From Synechococcus sp. Nb3U1 (GTDB taxonomy: Bacteria; Cyanobacteriota; Cyanobacteriia; Thermostichales; Thermostichaceae), in the NCBI RefSeq assembly GCF_021533835.1, contig NZ_JAKFYQ010000003.1, positions 1-64,000 on the forward strand: a DNA stretch of 64,000 bases, read 5' to 3'. The notes below the pieces were generated by a model that did not search any database, was not told where the DNA came from, and saw only the letters and a list, made by a program, of their open reading frames with translations. The position numbers were made by a program, and so were the translations under genes. Shown here one piece after another: positions 1-64,000 of this stretch (the first letter of the stretch is position 1; every line of letters begins with the position of its first letter).

Positions 1-2
1 CA

Positions 3-170
3 AACTTGCCGTTTCAATTTGAACCTGAGGTGCAAAATATCAACAATTGGCTCATTTGGCAACCGGCACCCTCGACATGGATACCTCGCTCTGTCACGGC
101 TACCCTTTTCCAGCATTATCTGAGGCAGCAGATTCAGGTCAATCCCTTGTCCATAAGGTTTTTTGCGTAG
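3..170 (+). CDS. Possible 3' end of a gene cut by the window edge, running into a repeat
   Basis: Frame 3 is open from the left edge to a TAG at 168-170, about 55 codons, while frame 2 stops early. The last 22 or so codons lie inside the 100-bp repeat that begins at 102. The same reading frame through the repeat is open in the copy at 36561. No family is recognised, and an open run this short could be chance, so the call is weak. If real, the repeat supplies the protein's C-terminal tail and stop codon. Confidence 0.2.
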   Translation, partial: NLPFQFEPEVQNINNWLIWQPAPSTWIPRSVTATLFQHYLRQQIQVNPLSIRFFA

Positions 171-201
171 CTCAAGGGCCTGTGTGAAGCCGGAAAAGGC
201 T
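102..201 (+). repeat. MITE-like 100-bp repeat, copy A
   Basis: This 100-bp unit starts ACCCTTTTCC and ends GGAAAAGGCT, so the terminal inverted repeats match at 9 of 10 positions. It aligns over its whole length with copies at 36561-36660 (same strand) and 62591-62691 (opposite strand). It lies just upstream of the gene at 259. No transposase is encoded, which fits a non-autonomous miniature element. Confidence 0.75.
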
Positions 202-258
202 GTATGGGGATGATAGTCTGGTGCAGGCCAACCTGAGGAGAGGGTTTGAAGCTGTGCC

Positions 259-1770
259 ATGAACTCTGCTCAACGGATCATTAAACGTTCCACTTTGAAG
301 GGACGCAATCGCTGGATGCTCCTTTACGAGAAGGGAATGGCCCTAATTGCTCTGAGCAACTTGTGTTTGGTGCTCTTCGATCTCAGCTATGTGCCTGGGC
401 GAGACTTTTGGTTGCAGGGGCGGGTACAAGTTTTTGGTGGGTTTGGCCCCCCAATCCCTCTACCGATCCTCTCCACCGAAACCAGCCGTTCGCCAGTAAC
501 CGATCTCTACGATCCGGTGAAAGGCATTGAACCTAACCCAGACACTCAACAATACCTAGAACTGGTGGATGAACTGCGACAGGTGACGCTGCGTTTTGGG
601 GTGGAATCAGAACCTGCGCGACAGATTCTCTTTCAACTGCGGGCTCGCAGCAACGAACTCATTGATACTAATCCCTTTCAGGCAGCGGGCAAAACCGGGC
701 AGTTGGCTCGCATTCTCAACCTGATGCGGGAGCATATGCAGGAAGAATCGGCTCGGGCTGCCTTCTCTCGTTTTTGGACCCCTCAGTACCTGGCCAGTGT
801 GGATCCAGAAGAGGGCATCGAATTTTTCCAAATACGACTGCGACCCCTCTTTGAAACCAATTACTCTCGCCCAATTGGAGAAAGCGGCAACCCTGTCGAC
901 TTTTTCCCGGTATTAGATTTTCCCTTTGTGCTGTTATTCGGATTGGAGTTTTTATTGCGGACGGTGGTGATTAGCCGCCGTTATACCGGGGTGAACTGGC
1001 TAGATGCCATGCTCTGGCGCTGGTACGATGCCCTGTTGCTCATCCCCTTTTGGCGTTGGCTACGGGTGATCCCGGTAACAATCCGGCTGGGACAATCGCA
1101 GTTGCTAAATCTGGAGCGGGTACGGGCCCAGGTGAGCCAAGGCTTTGTTACCCATTTTGCTGAAGATCTGACGGAAGTGGTGGTGGTGCGGGTGATCAAC
1201 CAAATTCAGGGATCCATTCAGAGAGGATCCCTGCCCTTGCTTTCGGCAACCAATACCCTGCGCGACTACATCGATATCAATGAGATCAACGAGCTCGAGG
1301 CCATCGCCAACCTTTTGTTACGCATTATTCTCTACCAGGTCTTGCCACAGGTGCAGCCGGATGTAGAACAGTTGCTCCGCTACAACCTGGATAGCCTGCT
1401 CAAACAACTACCCGCGATGCAAACCCTAGAGCGGTTGCCCGGCTTGGGATCCCTGCCCACTCAACTAACACAACGCCTGGCCACCGAACTGACCACCACC
1501 ACCTACAAAACCCTGACGGGCAGCTTTGAGGATCCCGTTGGTTCTAAGCTCACCGCCCAACTGACGCAACGGTTTGGCGAAGCTTTGGTGCGAGAACTCA
1601 CCCAACAACATGCCCTAGAAGAGATCCGCTCGTTGCTAAGGGATTTACTCGAAGAGATCAAGATCAACTACGTGGAGCGGCTGTCTCATGAGGATTTGGA
1701 AGAGGTGATGGAGCAAACCCGCAAGTTACGCCAAAAAGCCCAACAACTGGAGAAAGCTCGCGACACCTAG
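259..1770 (+). CDS. Conserved-looking membrane protein of unknown function
   Basis: The product is 503 aa and no family was recognised. A hydrophobic segment lies near residues 25-50 and two more between about 215 and 275 (around the FPFVLLFGLEFLL stretch and the following LLLIPFWRWL stretch). The C-terminal half, after about residue 300, is polar, helical and rich in Leu, Gln and Arg, ending in a charged probable coiled coil (EEVMEQTRKLRQKAQQLEKA). The first part of the chain includes a Pro-rich loop and a likely extracytoplasmic helical region. The start is the first ATG of the frame, shortly after repeat copy A. The gene is followed by tRNA-Leu on the same strand. A membrane-anchored scaffold or channel-like role is conceivable but unsupported. 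Confidence 0.8.
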   Translation: MNSAQRIIKRSTLKGRNRWMLLYEKGMALIALSNLCLVLFDLSYVPGRDFWLQGRVQVFGGFGPPIPLPILSTETSRSPVTDLYDPVKGIEPNPDTQQYLELVDELRQVTLRFGVESEPARQILFQLRARSNELIDTNPFQAAGKTGQLARILNLMREHMQEESARAAFSRFWTPQYLASVDPEEGIEFFQIRLRPLFETNYSRPIGESGNPVDFFPVLDFPFVLLFGLEFLLRTVVISRRYTGVNWLDAMLWRWYDALLLIPFWRWLRVIPVTIRLGQSQLLNLERVRAQVSQGFVTHFAEDLTEVVVVRVINQIQGSIQRGSLPLLSATNTLRDYIDINEINELEAIANLLLRIILYQVLPQVQPDVEQLLRYNLDSLLKQLPAMQTLERLPGLGSLPTQLTQRLATELTTTTYKTLTGSFEDPVGSKLTAQLTQRFGEALVRELTQQHALEEIRSLLRDLLEEIKINYVERLSHEDLEEVMEQTRKLRQKAQQLEKARDT

Positions 1771-1857
1771 AGGCAATTAGACAATTAGAGAAGAAGGGAT
1801 CCCGTTTCGGCCAGTTGACGAGGTTCTGCCGGTTCTGTAGGATATTAGTCTTGCTCT

Positions 1858-1937
1858 GGGCGAGTGGCGAAACTGGTAGACGCACCGCACTCAAAATGCG
1901 GCGGGAAACCGTGTCGGTTCGAATCCGACCTTGCCCA
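1858..1937 (+). tRNA. tRNA-Leu (anticodon CAA)
   Basis: The acceptor stem GGGCGAG pairs with CTTGCCC (one G-U), followed by discriminator A at 1937. The anticodon stem CCGCA/TGCGG encloses the loop CTCAAAA, giving anticodon CAA, which reads UUG. A short class II variable arm (CGG-GAAA-CCG) and a T arm GTCGG-TTCGAAT-CCGAC follow. The 3' CCA is not encoded. A class II arm with this anticodon fits leucine. Confidence 0.96.
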
Positions 1938-1975
1938 CTTCTCATAAAGGCCTCCGAGATGACCCCACCTTGCGT

Positions 1976-2010
1976 TAGCGGATGGGGGTTCTTGAACTTG
2001 TCATCCGCTA
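1976..2010 (+). terminator. Hairpin after tRNA-Leu, probable terminator
   Basis: TAGCGGATG at 1976-1984 pairs perfectly with CATCCGCTA at 2002-2010 across a 17-nt loop. The following bases are moderately T-rich (TTCATCATTTGTCTT). Its position 38 nt after the tRNA and before a convergent gene fits a terminator; the T tract is imperfect. Confidence 0.5.
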
Positions 2011-2060
2011 TTCATCATTTGTCTTATGGGTAAGCAGTGCTTGCTCTCTATATGAGGCTA

Positions 2061-3407
2061 TTAAGGTAGCTCTTGAAGCACTTGTCTTAGACTGGCGATC
2101 AGCTGTTCAATGTGGGTTTCCTCGATGATCAAAGGGGGAGAGAGAGCGATGATATCCCCGGTGGTGCGGATCAATACCCCTCGCTCGTAGCAGCGTAAAA
2201 AGGCCTCAAAGGCCCGAACCGTCGGTCGACCAGGGATCCCCTCCAATTCCACGGCTCCGACCAAACCCAGGTTGCGCACATCGATCACATGGGGCAACCC
2301 CTTCAGGGAATGGAGGGCTTCTTCCCAGAGGGGGGCTAAGCAGGCGGCTCGTTCGAACAACCCTTCCTGTTGATACAGGTTCAGGGTGGCGAGGCCGGCA
2401 GCACTGGCGACGGGGTGTCCAGAATAGGTGTAGCCGTGGAACAGCTCAATAGCGCTATCGGCGGATTCCATGAAGGTGTTATAGATCTCTTGCTTGACGA
2501 TCACCGCCCCCATCGGAATGGTGCCGTTGGTTAGGCCCTTGGCACAGCAAATTAGATCCGGCACCACGCCAAAATAGTTGGCAGCAAACGGGGATCCCAG
2601 ACGCCCAAACCCGGTGATCACCTCATCAAAAATCAGCAAAATGCCGTACTTATCACAAATAGCCCGCAGCTTTTCCAAATAGCCGACCGGGGGGAGCAAC
2701 ACCCCCGTCGAACCGGCTACCGGTTCTACGATCACTGCCGCGATCGTGCTGGCATCATGAAGGGCGACGATCCGCTCCAATTCTTCTGCCAAATGGGATC
2801 CCCACTGGGGCAAACCGCGACTGAAGGCATTGTGCTCCAGGTTATGGGTATGGGGCAGGTGATCCACTCCTGAGACAAGGCTGCCGAAATACTTTCGGTT
2901 ACTGGAAATGCCGCCGACAGAAATGCCCCCAAAGCCAACACCGTGGTAACCTCGCTCTCTGCCGATCAACCGCTGGCGGGATCCCTGGCCGCGGACACGG
3001 TGATAAGCGATGGCGATCTTCAGGGCAGTATCCACCGCTTCTGAGCCGGAGTTGGCGAAAAAGACGTGATCCAAACCTGGTGGAGTGAATTGGGTGAGCT
3101 GTTCCGCCAGTTCAAAGGCTTTGGGATGGCCCATTTGAAAGGCCGGGGCATAGTCCAGTTGGGCCACCTGCTGTTGGATCGCTTCCACAATCGGTGGGCG
3201 ACAGTGACCGGCATTCACGCACCAAAGTCCAGCGGTTCCGTCTAAGATTTGCCGTCCGTCGTGGCTGGTGTAGTGCATGCCTTGGGCTGCCACCAGCAGA
3301 CGTGGATTGGCCTTAAACTGCCGATTGGCTGTGAAGGGCATCCAGAAAGGTTCTAGGTTCAGTTCAGCTTGCAGTTCTAAAACTGCTTTTTTCATCGTTT
3401 CTGGCAT
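2061..3407 (-). CDS. Class III PLP aminotransferase (omega-amino acid:pyruvate type)
   Basis: This cytoplasmic PLP enzyme would move an amino group from an omega-amino acid, amine or beta-alanine-like donor to pyruvate or another keto acid. From the chosen start the protein is 448 aa, normal for class III transaminases. Visible hallmarks are the SGSEAVDTALK phosphate-binding region (about 120-130), YHG at 154-156, FDEV with Asp261, and the Schiff-base Lys290 in CCAKGLTNG. The ATG at 3407 is preceded by AGAGGGA at good spacing. Longer versions of the frame would overlap the upstream nadK gene, so they are less likely. The exact substrate cannot be told from sequence; a 4-aminobutyrate or glutamate-semialdehyde enzyme is less likely from the overall motif pattern. 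Confidence 0.88.
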   Translation of the reverse strand: MPETMKKAVLELQAELNLEPFWMPFTANRQFKANPRLLVAAQGMHYTSHDGRQILDGTAGLWCVNAGHCRPPIVEAIQQQVAQLDYAPAFQMGHPKAFELAEQLTQFTPPGLDHVFFANSGSEAVDTALKIAIAYHRVRGQGSRQRLIGRERGYHGVGFGGISVGGISSNRKYFGSLVSGVDHLPHTHNLEHNAFSRGLPQWGSHLAEELERIVALHDASTIAAVIVEPVAGSTGVLLPPVGYLEKLRAICDKYGILLIFDEVITGFGRLGSPFAANYFGVVPDLICCAKGLTNGTIPMGAVIVKQEIYNTFMESADSAIELFHGYTYSGHPVASAAGLATLNLYQQEGLFERAACLAPLWEEALHSLKGLPHVIDVRNLGLVGAVELEGIPGRPTVRAFEAFLRCYERGVLIRTTGDIIALSPPLIIEETHIEQLIASLRQVLQELP

Positions 3408-3441
3408 GATTAGTCCCTCTGAAATCCGCATCCCAGTCAGC

Positions 3442-4365
3442 TCAGGGCAACTCCACCGAAGTTGGCTTGGAGGCATGGGGTAACCCCCAGCCTAGCTTCT
3501 CACGCATGATGCGGAAAAATTCCGGTCGCTGCAAACGCATGAGGTCTGTCCAATAGGGGGCGCGCACTACACGGATTTGATCTTCGGGCATGATGTAACA
3601 CCCTGCATTGCCATCCACCACCAAAACCAAAGGTTGAGGGGTGACGGGGCTAATCCACACTTCCTCAGAATCTTCAAAAACCAAGGCTCGGGAGGCCATG
3701 GAATGGGGACAAATCGGGATCAACTGCAACACAGGTACTCCCGGTGTCAGGACTGGCCCCCCTGCGGAGAGGGCATAGGCGGTGGAACCAGTTGGTGTGG
3801 CCAAGATCACTCCATCAGCGGCCACATCCAAAGGAGAGTGCTGCCCAATCGTCACTTCGAAATGGCACATGCTGGTCAGAGGTTCGCGGTGCAACACCAT
3901 CTCATTCAGGCTCAAGACTTCCCAACGCAATTGATGGTTTCGATACACCTGCGCCAGCAACATGCTGCGCCGATCTAGGGTGTAGTCTCCGGCAATGGCG
4001 GCTTCAGCCGCTTCTTCCAGATGAGAAAGATAGGTTTCTGTCAAAAAACCCAGGTGACCCGTATTCACAGCCAACAACGGGATCCCCTTTGGGGCCAATT
4101 GCCGGGCTGCTGCCAGTACGGTGCCATCTCCCCCCAGCACCACAGCAAATTGCATAGAGGAGTCAAACCCGGCTGGGGCTAGGCTATCCACCTGGGTTAG
4201 ACAAATGGGGCTGTCGGGCTTGGCATAGCCGAGGATCCCTCCCCAATTGGGGGCAGCATAGACCTCCCAGCCTTGCTGCTGAAACCATTGGGATAACGTC
4301 TCGCTACTGCGCTTGGCGGCAGGTTTGGCATCGTTGTAAAGGATCCCGGCTTTGGGCTTGGTCAT
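3442..4365 (-). CDS. nadK: NAD kinase
   Basis: NAD kinase phosphorylates NAD+ to NADP+ using ATP or polyphosphate in the cytoplasm. Family marks are the GGDGT motif ([14 protein letters not shown], about residue 80), the NE motif (LNEMVLHRE) and the [15 protein letters not shown] loop. The ATG at 4365 gives 307 aa beginning [12 protein letters not shown], as expected for a cyanobacterial enzyme; an upstream in-frame TTG at 4392 is less likely. No clear Shine-Dalgarno is visible. It lies 34 nt upstream of the aminotransferase gene on the same strand, so the two may be co-transcribed. Cyanobacteria usually carry two NAD kinases, and which paralogue this is was not determined. Confidence 0.93.
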
Positions 4366-4549
4366 GGGACAGGGGTGAGGCAGGAGTGCCAAAACTCTAT
4401 CAGTTCTGTATGCCCTTCTGCCGGAATGAGCTCAATAATACATTTGCATAATTTATCTGCACAATTTGCACAAATATCCGGCCTTCCTTCCCTGCCTGGC
4501 CATAGCTGTAGAGGATTTGGCAGAATCAGGAAAGATGCTGGCCTGAACT

Positions 4550-4963
4550 ATGGAACGGGGATTGCTCTGGCTACCCTTGCTGACGGGGTTCTTTGGCTTG
4601 GCTGCCCTGGGTTGGTGGGAATACCGTAAGGTGGAAACCTACCGTACTTGGGCTGAAAATTTTGAACGGAGCAAATACGATCTTTATACCGTTTTGGGCT
4701 GGACGGATACGTGGCTCACTTGGGGTAAGCCCTCTCCTTTTGGCCCCCGCGACCTCAAAACCCTGAACCTAAAGGATGTACAGGCGGTTTGGCTGTTGTT
4801 GGATGAACAGCGCCTGCAGCAGGATCAGAACCCTCTGCAAAGCAAGCCCCCTCGCCAAATTGAGCTGGAGTTTCAACCTCAAGGGATCCGGATCCCGTTT
4901 AGCCAGCTGGATCTGGCTTTGGTGTGGTGGCAGGCTCTTTGCCATGCCTTGGAGCAGGATTGA
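4550..4963 (+). CDS. Small single-pass membrane protein of unknown function
   Basis: The product is 137 aa. One hydrophobic helix near the N-terminus (about residues 4-22) is followed by a soluble domain rich in Trp, Gln and Leu. No family was recognised. The domain carries no Cys or His cluster and no obvious catalytic motif. The ATG at 4550 is the first in frame; the nearest purine-rich site (AGGAAAG) is too far upstream to be convincing. It stands alone between two minus-strand genes. The consistent membrane-anchor topology and normal codon use support a real gene. Confidence 0.7.
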   Translation: MERGLLWLPLLTGFFGLAALGWWEYRKVETYRTWAENFERSKYDLYTVLGWTDTWLTWGKPSPFGPRDLKTLNLKDVQAVWLLLDEQRLQQDQNPLQSKPPRQIELEFQPQGIRIPFSQLDLALVWWQALCHALEQD

Positions 4964-5012
4964 TACAGATTTTCGAGTATTTGAGGCTCATCCAGAACAG
5001 AAGACTCTTTAC

Positions 5013-5639
5013 CTAAGGTAGGAAAACCATACCCAATTCGCTGGGGTTAAGGTCGGGATCCAGTTGGGTCTTGGCATCGTAAAGTGCGCCCGTTAAATCG
5101 GCCTCTGCCAAAAAAGCGCCCCGCAGGTCAGCCCCCCGCAAATCGGCATTGTGTAACTTGGCCCCGGTTAAATCTGTCTGGTGTAGGGTGGCTCTGCGCA
5201 GATCTGCTTCACTCAAATCCGCCACCTGTAGGTTCGCACCCGTCAGATCCGCCTGTTGCAGATTGGCATGGGATAGATCTGCCTCCCATAAAAAAGCCCC
5301 CGATTGATCGGAGTCACTCAGGTTGGCTTGGCTCAGATCCGCCAAATTTAAGATCGACTGGGACAGGTCAGCAGCTTGCAAATTGGCCTGTTTCAGGATG
5401 ACCTCTTTTAAGTTGGCCCCTTGTAAATCCACTCCCGGCAGTTCTGCCCCCGTCAGGTCGCAGGCGGGGCAATCTTTGGTGGGGGAGACGATCTGGGAGC
5501 GGCCCAACTGGGCATCCAACTCCAACTGCGCCGAGGCCATAGCCCCGGACATCCAGAAGGCCAGCATTGTCCCCATCCAAAAGAAGCTTGGCTGGGTTAA
5601 CCCCGAAGGCTTCACCGACGGGCTATGAGTCCATCCCAT
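5013..5639 (-). CDS. Exported pentapeptide-repeat protein
   Basis: The product is 208 aa from the ATG at 5639; an upstream GTG at 5648 is possible. A hydrophobic signal segment ends near ASA (about residue 37-39). From about residue 65 to 190 it is a run of A(D/N)LxX pentapeptides, expected to fold as a right-handed quadrilateral beta-helix. A short Cys pair (CPAC) precedes the repeats. Pentapeptide proteins are very abundant in cyanobacteria and the signal sequence places this one in the periplasm or thylakoid lumen. The function of this paralogue is unknown. It stands alone between a plus-strand gene and mutM. Confidence 0.85.
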   Translation of the reverse strand: MGWTHSPSVKPSGLTQPSFFWMGTMLAFWMSGAMASAQLELDAQLGRSQIVSPTKDCPACDLTGAELPGVDLQGANLKEVILKQANLQAADLSQSILNLADLSQANLSDSDQSGAFLWEADLSHANLQQADLTGANLQVADLSEADLRRATLHQTDLTGAKLHNADLRGADLRGAFLAEADLTGALYDAKTQLDPDLNPSELGMVFLP

Positions 5640-5769
5640 GATATTCACCGGGATCCCCTGGGCGCGCTAAGGGTGTGTTGAGAAGGCTCCTACCATTGAT
5701 AGTATCCGCTTTGGTTAAGTTTCTTTGGGATCCCCTACATCTTGAGGGCGTTGGGGATGAAAACTGGGC

Positions 5770-6609
5770 TTAGGGTAACTCCGGCTGACAGTGGGGACAA
5801 AAATGCGCCGAGCGTCCCGCCAGTTTGAGCCGCTGAATCGGTGTACCGCACACCCGACAGGGATCCCCTTCTCGACCATAAACCCAGGCTTGCCCCTGGT
5901 AGTTGCCATTAAGCCCATTCAGATCTCGGTAATCCCGTAAGGTGGTGCCCCGGTGATTTAACCCTGCCTGCAAGACCCTGACAAGCGTTTCTCGTAACTG
6001 CGCTATAGCAACGCTCGACAGCCGGGAAGCGGGTGTGGTCGGGTGAATGCCACTCAAAAATAGGGATTCGTCTGCGTAAATGTTGCCTACCCCCGCCACC
6101 AGAGTTTGATCCAGCAGGGCAGTTTTGATGGGGCGCTTGCTCCGCTCCAAAGCTGTTTGAAAGTATGCGTCTGAAAACGCTGTCGAAAAAGGCTCTGGCC
6201 CCAACGTTTGCAGGGTCGTGATCACCTGCTCCGGAGCTACTCCGGCGGGTACCAACCACATCTGACCAAAGGTGCGCTGATCGACAAAGCGCAGATCCCA
6301 TTCCCCTTCTAGGCCTAAACACACGCGGGTATGAGCTGACAAAGGCACGGATCCCTTTAACCAAAGCATTCGTCCGGTCATGCGCAGATGCACAACCAAA
6401 CTTGCCCCGGAATTCAGGGATCCCAGCAAATATTTTCCTCGTCGCTGCCAATTTGTAAAGCAAGTGCCTACTAAGCTGTACCGAAAGGCTTCCACCGCCG
6501 GATAGGCGATGGTGCGGGGCAGAAACACCTCTACCCCGAGCACCGCTGACCCGAGGGTGAGGTCTTGCAAACCTTGCCTAACCGTTTCAACTTCCGGCAG
6601 TTCTGGCAC
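5770..6609 (-). CDS. mutM: Formamidopyrimidine-DNA glycosylase (Fpg/MutM)
   Basis: This bifunctional base-excision enzyme removes 8-oxoguanine and formamidopyrimidines and nicks the abasic site. The protein is 279 aa and begins PELPEVETVRQGL after the initiator, giving catalytic Pro1 and Glu2 after Met removal. The conserved RRGKYLL region carries the beta-turn Lys. The helix-two-turn-helix motif (GVGNIYADESLF) and the C-terminal zinc finger with two CxxC pairs (CRVC, CPHC) are intact. The start codon is GTG, required because Pro must follow it. It is upstream of the pentapeptide gene on the same strand, and downstream of psaE. Confidence 0.97.
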   Translation of the reverse strand: MPELPEVETVRQGLQDLTLGSAVLGVEVFLPRTIAYPAVEAFRYSLVGTCFTNWQRRGKYLLGSLNSGASLVVHLRMTGRMLWLKGSVPLSAHTRVCLGLEGEWDLRFVDQRTFGQMWLVPAGVAPEQVITTLQTLGPEPFSTAFSDAYFQTALERSKRPIKTALLDQTLVAGVGNIYADESLFLSGIHPTTPASRLSSVAIAQLRETLVRVLQAGLNHRGTTLRDYRDLNGLNGNYQGQAWVYGREGDPCRVCGTPIQRLKLAGRSAHFCPHCQPELP

Positions 6610-6685
6610 GGAACGACAGGCTCAAGCGACACAACTCCCGGCAAATGGATCCCGGCTTGGGTATTTCGTTAGACATCTCAGTGCC

Positions 6686-6913
6686 TTAGGCGGCAGGAGC
6701 AGCTTTGGCCTTGGCTTTGGGAACTTCCAACACTTCCAACTCATCTTCACGGAAGTTGTTGGTGTTGATGTTGTAGTAATTGATTTTGTCGAAACGGACG
6801 ATGACAGGGTACAAAATACCGCTGGTATCCACAGCTGCGACGGTTCCCACATCCCGATACCAGTAGGATTCTTTCCGCAGCACACGCACTTTGGCACCAC
6901 GCTGAATCGCCAT
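6686..6913 (-). CDS. psaE: Photosystem I reaction centre subunit IV (PsaE)
   Basis: PsaE is a stromal-side photosystem I subunit that helps dock ferredoxin and supports cyclic electron flow. The 75-aa product from the ATG at 6913 begins [18 protein letters not shown] and shows the SH3-like beta fold signature ([31 protein letters not shown]). The C-terminus ends in an Ala/Lys-rich tail. GGAG lies about 12 nt upstream of the start. Longer in-frame extensions add residues not seen in PsaE. It is monocistronic or followed by mutM, 76 nt downstream. Confidence 0.97.
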
Positions 6914-7023
6914 GAGGGTTATCTCCATTGACCTGAACTCAGATTACCTTAGTCAATGAGGAGGCTGCGATTTCTGAATTTTTGTGACAGGGATCCCTCT
7001 CCATCCTTTCTGGTGAACCCCAA

Positions 7024-7959
7024 ATGAAGCGTCGAATCTGTGGGGCTTGGCTGTGCGGGTCTGCCTTGGCTTGGGGACTCCAGGCGGAATGTGAAGGTTT
7101 TGCGCAGTCACAACTGCCTCATCCCCGGGATTTTGCCGCCGTTCTAAACCTGCAAACAGGCCGGAAGGTCGCCCTTTTGCAACCGGAACAAGCTTCCCGG
7201 ATTCAGGCGAGTCCTGGCTCGACGGTGAAGTGTGCTGTTGCGGCGGCGGCTCTGGAAACGGGACTCAGTTATGGACAACGAACCCTTCACTGCCCAGGAT
7301 GGTGGGATCCGCCACCGCAGTTGGGGTTGGGTCGCCTACCCTGCTGGGATTCGCGTGGCCATGGCTCCCTAACCCTATCTGAGGCCTTGGCCCAGTCCTG
7401 TAATGTGCATTTCTACCAGTTGGGGTGGGAACTGGGGGCAGTGGCTCTCTCCGAGTGGCTACACCGCTTTGGCCTCGGAAATGCCCTCCCACTGGCGACA
7501 GAAACAGCTCCTCCTCCCCTGTTGGCCACAGGTCAGCTTCCCGGTTGGCAGGTGGATCCCTGGGATTTGCTGGCCTATGGGGCTGCCATTGCCCGACGCG
7601 GGGTACCCTTGGAGGGAGAGGTGCGGATCCCAGCCCTTCATCTGGCTGCGCCCATTTGGGATTCGATTCACGCGGGCTTGCGGCTGGCCGCCCTTTCCGG
7701 CACCTGCCGAGGGATTGCTCCAGAAGGGATCCCGGTGGCGGCTAAGTCAGGAACGATTCTAAATTCTCGTCGAGTTGGGCGGCGAATTCTCTGGGCCGAG
7801 GATTTTCAAGCTTGGTTGTTGGCCTTTTGGCCCCTGCCACAACCTCGCTGGGCCCTAGTTCTGCATCTGCATCAAGGCAAAGCTTATGAAGCCGCCATCC
7901 CTTTAGCCCGACAGATCATCGAAACCATCGCATCCTCCTCCCATTCCTTGCAACCATGA
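7024..7959 (+). CDS. Penicillin-binding transpeptidase-domain protein, exported
   Basis: The 311-aa product carries the three active-site boxes of PBP transpeptidases in order: SxxK (GSTVK, about residue 66-70), SxN (SCN, about 124) and a KTG-type box as KSGT (about 240). A short N-terminal hydrophobic region suggests export or membrane attachment. It lacks the dimerisation and transglycosylase domains of full PBPs and is shorter than typical class B PBPs. Low-molecular-mass PBP or SpoVD/FtsI-like transpeptidase domains are the closest match by motif. The ATG at 7024 follows GGTGA. A role in peptidoglycan crosslinking or penicillin binding is inferred; substrate and partner are unknown. Confidence 0.82.
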   Translation: MKRRICGAWLCGSALAWGLQAECEGFAQSQLPHPRDFAAVLNLQTGRKVALLQPEQASRIQASPGSTVKCAVAAAALETGLSYGQRTLHCPGWWDPPPQLGLGRLPCWDSRGHGSLTLSEALAQSCNVHFYQLGWELGAVALSEWLHRFGLGNALPLATETAPPPLLATGQLPGWQVDPWDLLAYGAAIARRGVPLEGEVRIPALHLAAPIWDSIHAGLRLAALSGTCRGIAPEGIPVAAKSGTILNSRRVGRRILWAEDFQAWLLAFWPLPQPRWALVLHLHQGKAYEAAIPLARQIIETIASSSHSLQP

Positions 7960-8055
7960 AGAAATGCAAACTATACTGAAGGCCAAGCCTGTTCCTATTT
8001 GTGATTCTTCACACGTCCATTCTCACCCTTACTTCCACTCATCTCGGAGGTTCTC

Positions 8056-8208
8056 ATGTCTAACCCCAATTTGTCTGAACCCAAGTTTGGCTTTAACGAA
8101 TACGCGGAGCGCCTCAATGGTCGCGCTGCGATGATTGGTTTTGTCTTGGCGATTGTCATCGAAGCGGTTACTGGTCAGGGGGTTGCCTCTTGGCTGGGCT
8201 TGCTCTGA
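8056..8208 (+). CDS. High-light-inducible (Hli/SCP) one-helix chlorophyll-binding protein
   Basis: The 50-aa product carries the Hli signature ERLNGRAAMIGF followed by a single transmembrane helix. ExxNGR provides the Glu and Asn ligands for chlorophyll in the LHC superfamily. Hli proteins bind chlorophyll and carotenoid and protect newly made or damaged photosystems in thylakoids. The ATG at 8056 has an excellent ribosome site CGGAGG at 8045-8050. A strong hairpin at 8280-8313 follows. Which Hli type this is cannot be said. Expression under high light is known for the family, but no recognised HLR1 box was seen upstream. Confidence 0.95.
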   Translation: MSNPNLSEPKFGFNEYAERLNGRAAMIGFVLAIVIEAVTGQGVASWLGLL

Positions 8209-8279
8209 ACCAGATGTCCTCTCCGGTTGGATCCAAGTGAACTTCCTCTGTAGGCCAGCATCTCCAAACTAAAAACAAA

Positions 8280-8313
8280 AAATCAGGGACGACCGCAAGA
8301 GCGTCCCTGATTT
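8280..8313 (+). terminator. Bidirectional terminator between hli and the convergent gene
   Basis: A perfect 12-bp stem AAATCAGGGACG / CGTCCCTGATTT encloses a 10-nt loop. The A-rich run before it (AAAAACAAAAA) gives a U tract for minus-strand transcripts, and the stem itself ends in TTT on the plus strand. It lies between the convergent hli and the gene at 8390-8797. Confidence 0.85.
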
Positions 8314-8389
8314 AAGGGCTCAATTTGGATCAATTTACCCCTAGATTAGAGATGAGATTACAGATGAGCTAGCCATCCTCTAGGGGATA

Positions 8390-8797
8390 TCATTTCCGTT
8401 TTAGATTGCGGGCCATGTTGCGGAAGGTATCCATGTCGGATCCCGCCTGGCGCCGAGGACTGGTCTGCCTACTGCTGCTACTTGTGGTATTGGATCCCTG
8501 TTCAGAAGTGGCTTCAGGAATTTTAGTCTCTTCCGTGATCAGCTTGATCTTACCAAGGGAAGAAACTTGCTCTACAACTTCCACTTTTTCTGTAGCACCA
8601 AAATCCAAGAAGGTATGTTTCACGATTTTCGGGGTGCGCATGTAGTCGATATTGCCAAGGGTTTTGGCTTCATCAGGATCCAAGAAAAAAGAGTTGTCTC
8701 TTGACTTTGACTTTGTGGGCTTAGAAACGGGTTCTGGAGCGGGTATGGAATCTGCTTTGCCACGGGAGCCAAAAAACCGTCTGAAGATACCTACCAT
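8390..8797 (-). CDS. Conserved-looking basic protein of unknown function
   Basis: The product is 135 aa. It has a basic N-terminus (GIFRRFFGSRGK), a central block FFLDPDEAKTLGNIDYMRTP that looks conserved in cyanobacteria by memory only, a Ser/Thr/Gln-rich low-complexity stretch, and a short basic C-terminal helix (FRNMARNLKRK). No enzyme motif, signal peptide or membrane helix is visible. The start is ATG at 8797. The mixed layout suggests a small adaptor or regulator with disordered linkers. It is convergent with hli across a strong terminator. Confidence 0.78.
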   Translation of the reverse strand: MVGIFRRFFGSRGKADSIPAPEPVSKPTKSKSRDNSFFLDPDEAKTLGNIDYMRTPKIVKHTFLDFGATEKVEVVEQVSSLGKIKLITEETKIPEATSEQGSNTTSSSSRQTSPRRQAGSDMDTFRNMARNLKRK

Positions 8798-9156
8798 GGT
8801 TGTTCTACCTGCGATGCGAGGGTTGGATGGAATTAGCTAAGGAAAGGGGCTGGATTCCCTCGACCAGGGATCCGAAAGTTATGCCCAATCATGAAATTAT
8901 GTTAAGCTAGTCTAGGATAGCACGCCCTCTGCTGGTGCTGAGGATTTTTCTTGCCCGGCGCTCATGTTCTGAAATGTTGAGGCAAGTGGGAGTAGAGATG
9001 AAGCAAGTTTGGCAGCCTCTTCAGCGAATTCAGGGATCCCACTTGCCCACCATCGTACAAGCTATCAGCTCAAAGATCCGTACTGATTCGCTTCTCTTTG
9101 TGTAGTTTAGTGCTCCATGATCAGGGTTGGGAGTGGGGTTTGATCTAGGAGGAACC
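8798..9156. other. Gene-poor gap between divergent genes, with a long inverted repeat
   Basis: No convincing gene is present. It must hold the promoters for the unknown gene on the minus strand and the small gene at 9157. GGCAAGTGGG at 8981-8990 is an exact inverted repeat of CCCACTTGCC at 9038-9047, and the second arm contains one GGGATCCC. An ATG frame of 43 codons (8974-9105) overlaps the arms but lacks a ribosome site. Confidence 0.6.
8981..9047. repeat. Perfect 10-bp inverted repeat in the gap
   Basis: GGCAAGTGGG and CCCACTTGCC are exact complements separated by 47 nt. The structure could be a transcript hairpin (leader or small RNA) or simply a chance effect of a nearby GGGATCCC palindrome, which supplies the CCC of the second arm. 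Confidence 0.45.
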
Positions 9157-9324
9157 ATGACCATCCAATCGATTGTCGAGGAGATACTACAAACCCGCTG
9201 CTTTACCTCGCAACACGAAACCCTGATCCATCGTTTATTGTGTAACCGTTGTTTTGATGATAGGGATTTGCTCGCATTGGCTAACCTGACCGAAGCGATG
9301 ATTCAAGGTGCAGTGCTTCGCTAA
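9157..9324 (+). CDS. Small cyanobacterial protein, paralogue of 10818-11018
   Basis: The product is 55 aa, starts MTIQSIVEEILQTRCFT and has an excellent site AGGAGGA just upstream of the ATG at 9157. It aligns along its length with the 66-aa product at 10818-11018 on the other side of the Cry-DASH gene: both share M(T/S)I, I(V/I)xE(I/V)LQT, Txx(H/Q)E and DLxAL motifs. Small helical proteins of this kind appear, from memory, to be a conserved cyanobacterial family of unknown function. It is only 26 nt upstream of the Cry-DASH gene and could be co-transcribed with it. Confidence 0.82.
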   Translation: MTIQSIVEEILQTRCFTSQHETLIHRLLCNRCFDDRDLLALANLTEAMIQGAVLR

Positions 9325-9350
9325 GATGCAAGCCCGGCTAAGATGGCAGC

Positions 9351-10811
9351 ATGATGGCCAACTTGCTTTGGTTCCGCAGCGATTTGCGCCTGCTGGATCA
9401 CCTGCCCCTGACAAAAGCCTGTCGCCAGGGATCCCCGTTGATTCCGGTGTATTGCCTGGATCCCCGCCACTTTGCCCAAACTTCCTTCGGATTTCCCAAG
9501 ACCGGGGCTTTTCGGGGCCAGTTTTTGCTGGAGAGTTTGGCGGATCTGCGGCAGGCCCTACAAACGGAGGGATCCGATCTGGTGATCCGACGGGGCCAGC
9601 CGGAACAGGTGATCCCGGCCTTGGCCAAAAAATGGGAGGTGAGCGCGGTCTACGCTCATGAGGAAGTGGGTACAGAAGAAGAGACCGTTACCCACGCCCT
9701 GAGGCTGGCTTTGGAATCGTTGGGCGTTCCCCTCTACACTTTTTGGGGCCATACCCTCTATCACCCCCAGGATCTTCCCTTTCCCATCGCCAAAGTGCCG
9801 GAGCTGTTCACCCGCTTTCGCAAACAGGTGGAGGCCGAAAGTTCCATCCGGGATCCCTTGCCCATCCCCAACCTTCCCCCTCTGCCCCAGGGTTTGGATC
9901 CTGGCCCATTGCCGCCGCTGGCGGAGTTGGGGTTATCCTTGCCCGCTCGGGATCCCCGCGCTCGGTTGGTCTACACCGGCGGGAGTGCAGCCGCCCAAGC
10001 CCGCCTACACAGCTATTTCTGGGAACAGGATCGGCTGCGCTTCTACAAGGAGACTCGCAACGGCATGTTGGATCCCAACGATGGGTCGCGGCTTTCCGCT
10101 TGGTTGGCCCTGGGTTGTATCTCTCCGCGTACGGTGTATGCCGAGGTGAGCCGCTACGAACAAGAACGGGTGCGCAACGAGTCCACCTACTGGCTGGTGT
10201 TCGAGCTGCTGTGGCGGGATTATTTTCGCTTGATCTTGGCCAAACATGGGCGCAAGCTGTTTCGCCCTTCCGGTTTGCAAGGGATCCCGATTGCTTGGCA
10301 GCAAAATTGGCCACAGTTTCGGCAGTGGTGTCGGGGAGAAACCGGTTACCCGCTGGTGGATTCCAATATGCGGGAGCTGGCGGCGACGGGCTTTATGTCC
10401 AATCGCGGGCGGCAGAATGTGGCCAGCTTTTTAACCAAGAACCTGGGCATCGACTGGCGGATGGGGGCGGAATGGTTTGAGTCTCTGCTGATCGACTACG
10501 ACGTGGCCAGCAACTACGGCAATTGGAACTACAGCGTCGGGGTGGGCAACGATGCCCGTGGCTTCCGCTACTTCAACATTCCCAAACAATCCCGCGATTA
10601 CGACCCCAAGGGGGAGTACCTGCGCCACTGGCTGCCGGAACTGGCCGGGATCCCGGGGGATAAAATCCACGAGCCTTATCGTCTCACTGCTTCTGAGCAG
10701 AAGCAGTTTGGGGTGCACCTGGGGGGAACCTATCCGCGTCCTGTGGTGGATCTACAAAAATCCTTGCAGATCAATCAACAGATCTACGAGGCGGCCCTAG
10801 CACAGGGTTAA
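9351..10811 (+). CDS. cry: Cryptochrome DASH (photolyase family flavoprotein)
   Basis: The 486-aa product has an N-terminal photolyase alpha/beta domain (WFRSDLRLLDHLPL; DPRHFAQTSFGFPKTGAFRG) and a C-terminal FAD-binding helical domain (ELAATGFMSNRGRQNVASF; NWNYSVGVGNDARGF; FNIPKQSRDYDPKG). The FGFPKTGAFR and GVGNDARGFRYFN blocks are typical of Cry-DASH rather than class I CPD photolyase. Cry-DASH proteins bind FAD and an antenna cofactor and repair cyclobutane dimers, mainly in single-stranded DNA, and may also act in blue-light signalling. The start is ATG at 9351 or 9354. It is flanked by two paralogous small-protein genes. Confidence 0.94.
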   Translation: MMANLLWFRSDLRLLDHLPLTKACRQGSPLIPVYCLDPRHFAQTSFGFPKTGAFRGQFLLESLADLRQALQTEGSDLVIRRGQPEQVIPALAKKWEVSAVYAHEEVGTEEETVTHALRLALESLGVPLYTFWGHTLYHPQDLPFPIAKVPELFTRFRKQVEAESSIRDPLPIPNLPPLPQGLDPGPLPPLAELGLSLPARDPRARLVYTGGSAAAQARLHSYFWEQDRLRFYKETRNGMLDPNDGSRLSAWLALGCISPRTVYAEVSRYEQERVRNESTYWLVFELLWRDYFRLILAKHGRKLFRPSGLQGIPIAWQQNWPQFRQWCRGETGYPLVDSNMRELAATGFMSNRGRQNVASFLTKNLGIDWRMGAEWFESLLIDYDVASNYGNWNYSVGVGNDARGFRYFNIPKQSRDYDPKGEYLRHWLPELAGIPGDKIHEPYRLTASEQKQFGVHLGGTYPRPVVDLQKSLQINQQIYEAALAQG

Positions 10812-10817
10812 ATGCGG

Positions 10818-11018
10818 TCAGGCGGCTACATGATTTCCACAATAGTCAGATGAGGTTTGGATCTCTTTACGAACAATCGCCTCTACCAATTCGTCCAAGG
10901 CATCTAGGTCAGACAGACTGTAGGTCTGTTCCAAGAGGATTTTATTAATGGCCGACTCCTGCTGTAGAGTTAAAACTGAGGTTTGTAAAACCTCTCGGAT
11001 GATCTCGCGAATGGACAT
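10818..11018 (-). CDS. Small cyanobacterial protein, paralogue of 9157-9324
   Basis: The product is 66 aa, starting MSIREIIREVLQTSVLT, with a good GAGG site upstream of the ATG at 11018. It shares the same helical core as the 55-aa protein at 9157-9324 but has an extra C-terminal tail (QTSSDYCGNHVAA). It is convergent with the Cry-DASH gene, with only 6 nt between the two stops. The function is unknown, and no metal or nucleotide motif was seen. Confidence 0.82.
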   Translation of the reverse strand: MSIREIIREVLQTSVLTLQQESAINKILLEQTYSLSDLDALDELVEAIVRKEIQTSSDYCGNHVAA

Positions 11019-11260
11019 TTCAACCTCGCAAAGATAGAAAAAGGGTTTATCAAGGCAGTAATTCTAGAATGCTGGAAATGAGTTGTATCTGCCATCGGAA
11101 GATCACGTATTTTTAATCAGAACCTCATCGGGAGGATCGGTTTTCTCTCAGGGGAAATGCCCATAGTAGTCTCACGGAGCTTTGAATGCTGCTCTGGGTA
11201 GGACTATGGTTTTTTGCAGAAGGAGATAGTCTTATAGGTCTTACAGTCTGACTTACAATC

Positions 11261-12280
11261 TTAATTAAGCGCCGGTCGGTCAGCAGTAAAAGCTGTGCGA
11301 ATGATTCGTTCCCCAGGATAGCGATCTACCGCCGAAAGGCCGAGATCCCGAACCACAAATGAGCGTTGGATCCAGCGGTCGAAACCGTCGTAGCGGGGGG
11401 TAAAGGCGGTACGTCCATGGACAGTGCGGCGGTTGTCGATGCAGAGTAGATCGCCCGTTTCTAATTTGAGGCCTCGGTAGACAGAGTTGATCGCTCCCTT
11501 CAGGGCTTCTAGGGCCATACCGGCTTCGGGGGTCAGCCCCACCATCAAGTCTTCGTCGTAGTTCAAGAAGGGATCCTCGCGGCGGCCATACAACACGGGC
11601 AAAATTGGGCCATTGGTCAAGGTTTGCAGGTTGCCGAAGGAATAGTCGATGCCGGTGCGGTAGAGGGGTTCAAACAGCAACTCCCGCTCCCGCTCGCTCA
11701 AGAGGGGTAGGGCATGGCTGACGCTGGCGTAGGTGGTTTCTGCCACACGGTCATGGTCGGGGCGTAGACAAAACAACAGCAGAAATTCCGGCGGGTAGGG
11801 GTGAAAAACCGTCTCACGGTGGAATTGGAGCCGGGTGCGGGATCCCTCTGAAGATTGCACCTCTTCACTACCCGGTGTGGGCACTAAGTTTTGGAACAAA
11901 TCGCCGTTTTTCTCTTGAATGTAGGAAACCAAGTGGCCCAGGCGGCTGCCGATCATGGCCAAACAGCGTTCGCTGACAAAGGTGGTTTTCTCCTCTGAAC
12001 GCTGGGCTAGAGCCGGAGTATGAGTGTGGTAGAGCCCCGGATCCACAGGCAACCCCCGCAACAACAGGATCCCTTCCGGGTTGGAATACACCTGAAACTC
12101 CAGCAAAGCTCGCCGCAGATAGCGGGGCAACTCATCCGCCCGCATTTCACAATCGAGCAAGAATTCTTCCGTTTCCCGATAGGGATGCGGCCCTGGCAAC
12201 AAAAACAAATTCACGGTCGTTTCATCGAAGATCCGACAATCGATGAGCGGGTATCCTTCTCCGAGCTGTAGAGTTCGCAT
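11261..12280 (-). CDS. Fe(II)/2-oxoglutarate oxygenase, clavaminate synthase/arginine-hydroxylase type
   Basis: Family members hydroxylate or desaturate a free or carrier-bound amino acid while oxidising 2-oxoglutarate to succinate. The 339-aa product has the iron triad His154-x-Glu156 (QFHRETVFHPYPPE) and His288 (TVHGRTAFTPRYDGFDRW), with Arg302 and Arg306 in the distal 2-oxoglutarate-binding region. The HxE (not HxD) triad and the VHGR...PRYDG...RW block match clavaminate synthase, VioC and AsnO-like enzymes, whose substrates are Arg or Asn or their derivatives. The start at 12280 has GAGGGA upstream. No peptide synthetase gene is near, so a free amino acid substrate is possible. The alternative gamma-butyrobetaine/TauD assignment is less likely. 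Confidence 0.8.
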   Translation of the reverse strand: MRTLQLGEGYPLIDCRIFDETTVNLFLLPGPHPYRETEEFLLDCEMRADELPRYLRRALLEFQVYSNPEGILLLRGLPVDPGLYHTHTPALAQRSEEKTTFVSERCLAMIGSRLGHLVSYIQEKNGDLFQNLVPTPGSEEVQSSEGSRTRLQFHRETVFHPYPPEFLLLFCLRPDHDRVAETTYASVSHALPLLSERERELLFEPLYRTGIDYSFGNLQTLTNGPILPVLYGRREDPFLNYDEDLMVGLTPEAGMALEALKGAINSVYRGLKLETGDLLCIDNRRTVHGRTAFTPRYDGFDRWIQRSFVVRDLGLSAVDRYPGERIIRTAFTADRPALN

Positions 12281-12389
12281 GACAATCCCTCACCACCCAC
12301 TGCTCTAGTCATAGCAGTTGTGGCGAAATTTTGGCGGTGATCTAAGTACCCAAAAAATTGGGAAATGATCTTGGATCCAGGCTCAGGAT

Positions 12390-13055
12390 TCACCGGGTCA
12401 GATCCAGAATCCAGGCAAAGTAAAAGCGGCTACGAATGGTTTGTCGTTGCCGAACCTTCCAGCCCAATTCGGTTAATTTGCTCACCAAAATGGCTTCTCG
12501 GTGTTGGTAGGCACGGGTGGCTTTGCTGGGGCCAGGAAAAAATTCCCCCACTTTTTTGAGCAGGGTGAGGAGAGGGGTTTTGGGGGCAAAACTGAAGATC
12601 AGGCGAGACTGGGCCAGGCGGGTCAGATGTTCCACCATGCGCAGGGCATCGGCTTCTGGGTAGTGGATCATCACATCCAGGCAAATCACCACGTCGTAGG
12701 ATCCCGTCAGGTCTTCCAAATCGGAGACGCAAAATTGCGGGTTTTCCGTGGATCCCAACTCGATTTTTTGGCGGCGGCGCGCTTCGTGCACCATTTGTTC
12801 GGAAATGTCGCTGGCGAAGACCTTGGCCCCCTTGGCGGCCAACGGCAAACTGAGGCTGCCAACCCCACACCCAGCATCACAAATACGCAAACCCGAGGGA
12901 TCCCCCAACCACTCCAACACCGTGGCCACAGTACGGGCATGGCCGGAGCGAATATCTTTTTGGACAAAATTGACCTCCCCTTCGCCATAGATGCGCCGCC
13001 AACGGTCGAAACCAATGGAGTTGAAATAGTCGCGGACGATGCTTTTCTCTTGCAT
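12390..13055 (-). CDS. chlM: Magnesium-protoporphyrin IX O-methyltransferase (ChlM)
   Basis: ChlM transfers a methyl group from SAM to the C13 propionate of Mg-protoporphyrin IX in chlorophyll synthesis, acting at the membrane surface. The 221-aa product has the family N-terminus (YFNSIGFDRWRRIYGEGEVNFVQKDI, seen in parts), a class I SAM-binding motif (ICDAGCGVGSLSLPLA) and the motif VICLDVMIHYP. The ATG at 13055 is the first in frame with no clear Shine-Dalgarno. The oxygenase gene follows on the same strand after about 110 nt. Length and motifs are normal for cyanobacterial ChlM. Confidence 0.95.
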   Translation of the reverse strand: MQEKSIVRDYFNSIGFDRWRRIYGEGEVNFVQKDIRSGHARTVATVLEWLGDPSGLRICDAGCGVGSLSLPLAAKGAKVFASDISEQMVHEARRRQKIELGSTENPQFCVSDLEDLTGSYDVVICLDVMIHYPEADALRMVEHLTRLAQSRLIFSFAPKTPLLTLLKKVGEFFPGPSKATRAYQHREAILVSKLTELGWKVRQRQTIRSRFYFAWILDLTR

Positions 13056-13224
13056 AGAACTGTCAGGTGTGCTGTGGGGATCCGATCAGGGAAAGGGCGC
13101 GTCAGGGGCGGATGTCTCTTCGCTAATGCGAACCGTATTCTACCCTGGAACCCCCACAACCATCCGAAGCATTAGCCCTAGGATTGTATTAGAATTAACC
13201 CGCCTATGTTCGGATGTTGCCCTT

Positions 13225-13713
13225 ATGACCGAAGCTGAGATCGCAGCGGTGTTGCAGTCCCGGTTGGCTGCCCCCGTCAAGATTGCCATTAAACGTCGCC
13301 AGGGGCACTTACATGTTTTGCTCAATCGGCCCTCCCAAGCTCGGCTGGATTACCCTCACCTTACCGATCAGGTGCAGGCGGAACTGAAGGCGTTGGCCCT
13401 ATCCGGCTTAGAGCAGGTGACGGTCTATGGACGCGAGTCGGGCCATACCGAATACGAGTGGGAACAGACGGGATCCCTGCTCAATCCCACCTTGGCGATG
13501 GCAGACACCACAGTTTCTCTGGCGGAGAAAAGCGATCTGCTCTTAGAGGATCTGACTATTGTCGCGCCCGACCCGGTTAATCTGCGACGCAATCCTAGGC
13601 CAGAACCGGTGGATCGAACCGAGACTGGATCCCGTTTTTCGTTGGTTTGGTTGGGAGGAGCGTTACTGGCAGCAGGAATTGGGTTAGCTTTTTTGATTCT
13701 GGCTTTCCTGTAG
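13225..13713 (+). CDS. C-terminally anchored membrane protein of unknown function
   Basis: The product is 162 aa from the ATG at 13225. It has a soluble N-terminal alpha/beta-like domain (about 1-75) and a polar linker with an RRNPRPEP stretch, then one C-terminal transmembrane helix ending the protein (LVWLGGALLAAGIGLAFLILAFL, seen in parts). No enzyme motif is seen. A longer frame from 13039 would overlap chlM and is unlikely. Its last 30 nt overlap the 3' end of ddl on the opposite strand. A tail-anchored topology is inferred from the C-terminal helix; the function is unknown. Confidence 0.72.
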   Translation: MTEAEIAAVLQSRLAAPVKIAIKRRQGHLHVLLNRPSQARLDYPHLTDQVQAELKALALSGLEQVTVYGRESGHTEYEWEQTGSLLNPTLAMADTTVSLAEKSDLLLEDLTIVAPDPVNLRRNPRPEPVDRTETGSRFSLVWLGGALLAAGIGLAFLILAFL

Positions 13714-14655
13714 GGTTGGGCGGTGCAGAGCCGGAGAGGTTTTTTGGAGGGCTTCTCGCAACATCCGCTCCACCAATTCTGTAAACGTCCAACCCAGCGC
13801 TGCCGCTGCATCCGGACAAAGAGAAGTGGGGGTCATGCCGGGCAGTGTGTTCACTTCCAGCACCCAGGGGTTCTCGGCGGGATCCACCCGCAGATCCACC
13901 CGCGCTAAGCCCTCGCATCCTAGGGCCTGGTAGGCTCGCAACCCCGCCGCCTCGCAGCGGGCCAATCCCGCCGGGCTAAGGGAACAGGGGATGAGGTGCC
14001 GGGATCCGCCAGGTGCATACTTGGCTTCGTAATCGTAGAAGCTGCCCTGAGTTGGGATAATCTCAATGGCGGGGAGAACTTGCCCTGACAAAATCGAGAG
14101 GGTGATCTCTTTGCCAGGAATATAGCGTTCCAAGAGGATCCGCGACGAGACCGACCGAGCCAGTTTCAGACCCTGAGCAAAGGATCGCTCATCCTCGACG
14201 ATGCTAATACCGACAGTAGAGCCATCGTTGCTGGGCTTGATCACCAACGGGGATCCCAGCTCTGCCGCACACTCGGCCCAAGTGTGGGGGTTCTGCTCAT
14301 CCCAAGCCATCCAATCGGCAGTCGGGATCCCTGCGGTTCGAAAGATCTGCTTGGCAACCAACTTATCCATGGCTAAGGCACTGGCCAACTGCCCGGATCC
14401 CTGATAAGGCAGGCCCAGCCAATCCAACATCCCCTGAACCACCCCATCTTCGCCACCGGGGCCATGCAAGGCGATCCAAACGAAATCACAACCTGCTTCC
14501 CGTTCTTGCCAAAGGCGTAGAGGCAAATCCACATCTGGATCGATGAGCTTCACCTGATGTCCCAGATCTTCAAGGGCGCGCTTACAGGCTTTGCCAGTGA
14601 CCCAGGAAACCTGACGCTCTGCCGAGCGACCTCCTGCCAAAACGACGATACGCAT
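13684..14655 (-). CDS. ddl: D-alanine--D-alanine ligase
   Basis: Ddl joins two D-alanines with ATP for peptidoglycan precursor synthesis in the cytoplasm. The 323-aa product has the N-terminal motif LAGGRSAERQVS, the ATP-grasp region (LVIKPSNDGSTVGIS), and the C-terminal catalytic block ARVDLRVD followed by LEVNTLPGMTPTSLCP, all in order. The length is slightly shorter than the roughly 350 aa of many homologues. The start at 14655 has GGAG nearby. It lies directly downstream of ftsZ on the same strand, a common cell-wall/division neighbourhood. The 3' end overlaps the gene at 13225-13713. Confidence 0.95.
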   Translation of the reverse strand: MRIVVLAGGRSAERQVSWVTGKACKRALEDLGHQVKLIDPDVDLPLRLWQEREAGCDFVWIALHGPGGEDGVVQGMLDWLGLPYQGSGQLASALAMDKLVAKQIFRTAGIPTADWMAWDEQNPHTWAECAAELGSPLVIKPSNDGSTVGISIVEDERSFAQGLKLARSVSSRILLERYIPGKEITLSILSGQVLPAIEIIPTQGSFYDYEAKYAPGGSRHLIPCSLSPAGLARCEAAGLRAYQALGCEGLARVDLRVDPAENPWVLEVNTLPGMTPTSLCPDAAAALGWTFTELVERMLREALQKTSPALHRPTLQESQNQKS

Positions 14656-14715
14656 TGCTCCTGCTCTCCCTCACCCCACCATCAGCACAAGGATTCTGAT
14701 TTCACTGATTTCACC

Positions 14716-15993
14716 CTACAGGGTTGGACGGCGGCGACGCAAAAACTCGGGAATATCTAGGCCACTAGACGTTGGCGGTTCGGGCTCAGCCGCTTGACGT
14801 GGGGAAGGCTCAGGGCTGGGGGCGGCGGGTTTACGGGCTGTAGATTTGCTGGATACGGGCACCTTGGCTGGGGTTGCTGTGCGTTGGGATCCCCCTTCAA
14901 AGCCTGTGGCGATGACCGTAACACGCACTTCACCCTGCATACGCTCATCTTGGACGGTGCCGAAAATGATGTTGGCTTCGGGATCCACAGCTTCAGCAAT
15001 GATCTCGGCGGCGGCATGGACTTCGTGTAGAGACAGATCCAGTCCACCGGTGATGTTGAAGAGAACGCCCTTGGCCCCTTCGATAGAGGTTTCCAACAGC
15101 GGGGAAGAGACCGCCGTGACAGCAGCTTCGCGGGCGCGGGATTTACCGGATCCCATGCCAATCCCCATCAAGGCTGAGCCAGCATCGGCCATGACGCTGC
15201 GCACATCGGCAAAATCAACGTTGATCATGCCGGGGATGAGAATGATATCCGAGATGCCTTGTACTCCCTGGCGCAACACATCATCGGCAACTCGAAAAGC
15301 CTCCTGCACGGGGGTTTGCTCTGAAATCACCGAGAGCAACTTGTCGTTGGGGATCACAATCAGGGTATCGACGGCCTCCTGCAGCACTTGGATCCCTTCT
15401 TCTGCTTGGCGGGTACGGCGCTTGCCCTCAAAAGAAAACGGCCGAGTTACGACCCCCACCGTCAAGGCCCCACTTTCTTTGGCAATGTGGGCAACAATGG
15501 GCGCTCCGCCTGTGCCTGTGCCGCCTCCCATGCCCGCGGCGATAAACACCAAATCAGCTCCCTCTAGGGCAGCAGCCAATTCTTCACTAGATTCTTCCGC
15601 GGCTTTTTGCCCCACAGCCGGATTACCTCCAGCCCCCAAGCCCCGCGTTAGCTTTTGTCCAATCTGTAGCCGATTCAAGGTGGAAGACTGAATCAGCGCC
15701 TGAGAATCAGTGTTGACGCTCCAAAATTCCACACCAGTCAGATTGCCGGCTGCCATCCGACTGACCGCATTACCGCCACCGCCACCCACGCCCACAACCT
15801 TAATCTTCGCGGCATTGCTCGGCATGATCCCCTCTGGATGACCCGCCGTTTTGGTCTGTGACCCATTCTTCTCGTACTCGGCGTGAGAAGCCTCGCCCAT
15901 GTAGCGCTCACTCCAACGGGAAGGTGCTGTCTGGGTTTGATCCAACCCTTGCCCTGGATTAGGAGGATGGATATCTGACCAATTGGATGGCAT
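14716..15993 (-). CDS. ftsZ: Cell division protein FtsZ
   Basis: FtsZ is the tubulin-like GTPase that forms the division ring. From the ATG at 15993 the protein is 425 aa; an upstream TTG at 16005 is less likely. It has the GTP-binding tubulin signature GGGTGTG (about 156-162), the NTDSQAL switch and the T7 loop region ([11 protein letters not shown]). The N-terminal extension of about 60 residues before [11 protein letters not shown] is typical of cyanobacteria and plastids. The C-terminal peptide [12 protein letters not shown] binds other divisome proteins. The upstream gap of about 475 nt holds its leader and is shared with znuA. Confidence 0.97.
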
Positions 15994-16469
15994 GTCAGCT
16001 CTCAAGATAACTTAATTCCGGCAAATATCGAACATGCTAGCTGATTTAATATAGAGCAACTCTCTTCGAATGCCAACGCTGAAGATATTTGTGGATTTTC
16101 TGACTGGATTCCGGTTTCCAACTGTACTGAATCATCTGGTTCTCCGTAGCCTCAGGTTCCATGCTTTATTTGAGAAACCTGACTGGAACCAAGGCTGCTC
16201 TGAGGTTGCTCTTTCCTTCAGTTCCCATCCGTAGGGATTCGTGTTTTTCAATACTTGCACAAGCCCATTTGCTGCTGTTGAGATCTCCTCAGGCATTGCT
16301 GATCCTTACACTTGCGTGAAATTGAACCTTTGCTGCCGATCCAGAGTTGCCAGGAATACCAAACCCTGGGATCCCACCCCTTGCGACTAAAAATGATAAT
16401 GATTATCCTTGTACGGACGGTGGCCCTAGGGGCCTCATCCGTAGTCTGTAGGTATTTCTGGGATGACTT
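15994..16469. other. Divergent regulatory gap between ftsZ and znuA
   Basis: No gene is visible in about 475 nt. It must carry the ftsZ promoter and leader (minus) and the znuA promoter (plus). A Zur-like box lies at 16395-16407. One GGGATCCC copy is present near 16369. No hairpin with a U tract, tRNA or riboswitch motif was recognised. Confidence 0.6.
16395..16407. promoter_or_regulatory. Zur box upstream of znuA
   Basis: GATAATGATTATC is a perfect palindrome around a central G and matches the core of the known Zur/Fur-family operator TGATAATGATTATCA. It sits 63 nt before the znuA start, as expected for repression of a zinc uptake operon when zinc is sufficient. A Fur or Mur reading is possible, but the downstream genes favour Zur. 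Confidence 0.8.
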
Positions 16470-17537
16470 ATGAAAACTACACGCGCTGCACTCTCACAGC
16501 ACTCCCTCTGGAGCCTAAGCCTATCGCTCTTATGCTTGATTGGGCTGCCAGCCTGCCGCTTGGCGGAAACACGCGCTTCTAGTGCCCAGGGTTCTGAGTC
16601 TCCGGTGGTGGCCCAAGTTCCGGCGGGTGTGGAGGGGTCTGTTGAGCCGGAGGTGCAACTGCGGGTGCTGGCCAGTACCAGCTTTATCGCCGATATCGTC
16701 CAAAATGTGGCCGGGGATCGTCTGCAGGTGGATTCTCTAATCCCCATTGGGGTGGATCCACATGGGTTTGAACCTGCTCCCAGTGATTTGCGCCGTGTTG
16801 CGGATAGCCAGGTTTTGATCGTGAATGGGGGTGGATTTGAGGAGTTCCTGGGCAGCTTGCTGGAGAATGTCGGGGGTGAACGGCTGCTGATCGAGGCTTC
16901 GGCTGGCTTAGAAATGCGGCAGATCCCGGAATCGGAGGAAGCCTTGTTTGCACATGCACATGGGCACGGGCACAGCCATGATCATTCCCATGGGCACAGC
17001 CATGCTCACGACGGGGATCCCCACTTTTATCTGGATCCTCTGCAAGTGATCCGCTATGTGGAAAATATCCGCGCCGGTCTGACCGAAGCGGATCCCCCTG
17101 GAGCAGATGTATACGCCGAAAATGCTGCCGCTTACATTGCCCAGTTGCAGGAGCTGGATGCCTGGATCCAAGAGCAGGTTGCGCAGATCCCTGAGGCTAA
17201 TCGTTTGCTGGTGACCAACCACGATACCCTCGGCTATTTCGCCGACCGCTACGGTTTCCGGGTGATCGGGACGATCCTGCCTGGTGTAAGCACCAATGTC
17301 TCCCCTTCAGCGCAAGAACTGGCCAGTCTCATCGACACCCTTCAGGAAACCCAGGTGCCAGCGATTTTTCTGGAGACGGGCAATAACCCGCAACTGGCGG
17401 AGCAACTGGCCCAGGAGTTGAATTTGCAGGTTAAACGCCTCTACAGTCACTCCACCTCTACAGCAGATGGCCCCGCTGCCACCTATCTGGACATGATGCG
17501 CTACAACACCGAAACCATTGTCACTGCTCTGCAATGA
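16470..17537 (+). CDS. znuA: Zinc ABC transporter, substrate-binding lipoprotein (ZnuA)
   Basis: The 355-aa protein captures Zn2+ outside the membrane for uptake. A signal peptide ends in a lipobox-like LPAC (Cys29). Cluster 9 binding-protein motifs are present: ligand His98 in DPHGFEP, a His-rich metal loop at about 162-180 (HAHGHGHSHDHSHGHSHAH), and another ligand at about His185 in DPHFYLDP. The His-rich loop is typical of ZnuA and not of MntC/TroA manganese proteins. The C-terminal lobe includes VTNHDTLGYFADRYG and FLETG motifs. It is followed after 102 nt by an ABC ATPase gene, and is likely repressed by Zur through the box at 16395-16407. Confidence 0.95.
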   Translation: MKTTRAALSQHSLWSLSLSLLCLIGLPACRLAETRASSAQGSESPVVAQVPAGVEGSVEPEVQLRVLASTSFIADIVQNVAGDRLQVDSLIPIGVDPHGFEPAPSDLRRVADSQVLIVNGGGFEEFLGSLLENVGGERLLIEASAGLEMRQIPESEEALFAHAHGHGHSHDHSHGHSHAHDGDPHFYLDPLQVIRYVENIRAGLTEADPPGADVYAENAAAYIAQLQELDAWIQEQVAQIPEANRLLVTNHDTLGYFADRYGFRVIGTILPGVSTNVSPSAQELASLIDTLQETQVPAIFLETGNNPQLAEQLAQELNLQVKRLYSHSTSTADGPAATYLDMMRYNTETIVTALQ

Positions 17538-17639
17538 AGTAGAGTTCGCCTGTCAATCTGGGATCCCCTCCCAATCGCGTCAGCGGGACGGAGTCCTATC
17601 CGACCATTTGTGTGCCGTTAGCAGTGTGGATGAAAAACA

Positions 17640-18389
17640 GTGTATATCCGCTTGCAAGATGTGTGGGTTGCCTATGGTGAGCAGGCGGTGCTCCAGGGGA
17701 TCGACCTGCATATTCCGATGGGATCCCTGGTGGCGGTGGTGGGGCCGAATGGGGCCGGTAAGTCCACTCTGTTTAAGGCGATGGTCGGACTGTTGCCCCT
17801 CTGGCGGGGAGCGATCCAGGTCGGTGGGGGGGCACGGGATCTCTCGGGTTCGGTTGCCTACATTCCACAGCGGGAGGAGGTGGATTGGCGCTTTCCGGTG
17901 ACGGTACTGGATGTGGTGCTGATGGGGCGCTATGGTCAACGGCACTGGCATCAACGTTTGCAAGCTTCTGATCGAGAAATTGCCTGGGTTTGTCTGGAGC
18001 GGCTGGGGTTAGCGGGGCTGGCGACCGCTTCTATTGGGGAACTGTCGGGTGGACAACAACAACGGGTGTTTCTGGCGCGTGCTTTGGCGCAGCAACCGCG
18101 GGTTTTGTTAATGGATGAGCCCTTGAGTGGGGTTGATGTTTCCCATCAAGAGGTGGTGTTACAAGTGCTCGCAGAGTTGCAAAAGCAAGGGGTGACGATC
18201 CTGCTTTCCACTCATGATTTGGGCTTGGTTTGGCAACGGTTTCAACAGGTTCTCTTACTCAATCGGCGGGTGATCGCCTTTGGGCCTTGTCAGGAGGTGA
18301 TGGTATCGGGGTTTCTGCAACAAACCTTTGCCGGACAATGGATAATCCTGCCGGATGGATCCCTGTTGACGCAACCTTGTGTAACCTAA
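17640..18389 (+). CDS. znuC: Zinc/manganese-type ABC transporter ATPase (ZnuC)
   Basis: The 249-aa ATPase has Walker A GPNGAGKS (35-42), the signature LSGGQQQR (135-142), Walker B VLLMDEP (155-161) and a switch His in STHDLGL. The block PQREEVDWRFPVTVLDVVLMGRYG (in parts) is characteristic of the Zn/Mn uptake subfamily. It would power import by the ZnuA system. The start is GTG at 17640. A permease gene (znuB) does not follow: a terminator-like hairpin and the convergent tkt gene come next. The permease must lie elsewhere in the genome. Confidence 0.93.
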   Translation: MYIRLQDVWVAYGEQAVLQGIDLHIPMGSLVAVVGPNGAGKSTLFKAMVGLLPLWRGAIQVGGGARDLSGSVAYIPQREEVDWRFPVTVLDVVLMGRYGQRHWHQRLQASDREIAWVCLERLGLAGLATASIGELSGGQQQRVFLARALAQQPRVLLMDEPLSGVDVSHQEVVLQVLAELQKQGVTILLSTHDLGLVWQRFQQVLLLNRRVIAFGPCQEVMVSGFLQQTFAGQWIILPDGSLLTQPCVT

Positions 18390-18402
18390 TCGATAAAGTA
18401 TC

Positions 18403-18427
18403 ATCCGGCTCAGGGACGGAGCCGGAT
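18403..18427 (+). terminator. Hairpin after znuC, terminator-like
   Basis: ATCCGGCTC at 18403-18411 pairs perfectly with GAGCCGGAT at 18419-18427 across a 7-nt loop. The bases after it (AAGCTTTG) give no strong T tract, so termination may be partial or Rho-dependent. It is placed between the convergent znuC and tkt genes. Confidence 0.55.
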
Positions 18428-18508
18428 AAGCTTTGTACCAAGGGCGCGCTGCGCTACGTATGGATATGCCTACAGGAGAGCGCGGTACCCCTGCTGCTCT
18501 AGCTGAAC

Positions 18509-20509
18509 TTAGTTCAACAACTGCTTGGCCGTATTCACTACGTTTTCTACCGTAAAGCCGAACTTTTCCATACACACTGGGCCGGGAGCAGAAGCACCGA
18601 AGCGGTCGATGCCGATGGCCACCCCCTCAAAGCCAAGAAACTTGTGCCAGCCGAAGGTGGATCCCGCCTCGATGGAGATGCGCTTGATAACGCTGGGGGG
18701 CAACACGGAATCCCGGTAGCTCTGCGGCTGGGCCTCAAACAATTCCACACAGGGCATGGAGACCACCCGCACCGCTCGGCCAGCTTCTTTGAGCTGGGCG
18801 GCTGCTTTGACCGCCAGTTCCAGCTCAGATCCAGTGGCGATCAGGATCAACTCTGGGTTGTCGGCATCCACTACCACATACCCCCCCTTGGCTACGCCTT
18901 CGATGGAAGTGCCCTCCACCGGGTTAACGGCTTGGCGGGTGAAGATCAACAAAGAGGGGGTTTCTTTGGCTTCTAGGGCTACCTGGTAGGATCCCACGGT
19001 TTCTCTGGGATCCGCCGGACGCAGCACGTACAGGTTGGGGATCGCCCGCAGCGAGGCGATGGTTTCCACCGGTTGGTGGGTGGGGCCATCTTCTCCCAGT
19101 GCTACCGAGTCGTGGGTCATGACGTGCAACACCCGCACTTGCGAGAGAGCCGACAACCGGATTGCCGCTCGCATGTAGTCGGTGAAGATCAAGAAGGTGG
19201 CATCATAAGGGATGAGGCCGCCGTGCAGAGCCATGCCATTGGCTACTGCCCCCATGCCATGCTCCCGTACCCCAAAGCGGAAGTTGCGCCCTTCATAGGA
19301 TCCGGGCTGAAATTCCGGGATCCCTTTCAGGAAGGTCATGTTGGAGTGGGCTAAGTCGGCGGATCCCCCCAGCAGTTCCGGCACCACTCCCGCCAGAGCA
19401 TTCAAACAAAACTTGGAGAGGTTACGGGTGGATTCTTTGCCGGTTTCAGCGATCGGGGCCAGGGCTTCCTTCCAGCCAGATGGCAATTCTCCGGCCATGA
19501 TCCGCTTAAACTCGGCAGCCTCGGCAGGATAAGCCTTTTCGTAGGCAGCAAAGCGTTCGTTCCATTCCGCTTCTGCTTTCGCTCCTTTGTCCACCGACTG
19601 ACGGAAGTGGGCCAACACTTCATCGGGAATATAAAATTCCGGCTCCAACGGCCAACCGAGGTTTTCTTTGGTCAGCTTCACCTCATCCGGCCCCAGCGGT
19701 GCCCCGTGTACCCCTTCGGTTCCAGCCTTGTTGGGGGATCCGTAGCCGATGGTGGTCTCGACGATGATCAAAGAGGGCTTGTTGCTGACTTCTTTGGCCT
19801 TTTGGATGGCCTCGGCAATGGCTTTCAAGTCGTGGTTGCCATCCTCCACCTTTTGCACATGCCAGCCGTAGGCTTCGTAGCGCTTGCCCACATCCTCGGT
19901 AAAGGCGATCTCAGTGTTGCCGTCAATGGAGATGTGGTTGCTGTCGTAGAGCATGATCAGCTTGCCCAACTGCAGATGACCCGCCATGGAAGCAGCCTCT
20001 GAGGCCACCCCCTCCATGTTGCAGCCATCCCCCAAGATCACGTAGGTGTAGTGATCCACAATCGTGTGGCCGGGCTTATTGAAGCGGGCCGCCAAGTGAG
20101 CCTCGGCAATCGCCAAGCCGACGGCATTGCCGACCCCTTGACCGAGAGGGCCGGTGGTCACTTCCACGCCGGGGGTTTCGAAGTTTTCCGGGTGGCCGGG
20201 AGTTCTGGATCCCCATTGGCGAAATTGCTTCAGATCTTCCATCGTCACATCAAAGCCGTTCAGGTGCAGCAGCGCGTACTGCAACATACAGCCGTGCCCC
20301 GCCGAGAGCACAAAGCGATCCCGATCCGCCCACTTCGGGTTGTGGGGGTTGAATTTCATGAATTGCTGCCAAAGCACATAGGCCATCGGTGCTGCCCCCA
20401 TCGGCAGGCCAGGGTGACCGGATTTGGCCTTCTGAACAGCATCTACCGCCAAAAAGCGAATCGTATTGATGGAGAGTTGTTCCAAGGAGGGAGGAGCAGC
20501 AACAACCAT
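18509..20509 (-). CDS. tkt: Transketolase
   Basis: This ThDP-dependent enzyme of the Calvin cycle and pentose phosphate pathway moves two-carbon units between sugar phosphates. The 666-aa product has the ThDP-binding motif [19 protein letters not shown], the substrate region [13 protein letters not shown] and the central [20 protein letters not shown] block, and is of normal length. The ATG at 20509 starts [23 protein letters not shown]. No other gene follows closely in the same direction. The divergent lipA gene shares the roughly 195-nt upstream gap. Confidence 0.98.
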
Positions 20510-20704
20510 GTGGGGGGATCCCTATCGCTCGACATTCGCTTTCCAGTATGCCCCCTTTTGGGTCTTGCTTCCGAGCCGGTCTGGGCTAATCTGTACCGCC
20601 AGCAGGGATTTGGTCAAAGGGATCCCGCTGCACTTGGGTTAACAAGATAAGCTGAAGGACAGGCTCGCTGCTCTCAGATAACCGGACCTGATCGGAGTGT
20701 TCCT

Positions 20705-21634
20705 TTGACTGCTTCTTTTCCCACAACCGGCAAACCCCCTTGGCTGCGGGTGAAAGCCCCTCAACGGGTGGGATCCGTTAAACAGTTGCTGCGGGATTTG
20801 CACCTGAGTACGGTTTGTGAAGAAGCCTCTTGCCCGAATTTGGGGGAATGCTTCGCCAACCGCACCGCCACCTTTTTGATCATGGGGCCTGCCTGTACGC
20901 GGGCCTGTCCCTACTGTGATATCGATTTTGAAAAACGCCCTCAACCTTTGGATGCCACCGAACCCGAACGGGTGGCTGAGGCGGTGGAGCGGTTGGGCTT
21001 GCGCCATGCGGTGATCACCTCGGTGAATCGGGATGATCTGCCGGATGGGGGAGCCCGTCAGTTTGTGGCTTGCATTGAAGCGATTCGCCAGCGTATGCCC
21101 CTGACCACCATCGAGGTATTGATCCCGGATCTGTGTGGCAACTGGCAGGCGTTGGAGCAGATTTTGGCCGCTAAGCCGACGGTGCTCAACCACAATACCG
21201 AAACGGTGCCGCGCCTCTACCGCCGGGTGCGTCCACAGGGGAACTACGAGCGCTCCCTGAAGCTGCTGGAGTTGGCTCATCAACAGGATCCTGGCCTGTA
21301 TACCAAGTCGGGGGTGATGCTGGGCTTGGGAGAAACCTCTGAAGAGATTTTGCAGGTGATGCAGGATTTGCGGCGGGTGCAGTGCGACATTCTCACCTTG
21401 GGCCAATATTTGCAGCCCAGCCCCAAGCATTTGCCTGTCGAGCGCTACGTCACTCCAGAGGAGTTTGACCATTGGCGACAGGTGGGGGAAGAGCTGGGCT
21501 TTTTGCAGGTGGTGTCTTCGCCCTTGAGCCGGAGCTCTTACCATGCCGAAGCCGTACAGGATTTGATGCGCCACTCTCCCAAGTCTGTGCCGATGCCAGA
21601 ACCGCAAAAACGGGACGAATTGTCCCTAAGCTAG
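20705..21634 (+). CDS. lipA: Lipoyl synthase
   Basis: This radical SAM enzyme inserts two sulfurs into protein-bound octanoyl groups to form lipoyl groups on E2 and H proteins. The 309-aa product has the N-terminal auxiliary cluster motif ([12 protein letters not shown]), the radical SAM CxxxCxxC motif (CTRACPYC) and the C-terminal RSSYHAE signature. The start codon appears to be TTG at 20705, with GGAG about 8 nt upstream. The DUF389 gene follows 15-32 nt later. The pdhC gene at 50804-52108 encodes a likely lipoyl-bearing substrate. Confidence 0.96.
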
Positions 21635-21660
21635 ACTCCTGAAAGGATGTGCTTGGGGAG

Positions 21661-22824
21661 ATGAGTGTGGAACGGATCCCTCCCACCCGGATTGATGCAG
21701 ATGCGGTAAATCCAGTAACAGATAGCAACGGGATCCCGCCATCCCGGCGCTGGCCGGCTGCGTTCCGGTTGCCAGTCGCCAATCCTGAAGAGTACGCGGA
21801 GCTGATGGTGGGGTTGATGCGGGAGTCTCGCCTCAGCTTGAACTATCTCATACTGGTGATTGGCTCTTGTGTGATCGCCACGTTGGGGTTGATGGCCAAT
21901 AGCCCGGCGGTGATTATCGGGGCGATGATCGTGGCCCCTTTGATGCTGCCGATTCGTGGCATGGCCATGGGGGCTTTGGAGGGCAATCTCGTCCTGTTTC
22001 GTACCGGGATTCTCTCGATTATTGTCGGCACGGGCATCGGGGTGGGGGTATCGTTTCTGCTGGGGCGGCTAGTGGGTTTGCCCGAGTGGGGTAGCGAAGT
22101 GTTGGCCCGGACTCAACCCAACCTGCTGGATTTGGGGGTGGCACTGGCGGCAGGGGGAATTGGTGCTTTTGCCAGGGTACGCAAGGAGATCTCCGACAGT
22201 TTGGCAGGGGTTGCTATTGCGGTGGCGTTGATGCCGCCGGTCTGTGTGATTGGTTTGGGACTGGCCCACGCCGATTGGAGCACCAGCTTGGGGGCGACCC
22301 TGTTGTATGCGACCAACTTGCTGGGGATCGCGCTGGCTTGTATGGTTACCTTCCTGGCCATGGGCTACGCACCCCTGCACAAGGCTCGCTCGGCATTGTC
22401 TTGGATGCTGGGGTTGGTGCTGCTGCTGGTGGTGCCGCTGGGGGCCGGTATGACGCGGCTTGTGTATCAAGCCCGATTGGAGGCGGCGTTGCGATCGGCT
22501 TTGTTGAATAAAACCATCACCTTTCAACGGGTAACTCTGGTGCGCAGCGATTTTAACTGGGTGGTTTATCCGCCGGAGGTGGTGTTGTCGGTACGAGCCG
22601 ATGAGCCGATTACCCCCAGGCAGGTGACTTTACTCGAAGAATTCGTGGAATCGGATGTGGGCCGTCCTTTTACTCTTATTTTTCAGGTGGTGGAAGCCCA
22701 GGAGATTCGCCGAGAAACACCTGCCCCGGAGGATCCTGTGGACGAAGAAAACCCTGGGATCCCTTCCAACCCGGCTGCGTCTCTTTCTTCTCGAGTTCTC
22801 AGAGGGATTATTCCACCCTATTAA
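21661..22824 (+). CDS. DUF389 multipass membrane protein
   Basis: The protein has the DUF389 core: LNYLILVIGSCVIATLGL, NSPAVIIGAMIVAPLM, LMLPIRGMAMGALEGN. About six transmembrane helices lie between residues 60 and 270, and a cytoplasmic C-terminal domain follows. DUF389 proteins have no firmly established role; transport has been suggested. The start is uncertain: GTG 21649, ATG 21661 (Shine-Dalgarno GGGGAG directly adjacent) or GTG 21667 (same site at good spacing). The gene is in tandem with lipA and convergent with the C39-like gene, with about 14 nt between stops. Confidence 0.85.
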   Translation: MSVERIPPTRIDADAVNPVTDSNGIPPSRRWPAAFRLPVANPEEYAELMVGLMRESRLSLNYLILVIGSCVIATLGLMANSPAVIIGAMIVAPLMLPIRGMAMGALEGNLVLFRTGILSIIVGTGIGVGVSFLLGRLVGLPEWGSEVLARTQPNLLDLGVALAAGGIGAFARVRKEISDSLAGVAIAVALMPPVCVIGLGLAHADWSTSLGATLLYATNLLGIALACMVTFLAMGYAPLHKARSALSWMLGLVLLLVVPLGAGMTRLVYQARLEAALRSALLNKTITFQRVTLVRSDFNWVVYPPEVVLSVRADEPITPRQVTLLEEFVESDVGRPFTLIFQVVEAQEIRRETPAPEDPVDEENPGIPSNPAASLSSRVLRGIIPPY

Positions 22825-22837
22825 CTGACTTTGCGCT

Positions 22838-24157
22838 TCAGAGTTTAGGTGTCGGCCAGTCGGGAGGATGAATGAGATAAACCGTTCCCCCAGAATGCTC
22901 TAGCCACAAAGACTCCAATTGAGCACGACGGTAGGTTCTCCGCACTTCTGTATCGGTTTTGGCTGCCGGATCGTTCACCACGGGATCCCCATTGGCATCA
23001 AACCCCACCAAGACCGCCAAGTGGCCATCACTTTTGGGAATTGGTGCTCCATCTAGGTCTCCTTCTGCCCAAGCAAAGCTAAGGATCACGGGCACTCCCG
23101 CGGCAATCCAGTCTTCTGCCTGGGCAAAACTTTCCAAGCGCGCCACCACCCCAGCCAAACCCTGTTCGGCTGCATGGGCTACGTTAAAGACCCAATTGCC
23201 GTGGCCTCTGTACACCCAGTCGTATACCCCGGCCACGGATGAGCGCACCATTGGCTCACAGGGGCCGATATCCTGCTGCCAATAGGCCATGACCATGGCC
23301 AAAGAGGTGGGGCTACACCACACTTCTCCCCCCTCCGGGTAAACCATTTGGGAGCACTGCGGCACTTCCAAGATCTGACCCCAACGGGCGGGATCCCCTG
23401 GCAGCAGGCGGTCGGGTTTAACCGGCACATTGGAGAGGGCAACTGCCACCTGATCCACCCTTGCCGAACGGCCTGGATCTTGGGTGAACAGGCGCAACTT
23501 CACTTGGAAGGCTTCTGCCCCATTGATTTCATCATCCAGCACCAACAAATCGGTATACAGGGTGCCATCTTCATCCCGTTGCCCTTTCACAGAATGACTG
23601 GCCAGTGTGGAGGGATCCGCAGCCCATACCCCGCCGTGATACCATTTCGTCCAGCGATCCTGGACTTTGGCGCGAATTAACAGCTCTAACCAAGTGCCCC
23701 GTGGAGTGATGGCATTCCAGGAGGCGATAGCTCCTACCATAGCGAATCCGGTCGGAACTGCCGGGCTAGTAGCCTCTCCAACCCAGTAGCTACCGCCCGT
23801 GTAAAAACTGCCTGCCTGTAAGCTGTAGGCACTAAGTTCTCCCGCAAGAGAATGAGCAAACTCTGGGTCGGGATCCTCCTCTCGAGTCAAGCCTTGGGGA
23901 TCCAACTGCATCTGCCCCTGTGCGTTGATATGGATCCCTTGAGTTGACCAGTCCCGAAACCCTTGACCTTCTCTTGAGCGCCAACGATGGAACCCTGTGC
24001 GGTAGGTCGGGTAAGTTTGAGGTTCGGTTGGCATAGATACCAGTTCAAAAGAGGGTTGAGCTTGGGCTGGCAGTGCTGGATATAGCGAGAAAAACCCGAT
24101 CAGGACTAACAGAATCCCTTTCCCACTCTTCTTGCATTGTGTGAACAGTGTGAACAT
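22838..24157 (-). CDS. Exported C39-like cysteine peptidase-fold protein
   Basis: From the ATG at 24157 the protein is 439 aa and begins with a signal peptide (about 15-35, LLVLIGFFSLYPALPAQA). The C-terminal half has a papain-like C39 signature: the catalytic Cys in GGEVWCSPTSLAMVMAYW and a His in SDGHLAVLVGFD, followed by Asp in VVNDPAAKTD. Such proteins cleave peptides or act as secreted transglutaminase-like domains; the target is unknown. The N-terminal half is a beta-rich domain of unknown kind. A GAGAGGGA site precedes the start. A longer frame would overlap the 3-methyladenine glycosylase gene and is rejected. Confidence 0.85.
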   Translation of the reverse strand: MFTLFTQCKKSGKGILLVLIGFFSLYPALPAQAQPSFELVSMPTEPQTYPTYRTGFHRWRSREGQGFRDWSTQGIHINAQGQMQLDPQGLTREEDPDPEFAHSLAGELSAYSLQAGSFYTGGSYWVGEATSPAVPTGFAMVGAIASWNAITPRGTWLELLIRAKVQDRWTKWYHGGVWAADPSTLASHSVKGQRDEDGTLYTDLLVLDDEINGAEAFQVKLRLFTQDPGRSARVDQVAVALSNVPVKPDRLLPGDPARWGQILEVPQCSQMVYPEGGEVWCSPTSLAMVMAYWQQDIGPCEPMVRSSVAGVYDWVYRGHGNWVFNVAHAAEQGLAGVVARLESFAQAEDWIAAGVPVILSFAWAEGDLDGAPIPKSDGHLAVLVGFDANGDPVVNDPAAKTDTEVRRTYRRAQLESLWLEHSGGTVYLIHPPDWPTPKL

Positions 24158-24174
24158 CTTCCCTCTCTCCCCCA

Positions 24175-24801
24175 CTAATAGCGGGATACTGATGGATGCC
24201 CACCAATGTACCAGCGCCACGGGATCTCGGCTCCCCGAGTAATGCCAATGCGGGTGGTTTGGATGATTTGTGCCTGTGATTGTGTGGGATCCAAGGTGGA
24301 TCCCTCTAACCAAAATCCCTCCTCATCCGTTTTGGTTTTCCGCAAAGGCCAACCATTGTGGGAGCGATCAATCCGTAGAGCCTGACAAAGCAAGCCTGGC
24401 CCGGCCCCAACCCGTTCGGGTTGACGACGCTTTTGGGGTGGGATCCACTCAGGCAGTTGATCCAGTTGCACCGCCCGAATCAAGACTGCTGCCGGGATCC
24501 CTTCCGCTTCGGTGACGATATTCAGGCAATGGTAAAGGCCATAGATCAAATACACATACAGATGTCCCGGTGGGCCGAACATGACCCGGTTGCGCTCCGT
24601 CTTACGACGGTAGGCATGACAGGCAGGATCCCCAGGGGCGTAGGCTTCCGTTTCCACAATCTGGGCACGCAGTTGCAGCCCGTCGGCAAATTGGCGCACC
24701 AAAACCTTACCCAACAAAGCTGGGGCTACCACAGGAGCAGGCTGGTTCAACCAGTCCACAGCAGACTTAGCCGCCTTAACCCCCAGCAATTGCCGGAACA
24801 A
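24175..24801 (-). CDS. DNA-3-methyladenine glycosylase (AAG/MPG family)
   Basis: This base-excision enzyme removes alkylated purines. The 208-aa product shows family blocks: [55 protein letters not shown] and VLIRAVQL. The Glu of VETEAY is the proposed catalytic residue. The start appears to be TTG at 24801, overlapping the 3' end of the upstream MoaD/ThiS gene by 26 nt, which suggests coupling. The family is monomeric and lacks a helix-hairpin-helix. Stop and start of the next gene (C39-like) are 17 nt apart. Confidence 0.9.
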
Positions 24802-25051
24802 TACTCACCTCATCCCCATCCTGTAGACGAGTATCGGATCCCTCCAAGAAGCGAATATCTTCGCTGTTCACATAGAAATTAACAAAGCGGCGCAATTCCC
24901 CACTTTCATCACACAGCCGCGCCTTAATCCCCGGGCAGTTGTGTTCCAGAGAATCCAGCAATTCCCGAATCGTGGATCCCTCGCAGTTCACCACCGCCTG
25001 ATCCTGGGTAAGCTTCTGTAGAGGAGTGGGGATCAAAACTTTTACCGCCAT
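24776..25051 (-). CDS. MoaD/ThiS-family sulfur-carrier protein
   Basis: The 91-aa product ends in the GG needed for thiocarboxylation (VPAIAGG) and has the beta-grasp pattern with the [10 protein letters not shown] block. It could carry sulfur for molybdopterin, thiazole, cysteine or homocysteine synthesis. It is in the same directional run as thrC (25695-27011), which has a fasciclin gene in between. The ATG at 25051 is preferred over a TTG six bases upstream. It overlaps the glycosylase gene by 26 nt. A CysO-like or thiolation role is suggested by the thrC neighbourhood, but which enzyme uses it cannot be said. Confidence 0.85.
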
Positions 25052-25087
25052 AGCCAAATGCTCTCATCCATCCAAAACATCAAAAAG

Positions 25088-25600
25088 TCAGGGTAGCAGC
25101 ACCCCATCAATGCCGTGAATCACACCGTTGGAAACCGGGATATCCCCCACGATCACGTTGGCCCCATTCACCGTGATGCTGCTGTCGGATCCCACCTGCA
25201 CTTGTAGAGGTAAACCCGCCAGAGTGGTGAGGGTCGCCGATTGGCCCGGCTGCAAATCAAACGAAGTGATCCGCCCCGGCACCACATGATAGGTGAGAAT
25301 GCGGGTTAATTGGCCTCGGTTGGCTGGCTGTAACAAACTCTCCACCGTACCCGCTGGCAGTCGTCCAAAGGCTACATCAGAAGGCGCAAAAACGGTGAAA
25401 GGCCCAGAACCTGCCAAAGCCGTGTTCAACCCTGCTGCCTGCAAAGCCGCCGCAAGAGTGGAGTAGCCGCTGGGTAGGGTTTCCAACTCGACTGGAATCG
25501 TGTTGAGCCCCTGAGGCCGGGCGACGGGGGCAAAAGCGAAGGAGGCAACCACTGCCGCCGCCACCGGGATCCAACGCTGAACAGAACTAAAGACAGACAT
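25088..25600 (-). CDS. Secreted fasciclin-domain protein
   Basis: The 170-aa product has a signal peptide (VAAAVVASFAFAPVA) and one fasciclin-like (FAS1) domain: the H1 motif (GSGPFTVFAPSDVAFGRL), the YHVVPGR block and the H2 motif (VIHGIDGVLLP). FAS1 domains act in adhesion and cell-surface interactions, and their bacterial roles vary. The ATG at 25600 has AGGAG upstream; a longer frame is less likely. It sits between thrC and the MoaD/ThiS gene on the same strand. Confidence 0.9.
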   Translation of the reverse strand: MSVFSSVQRWIPVAAAVVASFAFAPVARPQGLNTIPVELETLPSGYSTLAAALQAAGLNTALAGSGPFTVFAPSDVAFGRLPAGTVESLLQPANRGQLTRILTYHVVPGRITSFDLQPGQSATLTTLAGLPLQVQVGSDSSITVNGANVIVGDIPVSNGVIHGIDGVLLP

Positions 25601-25694
25601 TGTGCAAGGCTCCTGTGGAACTTGGGTATTGCAGGGCATCTTAATAGTTCTTCACTAAGCTCTCTTTAAGAAACCCCCCAGAATCTCAGTGCTC

Positions 25695-27011
25695 TCAAAC
25701 TGAGACCTCTTGCCAGTCCAGACGCTCCAGGGTGCGAGCCCGCTCCAACGCCTGTTCAAAGCTCTCGATCTTGGGTGAGATCAACAAGGGGTGCCCCACA
25801 TGGGGTTGAATTGCCTCTTGGGTTTTCAAGCCATTGCCGGTGATGTAGGCAACAGTCACGGCCTCAGGATCAATCTGCCCAGACTCCGCTAGCTGTTTGA
25901 GCACCGCGATTGTCGTGCCACCGGCGGTCTCGGTAAAAATGCCTTCGGTCTCGGCGAGGAGTTTGATGCCCGCCACAATTTCAGGATCCGTAGCCGCTTG
26001 AATTTGCCCACCGGTTTTGCGGGCGATATCGAGGGCATAGATCCCATCGGCGGGGTTGCCGATAGCGATGGACTTGGCAATGGTATTGGGTTTTACCGGG
26101 GTGACAAAATCCCGTCCCTCTCGGAAGGCTTGGGCAATGGGTGAGCAGCCTTCTGCTTGTGCGCCATTAAAGATAACAGGCTTATCTGCCACCAAGCCCA
26201 CCTTCACAAACTCCTGAAAGCCCTTGTAGATCTTGGTGTACTGGGATCCAGAAGCCAAAGGTGCCACCACCTGATCCGGCAGTTGCCAGCCCAGTTGCTC
26301 GGCCACTTCGTAGGCTAGGGTTTTGGATCCCTCGGAGTAGTAGGGGCGCAGGTTGATGTTGACAAAGCCCCAACCATACCGATCCGCCACCTCCGAGCAG
26401 AGACGATTCACCTGGTCGTAGTTGCCCTCCACCGCCATCACCGTCGGGTTGTAGATCAGGGATCCCAGCACTTTACCCGACTCCAAATCCGCCGGGATAA
26501 AAATGGTGCACTCCAGACCGGCATGGGCCGCAATGGCTGCGGTAGAGTTGGCCAGATTGCCCGTGCTGGCACAAGAGACCGTGGTAAAGCCCAGCTCTTT
26601 GGCGCGCGTTAGAGCCACCGATACCACCCGATCCTTAAAGCTGAGGGTGGGCATGTTGACGGCATCATTTTTAATGTAAAGATTTTTTAGCCCCAGCCGC
26701 CGCCCCAACCGCTCCGCCTTGACCAGGGGAGTCATGCCCGTACCCACATCAATGGGCTTCTCAGACGTCACGGGCAGAAAAGGCCGATAGCGCCAAATGG
26801 AATGGGGCCCCTGCTGAATGCTTTGGCGGGTAACAGTGTGCTTCAACCAGTTGTAGTCATAAGCCACCTCCAGTGGGCCAAAACATAGCTCACAAACGTG
26901 TTTGGCAACCGGTTCATACTCCGCTCCACATTCCCGACAGCGCAGGTGACTAAAGCCCAACTTCTGGGAATCGGTAGTGCTGAGAGGACTGGCGGATAGG
27001 GTTTGAGTCAT
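25695..27011 (-). CDS. thrC: Threonine synthase
   Basis: Threonine synthase converts O-phosphohomoserine to threonine using PLP. The 438-aa product has an N-terminal zinc ribbon-like block (CRECGAEYEP and CELCFGPLE; Cys pairs), the PLP lysine motif (TLSFKDRVVSVAL), and the phosphate-binding loop (STGNLANSTAA). This length and the N-terminal Cys domain match the cyanobacterial/plant-like type. The start is ATG at 27011 with no strong Shine-Dalgarno. The downstream MoaD/ThiS gene suggests a sulfur-related neighbourhood. Confidence 0.95.
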   Translation of the reverse strand: MTQTLSASPLSTTDSQKLGFSHLRCRECGAEYEPVAKHVCELCFGPLEVAYDYNWLKHTVTRQSIQQGPHSIWRYRPFLPVTSEKPIDVGTGMTPLVKAERLGRRLGLKNLYIKNDAVNMPTLSFKDRVVSVALTRAKELGFTTVSCASTGNLANSTAAIAAHAGLECTIFIPADLESGKVLGSLIYNPTVMAVEGNYDQVNRLCSEVADRYGWGFVNINLRPYYSEGSKTLAYEVAEQLGWQLPDQVVAPLASGSQYTKIYKGFQEFVKVGLVADKPVIFNGAQAEGCSPIAQAFREGRDFVTPVKPNTIAKSIAIGNPADGIYALDIARKTGGQIQAATDPEIVAGIKLLAETEGIFTETAGGTTIAVLKQLAESGQIDPEAVTVAYITGNGLKTQEAIQPHVGHPLLISPKIESFEQALERARTLERLDWQEVSV

Positions 27012-27126
27012 AGGAGGTCTCAGAGTTGGGAATGGGTGAGCACTAGATCTTGTTTACCCATCATTGAGTCGAATCCTATCACCCAGGATCCATCCCGTCA
27101 ATCAATCCCGACTAAAACAGTCTGGA

Positions 27127-27570
27127 TTAAGTCTGGCCATCGGGATCCACTTCCAGGTCTCGCAGCTTCTGGGCCAAGGCTTCTGCCCTGTGACGGGCTT
27201 CGCCGTACTGGTCATAAAACTCCAACTTGTGGGCCATTTCCTTGAGGGTATTGCCGGGTGAAAGCACTTCTACCACTACTTGGGGCGGGATCCCACCTTC
27301 TTCCCACTGTTTGTAGGAGCCTCGGTAGCCCTTGGGCCGGCCAAATACCACCATCAAATCGGGGGCCATGCGGATTTTCGGATCCCCTTCAACCGGGTAC
27401 CAGAACAGATCTCCGGCCACGAAGACGTTGGGATTATCGGCCAGCAGGATCTCGGTATTGTTCTTAAAAATAACGATCCACTCGAATTGCAGCGTATTGT
27501 CGGCTATCGGTTGACCATCGCTATCGGGGTAAACAATGGCCTGGGGTGGAGTCTGTAAAGGAGCGATCAT
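27127..27570 (-). pseudogene. Uma2-family (DUF820) protein with an internal deletion
   Basis: The 147-aa product matches the Uma2 N-terminal part: MAPDLMVVFGRPKG and PPQVVVEVLSPGNTLKEMAHKLEFYDQYG, holding the Asp and Glu of the PD-(D/E)xK-like nuclease fold. It then jumps directly to the C-terminal coiled-coil tail (RAEALAQKLRDLEVDPD). Typical Uma2 proteins have about 70-90 residues in between, including a YYIYDP-like block, so these appear to have been lost without a frame break. Uma2 genes are numerous in cyanobacteria and their function is unclear. It is probably inactive; the deletion could also reflect a shorter natural variant. Confidence 0.7.
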
Positions 27571-27694
27571 CCCAGCCTCGCAATAGGCGCTATTTGTGGG
27601 CCGATCCTAGCTTTTTGCCCAGGGGCCGATGGCTACACTGAATAAGCAGGGACATGAATCGGGATCCCGCTGATTTCAGTTTGTTTGCCACTTT

Positions 27695-29638
27695 ATGCTT
27701 AGGGTTGGACAAGACAGCATCGATTTTCTCGATCACTACGATGTGGTGGTAGTGGGAGGCGGCCATTCCGGTTGTGAGGCGGCCTTGGCTGCGGCTCGGC
27801 TGGGCTGCAATACCCTGATGCTGACCTTGAATCTGGACAAGATCGCTTGGCAGCCCTGTAACCCGGCTGTAGGGGGGCCAGCCAAATCGCAATTGGTGCA
27901 TGAGATCGATGCCCTCGGTGGCGAGATGGGCAAAGTTACCGACCGTACTTATCTGCAAAAGCGGGTGTTGAACCGCTCGCGGGGGCCAGCGGTGTGGGCG
28001 CTACGGGCGCAAACCGACAAACGGGAATATGCGCGGGTAATGCGCTCGGTGGTGGAAACCCAAGCCAACCTCACCCTTCGGGAAGGCACCGTTACGGATC
28101 TGGTGCTGGGGCGCAACGATGAGATTGTCGGGGTAGTCACCCATTTCGGCACCGTGTTTGGATGCAAAGGGGTGATCCTAACCACCGGCACATTTCTGGG
28201 GGGACGCATCTGGATTGGTCGCCACTGGCAAGCTGCCGGACGGGCTGGAGAATTTGCCGTAGAAGGGCTGACGGACACCCTCAACCAACTGGGGTTTGAA
28301 ACGGATCGCCTCAAAACCGGCACCCCCGCCCGCGTGGATCGCCGCAGTGTAGATTTTTCCGTGATGGAGCGGCAACCCGGGGATCCGGATCTGCGCTGGT
28401 TTAGTTTCGATCCGCAGGTGTGGATCCCACGCGAGCAGATGGATTGCCACTTGACCCGCACCACCCCGGAAACCCACCGCATCATTCGAGAAAATCTCCA
28501 CGAAACCCCTGTCTATGGCGGCTGGGTAGAGGCCAAAGGGCCGCGCTACTGCCCTAGCATCGAAGACAAAATTGTTCGCTTTGCTGACAAAGACAGCCAT
28601 CAGATTTTTATTGAGCCGGAAGGCCGGGATCTGCCGGAGCTGTATATCCAGGGTTTCTCGACGGGCATGCCGGAGAAAATCCAGATTCAAATGTTGCGCT
28701 CCCTGCCGGGCCTGGAAAAGTGTGTGATGCTGCGCCCGGCCTATGCGGTGGAATACGACTATTTGCCCGCCACCCAGCTTTATCCCACCCTGATGACCAA
28801 ACGGGTGGAGGGGTTGTTTTGTGCGGGGCAACTGAACGGCACCACCGGCTATGAAGAGGCGGGGGCGCAGGGGTTGCTGGCCGGGATCAACGCTGCTCGC
28901 CTAGCTCAGGGCCAGCCTTTGGTAACCCTACCGCGGGAGTCCAGCTACATTGGCACCTTGATCGACGATCTGTGCACCAAAGAGCTGCGGGAACCCTACC
29001 GGATGCTCACTAGCCGCTCGGAATACCGTCTCATCCTGCGTTCGGATAATGCCGATCAGCGGCTAACGCCTCTTGGACGCGAATGGGGCTTGGTCGATGA
29101 CCGCCGCTGGGATCTTTTCCAAGCCAAGCAAGCTCGCATTGAAGCAGAAATTCAACGGCTGGAGCAGCAACGGGTGAAAGCTCAGGATCCGGCTGGGATC
29201 CACCTCAGCCAACTGACTGGGCAGGCGATCAAGGGATCCGCCACCCTAGCCGAGATTTTGCGCCGCAATCAGGTGCATTACCTGGATCTTCTGGAGTTGG
29301 ATTTGGGGGATCCAGAGTTGGATCCCTTCGAGCAAGAAGCTGCCGAAATTGCCGTGAAATACAGCGGTTATATTCAACGGCAACAAACCCAAATCGAACA
29401 GGTGAGCAAACAGTACCATCGCCCTTTGCCTACCGATCTCGACTATCAGGCCATCCACACCCTGTCCAGAGAATCGCGGGATAAGTTGTCTGCTGTTCGC
29501 CCTCTGACACTGGGCCAAGCCGCCCGGATTGGCGGTGTCAACCCGGCTGATATCAATGCCCTGTTGATTTACTTGGAGGTGCAGAAGCAGCAAAACCGGG
29601 TGATGCGGGATCCCGTTGGGGTGACCCCTCAAGGGTGA
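27695..29638 (+). CDS. mnmG: tRNA uridine 5-carboxymethylaminomethyl modification enzyme MnmG
   Basis: MnmG (GidA) with MnmE modifies U34 of several tRNAs using FAD. The 647-aa product has the N-terminal FAD-binding motif [20 protein letters not shown], the [20 protein letters not shown] and LKTGTPAR blocks and the C-terminal [14 protein letters not shown] region, all of normal length. The ATG at 27695 is the first in frame. It is convergent with tsaD, with 53 nt between the ends. Confidence 0.97.
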
Positions 29639-29690
29639 CTGGGCTGAGCTGTCATGGGAGCTTTGGCCTGCCCTCCGAGAGGATCTGGAT

Positions 29691-30839
29691 TCACTGGATT
29701 GACTGGGCTTGGATTGACTGGGCTTCCAGTGAGCAAACCTGCGGTTGAAGGCACTGTGATTGGGCGGAATGGGCTTGCTCGGTTCCCGGAGCTGAGGTGT
29801 ACAGGGCAGGGATCCCTTCCAAGGGCATCCGAGAAGCCACCCCCAAGTCCAAGGGTGAAACTTCCCCCCGCAGCCAGTGGCTCAGGCCTGCCGCACCGAT
29901 CATGGCCGCATTGTCGGTACACAAAGCAATCGGTGGGATCACCACCTGCAACCCTTTGGCAGCCCCAGCTTCCGTTAGACGAGATCTCAACTCCCGATTG
30001 GCGGCCACTCCTCCCGTCAACAGCAGGGTGGATAGGCCCAAGTGTTCTGCACAGGCCAGTGCTTTTTCGGTGAGCACCCCCGTTAAGCGGGCTTGAAAGC
30101 TGGCGGCAATATCGGCGATGGGAAGCTCCTTGCCTTCGGCTTGTAGCTGCTGGGTGAGGCGCAGCACCGCTGTTTTCAGGCCGCTGAAACTGGTGTCGTA
30201 GGGATGATCCACCTTGCCTTCGGGCAAGGGAAAGCGCTCTGGATTTCCCTGTTGGGCCCAGCGGTCGATCTGCGGCCCGCCCGGATAGCCCAACCCCAAG
30301 AGACGGGCCACCTTGTCAAACGCCTCCCCTGCCGCATCATCGCGGGTACGACCCACCGTCTGATACTCTCCGTAGGTCTTCATCCAGATCAAGCTGGTGT
30401 GCCCGCCAGAAACCAACAGACACAAACAAGGGGGGCGCAAATTCGGTTCTGCCAAAAAGCCGCTGAACAGGTGCCCTTCCAGATGGTGAACCCCGATCAA
30501 AGGTTTGTTGTACAGCAGGGCCAAGGTTTTGGCCCCCATGAGCCCCACCAACAGGGATCCCACCAAACCAGGGGCACAGGTCACCGCGATGGCATCCACC
30601 TCGGCCAGAGTCAAATTTGCCTGGTGCAAAGCCGCCTCAAGCACAAACGGCAGGGTTTCCACGTGTTGACGGGAAGCCACCTCGGGCACCACTCCCCCAT
30701 AGGCGGCATGGATCTCGATTTGGCTGGCCACAACCGAGCTCATCACTTGTGGGGCAAAGTCGTTCTGAGCCAGATCTGCCTCTACCACAGCCACAGCAGT
30801 TTCATCACAACTGGTTTCAAGAGCAAGGATGCGGGGCAT
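29691..30839 (-). CDS. tsaD: tRNA N6-adenosine threonylcarbamoyltransferase (TsaD)
   Basis: TsaD completes the t6A37 modification of ANN-decoding tRNAs together with TsaB and TsaE. The product is 382 aa from the ATG at 30839, starting [20 protein letters not shown]. The metal-binding motif HHLEGH ([11 protein letters not shown]) and nucleotide-binding blocks ([22 protein letters not shown]) are present. A longer upstream frame would add 30 unlikely residues. The C-terminus carries an unusual extension ending in tandem AQSIQ units, encoded by a 15-bp tandem repeat at 29696-29725. The real family C-terminus is earlier (about residue 350). Confidence 0.95.
29696..29725. repeat. 15-bp tandem duplication at the end of tsaD
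   Basis: GGATTGACTGGGCTT occurs twice in exact succession (29696-29710 and 29711-29725) and a degenerate partial unit lies just upstream. On the minus strand it encodes the repeated AQSIQ tail of TsaD. Replication slippage is the likely origin. Confidence 0.85.
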
Positions 30840-30993
30840 AGGTCGGGATCTGCCAGAAGCAGGAGAGAGAAAAGGGCTTTCCTTAAGAATTGTGTGAGCT
30901 GAAACCCAGGATCCGTTGAGGCGAGACACTCAGGAGTATGATACTAACCGTTTAGTGCCCGTTTCCGCTTCCCAAACAGGTTTTGGTGTTGCG

Positions 30994-31053
30994 GAGTTGG
31001 TTTTCCTCAGGCTTCTAGGTTGTCTTTAGAGACGGTCTCCTGAGAACCAACTC
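30994..31053 (+). promoter_or_regulatory. Long hairpin in the psaF leader
   Basis: GAGTTGGTTTTCCTCAGG at 30994-31011 pairs with CCTGAGAACCAACTC at 31039-31053, giving 15 base pairs with a 3-nt bulge. The structure ends 83 nt before the psaF ATG. If transcribed, it would be a leader structure able to affect mRNA stability or translation. No SD or U tract follows directly, so a terminator is unlikely. Confidence 0.55.
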
Positions 31054-31136
31054 AATGGGCGAGTGCTAATTGGCCCTGAACTGGGATCCCAACCTCATTC
31101 AGATCTTAGCCCCCTACCTCAAGGACACATCCTGCT

Positions 31137-31682
31137 ATGCGAACCTTTTTGAGCCTTATCCTGGCCCTTTGCATCGCGCTTGGCCTCACCCAATCTGTGC
31201 AGGCAGAGCCCTTGATCGGTCTGAAACCTTGCAGCGAAGTTCCCGCTTTTCAGGCCCGCATGGACGATCGGCTGAGCAGCCTGGAAGACAAGATTGTCAG
31301 CGCCAGCCCCGAAATGGCCGCCTTTTACGAGCAAAAATTGGCCCAAACCACCCAGCGTTTTGAACGCTACAGCACTCTGCTCTGTGGTGAGGAAGGCTTG
31401 CCGCACTTGGTCACCGATGGCCGCCTGAACCACGCGGGCGAGTTTCTCATCCCTGGCTTGCTTTTCCTCTACATTGCTGGCTGGCTGGGCTGGGCGGGTC
31501 GCTCTTACCTGATTGCTGTGCGGGAGAGCGATAGCCCTGAGATGAAAGAAAGCTCCATCGATGTGGCCTTGGCTCTGCGATGTTTCCTCACTGCCTTGGC
31601 TTGGCCTGCGGTTGCCTTCAAAGAAATTGCCAGTGGCGAAATTCAAGCTCCTGAAGCTGCTGTGCCCATTTCTCCTCGCTGA
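31137..31682 (+). CDS. psaF: Photosystem I reaction centre subunit III (PsaF)
   Basis: PsaF is a photosystem I subunit on the lumenal side with a transmembrane anchor; it supports binding of plastocyanin or cytochrome c6 in some species. The 181-aa product has a signal peptide (LSLILALCIALGLTQSVQA), a mature start EPLIGLKPCSEVPAF and a lumenal Cys pair (PCSEV and LLCGEEG). The membrane segments LIPGLLFLYIAGWLGWAGRSYLIAV and LALRCFLTALAWPAVAF and the C-terminal tail follow. It lacks the Lys-rich N-terminal helix of plant PsaF. psaJ follows after 89 nt. Confidence 0.97.
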   Translation: MRTFLSLILALCIALGLTQSVQAEPLIGLKPCSEVPAFQARMDDRLSSLEDKIVSASPEMAAFYEQKLAQTTQRFERYSTLLCGEEGLPHLVTDGRLNHAGEFLIPGLLFLYIAGWLGWAGRSYLIAVRESDSPEMKESSIDVALALRCFLTALAWPAVAFKEIASGEIQAPEAAVPISPR

Positions 31683-31771
31683 GAATTTTGAGGGTTTTCA
31701 GTTCAGTTCTTTATCTTGTTTGCGCGGCCCATTCTGAATCCAATACTTGATCCAATACTTGAGAGGCATGT

Positions 31772-31891
31772 ATGGCTGATTTCACCAAGTTTCTCACTAC
31801 AGCCCCAGTGGCGTTCATTCTCTTCTCCACCTTCATTTTTGCGCTGTTCATCGAGATCAATCGTTTCTTTCCTGATATCTTGACTTTTTAA
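31772..31891 (+). CDS. psaJ: Photosystem I subunit IX (PsaJ)
   Basis: The 39-aa single-pass membrane protein begins MADFTKFLTTAPVAFILF and ends in the PsaJ-like IEINRFFPDILTF. PsaJ stabilises PsaF in photosystem I. It follows psaF in the usual cyanobacterial order, with the ATG at 31772. Confidence 0.96.
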   Translation: MADFTKFLTTAPVAFILFSTFIFALFIEINRFFPDILTF

Positions 31892-31901
31892 GCCCATTTG
31901 T

Positions 31902-31945
31902 CAGGGATCCCAGCGGTCAACAACCAACGCCTTTTGGGATCCCTG
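31902..31945. repeat. Hairpin built from two GGGATCCC palindromes between psaJ and psaL
   Basis: CAGGGATCCCA (31902-31912) and TGGGATCCCTG (31935-31945) form a perfect 11-bp stem with a 22-nt loop. Each arm is itself a GGGATCCC palindrome. It could act as an intercistronic RNA processing or attenuation structure, or it may just reflect how common the palindrome is in this genome. Confidence 0.55.
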
Positions 31946-31950
31946 CTCTC

Positions 31951-31973
31951 TTTGAGATTACTTTTGAGATTAC
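31951..31973 (+). promoter_or_regulatory. Direct repeat upstream of psaL
   Basis: TTTGAGATTAC occurs twice, at 31951-31961 and 31963-31973, a pitch of 12 nt, about 54 nt before the psaL ATG. The TTAC cores recall the HLR1 box bound by RpaB in photosystem I promoters, but the published spacing differs, so an HLR1 call is not supported. A transcription-factor site is likely but unproven. Confidence 0.4.
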
Positions 31974-32026
31974 GTTTTTAGATTGGATTGCTTTATTCCT
32001 TTCGCACTGGATATAGAGTTGCTGAC

Positions 32027-32503
32027 ATGGTTGAACCCAATGCCGACAGTGCTCCGCTCAGCGAGGGCTACATCACCGTTCCTGAGGGGGATCCGCAAAT
32101 TGGCGATCTGTGGACGCCGATCAACCATGCACCTGCCATCCGCTTGTTGATTGACTGGTTACCGATCAATCGCCCCGGCCTGAGCCCAATTTGGCGTGGA
32201 CTGGAAATTGGTATGGCCCATGGCTACTGGTTGGTGGGGCCTTTTGCCAAGCTAGGCCCGTTACGCAACGAACCGACAGGACTTCTGAGTGGTTTTTTGG
32301 GCGCCTGTGGCCTGACTTTGATCATGACGGCGGTTCTTTCTCTTTATGGCACCGTCACCTCGCAACGCAACATTGGCCCAGTGGGGGGATCCCAGGCCTG
32401 GAGCGAGTTGGCGGCTGGCTTTTTGGTGGGCAGCATTGGTGGGGCAATCGTCGCCTACTTGCTGTTGCTGAATGCGGATTTGTTGTTGCCAGGCTTGGGC
32501 TAA
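32027..32503 (+). CDS. psaL: Photosystem I reaction centre subunit XI (PsaL)
   Basis: PsaL lies at the centre of photosystem I trimers. The 158-aa product from the ATG at 32027 begins MVEPNADSAPLSEGYITV; an upstream TTG frame (31988) adds 13 unusual residues. PsaL blocks are present: NRPGLSPIWRGLEIGMAHGYWLVGPFAKLGPLRN (in parts), GLLSGFLGACGLTLIMTAVLSLYG and the C-terminal helix. The size is normal. No psaI gene was seen next to it, though psaL and psaI are often adjacent. Confidence 0.95.
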   Translation: MVEPNADSAPLSEGYITVPEGDPQIGDLWTPINHAPAIRLLIDWLPINRPGLSPIWRGLEIGMAHGYWLVGPFAKLGPLRNEPTGLLSGFLGACGLTLIMTAVLSLYGTVTSQRNIGPVGGSQAWSELAAGFLVGSIGGAIVAYLLLLNADLLLPGLG

Positions 32504-32613
32504 CGCTCTGTTTGTATTGATCGGTTGTTTAGAAGACTCAAGCTCCCGAAATTCTTCTACCGCTCAAGGGATCCCAGTCGGTCGAATTGGGGTTGAACTG
32601 GGGTGAGCGCTAC

Positions 32614-32808
32614 TCACTCCATCACATCATCCACCACATCTTTGATCGGTTCTCGGACATCTTCAACCACATGGCGGGCCGCCGCTTCCGCTTGTTTGGC
32701 CTTGCCTTCCAGCTTTTCCCGTTGGTCTCCGGTGAGTTCACCGACAGCCTCCTGGATTTTGCCTTCCAGATTTTTGGCAGTGGCTTCAACTTGCTTTTCA
32801 AGGTTCAT
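32614..32808 (-). CDS. CsbD-like stress-response protein
   Basis: The 64-aa product from the ATG at 32808 has the CsbD pattern: KNLEGKIQEAVGELTGDQREKLEGKAKQAEA, in parts. CsbD proteins are small, highly soluble and stress-induced in many bacteria; their precise function is unknown. GAGGGG precedes the start. The gene is convergent with psaL with about 110 nt between the ends. Confidence 0.9.
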   Translation of the reverse strand: MNLEKQVEATAKNLEGKIQEAVGELTGDQREKLEGKAKQAEAAARHVVEDVREPIKDVVDDVME

Positions 32809-33019
32809 AAAGCAGGCCCCTCCAGTTGTAGTGCCTCGTCCATTCATACAACATGCCACCTCCCCTAGCCCAGTGATCCAGATCACCCCTTGGGCTGTTT
32901 TGGGTCGTGATGATCAGGCTGGCCGAACAGAGGAGGGTTGTCCTAGCATAGATTGAATCTTGAAATGAGCCGACGACAGCGATTCCGAATATTTTTCTAC
33001 ACAATTTTCCCGAGCTGCT

Positions 33020-33451
33020 GTGAACGATTTGCTGTCTGATTCCACTTCAGAAAAGCTCTCTCTGGCCGAGATTCGCCGTTTGTCGCCGACAGCCTTGGCC
33101 TACCTGGGGGATGCCATCTACGAACTGCACGTACGGCGGCAACATCTGTTTCCTCCGGAGCGGCTGGAGCGCTATCATCAGCAGGTGGTGGGGCGGGTGC
33201 GCGGCTCTGCCCAGGCAAAATTGTTGCTGGCGTTGTTGCCCTATCTAAACCCGGAAGAGCAGGAAGTTGTCCGTTGGGGGCGCAATGGCTGCGGTCGTCC
33301 CCCCCGACATTTACCCCTAGCGGACTATCAAAATGCCAGTGGGTTGGAAACCATCCTCGGCTACCTGTATTTGGCCAATCTGGAGCGGTTAAAGCAAATC
33401 CTAGCTCTGACTGATGTTTTGGCGAAGACCGTGGCGGAAATAGAAGGTTAG
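33020..33451 (+). CDS. mrnC: Mini-ribonuclease III (MrnC)
   Basis: MrnC is a compact RNase III-like enzyme without a double-stranded RNA-binding domain; it matures 23S rRNA. The 143-aa product has the family motif TALAYLGDAIYELHVR with the catalytic Asp and Glu region and ILGYLYL near the end. The start is GTG at 33020. The rRNA methyltransferase gene rlmB follows 32 nt downstream, so both likely form a ribosome maturation operon. Confidence 0.93.
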   Translation: MNDLLSDSTSEKLSLAEIRRLSPTALAYLGDAIYELHVRRQHLFPPERLERYHQQVVGRVRGSAQAKLLLALLPYLNPEEQEVVRWGRNGCGRPPRHLPLADYQNASGLETILGYLYLANLERLKQILALTDVLAKTVAEIEG

Positions 33452-33483
33452 GATAGTCTTCTGCTGTTCATCCGTTCGCTCTC

Positions 33484-34599
33484 ATGCCCAGGCCCCCTCA
33501 GCGCAAACCTTCTCCGCGGCTGTCCCGCACGGGCAAACCGCAGCGGCGCGGAGGGCAATCCAGTGGTGTCAGTCGGGCCCAGCGGCCCAAACGTAGAGAT
33601 TGGCAAGAGGCTTCTCCTCAAGCTCCCAGAGCTGCTGCGGAGGAAGCCCCGGTAAAACCAATTCGCCGCGATTCGGAACGGCCTAAGCGGGTGATTCGTA
33701 CCCAACCTGCACGTGAACGCCGTCGGGATCCGATTCCCCCACTTCGAGAGGATCTGACAGAAGTCCCCTCGAGTTCTGATCCCCAAGCGACGGCAGACCC
33801 AGAGCCCGATCAAGAGATCATCTACGGTCGTCAGGCATTGCTAGCGGCTCTGCGGGCCCAATCCACCCTCAACCGGGTTTGGATTCTCTCCAGATTGCGC
33901 TATAGCCCACAGTTTCTGCCCCTCCTAGAAGAGGCCAAGGTCCGCGGTACCGTCATTGATGAAGTTTCCCCACAGCGATTAAATTCCCTCACAGATGGAG
34001 CCAATCACCAGGGTATCGCCGCCCAAGCCACCCCCTACCAGTACATGGATCTGGAGAGTTTGGTGGAACAAAGCCAGCAGGCCAGCCCCAACCCTGTTTT
34101 GGTGGTACTAGACGGGATCCAGGATCCCCACAATTTGGGTGCCATCGCTCGCAGTGTGGAAGCGTTTGGTATGCAGGGGATGGTGATCCCGCAACGGCGG
34201 GCGGCTGGGGTAACCTCGACGGTGCTGAAGGTGGCGGCGGGAGCCTTGTCTACCTTGCCGGTGGCACGGGTGGTGAACCTGAATCGAGCCTTGGAGGTTC
34301 TGAAAGAGCAGGGGTTTTGGGTTTATGGCGCTGCTAGCCAGGGGGCAGCCCCTGTGTACAGTGCCGATTTTAAGCGTCCTATTGCTCTGGTGATCGGCTC
34401 CGAAGGAGAAGGAATCAGCCTGCTCACCCAGCGCCATTGTGACCAACTTCTATCCATTCCCTTGGCGGGCCGAACCGAGAGCTTGAATGCTTCGGTGGCG
34501 GCTGGCATCGCCCTCTACGAGATCCACCGACAGCGCTCTCCCCAACAATTGAAACGAACTGAGTCTGATACGTTCCTCAACAAAGGCAGTAGAATCTAG
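33484..34599 (+). CDS. rlmB: 23S rRNA (guanosine-2'-O-)-methyltransferase, TrmH/RlmB family
   Basis: SpoU-family SAM methyltransferases add a 2'-O-methyl group to an rRNA or tRNA nucleotide; the RlmB subfamily acts on 23S rRNA G2251. The 371-aa product starts with a basic, Pro-rich N-terminal extension of about 115 residues, then [23 protein letters not shown] and the catalytic knot motifs: [29 protein letters not shown] and [23 protein letters not shown]. The last two are the SpoU motifs 2 and 3. It is in tandem with mrnC. Confidence 0.92.
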
Positions 34600-34646
34600 A
34601 AGATTGCAAAAGATGTCGAACGATCATTAACACCTGTTAATGGGGG

Positions 34647-34904
34647 ATGGATCCCGTGAGTAACCCTTTGGCCAACCTGTTGGATAGGTTCCGCGGCCTA
34701 TCGGTCTGGATTGAGATCACCACCGAGGACTGCACCTACTACTATGGCCCCTTCACCACCGAGGCAGAAGCAGAGCAACTCAAAGGTCAGTACATTGCCG
34801 ATTTGAAAGCAGAGGGATCCGCAAAGATCCAGGCACTAGTGAAGAAAATGCGCCAGCCGGAGTCTCTGACGGTGGCTCGTACCCGCACTGGAGCCCGATC
34901 TTGA
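34647..34904 (+). CDS. DUF1816 small protein
   Basis: The 85-aa product matches the cyanobacterial DUF1816 pattern: VWIEITTEDCTYYYGPFTTEAEAE. The short beta-hairpin region resembles phycobilisome cap-linker CpcD-like folds, but its role is not known. The ATG at 34647 has GGGGG directly before it; a GTG at 34656 is an alternative. Its stop overlaps the ferredoxin start (TGATG), suggesting translational coupling. It is the first gene of the operon with ferredoxin, a small protein and thiD. Confidence 0.8.
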   Translation: MDPVSNPLANLLDRFRGLSVWIEITTEDCTYYYGPFTTEAEAEQLKGQYIADLKAEGSAKIQALVKKMRQPESLTVARTRTGARS

Positions 34905-35221
34905 TGGCAGCCACCGCTTACCAGGTAACCGTTCATCATCGGGGCCAGACTTACCAGTTCACCGCTCCTGCTGATCAACCGGTTTTGCAAGCGGCCTTTG
35001 CGAAAGGGATCGAGCTACCTTCTTCTTGTCAGGCGGGGGTTTGTACCACTTGTGCGGCGCGGCTGAAGTCGGGATCCGTTACGCAAGTGGATGCGATGGG
35101 GATTGGGCCGGAGTTAAAGGAGCAGGGGTTTGTCCTACTGTGCGTAGCGTATGCAACTTCTGATCTGGAGGTGGAGACCGATCAAGAAGATGAGGTTTAC
35201 CGTCTACAATTTGGTTCTTGA
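34904..35221 (+). CDS. [2Fe-2S] plant-type ferredoxin with C-terminal tail
   Basis: The 105-aa product has the plant-type cluster motif: CQAGVCTTC with a further C in LLCVAY. The extra C-terminal tail (ETDQEDEVYRLQFG) is longer than in the photosynthetic ferredoxin and recalls tailed ferredoxins like slr0150 of Synechocystis, from memory. It likely acts in a side pathway of electron transfer. The stop/start overlap with the DUF1816 gene and the next small frame supports a tight operon. Confidence 0.9.
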   Translation: MAATAYQVTVHHRGQTYQFTAPADQPVLQAAFAKGIELPSSCQAGVCTTCAARLKSGSVTQVDAMGIGPELKEQGFVLLCVAYATSDLEVETDQEDEVYRLQFGS

Positions 35222-35474
35222 GTCTCTTGTCCCCTTCTTTGTGAAGCTGCATTTGCTCCACCTGAGCTTGCCCTTGGTTTTACCCCTCCGTGCTGCACAG
35301 CTAGAAGAGCAGCTCTGTCAACAGGTGAGCCAAACCTTAGGCCAGTCTGCGGATCTGTTGCGCTGGAGTCTGACGGCGGTTGATGGGGAGCAGGTTTGGG
35401 CGGAGGTGGTGGCAACGACGAACGGGCCAGTGGATCCCCAAAATTCCCCAAAATCATCCTCAAAATCATGGTGA
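35190..35474 (+). CDS. Small protein of unknown function in the ferredoxin-thiD operon
   Basis: The frame ends in a TGA (35472-35474) that overlaps the thiD ATG (35468), and its start overlaps the ferredoxin 3' end, a pattern typical of coupled operon genes. The 94-aa product has a hydrophobic N-terminal half with an HLLHLSLPLVLPLRAAQLEEQL block, then a polar C-terminus. The true start could be ATG 35190, TTG 35211 or further upstream. No family was recognised. Its function is unknown. Confidence 0.6.
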   Translation: MRFTVYNLVLESLVPFFVKLHLLHLSLPLVLPLRAAQLEEQLCQQVSQTLGQSADLLRWSLTAVDGEQVWAEVVATTNGPVDPQNSPKSSSKSW

Positions 35475-36325
35475 ACCTTGGGCCTTCCGTGAGTGAAGCA
35501 ACTGAAGTAACGGCATTACATCCCCCTGTCGCCCTCACCATTGCCGGATCCGACAGTGGTGGTGGGGCGGGCATTCAAGCGGATTTGCGCACCTTCGCCT
35601 TTCAGCGGGTGCATGGCACCTCAGCGTTGACCTGTATTACCGCCCAAAATACCCTTGGGGTCAGTCGAGTCGATGCTTTACCTCCAGCAGCGGTGGCGGC
35701 TCAAATCGAGGCGGTGGCTGGCGATATCGGCGTGCAAGGGATCAAAACCGGCATGTTGCTCAATAAAGATATCGTTCAGGAGGTGGCCCGCCAAGTGGAG
35801 CGGTTGGGGTTACAGCCCTTGGTGGTGGATCCGGTGATGGTGTCGCGCACGGGGGCGAAGTTGTTGGCGGAAGAGGCGATTGTGGCGATTCGAGAACGGC
35901 TACTCCCTTTGGCCCAGGTGCTAACCCCCAACCGTTATGAGGCGCAAATTTTGTCCGGTTTGGAGCTGCACTCCCTGGAGGATATGAAAGCTGCCGCAGA
36001 ACAGATCGAATCTGCGGGATCCCTGGCCGTGCTGGTGAAGGGAGGGGGCATGCCCGGGGATCTGCAGGGGGTGGATGTGTGGTTTGATGGGCAGCGGCTG
36101 GAGGTGCTGAGAACTGAGCGGATCCCGACTCGCCATACTCACGGCACCGGCTGTACCCTCTCGGCGGCGATCGCAGCCCAGTTGGCTTGGGGCAAGGATC
36201 CTTTTCAGGCAGTTCAGCAGGCCAAGACCTATGTGACAGAAGCGCTGCGGCATCCTCTGGCAATTGGCTCTGGTCAGGGGCCGGTAGGGCATTTTTACCC
36301 GTTGCTCGGTCACCAAACAGGCTGA
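35468..36325 (+). CDS. thiD: Hydroxymethylpyrimidine/phosphomethylpyrimidine kinase (ThiD)
   Basis: ThiD phosphorylates the HMP moiety for thiamine synthesis. The 285-aa product from the ATG at 35468 has the N-terminal GSDSGGGAGIQADLRTF motif, the TAQNTLGV block, the DPVMVSRTGAKLL active-site block and the anion-hole motif THGTGCTLSAAIAAQL. No TPP riboswitch was recognised upstream, as expected for an internal operon gene. Earlier in-frame ATGs at 35396 lie inside the upstream gene. Confidence 0.93.
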   Translation: MVNLGPSVSEATEVTALHPPVALTIAGSDSGGGAGIQADLRTFAFQRVHGTSALTCITAQNTLGVSRVDALPPAAVAAQIEAVAGDIGVQGIKTGMLLNKDIVQEVARQVERLGLQPLVVDPVMVSRTGAKLLAEEAIVAIRERLLPLAQVLTPNRYEAQILSGLELHSLEDMKAAAEQIESAGSLAVLVKGGGMPGDLQGVDVWFDGQRLEVLRTERIPTRHTHGTGCTLSAAIAAQLAWGKDPFQAVQQAKTYVTEALRHPLAIGSGQGPVGHFYPLLGHQTG

Positions 36326-36749
36326 GACTTTGCCAGTTATCGAGCAAGGGCAATGGTCACCATCAGCCTATGCAAAAAAATATTGGCGGGCCAGGGATCG
36401 ATCTGGGTGGTGCTCCCTGCCTCAATTCGAGCAGCGCCCCACAGCTTACCGTTCGTGCCTGAGCCGAGAATACCCTCAGCCTTGGATCCCTTCGAAGGGA
36501 TCCCTTGCCACTGCACCGGCTCTTGCCAAGCCAAGACCATTTCTGCTAGCTACAAAGTACAGCCTTTTCCAGCGTTATCTGATATGGCAGACTCATGTCA
36601 ATCCCTTGCTCCAGAGGGTTTTGGCCTAGCTCAAGGGCTTGTATGAAGTCGGAAAAGGCTATATCGAGCAACATTTGTGAAGCAACATTGTGAGCAGAAG
36701 TTGGTGAGTCTCTGATAGGCAGCCTGGAAAATCCTACGGGAGGAGTGAG
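36326..36749. other. Gap between thiD and the GT4 gene, holding repeat copy B
   Basis: No convincing gene is present in about 420 nt. A TTG-started frame of 99 codons (36330-36629) directly follows thiD and ends inside repeat copy B, but its composition looks random. A minus-strand 67-codon frame was also considered and not accepted. The region holds the GT4 promoter. Confidence 0.6.
36561..36660 (+). repeat. MITE-like 100-bp repeat, copy B
   Basis: This copy is exactly 100 bp and has perfect 10-bp terminal inverted repeats AGCCTTTTCC and GGAAAAGGCT. Adding three flanking bases gives near-palindromic ends (TAC at the left, ATA at the right), hinting at a TA-type target site. It lies 89 nt upstream of the GT4 gene. 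It matches copies A and C over its whole length. Confidence 0.8.
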
Positions 36750-37814
36750 ATGCGCATTGCTCAGATCGCCCCTTTGCATGAAAGCGTGCCCCCCAAACTT
36801 TACGGCGGCACCGAACGGGTGGTGTCCTGGCTTACGGAAGAGCTGGTGCGCCGTGGGCACGAGGTGACCCTGTTTGCCAGCGGAGATTCCCAGACTCAGG
36901 CGCGGTTGATCCCCTTTCGGGATCAGGCCCTGCGGCTGGATAAAAATGCTATCGACACGGTGGCCCCCCACATCCTGATGGTGGAAAAGGTGTTCCAGAT
37001 GGCAGATCAGTTTGATCTGATCCACGGCCACATCGATTACTATCCCTATGCTTTGGCCCGTCGCCATCCCGAAGCTGCTTTTGTTACAACTTTGCACGGG
37101 CGACTGGATATTCCCGAGCTGCAACCCCTCTACAGCGAATTTAACGACATTCCCCTGGTTTCGATTTCCAATGCTCAGCGTAACCCGCTGCCCCAGGCCC
37201 GGTGGGCTGGCACGGTCTACCATGGCCTGCCTTTGGATCTGCATGCTTTTTACCCGGAACCGGGGGATTACCTAGCCTTCTTGGGGCGGGTGTCGCCGGA
37301 GAAGGGCCTCGATACGGCTATTGAAATCGCGACCCAAGCGGGCATGCCCCTCAAGGCTTCCATCAAGATTGACCCGGTGGATCGCCAGTACTACGAGTCC
37401 TACATCGCTCCGATGGTTCAGAATAACCCCAATGTGGAGCTGACCGGGGAGATCAATGAGCAGGAGAAAAGTGAGTTTTTGGGCAAAGCTTATGCGGTGT
37501 TATTCCCGATCCGTTGGCCGGAGCCGTTTGGCTTGGTGATGATTGAGTCGATGGCCTGTGGCACGCCGGTGATCGCCACCCGCTTTGGCTCGGTGCCGGA
37601 GGTCATGGCGGATGGGCAAACGGGCTTTATTGTGGATTCGGTGCCCCAGGCGGTGGAGGCGGTTTCTCGGGTGGGATCCCTGAGTCGGCAGCGGGTACGG
37701 CAGGTGTTTGAAGACCGATACAGCATCGCCCAGATGGTGAATGGCTATGAGGCCCTCTATCAGCAGTTGCTCAGCAGCCGAGCTTCGGCTCAGGCAGAGG
37801 TGACAGCAGCCTAG
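36750..37814 (+). CDS. Glycosyltransferase family 4 protein
   Basis: The 354-aa GT-B fold enzyme has an N-terminal acceptor domain (RIAQIAPLHESVPPKLYGGTERVVSWL) and a C-terminal nucleotide-sugar domain with the retaining GT4 signature EPFGLVMIESMACGTPVIATRFGSVPE (Glu pair). The donor is not predictable. The ATG at 36750 has AGGAG nearby. The debranching-like gene follows 14 nt later and is likely co-transcribed, which suggests that the transferred sugar is part of an alpha-glucan or other polymer. Confidence 0.88.
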   Translation: MRIAQIAPLHESVPPKLYGGTERVVSWLTEELVRRGHEVTLFASGDSQTQARLIPFRDQALRLDKNAIDTVAPHILMVEKVFQMADQFDLIHGHIDYYPYALARRHPEAAFVTTLHGRLDIPELQPLYSEFNDIPLVSISNAQRNPLPQARWAGTVYHGLPLDLHAFYPEPGDYLAFLGRVSPEKGLDTAIEIATQAGMPLKASIKIDPVDRQYYESYIAPMVQNNPNVELTGEINEQEKSEFLGKAYAVLFPIRWPEPFGLVMIESMACGTPVIATRFGSVPEVMADGQTGFIVDSVPQAVEAVSRVGSLSRQRVRQVFEDRYSIAQMVNGYEALYQQLLSSRASAQAEVTAA

Positions 37815-37828
37815 CAGAGGACAGATGG

Positions 37829-40000
37829 ATGCCAGAAGACATTATCCAGATTCAGGAGCAGTACTACATCCGAGCCAGCGCCTCTCTGGCAGAAACTCGC
37901 TCTCATGTGCTTAAGCACGACAACTGTTTTGCGGTATTCGACCGGCTGGGGAACATGCGCCCTTTGGGGATCCGCGATCACGGCCTCTTTCGAGATGACA
38001 CCCGGTTTTTATCGCGGTTGGTGCTGGATCTGGAGGGAAAGCAGTTTTTGCTCCTTAGCTCGGAGGTGCGGGAGGACAAGGATATTTTGGCGGTGGATCT
38101 GGCCAATCCTGAGTTCACCACCTCAGAGGGGCAATTCATTGGCCAGGATACCCTCCATGTTTTGCGTACCACCTTTTTGTGGAATAATGCCGCCTATGAG
38201 CAGATCCGAATCCATAATTATGGCTCGGAGGCCTTTCGGGTTCCGATTACCCTGCGATTTGAGGCGGATTTTGCCGATATTTTTGAGGTGCGTGGGATCC
38301 CGCGCAGCCGGCAGGGGGAGAGGCTCTCGCCTCAGGTGACCTCTGATGAGGTGATCCTCCCTTATCGGGGGTTGGATGGGGTGGAACGTCAGACCCATCT
38401 GCGGTTTTCGCCCGCGCCAGCGGTGGTGGGCCAGGATTGGGTGCAGTGGTGGGTGCCGCTGCACCCCCAGGAGGAGCGGCAGCTGTGGCTGACGGTGGTC
38501 TGTGCCTACAAAGGAGAGGAGGGGGGAGGGGGATCCCCAGATTACGAAGAGGCCCTGCAATCGGAACGAACCCAGCGCCAGCAGATGCGGGCCCAATCGG
38601 CCCAGATCGATACCGGCAATGCCCAATTCAACGATTGGCTGAATGCCTCGCGGGATGATCTGCTGATGATGCTCACCCGAACCCACCACGGACTCTATCC
38701 CTATGCGGGGGTGCCCTGGTTTAGCACCGTCTTTGGGCGGGATGCTTTGATCACGGCCTTAGCCACCCTCTGGTGGCATCCTCAGATTGCCCAGGGAGTG
38801 CTCCTCTACCTAGCTGCCCAGCAGGCCACTGAAGAGGATCCCAGTCGGGATGCCGAACCCGGCAAGATCCTGCACGAGCAGCGTCGCTGCGAGATGGCCA
38901 AAACCCGTGAGATCCCGTTTGGGCAGTATTTTGGCAGCATCGATTCAACCCCGTTGTTTGTGGTGTTGGCGGGCCGCTATACGCAGCGCAGCGGAGATCT
39001 GGCTCTGCTTAAGCAGCTCTGGCCCCACATTGAGGCTGCCCTCACCTGGATGGATACCTACGGGGATCCCGATGGGGATGGTTTTGTGGAATATGTGCGT
39101 AAGGCTCACAAAGGACTGCGCAACCAGGGTTGGAAAGATTCAGATGATTCGATTTTTTATCCGGATGGATCCCTGGCAGAACCTCCCCTGGCCCTGTGTG
39201 AGGTGCAGGGCTATGTCTATGAGGCCAAGGTGCTGGCGGCTCAGATGGCTGAAATTCTGGGTCAGTCGGAGCGTGCCACCACCTTAAGATGGCAAGCCCT
39301 GAGCCTACAGCAGCAGTTTCTTAAACACTTCTGGTGTGAGGAGTTGGGGGGCTATGCCCTAGCTCTTGATGGAGAGAAAAAGCCCTGCCGGGTACGCAGC
39401 TCCAACATGGGTCATTGCCTGTTTTCCGGCATCGCCGACTCAGCCCATGCCGCCCGCATCGCTGCTCAGATGATGCAGCCGGATTTCTTCACTGGTTGGG
39501 GGATCCGCACCGTCCCGCAGGGGGAAGGCCGCTTTAACCCCATGTCCTACCACAACGGCTCCATCTGGCCCCACGATAATGCCCTGATCGCGGCGGGGTT
39601 TGCCCGTTATGGCCACAAAGCAGAGGCCATACGGGTATTGACGGGTCTATTCGATGCCACCCAGTTTTTGGATCTGAAGCGCTTGCCCGAGCTGTTTTGT
39701 GGGTTTTCCCGCCGACAGCGGGAGGGTCCCACCCTCTACCCGGTGGCTTGCTTGCCCCAGTCCTGGGCAGCGGCCAGTGTATTTTTGCTCTTGCAAGCCT
39801 GCCTAGGGCTTGAGATCGATGGCCAACATCAGCGGGTCAGCCTGACGCAACCTACCCTGCCCCTGTGGCTTCCCCATGTCACCCTCCACAACATTGCCGT
39901 GGGAGAGGGATCCATCGACATCGGCCTTTACCTGCACGGCGGTGGAGTGGGGATCAATGTCTTAGGCCGTAGGGGGGAGGTTGAGCTAATCGTGAAATGA
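37829..40000 (+). CDS. Glycogen debranching-like enzyme (amylo-alpha-1,6-glucosidase family)
   Basis: The 723-aa protein has an N-terminal GDE_N_bis-like domain (LKHDNCFAVFDRLGNM and GLFRDDTRFLSRLVL) and a C-terminal (alpha/alpha)6-barrel glucosidase domain. In the latter, WFSTVFGRDALITAL, DPDGDGFVEYVRK and NGSIWPHDNALIAAGFARYG mark the catalytic region. Family members cleave alpha-1,6 branch points, but other substrates are known. An AGAGGA site precedes the ATG at 37829. The pairing with a GT4 gene suggests a storage or compatible-solute glucan pathway. No signal peptide is visible, so it is probably cytoplasmic. Confidence 0.85.
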   Translation: MPEDIIQIQEQYYIRASASLAETRSHVLKHDNCFAVFDRLGNMRPLGIRDHGLFRDDTRFLSRLVLDLEGKQFLLLSSEVREDKDILAVDLANPEFTTSEGQFIGQDTLHVLRTTFLWNNAAYEQIRIHNYGSEAFRVPITLRFEADFADIFEVRGIPRSRQGERLSPQVTSDEVILPYRGLDGVERQTHLRFSPAPAVVGQDWVQWWVPLHPQEERQLWLTVVCAYKGEEGGGGSPDYEEALQSERTQRQQMRAQSAQIDTGNAQFNDWLNASRDDLLMMLTRTHHGLYPYAGVPWFSTVFGRDALITALATLWWHPQIAQGVLLYLAAQQATEEDPSRDAEPGKILHEQRRCEMAKTREIPFGQYFGSIDSTPLFVVLAGRYTQRSGDLALLKQLWPHIEAALTWMDTYGDPDGDGFVEYVRKAHKGLRNQGWKDSDDSIFYPDGSLAEPPLALCEVQGYVYEAKVLAAQMAEILGQSERATTLRWQALSLQQQFLKHFWCEELGGYALALDGEKKPCRVRSSNMGHCLFSGIADSAHAARIAAQMMQPDFFTGWGIRTVPQGEGRFNPMSYHNGSIWPHDNALIAAGFARYGHKAEAIRVLTGLFDATQFLDLKRLPELFCGFSRRQREGPTLYPVACLPQSWAAASVFLLLQACLGLEIDGQHQRVSLTQPTLPLWLPHVTLHNIAVGEGSIDIGLYLHGGGVGINVLGRRGEVELIVK

Positions 40001-40006
40001 ACCTTA

Positions 40007-40843
40007 TCAACCGAGGTGGCTTTCCAATCTCTGCAGGATTTCTCGGATCAGATGTTCATCAGAGCGATTGGGCTCCCCCCCTAGAGGGGCTTGATGCAAA
40101 TAGGATTCGAGATCCTGGCGGGCCTGTCGCCAACGGCCCAACTGGTAATACAACAGGCCGCGATCCCGCAGTTGTAGCAGGGCTTCGGGGGTCAACAACA
40201 AAATTCGTTCCACTGCCGCCAAGGCAGACTCTAGCTCAGCACGGCTCAGGTAAATCTGTTTGAGATTGTTGAGCAAGCGCACCAAGATCATGCGGGAAGG
40301 GGTGGGCCGTAGGTAATGGTCTTGTAAAGGGATCCCAGGGCCATAAATTTGGGCCAATCGTTCCTGGCAGTCTTCCGGAAACAAAATTTCTCCCTGATGA
40401 AAGGGATCCACAAAAATTTCCGATCCCTCAAACAGGGGACGAACCAAAAAGTGGCCGGGCATCCCCACTCCCGTCATGGGAAATTCCACCCGTCGAGCCA
40501 ACTCTAGGTACAGCAACGACAGGGTGATCGGGATCCCGGTGCGCCGGTCGATCACCTCATTCAAAAAGCTGTTGCGTGGATCGTAGTAATCTTCGTTGTT
40601 GCCCCGAAAGCCTAGGTCTTCGAACAAGTAGTGATTCAAGGTTTTGAGGACGCGCATCGGGTAGCGCTCGGGGGGCAGCCGTTCCTGCACCTCTGCCGCC
40701 ATCTCATCCAAAGCGGCCCAATACTCTTCCACATCCAAATCTGGGTAAGTCTCTTGGGCGATCCAGAGGGCAGCTCGCCCCAAATCGATCGGATCGGCTT
40801 GGATTTCAGCGGTGAACCGTTCTCGGGCGGCAGCAACACTCAT
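40007..40843 (-). CDS. SirB1-like transglutaminase-core protein with TPR tail
   Basis: The 278-aa product from the ATG at 40843 has the SirB1 N-terminal domain: NSFLNEVIDRRTGIPITLSLLYLELARRV, MPGHFLVR and IFVDPFHQGEIL. The C-terminal third is a TPR-like helical domain (RLLNNLKQIYLSRAELESALAAVERILLL). SirB1 family proteins lack the standard transglutaminase Cys in many cases; none is seen here in the typical position, so catalytic activity is doubtful. A longer frame would overlap the upstream zinc-ribbon gene and is rejected. Confidence 0.85.
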   Translation of the reverse strand: MSVAAARERFTAEIQADPIDLGRAALWIAQETYPDLDVEEYWAALDEMAAEVQERLPPERYPMRVLKTLNHYLFEDLGFRGNNEDYYDPRNSFLNEVIDRRTGIPITLSLLYLELARRVEFPMTGVGMPGHFLVRPLFEGSEIFVDPFHQGEILFPEDCQERLAQIYGPGIPLQDHYLRPTPSRMILVRLLNNLKQIYLSRAELESALAAVERILLLTPEALLQLRDRGLLYYQLGRWRQARQDLESYLHQAPLGGEPNRSDEHLIREILQRLESHLG

Positions 40844-40866
40844 GAGCCTTTTCAAGCGAAGCCAAC

Positions 40867-41496
40867 TCAGAATAGCAAGGTACAAAAACTGGTCAACAGC
40901 AACGTCACCGCCGTCAAGACAAGGCTGAAGCTCCAAAGCCGCAAAGCCGCGAACAGGAGGAGCCCGATCACCCAAATCAATAGAGCATTCCAATAGGGCC
41001 GGTTGGGGGCCTTAGATACATTAATTTTTTGAAAGAAGGGCACCAGGATAAAGGACACATCCAAAAGCAGGCGTGGCAGCCGCAAATTGTCCGGCAGGGG
41101 CAGATCCCGCACCGCCAAGTAGAGCAAGCCCCAACTGAGTAAAAGCGGGATCAACAATAAATAGCTGGATTCCGTCAAGAGGGGACGATCCACCACGATC
41201 GGAAAGAGGGGGCTGATCCCCCACAGCACATACAAATACAAGTTGAAATTCAGGAGCGGCTGGATCAGGCGCGGCACCCCGAGGCGCTGACTTTGCTGGC
41301 TGGCCCACTGGCTGGCCCCACTCACCTGAGCTTCCACTTTGTCGGCTAGGGATCCCGGTTTGTGAGGGGTTTTGGTCGCCGGGGTGGCCCGCCAACCGCA
41401 GTGATCACAGTAGGGGGACTTGTGTCGATAGGCCGGGATCGGCTTGCCACAGGAAGGGCAACGTTGGATCTGACGAGGTTGAGGCTTGGAGGTCAT
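40867..41496 (-). CDS. Membrane protein with N-terminal zinc ribbon
   Basis: The 209-aa product starts with a zinc-ribbon motif CPSCGKPIPAYRHKSPYCDHCG (two CxxC pairs, about 13-34). After a polar linker it has about four hydrophobic segments: LYLYVLWGISPLFPIVV, YLLLIPLLLSWGLLYLAV, a further one near 155-160, and two C-terminal helices. The function is unknown. It is in the minus-strand run that includes crtE and the PAP2-like gene. Confidence 0.8.
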   Translation of the reverse strand: MTSKPQPRQIQRCPSCGKPIPAYRHKSPYCDHCGWRATPATKTPHKPGSLADKVEAQVSGASQWASQQSQRLGVPRLIQPLLNFNLYLYVLWGISPLFPIVVDRPLLTESSYLLLIPLLLSWGLLYLAVRDLPLPDNLRLPRLLLDVSFILVPFFQKINVSKAPNRPYWNALLIWVIGLLLFAALRLWSFSLVLTAVTLLLTSFCTLLF

Positions 41497-41539
41497 GACC
41501 GCACACGCTCACTTCTGCTCTAGCATGCCCCAATCCCAT

Positions 41540-42001
41540 TCAATTTACTCCCAGCGCGAAGGACAAACCGATACAAGCAGCGCCCAAGGCCGCTCCCGCG
41601 ATCACCTGCACAGGGGTATGACCGAGCAATTCCTTCAGATAAGGCTCTTTGAAGCTACCAGCACCTTTTTCTTCAAACCATTCTTCCATGAGGCGATTCA
41701 GCACCCGCGCCTGTTTCCCCGCCGCCTGACGGATCCCGGCGGCATCGTACATCACCACCAGCGCAAACACCACGGTAGCCGCGAACAACAGACTATCCCA
41801 CCCCTCCTGTAGCCCGACGCCGATGGCCAAAGCAGTGACCAACGCCGCATGGGAGCTGGGCATTCCGCCGGTTTCCACCAGCACCCGCAGGTTCACCTTG
41901 CCCGACTGCGCATAGGTGAGGATCAGCTTCATGGCCTGGGCCAACAAACTGGCGATCAAAGCGGTCCAGAGGACGTGGTTGGCCATCAACTGTTGCAGCA
42001 T
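41540..42001 (-). CDS. Divergent PAP2-family membrane protein (DUF212)
   Basis: The 153-aa product has the DUF212/PAP2-like pattern: ALIASLLAQAMKLIL, GGMPSSHAALVTALAIGVG and GHTPVQVIAGAALGA, which hold the SxxH and GHT(P) motifs of acid phosphatase-type sites. The ATG at 42001 has GGAGAG upstream. It follows crtE on the same strand, a pairing seen in cyanobacteria from memory. A prenyl-diphosphate phosphatase role is possible but unproven. Confidence 0.88.
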   Translation of the reverse strand: MLQQLMANHVLWTALIASLLAQAMKLILTYAQSGKVNLRVLVETGGMPSSHAALVTALAIGVGLQEGWDSLLFAATVVFALVVMYDAAGIRQAAGKQARVLNRLMEEWFEEKGAGSFKEPYLKELLGHTPVQVIAGAALGAACIGLSFALGVN

Positions 42002-42080
42002 ACGGCTCTCCAGGGCAGGAACTTGAGCGGGGCATCCAACAGAGGAGCAACGGGTGGCAGGGATCCCATCTTGATTCGTC

Positions 42081-42974
42081 CTAATGCTGACGGCGGGTAA
42101 TGAAATCTGCTAGGGCCAACAGCGGTTCTGCCTGGGATCCATAGGGGCGCAGTTGTTCTTTAGCGGAGCGGATCAGCTCTTCGGCCTTTTGACGGGAGGC
42201 TTCTAAACCCCAGAGGCTGGGATAGGTGGCTTTGGCAACGGCTTGATCTTTGCCTGCCGTTTTCCCCAGTTGCTCACTGGTGGCGGTGATATCTAAGATG
42301 TCGTCGATGATCTGGAATGCCAAGCCAATATCTTGGGCATAGCGGCTCAGTCGGGCCAACAACTGCTCATCTCCCCCCGCCAGGATCCCTCCCGACACCA
42401 CCGAGATCTCCAGTAGGGCACCTGTTTTGTGGGTGTGAATGTATTCTAGGGTCTCCAAAGAGATGGTTTTGCCCTCTGATTCCAGATCCACCACCTGGCC
42501 CCCCACCAATCCGGTAGCGGCGACAGCATGGCCAATCCGGGCGATCACCTGCAGCACCAACTGCGGCGGCACCCCCTGAGTTTGGTGGGCAATGTGCTCA
42601 AAGGCAAAAGCGAGTAAGGCATCTCCGGCCAGAATGGCAATATCTTCTCCGAAAACCTTGTGGTTGGTGGGTTTGCCGCGGCGGAAGTCGTCGTTGTCCA
42701 TGGCCGGCAGATCGTCGTGGATCAGGGACATGGTGTGGATCATCTCTAGGGCACAGGCGGTAGGCAGGGCCTGTTCAACGGATCCCCCGGCCAGTTCACA
42801 GGTGGCCAAACAGAGGATCGGGCGGAGGCGTTTTCCCCCCGCCAGAACGCTGTAGCGCATCGCCTCGTAGATTCGCTCTGGATAGGTGGGAATCAGGGCG
42901 GCCGACAAAGCCTCTTCCACCTGTTGCTGGCGCTGGCTCAGGTAGGTCTTCAGGTTGAAGGTTTGGGCAACCAA
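42081..42974 (-). CDS. crtE: Geranylgeranyl diphosphate synthase (CrtE)
   Basis: This prenyltransferase makes GGPP, the C20 precursor of carotenoids, phytol and quinone tails. The 297-aa product has the first Asp-rich motif ([11 protein letters not shown]) and second (DDILD), plus the [15 protein letters not shown] block near the N-terminus. The start looks like TTG at 42974, with AGGA about 9 nt upstream. The PAP2-like gene follows. The ECF/ChrR pair is upstream in the same direction (about 114 nt away), which may place crtE under stress control. Confidence 0.95.
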
Positions 42975-43088
42975 GTGGGGTTTCCTCTCAACTCAGCAAC
43001 GGGGGGATCCCTGTCGAACACTTCTGCAACAGGCTTGCAAGGTGACATTATCTCACGTCCGCCCCAGATTGCGGGTTGGGATCCTGGC

Positions 43089-43691
43089 TTAGGGGCTGAA
43101 AGGGGAGGAAGGGAGCGGCTCCAGAAATTGATCATCCATGGAGGTGCGAAAATGGAACCGGCACCCCCCCTGAGTATGAGCACGATGAACCGAGCCAGGG
43201 CCGTAACGGATGAAGTCCCCCGCCCGAAACACTTGGTCTTCGATCACCAGATCCCCTTCTAGCATGTAGATCTCTTCGCCAAGGATATGTCGATGTTGCG
43301 GATACACCGCTCCGGCATCGGCCTCCAACAGCCCCACCACTTCCCGGGTTTGGGGGTTTTCGTAAAGCTTGGCAATGCGGATCCCAGCTAGAGGGGTTTT
43401 CTGCCACTTCAAATCTGCGGCTCGAGTCGATAAGAATTCGGCCTGCGGGGTTGTAGATTGAATTTGCTGGAATAGGCGTTGTTTCAGGTTGGGAGACAAT
43501 TTGGGCAAGGGCACACTGTAGGCAAGCATGGCTGCCACCCCCTGCAACTCATCAAGAGGAGGTTGAGAAGCGGCAGAAGCAGTGCCAGACTCGGCCAACT
43601 GAACATCTTCAGGATCTTCTGAGGTATCGAGCGCACGAAAAGCGGCGATTTCCTCAAAATCCTGCTTTTGCATAGTCACGACAGCATTCAA
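43089..43691 (-). CDS. ChrR-like cupin anti-sigma factor
   Basis: The product is about 200 aa; the start (TTG 43691 or ATG 43673) is uncertain. The C-terminal half is a ChrR-like cupin with metal-binding residues His133, His135, Glu139/140 and His169 (PQHRHILGEEIY and SVHRAH). In ChrR, an N-terminal zinc domain binds the sigma factor. Here the N-terminal half is helical (LPKLSPNLKQRLFQQIQ) but lacks the His and CxxC ligands; the only Cys is in the cupin. It follows the ECF sigma gene by 37 nt and probably inhibits it. Loss of the zinc site suggests a different signal input. Confidence 0.82.
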   Translation of the reverse strand: MNAVVTMQKQDFEEIAAFRALDTSEDPEDVQLAESGTASAASQPPLDELQGVAAMLAYSVPLPKLSPNLKQRLFQQIQSTTPQAEFLSTRAADLKWQKTPLAGIRIAKLYENPQTREVVGLLEADAGAVYPQHRHILGEEIYMLEGDLVIEDQVFRAGDFIRYGPGSVHRAHTQGGCRFHFRTSMDDQFLEPLPSSPFSP

Positions 43692-43728
43692 TCCTCAATA
43701 GCAACAGGTATAACCTTCTTCATGGTAG

Positions 43729-44304
43729 TCAATTTTTAAAGCTCCACCCCTTGGCCAGTAGCAGATTCCGCAATTTCCAGAGACCTAAGCGGATTCGTTT
43801 TTTCACCGTCCCCAAAGGGATCCCAGTTTTTGAGGCAATTTCTGTCTGGGTTAGCCCATTGAAATAGGCTAATTCCAGCACTTGCCGCTGCTCTGGGGGG
43901 ATCTGCTCTAGAACCTCTTGGAGCACTTCCTGCTGCTCAGATTGAAACAAACGGTCATCCGGTTCTAAGGGTTCGGGATCCGAGCGAACAATCGCTTCTG
44001 AAGCAGAGATAGCCTTGGCAGCGCGTGTCAAAGCTCGCAAGCGATCCAAAGCCCGACTGCGGGTGAGCATAAACAGCCACACATCCACCCGGCCACGATT
44101 GGCATCGTAACGGGGGGCAATCCGCCACACCTGATTGAATACGTCCAATACCACCTCTTCTGCTTCCTCCAAGGATCCTAATACTTTGTAGGCTAGGCCC
44201 AAGAGAAGGCGAGCGTAGCGATCATAAAGTTCTGAAAGAGCAGCCTGATCCTGTTGCCCAATCCTGACCAAGAGCAGAATCTCTTCATTTTCACGCTCAG
44301 CCAT
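43729..44304 (-). CDS. ECF-family RNA polymerase sigma factor
   Basis: The 191-aa product from the ATG at 44304 has region 2 (AALSELYDRYARLLLGLAYKVL, then VFNQVWRIAPRYDA and RLRAL) and region 4 with the helix-turn-helix (LAYFNGLTQTEIASKTGIPLGTVKKRIRLGLWKLR). An upstream in-frame ATG at 44391 with AGAGGG would add 29 residues and is possible. It is paired with a ChrR-like anti-sigma gene, and the run at 44613-48921 is divergent from it. This makes that run a likely regulatory target. ECF/ChrR pairs respond to singlet oxygen in Rhodobacter. Confidence 0.9.
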   Translation of the reverse strand: MAERENEEILLLVRIGQQDQAALSELYDRYARLLLGLAYKVLGSLEEAEEVVLDVFNQVWRIAPRYDANRGRVDVWLFMLTRSRALDRLRALTRAAKAISASEAIVRSDPEPLEPDDRLFQSEQQEVLQEVLEQIPPEQRQVLELAYFNGLTQTEIASKTGIPLGTVKKRIRLGLWKLRNLLLAKGWSFKN

Positions 44305-44612
44305 AGGAAATCCGCATCCGCAGGGTGAATTAGCTGGACAGGTTGCCGACCGGGAAGATGACCCATTCAGGATTGGGCTAGAGCTTTTCATTCACCCTCT
44401 GGGATCCCGGCTTTGCCCATGTATCCCTAGGGGAGGGATCCAATTGGCTGCCTTCAGCGTATAGGCATTGAGGAGCAATTCTTTTGATTCTGCATCCTTT
44501 TTCGCCCAATTCCTAGATCTTCTGGGGAAAGCTTTTGCTGCGGATATTTGGGTGCTTTATGTATCCGTCGACTTGAGCTGGGTCTAACCTTTATCACCTG
44601 TTGAGAAAATCC
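44305..44612. other. Divergent regulatory region of the ECF module
   Basis: This gap of about 300 nt holds promoters for the ECF sigma gene and for the DUF4331-like gene. No clear ECF promoter (TGATC-type or GGAAC -35) was recognised. ATGTATCC occurs at both ends, near 44418 and 44558. One GGGATCCC is present near 44402. Confidence 0.5.
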
Positions 44613-45416
44613 ATGAGGATCCCTCTAACGCCCACGGTTCCCAAGCCATTTTTGCGGCAGTTCTCCCAATGGCAACAACACCTAGGCGTAGGACTTGGAC
44701 TGTTGTTCCTAGTATTCATGAGCACTCTCCTTCCCGCCCGAGCTTCCGATCACCAAGACACCTCCTTTTTGGGGTGTCGTTTTCCGGCTGGAGATCTCAC
44801 GGATCTCTACGTTTTTGAAAGTCCGGATCCTAACAATGTTGTGTTAGCGATGGACTTTGACCCCTTTATCCCTCGCGGTGCCGATCGCCCCTTCGATCCC
44901 GCTTTACTCTACCAGTTCAAGGTGGATACTACAGTTCCCCCCGATGGACTTGAAGAGTTGGTATTGCAATTTCAGTTCAGCGGCACAGCTCCGAATCAGA
45001 CCGTCACGATGTATGGCCCAGCAGCTCCCAATGTGGCGGGCACCCGCTCCACCTTGTTGGCAACGGCACGCGGAAGCGGCCCAGTCAACCAGACGATTAA
45101 CTTGCCGGATGGGGTGAAACTTTTTGCTGGTTTGCGCAAGGATCCCTTCTTTTTTGATCTGGAGCGCTTTTTTGAGATCCTTCCCGATCGCAACTATTTG
45201 CTACAACCCAATCCGGCTCCTCCTTTGCAGGTTTTAAGTTTTAGGCCGCCAGGTCAAGCCATGGATATGTTCGCCAACTTCAATGTTCACTCTATTGTCG
45301 TAGAACTGCCGCGACAACTGCTAGGTGGAGGGCGAGCCGGAGTGTATATGTCCATTAGCTTGCCAGAGCAAGACTTTGCCAATGTCCCGCCAACTGGAAC
45401 TGTTTTTGCCTGCTGA
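44613..45416 (+). CDS. Exported protein resembling the N-terminal part of DUF4331
   Basis: The 267-aa product from the ATG at 44613 (or TTG 44601) has a signal peptide ending in ARA (LGLLFLVFMSTLLPARA). The mature protein starts SDHQDTSFLG and continues GDLTDLYVFESPDPNNVVLAMDFDPF, the pattern of DUF4331 N-termini. Known DUF4331 proteins are longer and continue into a region that here appears to be encoded by the next gene. The function of DUF4331 is not known; some occur near ECF sigma factors. It is the first gene of the plus-strand run. Confidence 0.75.
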   Translation: MRIPLTPTVPKPFLRQFSQWQQHLGVGLGLLFLVFMSTLLPARASDHQDTSFLGCRFPAGDLTDLYVFESPDPNNVVLAMDFDPFIPRGADRPFDPALLYQFKVDTTVPPDGLEELVLQFQFSGTAPNQTVTMYGPAAPNVAGTRSTLLATARGSGPVNQTINLPDGVKLFAGLRKDPFFFDLERFFEILPDRNYLLQPNPAPPLQVLSFRPPGQAMDMFANFNVHSIVVELPRQLLGGGRAGVYMSISLPEQDFANVPPTGTVFAC

Positions 45417-45456
45417 GCCCACGTTCAAATTTACTCTTCAAAACAGGAGTTAGTCG

Positions 45457-46080
45457 ATGGAGATACTGTTGAAAATGAAAGACTGGAACTTGTCTTTATC
45501 AGAAAAAGTTCAGCAGTTTAGGGTGCATTTGCTGGTGATGGTCAGTGTTCTCATCCTGCTGGTGGCGAGTGCTTGTGGAGCTAGCAGCGGTACGGCCATT
45601 TCCCCCATCACTCCACCGGCGGCAACTACGTTTGTTCAACTGGAGCGGCTGGCCGTTCCGGCCTTGATCGAGTTGTTTCAGGACTTTGCCGATCACGATC
45701 AAAGCAACCGTGCCACGCCTAGGGCAGATGCTGGCTTTCAAGAATTGGCGATTCGATCTTTTTTTCGAGCCATTGGTCGACCTCAAGCGATCGCCGATTT
45801 GGTGGTAGCTGTTACTCTGCCGGATGTAGTGGAGGCAGATTTGTCTCAGCCTGCAGGAGCCTATTTTGGAGTGGAATTGGCTGGTGCCGGTGTCGTTGGC
45901 CCAAATTTTGGTGGCAGGCGGCTGCGGGATGATCCGGTGGATGTCACGTTGCAGGTGGTGTTTGGCGATCTGGTGCACGGTATTACCGAAGGGCAGATCC
46001 CGGCTTTAACCTCCGATAACGTCAGCCCAGAAGCAATTCGTGATACCAATACCTTTCCCTACCTGGGTAGCCCCGCTTAA
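45457..46080 (+). CDS. Lipoprotein resembling the C-terminal part of DUF4331
   Basis: The 207-aa product has a hydrophobic signal with a lipobox-like VASAC. The mature part includes FVQLERLAVPALIELF, then GGRRLRDDPVDVTLQVVFGD and ends with TFPYLGSPA, the pattern typically found in the C-terminal half of DUF4331 proteins. AGGAG precedes the ATG at 45457. Together with the gene 40 nt upstream, it looks like one DUF4331 protein split into two separately exported chains. An association of the two is predicted. Confidence 0.72.
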   Translation: MEILLKMKDWNLSLSEKVQQFRVHLLVMVSVLILLVASACGASSGTAISPITPPAATTFVQLERLAVPALIELFQDFADHDQSNRATPRADAGFQELAIRSFFRAIGRPQAIADLVVAVTLPDVVEADLSQPAGAYFGVELAGAGVVGPNFGGRRLRDDPVDVTLQVVFGDLVHGITEGQIPALTSDNVSPEAIRDTNTFPYLGSPA

Positions 46081-46115
46081 GCCATTCTCTTAAACATTTC
46101 TGTCCTATTTCTGTC

Positions 46116-47465
46116 ATGAAATCCCTGAACCTTTTCCGTTGGCCAGTGATCTTGGCCTCGCTGGTGCTGTTGCTCTTTGTTGGGTTGCGCTCCATCTATG
46201 CCTCCCCAGGGATCCGGCGCCCCACTCAACCCTGGGTTGCCCCTGTTTATCCGGATTATCAGGATCGCCATGCCTGGGTCAGTGGTTACGAAGCGATTGT
46301 GCAGGAACACCCCTCGTTTCTTTCCCTGCGCTTGCTGGCAGAAGAATATCTGAAGCGGTTCCGCGAAGTTGCGGATCCCGAAGATCTCCTGCGGGCGGAA
46401 GAGGCGGCACGGCGAGTACTGGGGATCAAAGCTCAACCGGAGAGCAGCCGGGTCATTGCCTATTCGGTTTTGGCTTCCGCACTGGTGGGGCAGCATCGCT
46501 TTGCGGAGGCTCTTGCCGTGGCTGAACAGGGGGAACGCATCGCGCCCGAACCGCTACAAACGCAGCTAGCCTCCATCCTGATGGAGTTGGGGGAATACGA
46601 ACAGGCTGAGCAGCACCTGAAGCAGGTCAAGGGGGGCGGGACTGTGCAGGCGCGCTATCTGGAACTGACGGGGCATCTACAAGAAGCGCGCCAGAGGATA
46701 CAGGAAAGTATGGCTCAGATCGACCGCTTCTACACCAATCCTGCCGAGTTGCGCTCTTGGTTTCATATGCGTGCTGCGGATTTAGCCTTTCTCGCAGGAG
46801 CGTTGGACGAGGCTGAGCAGCGCTACCAGGAGGCACTGCAAATCTACCCGCAACAGGTTCCTGCCCTGACGGGGTTGGCTCGTCTTTATGCTGCCCAACA
46901 CCGCTGGCCAGAGGCTCTGGAGGTGGCCAGTCAAGGTGCCGATCTCTTGCCCACAGTGGATAACCTAGGCCATAAAGCCGATGCCCAACGAGCCTTGGGA
47001 GATTTTGAAGGGGCAGCCGCTACCGAAGAGCTGATTGGAACAGTGGCGCACTTGGGCCGAGTCAAGGGCTTGTATGATCGGGCTTTGGCAATCTACTATA
47101 GCGAGCACGGCATCCATTTGTCTGAGGCGCTGCAGATCGCCCGTCACGAACTTTTGCTACGGCAGGATATCTACTCCCAAGACACTCTCGCCTGGGCTGC
47201 GGCAGCGAATGGTCACTGGCAAGAGGCCAAAAGTGCTATCCAACAGGCCTTGCGCCTTAACACCGAAGATCCGTTACTGCACTTTCACGCCGGCATGATC
47301 GCAGCGCAGGTGCAAGAGCCCCAGGAGGCGGTACAACATTTCTCCCAAGCCTTGGCTCTCAACCCGCATTTTCATCCTCGTTACGCCGAGCAAGCCAGAG
47401 AGATGTTGAAAGAGCTTGGGATCCAAAACCCCGAGTCCCTTCAGCCTTTATCTCCATTGGCCTAA
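46116..47465 (+). CDS. Exported or membrane-anchored TPR protein
   Basis: The 449-aa product has an N-terminal hydrophobic segment (WPVILASLVLLLFVGLRSI) and then many TPR-like helical pairs from about residue 70 to 430 (such as ALDEAEQRYQEALQIYPQQVPALTGLARLY and EPQEAVQHFSQALALNPHFHPRY). TPRs mediate protein contacts. No clear Shine-Dalgarno precedes the ATG at 46116. It lies between the DUF4331-like genes and the metal transporter gene and probably belongs to the same envelope system. Confidence 0.85.
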   Translation: MKSLNLFRWPVILASLVLLLFVGLRSIYASPGIRRPTQPWVAPVYPDYQDRHAWVSGYEAIVQEHPSFLSLRLLAEEYLKRFREVADPEDLLRAEEAARRVLGIKAQPESSRVIAYSVLASALVGQHRFAEALAVAEQGERIAPEPLQTQLASILMELGEYEQAEQHLKQVKGGGTVQARYLELTGHLQEARQRIQESMAQIDRFYTNPAELRSWFHMRAADLAFLAGALDEAEQRYQEALQIYPQQVPALTGLARLYAAQHRWPEALEVASQGADLLPTVDNLGHKADAQRALGDFEGAAATEELIGTVAHLGRVKGLYDRALAIYYSEHGIHLSEALQIARHELLLRQDIYSQDTLAWAAAANGHWQEAKSAIQQALRLNTEDPLLHFHAGMIAAQVQEPQEAVQHFSQALALNPHFHPRYAEQAREMLKELGIQNPESLQPLSPLA

Positions 47466-47490
47466 GACCCTATTCGTTATGGAGAATGCC

Positions 47491-48921
47491 ATGCTTAACC
47501 TGCGCCGCTGCTGGCTATTTGGAGCCACTTTGTCTCTAACCTTGGCTTGGGCAACGGGAGCCTTTGCTCATCCGCTGGGCAACTTCACCATCAATCACTA
47601 CGCTGGCCTAGATCTAAACCCCAACGGGATCCACATCGACTATGTGCTGGATATGGCGGAAATACCGGCATTTCAGGAAATCCGCCGCATCGATCTCAAC
47701 CGGGATCAGCAAGCGGATCCCACTGAATCGCAAACCTATGCCGCGGCCCAGTGTGACTGGATTGGTCAACAATTGGTTTTGCAAGTCGGGGGGCAGGGGA
47801 TCCCTGTCGCGTTGCAGAAGGCCACGGTGGAGTACCCACCCGGGGTCGGGGAATTGGCCACATTACGGCTAGGTTGTGAGTTTGAGGGATCCCCAATGTT
47901 CGCGGGTGCCGATCTGGAGGTGCTATTTGCCGATCATGCCTATGAGCACCGCTTGGGCTGGCGAGAGATCACCCTTTCCAGTCAGGGGATCCCGGTTCAG
48001 TCCCAGGTTCCCAGCCAGAGCATCAGTCAACGCCTGCAAGCTTATCCTGCCGCATTGCTGAAGAGTCCCCCCCTTCAGCGTCAGGTCAGCTTCCTCCTCA
48101 ACCCGAGCGGAAGGGTTGTTTCGACTGCCTCAGCGTCACCCAGTCTGGCGGAGCAATCTCTGGAGGGTCGCAACAGGGATGGGTTGACCCGCTTGATCAC
48201 CCTAGAGCACCTCAATCCACTCACCATTTTGGTTGCGTTGGGCGTTGCCTTTGTTTGGGGAGGATTTCACGCCCTCACCCCAGGTCATGGCAAAACAGTG
48301 GTTGGTGCTTACCTGGTGGGATCCCGTGGCACGGCTTTACATGCGCTGATTTTGGGTTTAACCACGACTTTTACCCATATGGCAGGAATTCTTGCTTTGG
48401 GGGGGGTGGCATTGCTGGCCTCACAATCGATTTTGAGTGAGCAAATCTACCCTTGGCTGAGTATGGTCTCCGGCCTGTTGGTGGTGGCTATTGGCCTGTC
48501 TTTGGGGCGGCAGCGGTGGCAAGGGAAATCTGAGCATTCTGGACATCCCCACCCTCATCCCCACCCTCACGGGCATTCCCATCTTCCCCACCAGGGATCC
48601 CGCGTTACCTGGGCTAGTTTGTTCGCTGTGGGCATTTCCGGGGGGTTGCTACCCTGTCCTTCTGCACTGGTGGTTTTGTTGAGCGCTATCGCCTTGGGTA
48701 AGATTGGGTTTGGCCTGGCTTTGGTTCTGGCCTTTAGCCTGGGGTTAGCGGGAGTTTTGACGGCCATTGGCCTGCTGCTGGTGTACGCCAAGTCTTGGCT
48801 AGACAAACTTCCGACCCGGTTACCCCAAAGCACTCACTTGTCGACTTTGAGCGCCCTGATCATTGCCCTGGTTGGTTTGGGAATGACGCACCAAGCCTTG
48901 GTTCAGCTCGGTGTCTTCTAG
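47491..48921 (+). CDS. NicO-family metal transporter with large extracytoplasmic N-terminal domain
   Basis: The 476-aa product from the ATG at 47491 (GGAG at 47481-47484) has a signal peptide ending in AFA. The first about 210 residues form an exported domain (HPLGNFTINHYAGLDLNPNGI). The membrane domain follows with NicO motifs HALTPGHGKTVVGAYL, TTTFTHMAGILALGG and a His-rich loop (HSGHPHPHPHPHGHSH). NicO proteins move nickel or cobalt; the direction and the metal here are unknown. An upstream ATG at 47479 is possible. It is the last gene of the DUF4331-TPR run. Confidence 0.85.
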   Translation: MLNLRRCWLFGATLSLTLAWATGAFAHPLGNFTINHYAGLDLNPNGIHIDYVLDMAEIPAFQEIRRIDLNRDQQADPTESQTYAAAQCDWIGQQLVLQVGGQGIPVALQKATVEYPPGVGELATLRLGCEFEGSPMFAGADLEVLFADHAYEHRLGWREITLSSQGIPVQSQVPSQSISQRLQAYPAALLKSPPLQRQVSFLLNPSGRVVSTASASPSLAEQSLEGRNRDGLTRLITLEHLNPLTILVALGVAFVWGGFHALTPGHGKTVVGAYLVGSRGTALHALILGLTTTFTHMAGILALGGVALLASQSILSEQIYPWLSMVSGLLVVAIGLSLGRQRWQGKSEHSGHPHPHPHPHGHSHLPHQGSRVTWASLFAVGISGGLLPCPSALVVLLSAIALGKIGFGLALVLAFSLGLAGVLTAIGLLLVYAKSWLDKLPTRLPQSTHLSTLSALIIALVGLGMTHQALVQLGVF

Positions 48922-49031
48922 CCCCATACCCCTGCCCCCGTACCCCCACCAGTTAGGGTTCGTGTCCTTGAAAAATTGTGGGAGAGTCTTCTGGTGATCT
49001 ACCCTGTGCAAGTGACTTGCGAAAGGGCTGT

Positions 49032-49628
49032 ATGGATAGGACTTTAGAATCTTTCTTTGCCTCTGCCACCCAAATCGGGCTGGGCCTAGCGGGCTTGCTG
49101 GCTGTACTGACCTTACTGGCCTGGATCCGCAATTGGCCCCTCAAGTTTTCGCTGGTGGGTTATACGGCCTTTATGTTGGTGTTGGCTGCTGGGTGCTTTG
49201 CCCTGAGCTTGGGGCCAATTTTTCGCTCGCGGATCCCGGGGGCCGTTCACTACACCACCGTCTATGATCAGGGGGCGGATCGAGCCGTCATCGCCGTCAG
49301 TCCCGATATCACTCCAGAGCAGCTGATCTCAACCCTAAGGCAAGCCGCCAGCGACCTGGGATCCTCAGGGCGCTTTTCCACCGGCACGTCCCTATTTACC
49401 CTGCAGGCTCGTACTGTGATCCATCCCGAGGCAGAGATTTCTGTGCCTTTGCTCTTGGGCACCCTGCAACAGCCGTTGGGGATGCGCCTGCGCACGGATG
49501 AAGAACTGGAACGGCAGCAGATCCAGCTAGAAGAAGATGCCTTTGCCCAGTTAAGCTCCTTGAACCGGGTTGACGTTTCCCCTACCCCTAGAGGCGGGGG
49601 ATCCTTTCCCGAACAGGTAAGGGGCTAA
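49032..49628 (+). CDS. ycf51: Ycf51-like protein (DUF2518)
   Basis: The 198-aa product has two N-terminal transmembrane helices (about 10-30 and 35-60), then a soluble domain (VHYTTVYDQGADRAVIAVSPDITPEQLISTLRQAASDLGSSGRFS, in parts). This matches the Ycf51 family found in cyanobacteria and some plastids; the function is unknown. The ATG at 49032 is preceded by AAAGGG. It stands alone between the NicO gene and gmk. Confidence 0.85.
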   Translation: MDRTLESFFASATQIGLGLAGLLAVLTLLAWIRNWPLKFSLVGYTAFMLVLAAGCFALSLGPIFRSRIPGAVHYTTVYDQGADRAVIAVSPDITPEQLISTLRQAASDLGSSGRFSTGTSLFTLQARTVIHPEAEISVPLLLGTLQQPLGMRLRTDEELERQQIQLEEDAFAQLSSLNRVDVSPTPRGGGSFPEQVRG

Positions 49629-49781
49629 ACCTCACTCCAATCGGGGACGCCGTTCCCCCAACCACTAGGACTGCCCTGTTATGGATCATTGTCAGCAACT
49701 GGGTGGGCAGCCTGAGGGACAAAGAGTGAGATATCCTAAAACAAACCAACTGCTTGGCCACCCTCCGTTGGTCTTCAGACT

Positions 49782-50450
49782 ATGCCAGCCTCTCCCACCA
49801 TGCTCCTCTTTCCAATGTCTTCCGAGGGTGTGCAGCGGCAAGATGTGCTAGAGGGGACTCAGGGATCCCTGGAGCCCAATCGTGGTCGTCTGCTGGTACT
49901 CACGGGGCCCAGTGGTGTGGGTAAAGGCACAGTCGTGAGGCAGTTACGCCAGCGTCATCCCGATTTGCATTTTTCTGTTTCGGTCACCACCCGCCCCCCC
50001 CGCCCCAGCGAACAGGAAGGAGTTAACTACTATTTCCGCAGCCGGGAAGAATTTCTTCACCTCATCGAAGCAGGCGAATTACTAGAATGGGCACAGTACG
50101 CGGGCAATTTCTACGGCACCCCCCGCGATGTGGTACTGGCTAAGCTCAGCCAAGGGCAGGATGTCTTGCTGGAGATCGAACTGGCTGGGGCACGTCAAGT
50201 GAGTCAACATTGCCCAGAAGCGATCCGTATCTTTTTGTCTCCTCCCTCTCTGCAGGAGCTAGAGCGGCGCATCCGCGAACGGGGCCAAGACTCCGAGGCC
50301 AGCATTGAGCGGCGTTTGCAACAGGCCCAAAAAGAATTGGATGCTCAAGACGAATTTGACTATGTGATCGTCAACGATGATCTAGAGCAAGCCCTGCTTC
50401 AACTCGAAACCTTGCTCTATCCAACAGGGCCGGAAGTCCCCGTCAGCTAA
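49782..50450 (+). CDS. gmk: Guanylate kinase
   Basis: Gmk phosphorylates GMP to GDP with ATP. The product is 222 aa from the ATG at 49782, or 216 aa from 49800. It has the P-loop [14 protein letters not shown] (about 41-54), the GMP-binding block [20 protein letters not shown] and the adenine block further on. The N-terminal 35 residues are a non-conserved extension. It is convergent with pdhC over a gap of about 350 nt. Confidence 0.96.
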
Positions 50451-50803
50451 TGGGCGGGCCTGTGGGTTTTTCTCAGTCGATTTGAATGCTCACTTGGCTC
50501 AGCAGAGGATGCAGGTGAACTCTGCCTAAGCAGTCTGAAATTCAATCGAAATTGGACTAATGCGAGAGGTTGATAACTAGGATCCTCTCCGCCCTTGAGA
50601 TGGATCATTTTACTGAGCCAAATCAATTTTTTCAGCTCTCTTAGGTTATTTGTTTCCATAAGCGAGCAAAGTCCATGCTCTCTGTTGGAGGAGTGGATAG
50701 AGTTGCTGGAAGAAGATCTCGGTGATGGTTAGTTAGGCTCCAAAAATGGGCTGAACCGGTTGATCCGCTTGTTACAACCTCTTTATTGCAACTTTGTTAC
50801 AAG
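50451..50803. other. Convergent gap between gmk and pdhC
   Basis: No supported gene is present in about 350 nt. TTGTTACAA occurs twice near the pdhC stop (50769-50777 and 50794-50802). A 70-codon minus-strand frame (50447-50659) lacks a ribosome site or a recognisable family. No terminator hairpin with a U tract was recognised. Confidence 0.6.
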
Positions 50804-52108
50804 TTACAACGTCAGGGATCCCACATTTTGTTCCAACAACTGGGCTAGATCTTGCAAGAAAGCCGCCGCATGAGCTCCGTAGATGACGCGGTGATCGCAG
50901 GTGAGATTCACTTGCATCTGGGATTGAATGGCAATCGCGTAAGCGGAGCGGAGCTCTTTCGCTTTTTCAGGAATGGCGACCACCGTCGGGCGAGAAGCGC
51001 CAATCGCCAAAATGGATCCCTGATTGGGGGGCAAAATGGCATCGAAGCGATCCACCCCAAACATGCCCAAATTGGAGAGGGTAAAGGTGCCGCTGTTGTA
51101 TTCTTCCGGCTGCAGTTGCTTTTGTCGCGCCCGCTCCACCAGATCTTTCCAACGCCGGGAAATCTCGTACAAGTCCAGCCGGTTCGCCTGTTTCAGCACT
51201 GGTGTGATCAGCCCGCCATCCTCCATCGCCACCGCTACGGCAATGTTGATGTCGGCTTTGTAGTGGATGCCGCCATCGCTGTAGCTGGCATTTAACAACG
51301 GATGCTTTTCCAGGGTCATGGCGACTGCCTTGGCCAAAAGAGCCGTCATGGTCACCCCTTTGGGTTTCACCTGTTTGTAGAGACCATCCAGGCCATCGGT
51401 GGTAAGGGTATAGCCCACATGAAACACCGGCACACTGAGGCTGGCATTCATGTTGCGCACAACAGCCGCCTGCAGGGTGCTGAGGGGAACGGTTTCCCCT
51501 AGGGGAGCAGCCACTGCAGGAGGAGGAGTCGGGGTTGGGCGAGTCACCCCCGCAGAGGACGGGATCCCTTGGGCAGCGGCACGTTCTACATCCTCGGCCA
51601 CAATGCGACCGTTGGGGCCGGAGCCGCGTAGGGTGCTCAGGTCAATATTCAGCTCTTCTGCCAGCTTTTTGGCACGGGGAGAGGCCAGTATCCGCTCGGA
51701 TCCCGACCCATTAGAGGGAATCGGGATGGCGACCGCAGTAGAAACGGCAACAGGAGCAGGGCTAGTCGGTTGAGAGGCAAGGGGCGCGGGGTCTGGTTTG
51801 GGGGCAACCACGGTCGCAACACCCCCAGATAGAGCTTTGGCCTTCTCTTGGGCTTGGGCGACTTCTGCTTCGCTTTCGGCAATCAGGGCAATGGGGGCAC
51901 CCACAGGAGCAGTTCCCCCGGCTGGCACGACGATGGAGGCGAGGATACCCGCATAAAATGACTCCACATCCATGTCGGCTTTATCCGACTCCACCACCAG
52001 GATGTTCTCGCCTTTCTCCACGCGATCTCCCGGCTGTTTTAGCCAGGAAACGATCTTGCCCATTTCCATCGTGGAGCTGAGGGCAGGCATGGAGACTTCG
52101 TGGATCAT
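50804..52108 (-). CDS. pdhC: Pyruvate dehydrogenase E2 (dihydrolipoamide acetyltransferase)
   Basis: E2 is the core of the pyruvate dehydrogenase complex and moves acetyl groups to CoA. The 434-aa product starts MIHEVSMPALSSTMEMGKIVSWL and has one lipoyl domain with Lys in ESDKADMDVES (about 43-45), a Pro/Ala-rich linker, the peripheral-subunit binding domain (RILASPRAKKLAEELNIDLSTLRGSGPNGRI, in parts) and the catalytic domain with active-site DHRVIYG. The length is normal for a cyanobacterial or plastid type. The start at ATG 52108 is preferred over GTG 52120. Confidence 0.95.
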   Translation of the reverse strand: MIHEVSMPALSSTMEMGKIVSWLKQPGDRVEKGENILVVESDKADMDVESFYAGILASIVVPAGGTAPVGAPIALIAESEAEVAQAQEKAKALSGGVATVVAPKPDPAPLASQPTSPAPVAVSTAVAIPIPSNGSGSERILASPRAKKLAEELNIDLSTLRGSGPNGRIVAEDVERAAAQGIPSSAGVTRPTPTPPPAVAAPLGETVPLSTLQAAVVRNMNASLSVPVFHVGYTLTTDGLDGLYKQVKPKGVTMTALLAKAVAMTLEKHPLLNASYSDGGIHYKADINIAVAVAMEDGGLITPVLKQANRLDLYEISRRWKDLVERARQKQLQPEEYNSGTFTLSNLGMFGVDRFDAILPPNQGSILAIGASRPTVVAIPEKAKELRSAYAIAIQSQMQVNLTCDHRVIYGAHAAAFLQDLAQLLEQNVGSLTL

Positions 52109-52205
52109 GGTGGGTGGCACACAGAGGAGCTAGCAGGAAAGATTCTAACCTAGCGCGCTGACCCCTAGCGCACCCAATCCTCATCCTCCTCTGACGGCAT
52201 CTGGC

Positions 52206-54686
52206 TCAGGATTGCTCTGCTTCGGCCACCAGAAGCAGGGTTTTCAGCAGCGAGTCGGGGTTGAGGCTAATCGAATCAATCCCCTGTTTCACCAAAAAAC
52301 GAGCGAACTCGGGGTAGTCGCTGGGGGCCTGGCCACAGATGCCAATCTTGCGACCATAACTTTTTACGGTGCCGATCACCTGAGCGATCATCCGTTTGAC
52401 GGCTTCGTCCCGTTCATCGAAAAGGTGCGAGACCAAGGCCGAGTCTCGATCCAACCCCAGGGTGAGCTGGGTGAGATCGTTGGAGCCAATTGAGAAGCCA
52501 TCGAAAATTTGGCAGAACTCATCCGCCAGGATCACATTGCTGGGCAACTCGCACATCACGTAGACTTTGAGGCCATTTTCGCCCCGGATCAAACCATGAC
52601 GAGCCATTTCCGCCAAGACTCTGCGGCCCTCTTCCGGAGTGCGACAGAAGGGGATCATCAAAACCACATTGGTCAGGCCCATCTCATCCCGCACCCGCTT
52701 CATGGCCCGACACTCAAGGGCAAAACCTGCTTGATAGCGCGGATCATAGTAGCGGGAAGCCCCCCGCCAGCCGATCATCGGGTTTTCTTCGTTGGGTTCG
52801 TAGCGGGATCCCCCCAGCAGGTGGGCATATTCGTTGCTCTTGAAATCCGACAGCCGCACGATCACTGGTTTGGGATAGAAGGCGGCGGCGATGGTACTCA
52901 CCCCTTGGGCCAGCTTGTCGATGAAGTATTCTGGCTTGTCGGGATATTGGTGGGTCAGCTCCGCCAAACGGGGTTCTTCTTTCACCGCCTGTTCGTAGTT
53001 GAGCAGGGCCAGCGGGTGTACCTGAATGTGGTTGGCAATGATGAACTCCAGACGGGCCAAACCCACCCCATCACAAGGGATCCCGCTCAGGCCAAAGGCT
53101 TTTTCCGGGTTGCCGATGTTCATCATCAGTTGGGTTTGGGGTCGCGGCAAGTTTTCCAGGGGGATCTCGCTGACTTCGTAGGGCAGCAAACCGGGGTAGA
53201 CGCGCCCTTCTTCCCCTTCGGCGCAGGAAATGGTGATCGGCTGGCCGGAGCTGAGCAACTGGGTGGCCTTTTCGCTGCCAACAATCGCCGGGATCCCCAA
53301 CTCGCGGGCGATGATCGCCGCATGACAGGTTCTACCCCCCTGGTTGGTGACGATGGCGCTGGCCTTTTTCATGATCGGCTCCCAGTCGGGATCCGTTTTG
53401 TCGGTCACCAAGACCTCTCCAGCCCGAAACTGATCCAGCTTGCGGACATCCAGGATCAAGCGTGCCGTCCCTTGGCCAATCGCTTCTCCCACGGCGCGTC
53501 CGCGCACCAAGGGTTCCGGTCGGGCATCGGGGCTTGTCAGGCGATAGGTTTTGAGTAGGTTGGCCGCCTTTTGCGATTGCACCGTCTCCGGGCGGGCTTG
53601 CACGATGAACAGTCCTCCGGTGATGCCGTCTTTGGCCCACTCGATATCCATGGGCGTGAAATGACCGTGCTGGGCTGAGTAATGATCCTCAATCCAACAG
53701 GCCCACTGGGCCAGCTGCAAAATTTCCTCGTTCTTGAGGGCATATTGCTTGCGCAAGCCGTCGGGAACAGCCACATTTTTCGTGAAACGGGATCCCCCTT
53801 CGTCGTAGATCATCTTCAGCTCTTTACTGCCCAGTTTGCGGGAGAGGATCGGGCTAAAGCCTTGCTTGAGGGTAGGTTTGAACACCACATATTCGTCGGG
53901 GTTGACGATCCCTTGCACCACGTTTTCTCCCAGACCATAGGCGGCTGTGATCAACACCGTATCCTTGAAGCCGGTTTCCGGGTCGATGGAAAACATCACC
54001 CCTGAACAGGCCAAATCCGAGCGCACCATCTTTTGTACCCCCACCGAGAGAGCCACCTGAAAATGGTCGAAGCCCTTGATCTGGCGGTAGGAAATGGCTC
54101 GGTCGGTAAATAAGCTGGCGAAGCAGTGATGACAAGCATCCAAGACGCCCCGCACCCCATGCACGTTTAAATAAGTCTCTTGTTGTCCGGCAAAGCTAGC
54201 ATCCGGTAGATCTTCGGCAGTGGCGCTGGAACGAACCGCCACATCGGTATCTTGGCCATACTGGGCACACAGGGTGAGGTAAGCTTCGGTGATCGCCCGC
54301 TGCAACTCCAGAGGAAAGGGGGTATGCAAGATCAGGGCACGGGCTGCCTTGCCCCGATGGCGCAGATTGTTCACATCTTCTACATTCAAATCTTGAAAGA
54401 TCTCCCGCAGTTTTTCTTCTAGGCCCGCCGAGGCAATGAACTGACGGTAAGCATGGGCCGTGGTGGCAAATCCTGTCGGCACCTGGATCCCCCGTGGGGC
54501 CAACTGTTGCAACATTTCTCCCAAAGAGGCGTTTTTCCCGCCCACCTGGGCAATATCCTGTAGGCCCACCTCCGTCAGAGGCAAAACCAAAGGTGGCTCC
54601 GGCAGCAGCCAGCGTTCTTGTCCTTGTGGGCCGGATTCTGGCCCACCTTGTTGGAGCCGGGATCCCATAGTTGCTCCATCCGACAT
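52206..54686 (-). CDS. ppsA: Phosphoenolpyruvate synthase (pyruvate, water dikinase)
   Basis: PpsA makes PEP from pyruvate and ATP, a gluconeogenic step. The 826-aa product has an N-terminal ATP-grasp nucleotide domain (VGGKNASLGEML, then VAVRSSATAEDLPDASFAGQQETYLN), the swivelling phospho-His domain (GGRTCHAAIIARELGIPAIVG) and the C-terminal PEP-binding barrel ending GICGQAPSDYPEFARFLVKQGIDSISLNPD, in parts. A strong AAGGAGGT site lies 5 nt before the ATG. The pdhC gene is downstream on the same strand, about 97 nt away, so both pyruvate-using enzymes may share a transcript. Confidence 0.97.
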   Translation of the reverse strand: MSDGATMGSRLQQGGPESGPQGQERWLLPEPPLVLPLTEVGLQDIAQVGGKNASLGEMLQQLAPRGIQVPTGFATTAHAYRQFIASAGLEEKLREIFQDLNVEDVNNLRHRGKAARALILHTPFPLELQRAITEAYLTLCAQYGQDTDVAVRSSATAEDLPDASFAGQQETYLNVHGVRGVLDACHHCFASLFTDRAISYRQIKGFDHFQVALSVGVQKMVRSDLACSGVMFSIDPETGFKDTVLITAAYGLGENVVQGIVNPDEYVVFKPTLKQGFSPILSRKLGSKELKMIYDEGGSRFTKNVAVPDGLRKQYALKNEEILQLAQWACWIEDHYSAQHGHFTPMDIEWAKDGITGGLFIVQARPETVQSQKAANLLKTYRLTSPDARPEPLVRGRAVGEAIGQGTARLILDVRKLDQFRAGEVLVTDKTDPDWEPIMKKASAIVTNQGGRTCHAAIIARELGIPAIVGSEKATQLLSSGQPITISCAEGEEGRVYPGLLPYEVSEIPLENLPRPQTQLMMNIGNPEKAFGLSGIPCDGVGLARLEFIIANHIQVHPLALLNYEQAVKEEPRLAELTHQYPDKPEYFIDKLAQGVSTIAAAFYPKPVIVRLSDFKSNEYAHLLGGSRYEPNEENPMIGWRGASRYYDPRYQAGFALECRAMKRVRDEMGLTNVVLMIPFCRTPEEGRRVLAEMARHGLIRGENGLKVYVMCELPSNVILADEFCQIFDGFSIGSNDLTQLTLGLDRDSALVSHLFDERDEAVKRMIAQVIGTVKSYGRKIGICGQAPSDYPEFARFLVKQGIDSISLNPDSLLKTLLLVAEAEQS

Positions 54687-54973
54687 GCCCCACCTCCTTG
54701 ACTGATTCTTGACTGATTGTTGTCATTATTGGCGGCAGGAGAAATACTCCTTTACCTACCCACGATGGGCTCTACTCTCACTCTATCGAGGAGTTTGAGC
54801 CGGTTAAAATGCCCGGATATCAGCAGCAAGAAGGCCCAGAGGGAGACGGGGCAAAGGGGATAACAGGGGATCCCACTTTTGGGGTTGGTACAAATCTTTG
54901 GCCTTCGTTACCCATAGCAAAAATGCCCCGCCTGTCAAAATGGAAAGGGAAGGATTTGAGATGGCAACTCTGC

Positions 54974-56011
54974 ATGGGTGATGAGATCACAACCGCTAAA
55001 AAACCAGATGAACTTCCAGAGGAAGACCTAGATGACTTACTGGATAATTTATTAGATGGCGTAGATGGGGGTGTGGATGGAGCCGAAATTCGACGGATCG
55101 CGATCCCAGAAACCCAACAGGGATCCCGGCTGGATCGGGGCTTGGCAGAACACTGGTCAGATCTGTCTCGGTCTCGCCTACAACAGTTGATTCGGGAGGG
55201 CCAGGTTTGGCTGAATGGGGATCCCTGCCTGGATAAAAATCGCACCCTACAAGCAGGGGATCAGATCGAAGTACGGATCCCGGCGGCAACTCCCCTAACC
55301 CTGCAACCGGAGCGGATCCCGCTGGATATTCTCTACGAGGATGCCGACTTGATCGTGCTCAACAAACCTCGCGATTTGGTGGTGCATCCCGCCCCCGGCC
55401 ACAGAAGCGGCACCCTGGTTCATGCCCTTTTGGCCCATTGCCCCGATCTGTCGGGCATCAACGGCGAACAGCGCCCAGGTATTGTGCATCGCCTCGACAA
55501 AGACACCACCGGCGCTCTGGTGATCGCCAAACAGGATCAAGCTCACCAACACCTACAAGCCCAAATCCAGTCCAAAACCGCCCGGCGCATCTATCTGGGG
55601 GTGGTGTTTGGTCGTCCGGCCCAAAACCAAGGTACCCTCTCGGCTGCGATTGGGCGGCACCCGGTGGATCGGCAGAAAATGGCCGTGGTGGAACCTCACA
55701 AAGGTCGCTCGGCAGTGACCCACTGGCGGGTGCTGGAGCGATTGGGCAACTACAGCCTGATGCAGTTTGAGCTAGAAACCGGGCGTACCCACCAAATTCG
55801 GGTTCATGCTGCCCATTTGCGCCTACCGATTGTGGGGGATCCCCTCTATACCCAGAGCAAAAGCAGCCCTGTCAAACTCAGGGGCCAAGCTCTCCATGCC
55901 TGGAAACTCTCATTTGTGCACCCGCGAAGCGGCCAACCGATGCAATTTACGGCCCCTCTCCCGGAAGAGTTTGAGCGGTTACTGCGTCAGTTGCGTAGTC
56001 AGAGCGGATAG
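54974..56011 (+). CDS. RluA/RluD-family pseudouridine synthase
   Basis: These enzymes isomerise specific rRNA uridines to pseudouridine. From the ATG at 54974 the product is 345 aa; the frame is open upstream to 54809 (400 aa) but that extension looks unlike a protein N-terminus. An S4 domain (SRLDRGLAEHWSDLSRSRLQQLIREGQVWLNG, in parts) is followed by the catalytic domain with HRLDKDTTGALVIAK (catalytic Asp), and the RTHQIRVHAAHL block. The domain layout best fits RluD. The preceding acidic segment (DEITTAKKPDELPEEDLDDLLD) is disordered. Confidence 0.9.
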   Translation: MGDEITTAKKPDELPEEDLDDLLDNLLDGVDGGVDGAEIRRIAIPETQQGSRLDRGLAEHWSDLSRSRLQQLIREGQVWLNGDPCLDKNRTLQAGDQIEVRIPAATPLTLQPERIPLDILYEDADLIVLNKPRDLVVHPAPGHRSGTLVHALLAHCPDLSGINGEQRPGIVHRLDKDTTGALVIAKQDQAHQHLQAQIQSKTARRIYLGVVFGRPAQNQGTLSAAIGRHPVDRQKMAVVEPHKGRSAVTHWRVLERLGNYSLMQFELETGRTHQIRVHAAHLRLPIVGDPLYTQSKSSPVKLRGQALHAWKLSFVHPRSGQPMQFTAPLPEEFERLLRQLRSQSG

Positions 56012-56039
56012 GGGCATTACAGCCTTACAAAAATCAGCT

Positions 56040-57596
56040 TCAAGAATGGGTTGCCAACAAAGGATCATAACCCAGTTGTTGTGTAATCCGAGCACGGGCC
56101 AATTCTCGATATTCCCAAAAATGTTCCCCGGCAGCGCAGAGGCCCAAATACATATTCAACATATACGGTTTTTGTTGCAGAATAATCCACAACTGACGCC
56201 AGAATTGGCGGCGAATTTCTGGGCGCAGGATCCCTTGTCGCCAGATCAACTGAGCGATTAAGTGCAGCTCTTTACGCAGGGGCAGCTTCATGGTTTGTCG
56301 CTGGCTATTTTTGATGCCAATATTCAAGCATTGTTGCAAGCAGCGATATAAATATCGGTTAGGTTCATAGAGCTGCCAAAAGCTTTCCACATACTCTCGG
56401 GCGATCTCCGCCAAAGAACGGGTCGGGATAAAATTCATCAGTGTGTTCTGATCCCCAACCTCCGTAATGCCGATCCCGTCTACCAAGCGCTGCTGTGCCT
56501 TAAGGCGATTCCACAGTTGTGTATTCGGCAAAGCCTGTAAAATGCCCAACATTGGCTGTGGGATGTTGGTTTGCTCCACAAAAGCTTGGATTCGCTCTCC
56601 AGCCCCTGAACGCTCTCCATCAAACCCAAGAATAAAACCAGCGTAGATCAGCAGCCCAGCAGCATTGATCTTACGGCAGGCTTCTACCAGGGGATGACGA
56701 GTATTCTGAAGCTTTTGGGTGACGTGTAAGCTGTCTTGATCCGGGGTTTCAATACCCAAAAAGACGGAGTAAAACCCTGCTTCCACCATCAGACTGAGCA
56801 GTTCATCGTCTTCTGCCAAGTTAACCGAAGCCTCGGTCATAAAAGTAAACGGGTAATGGCGCTCCTTCATCCAAGGGATCAGCTCTTTTAGAAATTGCTT
56901 GACATTCCTTTTATTACCGATAAAGTTGTCATCTACCACAAAAACCGATCCACGCCAGCCCAAATCGTAAAGAGCTTGCAGCTCCACTAACATTTGATTG
57001 GGTTCTTTGGTGCGTGGCTTGCGACCATAGAGGGAGATGATGTCACAAAACTCACAGTTAAAGGGGCAGCCCCGCGAAAATTGTACCGACATCATGAAAT
57101 ACTGTTCCATCTGCAGCAAATCAAATCGCGGCAGTGGACTTGCGGTTACATCCGGCTTTTCGGTAGCACGAAAGATTCCTGACTCTTGACCAGCCTGAAG
57201 AGCTTGTACAAACAGAGGGATAGTCACTTCCCCTTCATCCAAAACCAGGTAGTGGGATCCCGAATCCAAAGCCTCTTGAGGGACGGATGTGGGATATGGC
57301 CCGCCCACAGCAACCTTTTTGCCCCGTTCCACAGCTTTACGGATCAGGGCATGGAAATCTTGCTTTTGCACCAACATGGCGGACAAAATAACCACATCAC
57401 ACCACTGCCAGTCTGCCTCAGTTTCAAGGGTTACATTGCGATCAAAAAAGCGAATTTCCCAGTTTTGAGGCAGTAAGGCAGCGACCGTGATCAGGCCGAG
57501 GGGGGGAATCACTGACTTTAACCCCACCATCTCAATCGTGCGATTGTAGGACCAAAAAGACTGAGGGAACTGAGGATAGAGCAACAGTGCCTTCAT
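56040..57596 (-). CDS. B12-binding-domain radical SAM protein (DUF4070 type)
   Basis: The 518-aa product has an N-terminal cobalamin-binding-like Rossmann domain (about 1-140), the radical SAM cluster motif CPFNCEFC (Cys177, Cys181, Cys184) and a C-terminal DUF4070-like helical domain (RSLAEIAREYVESFWQLYEPNRYL). Related cobalamin radical SAM enzymes include methylases such as the hopanoid C-2 methylase HpnP, but no specific assignment is possible from motifs alone. The ATG at 57596 has AGGAA upstream. It is convergent with the RluD-like gene (28 nt). Confidence 0.87.
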   Translation of the reverse strand: MKALLLYPQFPQSFWSYNRTIEMVGLKSVIPPLGLITVAALLPQNWEIRFFDRNVTLETEADWQWCDVVILSAMLVQKQDFHALIRKAVERGKKVAVGGPYPTSVPQEALDSGSHYLVLDEGEVTIPLFVQALQAGQESGIFRATEKPDVTASPLPRFDLLQMEQYFMMSVQFSRGCPFNCEFCDIISLYGRKPRTKEPNQMLVELQALYDLGWRGSVFVVDDNFIGNKRNVKQFLKELIPWMKERHYPFTFMTEASVNLAEDDELLSLMVEAGFYSVFLGIETPDQDSLHVTQKLQNTRHPLVEACRKINAAGLLIYAGFILGFDGERSGAGERIQAFVEQTNIPQPMLGILQALPNTQLWNRLKAQQRLVDGIGITEVGDQNTLMNFIPTRSLAEIAREYVESFWQLYEPNRYLYRCLQQCLNIGIKNSQRQTMKLPLRKELHLIAQLIWRQGILRPEIRRQFWRQLWIILQQKPYMLNMYLGLCAAGEHFWEYRELARARITQQLGYDPLLATHS

Positions 57597-57725
57597 ACCG
57601 CTTGGTTCCTGAATGGGGGGCTGACTCAGAAATAGGCCATGGGTTCAGACTGCAATTGCTTCGATTATAGGATGAGCCTTTGGGTTGGTAGGGCTTGCTG
57701 ACTATCTTCCAAAAATCGGCTCTGC

Positions 57726-60700
57726 TTAGAGGGTTTCTTCCGGTAGCAATTCCTTCGACGGCGGGGGCAAATGAGCCAAATCCACAGGGGATCCCATGAT
57801 TCGCGCCTGGATCCCTTTGATCAGAATGTAAAGCACCGGCACCACGAACAGGCTGAGAACCGTTGAGACGAACATGCCGCCAATCACCGCTGTACCCAAT
57901 GACTGACGGCTGCCTGCCCCTGCTCCCACAGCTACTGCCAGCGGGAAAATACCCAAGATAGTGCTCAAAGCAGTCATGAGAATGGCCCGGAAACGAGTCT
58001 CTGCCGCTTGTACTGCCGCTTTGAAAATCGGGATCCCTTGTTCCACCAGTTGGTTGGCAAATTCCACGATCAAAATCGAGTTTTTGCTGGCCAGTCCGAT
58101 CAACATCACCAGCCCTACCTGGCAAAAAATGTCGTTCTCCAATCCTCGCAACAACTGCGCTGAGAGTGCCCCCAAGATCGCCAGTGGCACCGCCAGCAGA
58201 ATAATAAAGGGATCCACATAGCTCTCAAATTGAGCTGCCAACACCAAAAACACGAAGACCAAACCAAGGGTAAAGATAATCGGTGCTTGCCCCCCAGACT
58301 CGATTTCTTCTAGGGAAATGCCCGACCACTCGAATCCAAACCCCTGAGGCAACAGTTGTGCCGCCAACCTCTCCATAGATTGAATTGCTTGACCCGAACT
58401 GAACCCTGGCAGGGGATTACCCTGAATCTCGGCAGAACGGAAGAGATTGAAGTGATTGATAATGTTAGGGCCAGTAGTCTCCCGCACCTGAACCAAGCTG
58501 CTCAAGGGCAAGAGTTGGCCCGCGCCGCCGCGCACGTAAAACTGATTGATACTTTCTGGGTTAGAGCGGAAGGGTTGATCCGCCTGCACATACACCCGGT
58601 AGTTGCGATTAAACAAATCAAAGTTGTTGACGTAAGTGCCCCCCAACAGGGTTTGCAACGTGCCAAACACATCCGCAATCGGGATCCCCAGCAGTTGGGC
58701 CATGTTGCGATCCACTTGTACCTGGAGCTGGGGAGAATTGGCACTGAAGGTGGGCGGGTTAATTTGCAAGCCGAGGGGAGGTTGTCCTGGTTGCGGGGGG
58801 GAATTGCCTGCAAAAAAGAGAGTTTGTGCCGTTTGCTCCAACAAATTGAAATCGTTCACCCCGCGATCTTGAAGCTGGAAACTAAACCCGCCCGAAACCC
58901 CTAAATCGGGAATGGCCGGGGGCAAAATCGGGATCACCAGCGATTTGCTGATCCCTCCCAGAAAAGGCCCAAACAGTTGCCCGACAATCGCCTGGGCAGA
59001 TTGATCCGGTCGTCGCCGTTCTTCCCAAGGTTTGAGGGAAGCAAAAATCAAGCCATTACTCGCCGAAGGGCCAGTAAAGCTAAAGCCCCCCACAATCGCC
59101 GTATCGCGGATTTCCGGGATCCCTTGCATGATCCCTGTGGCCTGCTGGATGACCTCGTCGGTGTAATTCAGGGAAACTCCCGGCGGCCCCTGAATGAAAG
59201 TGATGAAATACCCTTGATCTTCATCCGGTACAAACCCCGTCGGCACGATCTGAAACAGCCAGTAGGTGAGGCCCAAGCAGCCGATGAACAGGGCTACCAC
59301 CAACAGCCGCAGCTTCACCACCAGCCCCAACATCCAACGATAGGCGGCGCGGATCCCTTCTACCGCCTGATCAAACCAGCGCAACAACCAAAACATCTGT
59401 TCTGATCGTGGGCGAATTAGCAGAGCCGATAAGGCCGGGGCCAAGGTAATGGCATTAAAAGTGGAAAGAGAAACCGATACAGCGATGGTGACAGCAAACT
59501 GCTGATAAATGCGGCCACTGGTGCCAGGGAAAAACGCCACCGGCAAGAATAAACCCAGCAGCACCAGCGTGGTCGCCAGCACCGCCCCAAACACCTCGTT
59601 CATCCCTGCCGAAGCCCCTTGCAGAGGCCGCATCCCTCGGTCGCGGATGTAGCGGGAGATGTTCTCCACCACCACGATCGTGTCGTCCACCACCAGACCT
59701 GTGGCCAACGTCAGGCCAAACATCGTCAGCGTATTGATGGAGAAGCCAAACAGGCGCACGAAAATAAAAGTGCCCAGCAATGCCACCGGGATCGTGATCG
59801 TCGGGATCAGGGTGATTCGCCAATCCTGCAAAAAGATGAACAACACCAGCACCACTAAGCCAATCGCCTGCAATAGGGTAAAAATGACCTCGCGTACCGA
59901 TTCGTTGATGAACAAAGTGGCATCGAAGGGGATCTCATAAATCAGCCCTGGTGGAAAACTTTGGGCCAAATTCTCCAGGGTTTCCTTCACCCGCTGTGCC
60001 ACTTCTAGGGCGTTGGCATCCGCCTGTTTGGTAATGGCGATCCCGACCGCTTCCTGACCCCCAATGCGGAAGAAGGTATCGTAACTTTGTGCCCCCAGTT
60101 CCACCCGCCCGACATCGGCAATACGCACCAAGCTGCCATCCGGGTTGGCCCTCAGAATAATTTGGGCAAATTCCTCCGGTTCCGACAGTCGCCCGACCGC
60201 CTGCACATTAATCTGAAACTGCTGATCGGGGGCACTGGGTTGGCTGCCAATTTGTCCGGCAGGCACCTGAATGTTCTGTTGGCGTACCGCGTTCACCACA
60301 TCCTGGGCCGTCAACCCGTAGCTGGCCAGCTGAGAGGGATCCAGCCAAATGCGCATGGCATATTTGCGATCCCCAAACACGAGCACATCGCTCACCCCGC
60401 GGATGCGGCGTAGAGCATCTCGCACGTACAGCTCGGCGTAGTTGCTGACGAACAGCTCATCGTATTCCCCCGCCTGCGAGCGCAGCGACACCACCTGAAT
60501 AAAGGCGCTGTCTCCTGACTTTTGTACGGTAATGCCGTTTTGGTTCACCTCCTCCGGCAACTGCCCCTGCACTTGGGAGACCCGGTTTTGCACGTCAATG
60601 GCGGCGGCATCGAGATCGCGCCCTGGGTTAAAGGTAACGGTGATTTGGCTGGTGCCGTTGCTGCTGCTCACCGAAGAGATGTAGCGTAAGTTCTCCACGC

Positions 60701-60914
60701 CGTTGATCTCTTGCTCCAACACATTGGTGACGGCTGTTTCTACCGTCTCGGCATTGGCTCCTGGGTAAACGGCCGTCACTGTCACCGCTGCAGGGGCCAC
60801 CTGGGGGTAGTAATCGACCGGCAACAACGGGATACATACGGCCCCCACCAACACGATGATGATGGAGCAAACGGTGGCAAAAACAGGACGGCGAATGAAA
60901 AAATCAACAAACAT
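57726..60914 (-). CDS. RND efflux transporter, inner-membrane pump subunit (HAE1/AcrB type)
   Basis: The 1062-aa protein has the usual two-fold repeat of six helices plus large periplasmic loops. The N-terminus is FVDFFIRRPVFATVCSIIIVLVG, and the first half includes GLVVDDTIVVVENISR, a motif with the Asp residues of the proton relay. The second half ends with the matching RND block (LAQFESYVDPFIILLAVPLAIL, in parts). HAE1 pumps export drugs, dyes or other amphiphiles with an adaptor and a TolC-type channel. The adaptor gene is 84 nt upstream. No TolC-like gene is in this window. Confidence 0.96.
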   Translation of the reverse strand: MFVDFFIRRPVFATVCSIIIVLVGAVCIPLLPVDYYPQVAPAAVTVTAVYPGANAETVETAVTNVLEQEINGVENLRYISSVSSSNGTSQITVTFNPGRDLDAAAIDVQNRVSQVQGQLPEEVNQNGITVQKSGDSAFIQVVSLRSQAGEYDELFVSNYAELYVRDALRRIRGVSDVLVFGDRKYAMRIWLDPSQLASYGLTAQDVVNAVRQQNIQVPAGQIGSQPSAPDQQFQINVQAVGRLSEPEEFAQIILRANPDGSLVRIADVGRVELGAQSYDTFFRIGGQEAVGIAITKQADANALEVAQRVKETLENLAQSFPPGLIYEIPFDATLFINESVREVIFTLLQAIGLVVLVLFIFLQDWRITLIPTITIPVALLGTFIFVRLFGFSINTLTMFGLTLATGLVVDDTIVVVENISRYIRDRGMRPLQGASAGMNEVFGAVLATTLVLLGLFLPVAFFPGTSGRIYQQFAVTIAVSVSLSTFNAITLAPALSALLIRPRSEQMFWLLRWFDQAVEGIRAAYRWMLGLVVKLRLLVVALFIGCLGLTYWLFQIVPTGFVPDEDQGYFITFIQGPPGVSLNYTDEVIQQATGIMQGIPEIRDTAIVGGFSFTGPSASNGLIFASLKPWEERRRPDQSAQAIVGQLFGPFLGGISKSLVIPILPPAIPDLGVSGGFSFQLQDRGVNDFNLLEQTAQTLFFAGNSPPQPGQPPLGLQINPPTFSANSPQLQVQVDRNMAQLLGIPIADVFGTLQTLLGGTYVNNFDLFNRNYRVYVQADQPFRSNPESINQFYVRGGAGQLLPLSSLVQVRETTGPNIINHFNLFRSAEIQGNPLPGFSSGQAIQSMERLAAQLLPQGFGFEWSGISLEEIESGGQAPIIFTLGLVFVFLVLAAQFESYVDPFIILLAVPLAILGALSAQLLRGLENDIFCQVGLVMLIGLASKNSILIVEFANQLVEQGIPIFKAAVQAAETRFRAILMTALSTILGIFPLAVAVGAGAGSRQSLGTAVIGGMFVSTVLSLFVVPVLYILIKGIQARIMGSPVDLAHLPPPSKELLPEETL

Positions 60915-60998
60915 AGGCCAGGGATCCGCTCCGAATGGGTGGGTCAGTTTAGGGGATCCTCAGCAAGCCAGGCTTGCCAAGGATCGGATCCGTAAAAT

Positions 60999-62306
60999 CT
61001 AGGGCTGGGGCGGGGATCCCTCGGGTGGCCCCTCTTGTTGCATCATCATTTGCTGGAAGATCACCTCGTCCATAATCGGTGCGCCATCGCGGATTTTTTG
61101 AAGACCGGTCAGCACAATCGGTTCATTCGCCTCCAACCCCTCCAGCACTTCGTAGCTATTGCCCTGAATGGATCCCAGTTGTACTGGCCTCTGGACAGCA
61201 ACCGCCCCCGGGGGCATACCTTCGGCTGGCGGAGCGGTCGTTTCGACGGTGTAAACAAAGTTTTGCCCCGCCACCCGCGCCACCGCGGTCACCGGAACTA
61301 CTAATCCCGGTCGTTCTCCCCAAATGATGCGGGCTCGCACAAACTGTGCCGAACGCAACTGCCCACTTAAGTTATCTAGCAAAGCCTTGGCCAAAACCGA
61401 CTGGGTGCTTGCTTCCGCCTGCGGGGAAATAAACGAAATTTGGCTGGTGCCGATCACCTGATTGCTGCTATCCAAAATCTGCACTGGGGTGCCCACCCGC
61501 AACTGGGGTGCCCGTTCCAGGGGAATATTTAGGCTGATCTCCAGCGATTGGCTTTGGCTGAGCGTAGTCAAAACAGTTTGGGGAGTTACATAGTCTCCCT
61601 GCCTCACTAACACATCCCCGACAATGCCAGAAAAAGGGGCATTCACCTGGAAAAAGCGCAACTGCACCTGCTGTTGTGTGGCATCCGCTTGGGCCCGTTG
61701 CACCTCTCGCTCTGCCCGCAAGATCGCTGCCTCCTGAGCGCGAATTTGCTCCTCCTGGGCTGCCAAAGCCGCTTCCGCCTGGCGCAAATCGCGGCTGGAT
61801 TGATCCACCTGCAGTTGGGTGATCACCCCTTCTGCCAACAAACTTGTGTTGCGCTCGTGTTGTTGGCGAGCAAAGTCCACCTCCGCCTCTAGACGCAAAC
61901 GATCCGCTTGCAGTTGGCTGAGGTTGGCCCGGCTACTTTCTACGTTGGCTTGCGCAGAGGCAATGGCGGCAGCTTGGCTGGCTACTACCGCCTGTTGCTG
62001 GCTGGAGTCAATTTGAAACATCGGAGCCCCAGCAGCCACAGGGGATCCCAGCTGCACGAAGACTTGGGTGATCTGACCGCTGACCTGCGGGTTAATGCTA
62101 GCCAACTGCTGAGATCCGAGACTGGCAATAAACTCTGAGGCCTCCTGGATCATCCGCTCTTCCACCGTGCCGAGTTCTACCGGGGTCGGGGGTGGGCCCT
62201 CTCCTCCACCCATACCTTCCATCCCCTCCGGTGGCCCTCCCGCTCGACAGGCCGCCAACAGCAAAGAAAGACATAGCACCGGCAGAGCTGTCCGCGATCG
62301 CATCAT
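60999..62306 (-). CDS. RND efflux periplasmic adaptor lipoprotein (AcrA type)
   Basis: The 435-aa adaptor links the RND pump to the outer-membrane channel. From the ATG at 62306 (a second ATG follows) there is a signal peptide with lipobox LLAAC, then a Gly/Pro-rich stretch (GGPPEGMEGMGGGEGPPPTP). A barrel-sandwich domain (NPQVSGQITQVFVQLGSPVAAG) and a long coiled-coil hairpin (LQADRLRLEAEVDFARQQHE and following) come next, then the beta-barrel parts. GGAG lies upstream. A longer frame adds residues before the signal peptide and is rejected. Confidence 0.94.
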   Translation of the reverse strand: MMRSRTALPVLCLSLLLAACRAGGPPEGMEGMGGGEGPPPTPVELGTVEERMIQEASEFIASLGSQQLASINPQVSGQITQVFVQLGSPVAAGAPMFQIDSSQQQAVVASQAAAIASAQANVESSRANLSQLQADRLRLEAEVDFARQQHERNTSLLAEGVITQLQVDQSSRDLRQAEAALAAQEEQIRAQEAAILRAEREVQRAQADATQQQVQLRFFQVNAPFSGIVGDVLVRQGDYVTPQTVLTTLSQSQSLEISLNIPLERAPQLRVGTPVQILDSSNQVIGTSQISFISPQAEASTQSVLAKALLDNLSGQLRSAQFVRARIIWGERPGLVVPVTAVARVAGQNFVYTVETTAPPAEGMPPGAVAVQRPVQLGSIQGNSYEVLEGLEANEPIVLTGLQKIRDGAPIMDEVIFQQMMMQQEGPPEGSPPQP

Positions 62307-62784
62307 GAGGTTGCTCCAAAGGTTGCTCCAACGACTGGCATTCGGGCAGAGGGATCTCGCCACTGCACTTCTCGATGATTTAGAGTAGTGAACCTGAGTC
62401 GCCTCGCGCCTGCACAAAAACGCTTGAAATTCTTCCCAATACAGAACTACGCTGTATGCTTAACAAAATTTCCAGACTGTTCCAATCTCTGAGCACCCCC
62501 TGTGTCACGGGAAATTCCTCGCTAAACTGTCTTAGAGTTGGGCCTTTGCCTGCCCTCTCTGCCCAGGCACAATGGAGTCTGAACAGTTGCAGCCTTTTCC
62601 GACTTCACACAGGCCCTTGAGCTAGGCAAAAAACCTGATGGAGCAAGGGATTGACCTGAATCTGCTGCATCAGATAACGCTGGGAAAAGCTGCATCTCTT
62701 GAGTCAAGCTCCTTTTTAAAGAAAATCCTACAGAAATTGGCTAGAGCTACCCCTGTTTAAGAACATTGGATGAGGAAGACCGTC
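62307..62784. other. Divergent gap between the RND adaptor and the secreted unknown, holding repeat copy C
   Basis: No supported gene is present in about 478 nt. It contains the promoters of the RND operon (minus) and the gene at 62785 (plus), and the MITE-like copy C at 62591-62691. A 61-codon minus frame at 62522-62707 runs through the repeat and is not accepted. Confidence 0.6.
62591..62691 (-). repeat. MITE-like 101-bp repeat, copy C (inverted)
   Basis: This copy lies in the opposite orientation to A and B. It starts AGCCTTTTCC, and its other end (GGGAAAAGCT) is a slightly altered terminal inverted repeat. The internal sequence aligns with A and B throughout. It is located between two divergent genes, and its flanks read TTGC at the left and GCAT at the right. 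Confidence 0.78.
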
Positions 62785-63546
62785 ATGACCCGCTCCTGCC
62801 TACCCAAAATGGAATTTCACCCGCACCGCTGGCTATGGAGCTGTGTCGGGGGAATCGCCATCGCCGCCCTCAGTGCTGCTGCCGCTTGGGCACGGCCTGT
62901 GTTGGAAGTGCGCATGACCGTTGGCTTACCCATCAACTCGAACTACTGGTACATCGTTGCCCTCAGCCGTGCCGGTAGTCCTGGCCCTACCGCCAACCTG
63001 GTGGATCCAAACGTCAGTTTGGGGCCGAATGACTATGCTTTTGTGCGGGACTGGGACTACTTAGTTCGGGTCACTCCCCTCAACGAAGAGTCGGTATTGC
63101 AATCGACGATCCAGCGTTTTGGCGAACCGGAACGGGAATTTGCGGTGGGCTTCAACGAGGTACGGGTGGATCGCCTCAGCCGCGACCAAGATACCCTGAA
63201 CTTTCAAATCGACATCTCCGAATTAGAGGGCCTAGATGGCCAAGAGCAGGATATTCAAGTGGCCTTGCTCACCGCCCGTGCCCCTTTCCGCGTCGCCTCT
63301 GAAGGAACCAACTTAGCTATCGATGCCACCCGAGGGGATTTGCCCAACTACTATCGCCTCAGTCTGTCCAACCAGCGGCAGGTGATCGTGGATGATCCCC
63401 AACGACAAGAAACGGTACGGCGTAGCCGTGAGCTGATTCAGACGGGCACTGGAGCCACCACCACCCGCGACATTATTGAAGGGGGAGCTTTAGAAATTCT
63501 GGCCGCCAACATCCTGACTTTTGATTTGCGCCTGGTGGATCGATAA
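62785..63546 (+). CDS. Secreted protein of unknown function
   Basis: The 253-aa product has a signal peptide (WLWSCVGGIAIAALSAAAAWA). The mature protein has an R/D-rich, beta-rich pattern (RPVLEVRMTVGLPINSNYWYIVAL, in parts; NDYAFVRDWDYLVRVTPL). No family was recognised. The preferred start is the ATG at 62785, where GAGGA lies 8-9 nt upstream; an ATG at 62770 adds five residues. It is followed after 56 nt by a TPR protein gene on the same strand. Confidence 0.78.
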   Translation: MTRSCLPKMEFHPHRWLWSCVGGIAIAALSAAAAWARPVLEVRMTVGLPINSNYWYIVALSRAGSPGPTANLVDPNVSLGPNDYAFVRDWDYLVRVTPLNEESVLQSTIQRFGEPEREFAVGFNEVRVDRLSRDQDTLNFQIDISELEGLDGQEQDIQVALLTARAPFRVASEGTNLAIDATRGDLPNYYRLSLSNQRQVIVDDPQRQETVRRSRELIQTGTGATTTRDIIEGGALEILAANILTFDLRLVDR

Positions 63547-63602
63547 AGGTCGATAAAGATTTCTTCAACCCATCTCACTTGAATGGCTGAGGGGAGTGGA
63601 GT

Positions 63603-64000
63603 ATGGAAGAGTTCGACAAGACCCGGATCGAACAGCTTTTGGTTGCCCTCAAGCAAGAGCGGGCCGATCTGCGGCAGGAGGCCACTGAGGCCCTTTGGGA
63701 GCTGTGGTTTGGGCAAAAGGGGATTGCCGGTCGGGCCGCTTTGGAACACTCCCAACTGCTCATGGATAGCGGCCAACTGGGGGCTGCAGAGACCTTATTG
63801 AGCGAATTAATCGATCAGCTGCCAGATTTTGTGGAGGCCTGGAACCGGCGAGCCGTTCTGTACTACACCCTGAAGCGCTACCCCGAGGCAGTCCGAGATT
63901 GTGAGATGGTGGTGAAATTGTGCCCAATCCATTTTGGAGCCTGGCATGGATTGGGCCTATGCCGAGCCGCTATGCAGGATTATCGCGGGGCGATTGCTGC
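63603..64000 (+). CDS. TPR-containing protein, 3' end beyond the window
   Basis: The ATG at 63603 opens a frame through the window end, at least 132 residues. The N-terminus MEEFDKTRIEQLLVALKQE is followed by TPR-like helical units (LMDSGQLGAAETLLSELIDQLPDFVEAWNRRAVLYYTL and RYPEAVRDCEMVVKLCPIHFGAWHGLGLC, in parts). It resembles, from memory, cyanobacterial and plant TPR proteins of unknown role. The incomplete gene does not allow a more specific call. Confidence 0.85.
   Translation, partial: MEEFDKTRIEQLLVALKQERADLRQEATEALWELWFGQKGIAGRAALEHSQLLMDSGQLGAAETLLSELIDQLPDFVEAWNRRAVLYYTLKRYPEAVRDCEMVVKLCPIHFGAWHGLGLCRAAMQDYRGAIA

Follow-up and report, generated by a model that had tools for sequence, protein, structure and literature searches.

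The question raised by this locus of Synechococcus sp. Nb3U1 is whether an ECF sigma factor, its cupin-bearing anti-sigma factor and the four genes for exported or membrane proteins that point away from them work together, and to what end. We call the window the whole stretch analysed, that is, the first 64,000 nucleotides of contig NZ_JAKFYQ010000003.1. A sequence-only reading of this DNA had proposed a light-stress module, in which a pair like the ECF/ChrR one of Rhodobacter would couple carotenoid precursor supply, through the neighbouring crtE, with an envelope metal system. Open reading frame and profile searches of the locus found the six genes at or very near the places where that reading had put them, and confirmed that the sigma/anti-sigma pair is divergent from an operon-like run in which DUF4331-N, DUF4331-C, TPR and NicO all lie on the forward strand (Table 1). 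The explanation that we favour, with a probability of about 0.7, is that the locus would encode a self-contained, horizontally mobile module for metal handling in the envelope, controlled by an ECF sigma factor of its own and devoted to the capture and transport of a transition metal, most likely Cu or Ni.

Table 1. Features of the locus, with positions in the window
Feature	Position	Strand	Support
crtE	42081-42974	-	curated model, 525 bits (cut-off 460)
Anti-sigma factor: non-zinc (RskA-like) anti-sigma domain and ChrR-type cupin, as predicted	43089-43691	-	Cupin_7 3e-17
ECF sigma factor	43729-44304	-	Sigma70_r2 and r4 matches
Predicted ECF promoter	44437-44463	+	-35 GATCCAA, 14-base spacer, -10 CGTATA
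DUF4331 N-terminal half, exported, predicted mature start S-D-H	44613-45416	+	PF14224 positions 1-240
DUF4331 C-terminal half, own lipoprotein-like signal (VASAC)	45457-46080	+	PF14224 positions 250-421
Exported TPR protein: TPR repeats after an N-terminal hydrophobic segment	46116-47465	+	TPR_2 1.5e-24; recurrent neighbour
NicO/RcnA-like permease with anglerase-like periplasmic domain, predicted mature N-terminus HPLGNFT	47479-48921	+	NicO 5e-11; PRK10019 2e-26 (under its cut-off)

We surveyed 390 genomes of the same class, 99 of which carry DUF4331, and fetched 40 loci around those matches together with 80 from other genomes, all of them selected by DUF4331 alone. Among the cyanobacterial loci with enough sequence, a TPR gene follows DUF4331 in 58 of 64, and TPR plus a NicO/HupE transporter follow it in 52/63. 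A sigma gene of the module type lies nearby in 16 of the 64, always with the cupin anti-sigma gene alongside, and 11 of these 16 show it directly divergent, as in the window. The DUF4331-TPR-NicO/HupE set is also found in Actinomycetota (with an ECF gene in 11/22 loci), Armatimonadota (L108) and Gemmatimonadota (L146), and the sigma gene beside the operon in other phyla is often SigK-like and accompanied by its anti-sigma gene. The annotation of a Streptomyces anulatus plasmid reads, in order, DUF4331, tetratricopeptide, nickel transporter, DUF4331. The comparison of gene order that had been advised to check the ECF-DUF4331-TPR-NicO linkage found it conserved in loci picked only for DUF4331. 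One could still regard the ECF pair as a chance neighbour of an unrelated DUF4331-TPR-NicO operon, as 48 of the 64 cyanobacterial loci have the set with no ECF gene within reach; but the promoter shared by the loci, a sigma clade specific to the module, the divergent layout across phyla and the loss of the genes as a unit make this the least probable of all the explanations considered, and a very remote one. The clustering of the ECF pair with the set exceeds chance, because gene order recurs in DUF4331-selected loci and a motif defined outside the window is unique in this genome to the divergent gap.

Some loci vary around this arrangement. On a Streptomyces plasmid (L082, 11081-13323) the nickel transporter is followed by another gene for DUF4331 and one for a sortase. 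In Acidobacteriota (L134, 10831-11556; L135, 2967-3692; L141, 7768-8424) DUF4331-TPR is followed not by NicO or HupE but by a small, conserved exported protein with an ETFTDNSLN motif, which occupies the transporter slot.

When the upstream regions of 54 non-redundant cyanobacterial loci were searched, the window being left out, ATCCA-N15-CGTA emerged at 23 sites, against about 0 in shuffled sequence. The consensus derived from these 23 cyanobacterial loci is AGATCCAA-N14-CGTATA. When it was mapped onto the gap between sigma and DUF4331-N (44305-44612), where an ECF motif had been suspected, one exact match appeared on the operon strand, GATCCAATTGGCTGCCTTCAGCGTATA at 44437-44463, some 150 bases before the start of DUF4331-N and with its -10 element CGTATA at 44458-44463. 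It is the only exact match on both strands of the 3.49 Mb genome and, as a rough control, a genome search with a 15-base spacer instead of 14 gave no exact match. The -35 half of the site overlaps GGATCC, which is very frequent in the genome; therefore this half alone is weak evidence and the full match decides. Presence of the motif goes with a neighbouring ECF gene (13/17 vs 13/38 loci, Fisher p=0.004), and at L112, where the nearby sigma is of a paralog type, the motif is also absent. Against our preferred explanation we count that 13 of the 26 motif-bearing loci have no ECF gene nearby. In several of the actinomycetal copies, ACCAATCCG and CGAAT stand 14 to 16 bases apart, at a comparable distance. 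Taken together, this is strong sequence evidence that the operon would be transcribed from the predicted promoter by the module sigma.

Other forms of control found less to recommend them. No copy of the motif precedes the sigma genes, a further point against the preferred explanation, and autoregulation of sigma through the operon motif was dropped for this reason. Riboswitch control was also dropped, as the Rfam search returned zero riboswitch matches in the window region and in eight related loci. As for the composition of the window, GGATCC occurs 223 times (19 expected) and GGGATCCC 85 times (1.5 expected), an excess that extends throughout and constitutes a HIP1-like genomic signature.

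Phylogenetic analysis of 48 ECF factors placed the window sigma in a clade of 19 cyanobacterial module sigmas with 98/95 support, and the ECF paralogs of the host genome elsewhere. It scores 135 bits against the SigK model PRK09646, below the cut-off of 226, which the actinomycetal module sigmas exceed with 295 and 272 bits; the anti-sigmas of the latter are RskA, with RskA_C in L157 and L144. The window anti-sigma, which starts with TTG or alternatively with ATG at 43673, is soluble, has no membrane segment and carries a cupin where RskA has its C-terminal membrane/extracytoplasmic domain. In ChrR, zinc is bound by H6, H31, C35 and C38 in the anti-sigma domain and by H141, H143, E147 and H177 in the cupin (PMC6852236). 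The analogy with Rhodobacter stands for the cupin, where the window protein keeps all four ligands as HxH-x3-E-x29-H (HxH, E at +4, H at +30), the spacing of ChrR. It does not stand for the anti-sigma domain, from which the HHCC zinc site (HxxxCxxC) is absent, and the actinomycetal relatives use SigK-RskA. The sole cysteine, Cys177, lies in the cupin part, and the ChrR model TIGR02451 gives 24.4 bits, below its cut-off of 124.5. In this sense, the window anti-sigma looks like the fusion of an RskA-like non-zinc anti-sigma domain with a ChrR-type cupin, and not like a true ChrR; its first half is read as RskA-like because a relative, L048, has an RskA_N match of 5e-4, below cut-off, and because the pattern of helices 1-2 resembles AS19-1, as judged by eye. 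Three loci (L043, 356-1894; L048, 6224-7639; L058, 6295-8297) have two cupin anti-sigma-like genes each and one adjoining sigma gene. At L057 (10012-10659) a cupin anti-sigma gene with no adjoining sigma gene is divergent from DUF4331, and the promoter motif is present nonetheless.

The position of crtE downstream of the anti-sigma gene was confirmed. The coupling to carotenoid supply that had been built on it was not borne out and we rejected it, because the motif search before crtE gave no match and the congeners retain crtE without the module. All five congeners keep crtE and have no DUF4331 and no NicO of the module kind; in one of them (G002), crtE and DUF2518 adjoin, some 215 bases apart, with nothing in between. 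In the closest relative, G005 (crtE 97%), the anti-sigma gene beside crtE is a frameshifted relic with an internal deletion, and everything from sigma through NicO is gone. The congener absences and this relic therefore indicate that the module is gained and lost as a whole and that crtE, no part of the recurring unit, is merely its neighbour. The decayed anti-sigma gene (L185, contig G005:C27, 2200-2900) is a natural deletion that marks the borders of the unit. An RpoE-ChrR-type module that responds to light or singlet oxygen and ties crtE to the envelope system would agree with the four ChrR zinc ligands of the cupin in their identical spacing, with a phototrophic host that has crtE adjacent, and with the light induction of the SigK-target homologues mpk70 and mpk83 in Mycobacterium kansasii (PMC9861118). 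We consider it unlikely, however, given the lack of the zinc site in the anti-sigma domain, the history of crtE just described and the occurrence of the unit in non-phototrophs such as Streptomyces. The other coupling that had been supposed, between the ECF pair and the DUF4331-TPR-NicO set, fared better: conserved linkage, a shared promoter, sigma phylogeny and joint gain and loss support the view that they form one regulatory unit.

What this unit would make begins with DUF4331. The locus had been thought to hold two DUF4331-like genes, and both do match PF14224 (112.6 and 60.3 bits, both above the cut-off of 27), but they are really the N- and C-terminal parts of a single DUF4331 protein, since they match successive parts of the model; full-length alignments with the closest intact homologues span the pair. 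The break lies in a loop after a VWxTIS-like strand, at the identical position in the window and in its split relatives, and when an intact homologue was modelled with AlphaFold (pTM 0.86), this loop fell at about residues 205-215, beyond the N-terminal beta portion. The same split with a lipoprotein-like second half occurs at the same loop in the related cyanobacterial genome G006 (L041, 9668-10962, TSAC), where the first half is frameshifted, in a Planctomycetota MAG (L113, 8001-9418, LVAGC) and in Gemmatimonadota (L140, 3-1369, LSAC; L146, 8022-9318, LLAC). On a tree built from 90 DUF4331 proteins, four transitions between the split and the intact form are required, and well-supported branches impose this number. 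We rejected a sequencing frameshift as the cause, given that the second half possesses a start and a hydrophobic signal of its own, the latter ending VASAC, and that other genomes show the same split. Invariant residues of the family are distributed over both halves, which therefore probably still work together.

Little could be learned from the fold of DUF4331 itself. The search of its model against the PDB gave weak matches, antibody-like or CBM9/ethylbenzene-dehydrogenase-gamma-like (TM ~0.2), from which no function was drawn; PDB sequence searches gave nothing useful, and no mention of DUF4331 or PF14224 was found among the 5.39 million open papers searched. DUF4331 proteins are predicted to start with S-D-H or S-S-H, preceded by Ala in 92 of 111, the AxA before SDH is conserved across the family, and the third-position His is invariant in an alignment of 58 sequences. 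This AxA pattern suggests that signal cleavage would leave an S-D-H start. An N-terminus of the form X-X-His is the known ATCUN pattern for Cu and Ni.

The permease also points to metal. The window NicO scores 42.8 bits against PF03824 (cut-off 27.7) and 92.9 bits (2e-26) against the RcnA model PRK10019, below the cut-off of 195, and has six TM-like segments, a His-rich loop and an RcnA-like HALTPGHGKT motif. The slot after DUF4331-TPR is occupied by NicO or by HupE_UreJ_2 (L044, L048, L095 and L108), both of them families with Ni/Co-transport members (PMC2667541, PMC4284471). The periplasmic domain of NicO begins with HPLGNF after a predicted AxA cleavage and its first His is invariant in the alignment; Ala precedes this His in 32 of 33 HPLGNF-type transporter homologues, a pattern from which we infer that cleavage would expose it. 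The best match of the modelled domain (pTM 0.75) is 9GCE (Foldseek probability 1.00, E 7.7e-5), with a VIA Z of 9.1 against 7.6 for the next, zinc-binding ZrgA, and 7.6 or less for the others; it is a moderate fold match (TM 0.35-0.42, rmsd 8.8). In sequence search, the domain has no detectable similarity to 9GCE, and PDB sequence searches with the window NicO and with HupE proteins gave nothing useful. 9GCE shows the Ang-1 domain of a HupE/UreJ-2 protein with copper bound; such anglerases bind Cu (Kd 74 nM) and Ni (220 nM) through an N-terminal His and were proposed to feed a permease, those fused to HupE for metal uptake (PMC12537917). By its N-terminal His and its modelled fold, the NicO domain may accordingly be described as anglerase-like. 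Sequence and model support the idea of a regulated envelope metal system that the sequence-only reading had envisaged.

The same permease could, however, belong to an RcnA-type detoxification operon, which exports Ni or Co while the exported proteins buffer the metal outside. The RcnA-like motif, the His-rich loop, the PRK10019 and NicO Pfam matches, and the HupE alternatives in the same slot all fit this possibility; the PRK10019 score, at 93 of the 195 bits asked for, the lack of an RcnR-like repressor among the genes found in the unit and the import proposed for anglerase-HupE proteins (PMC12537917) do not. We regard it as possible, though somewhat doubtful. Far less credible is an envelope redox or protein-folding module in which the NicO-like protein, as a member of the DsbD/LysE-like superfamily, moves electrons like DipZ of the SigK regulon. 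There is a DsbD_2 Pfam match (2.6e-11), and DipZ is controlled by SigK-RskA in M. tuberculosis (PMC9861118), but the window NicO has only four cysteines and a His-rich loop instead of a paired transmembrane CxxC, and its replacement by HupE in the same slot points to metal.

In the metal-handling module that we propose, the cytoplasmic anti-sigma factor would hold sigma through its non-zinc domain, and its metal-binding cupin may sense a redox or metal signal and release it. Freed sigma would then transcribe the single operon from the predicted promoter. The products would be the two exported DUF4331 halves, one with the S-D-H start and the other with a lipoprotein-like anchor, an exported TPR scaffold, and the NicO permease with a periplasmic N-terminal-His domain that resembles copper-binding anglerases. 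Beyond the inner membrane, these exported proteins may pick up a transition metal (most likely Cu or Ni) and transfer it to the permease. RcnA-like motifs favour efflux and the anglerase-like domain favours uptake; we lean slightly to uptake or delivery.

A six-gene unit of this kind across several phyla seems not to have been described before, and a text search of PMC12537917 for NicO, tetratricopeptide, ECF and DUF4331 found none of these terms. More tentatively, DUF4331, TPR and an anglerase-NicO/HupE permease might represent an undescribed class of envelope metal capture machine, present in at least four phyla and served by a dedicated ECF sigma factor; its anti-sigma would have traded a membrane RskA domain for a soluble metal cupin, or the reverse, as its sensor, and one loop of DUF4331 would have been the site of repeated splits that yield a soluble X-X-His half able to bind metal and a lipoprotein half. 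The unit is new as a combination and is built of known kinds of parts, with DUF4331 at its centre. This family without known function gains a concrete setting, in the company of a sigma of its own, a single predicted promoter and a metal permease that bears an N-terminal-His domain. Additionally, the anglerase idea of 2025 is widened from HupE/UreJ-2 to NicO permeases and tied to regulation, and a route opens toward identifying what SigK-type sigma factors respond to.

Compared with known systems, the window DUF4331 is like the family PF14224 in that both halves match the Pfam model, in order, and unlike it in consisting of two separate exported proteins, of which one bears a lipoprotein-like signal. 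RpoE-ChrR (ECF11, Rhodobacter) shares the cupin-like domain with identical ligand spacing, whereas the window anti-sigma lacks the zinc domain, is far below the TIGR02451 cut-off and is linked to other target genes. SigK-RskA (ECF18/19, Actinomycetota) resembles our unit through the actinomycetal copies, which have SigK above cut-off and RskA_C, and through similar promoters (-35 ATCC, -10 CGAAT/CGTAT); it differs in that a cytoplasmic cupin replaces the membrane C-domain of RskA in the cyanobacterial anti-sigma, and the window sigma is below the SigK cut-off and has no cysteines. RcnA, the Ni/Co exporter, shares with the window NicO the NicO fold signature, the His-rich loop and the six TM-like segments, but the window protein has a large periplasmic N-terminal domain, no RcnR, and a score below the PRK10019 cut-off. 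Finally, anglerase (Ang-1/Ang-2)-HupE/UreJ-2 permeases resemble the window protein in that a metal permease is joined to an exported domain whose N-terminal His is invariant; they also give the best fold match to its N-domain, and helices lead from strand 2 to strand 3 in both, while the window permease is NicO/RcnA-like instead of HupE/UreJ-2 and its unit adds DUF4331, TPR and the ECF pair.
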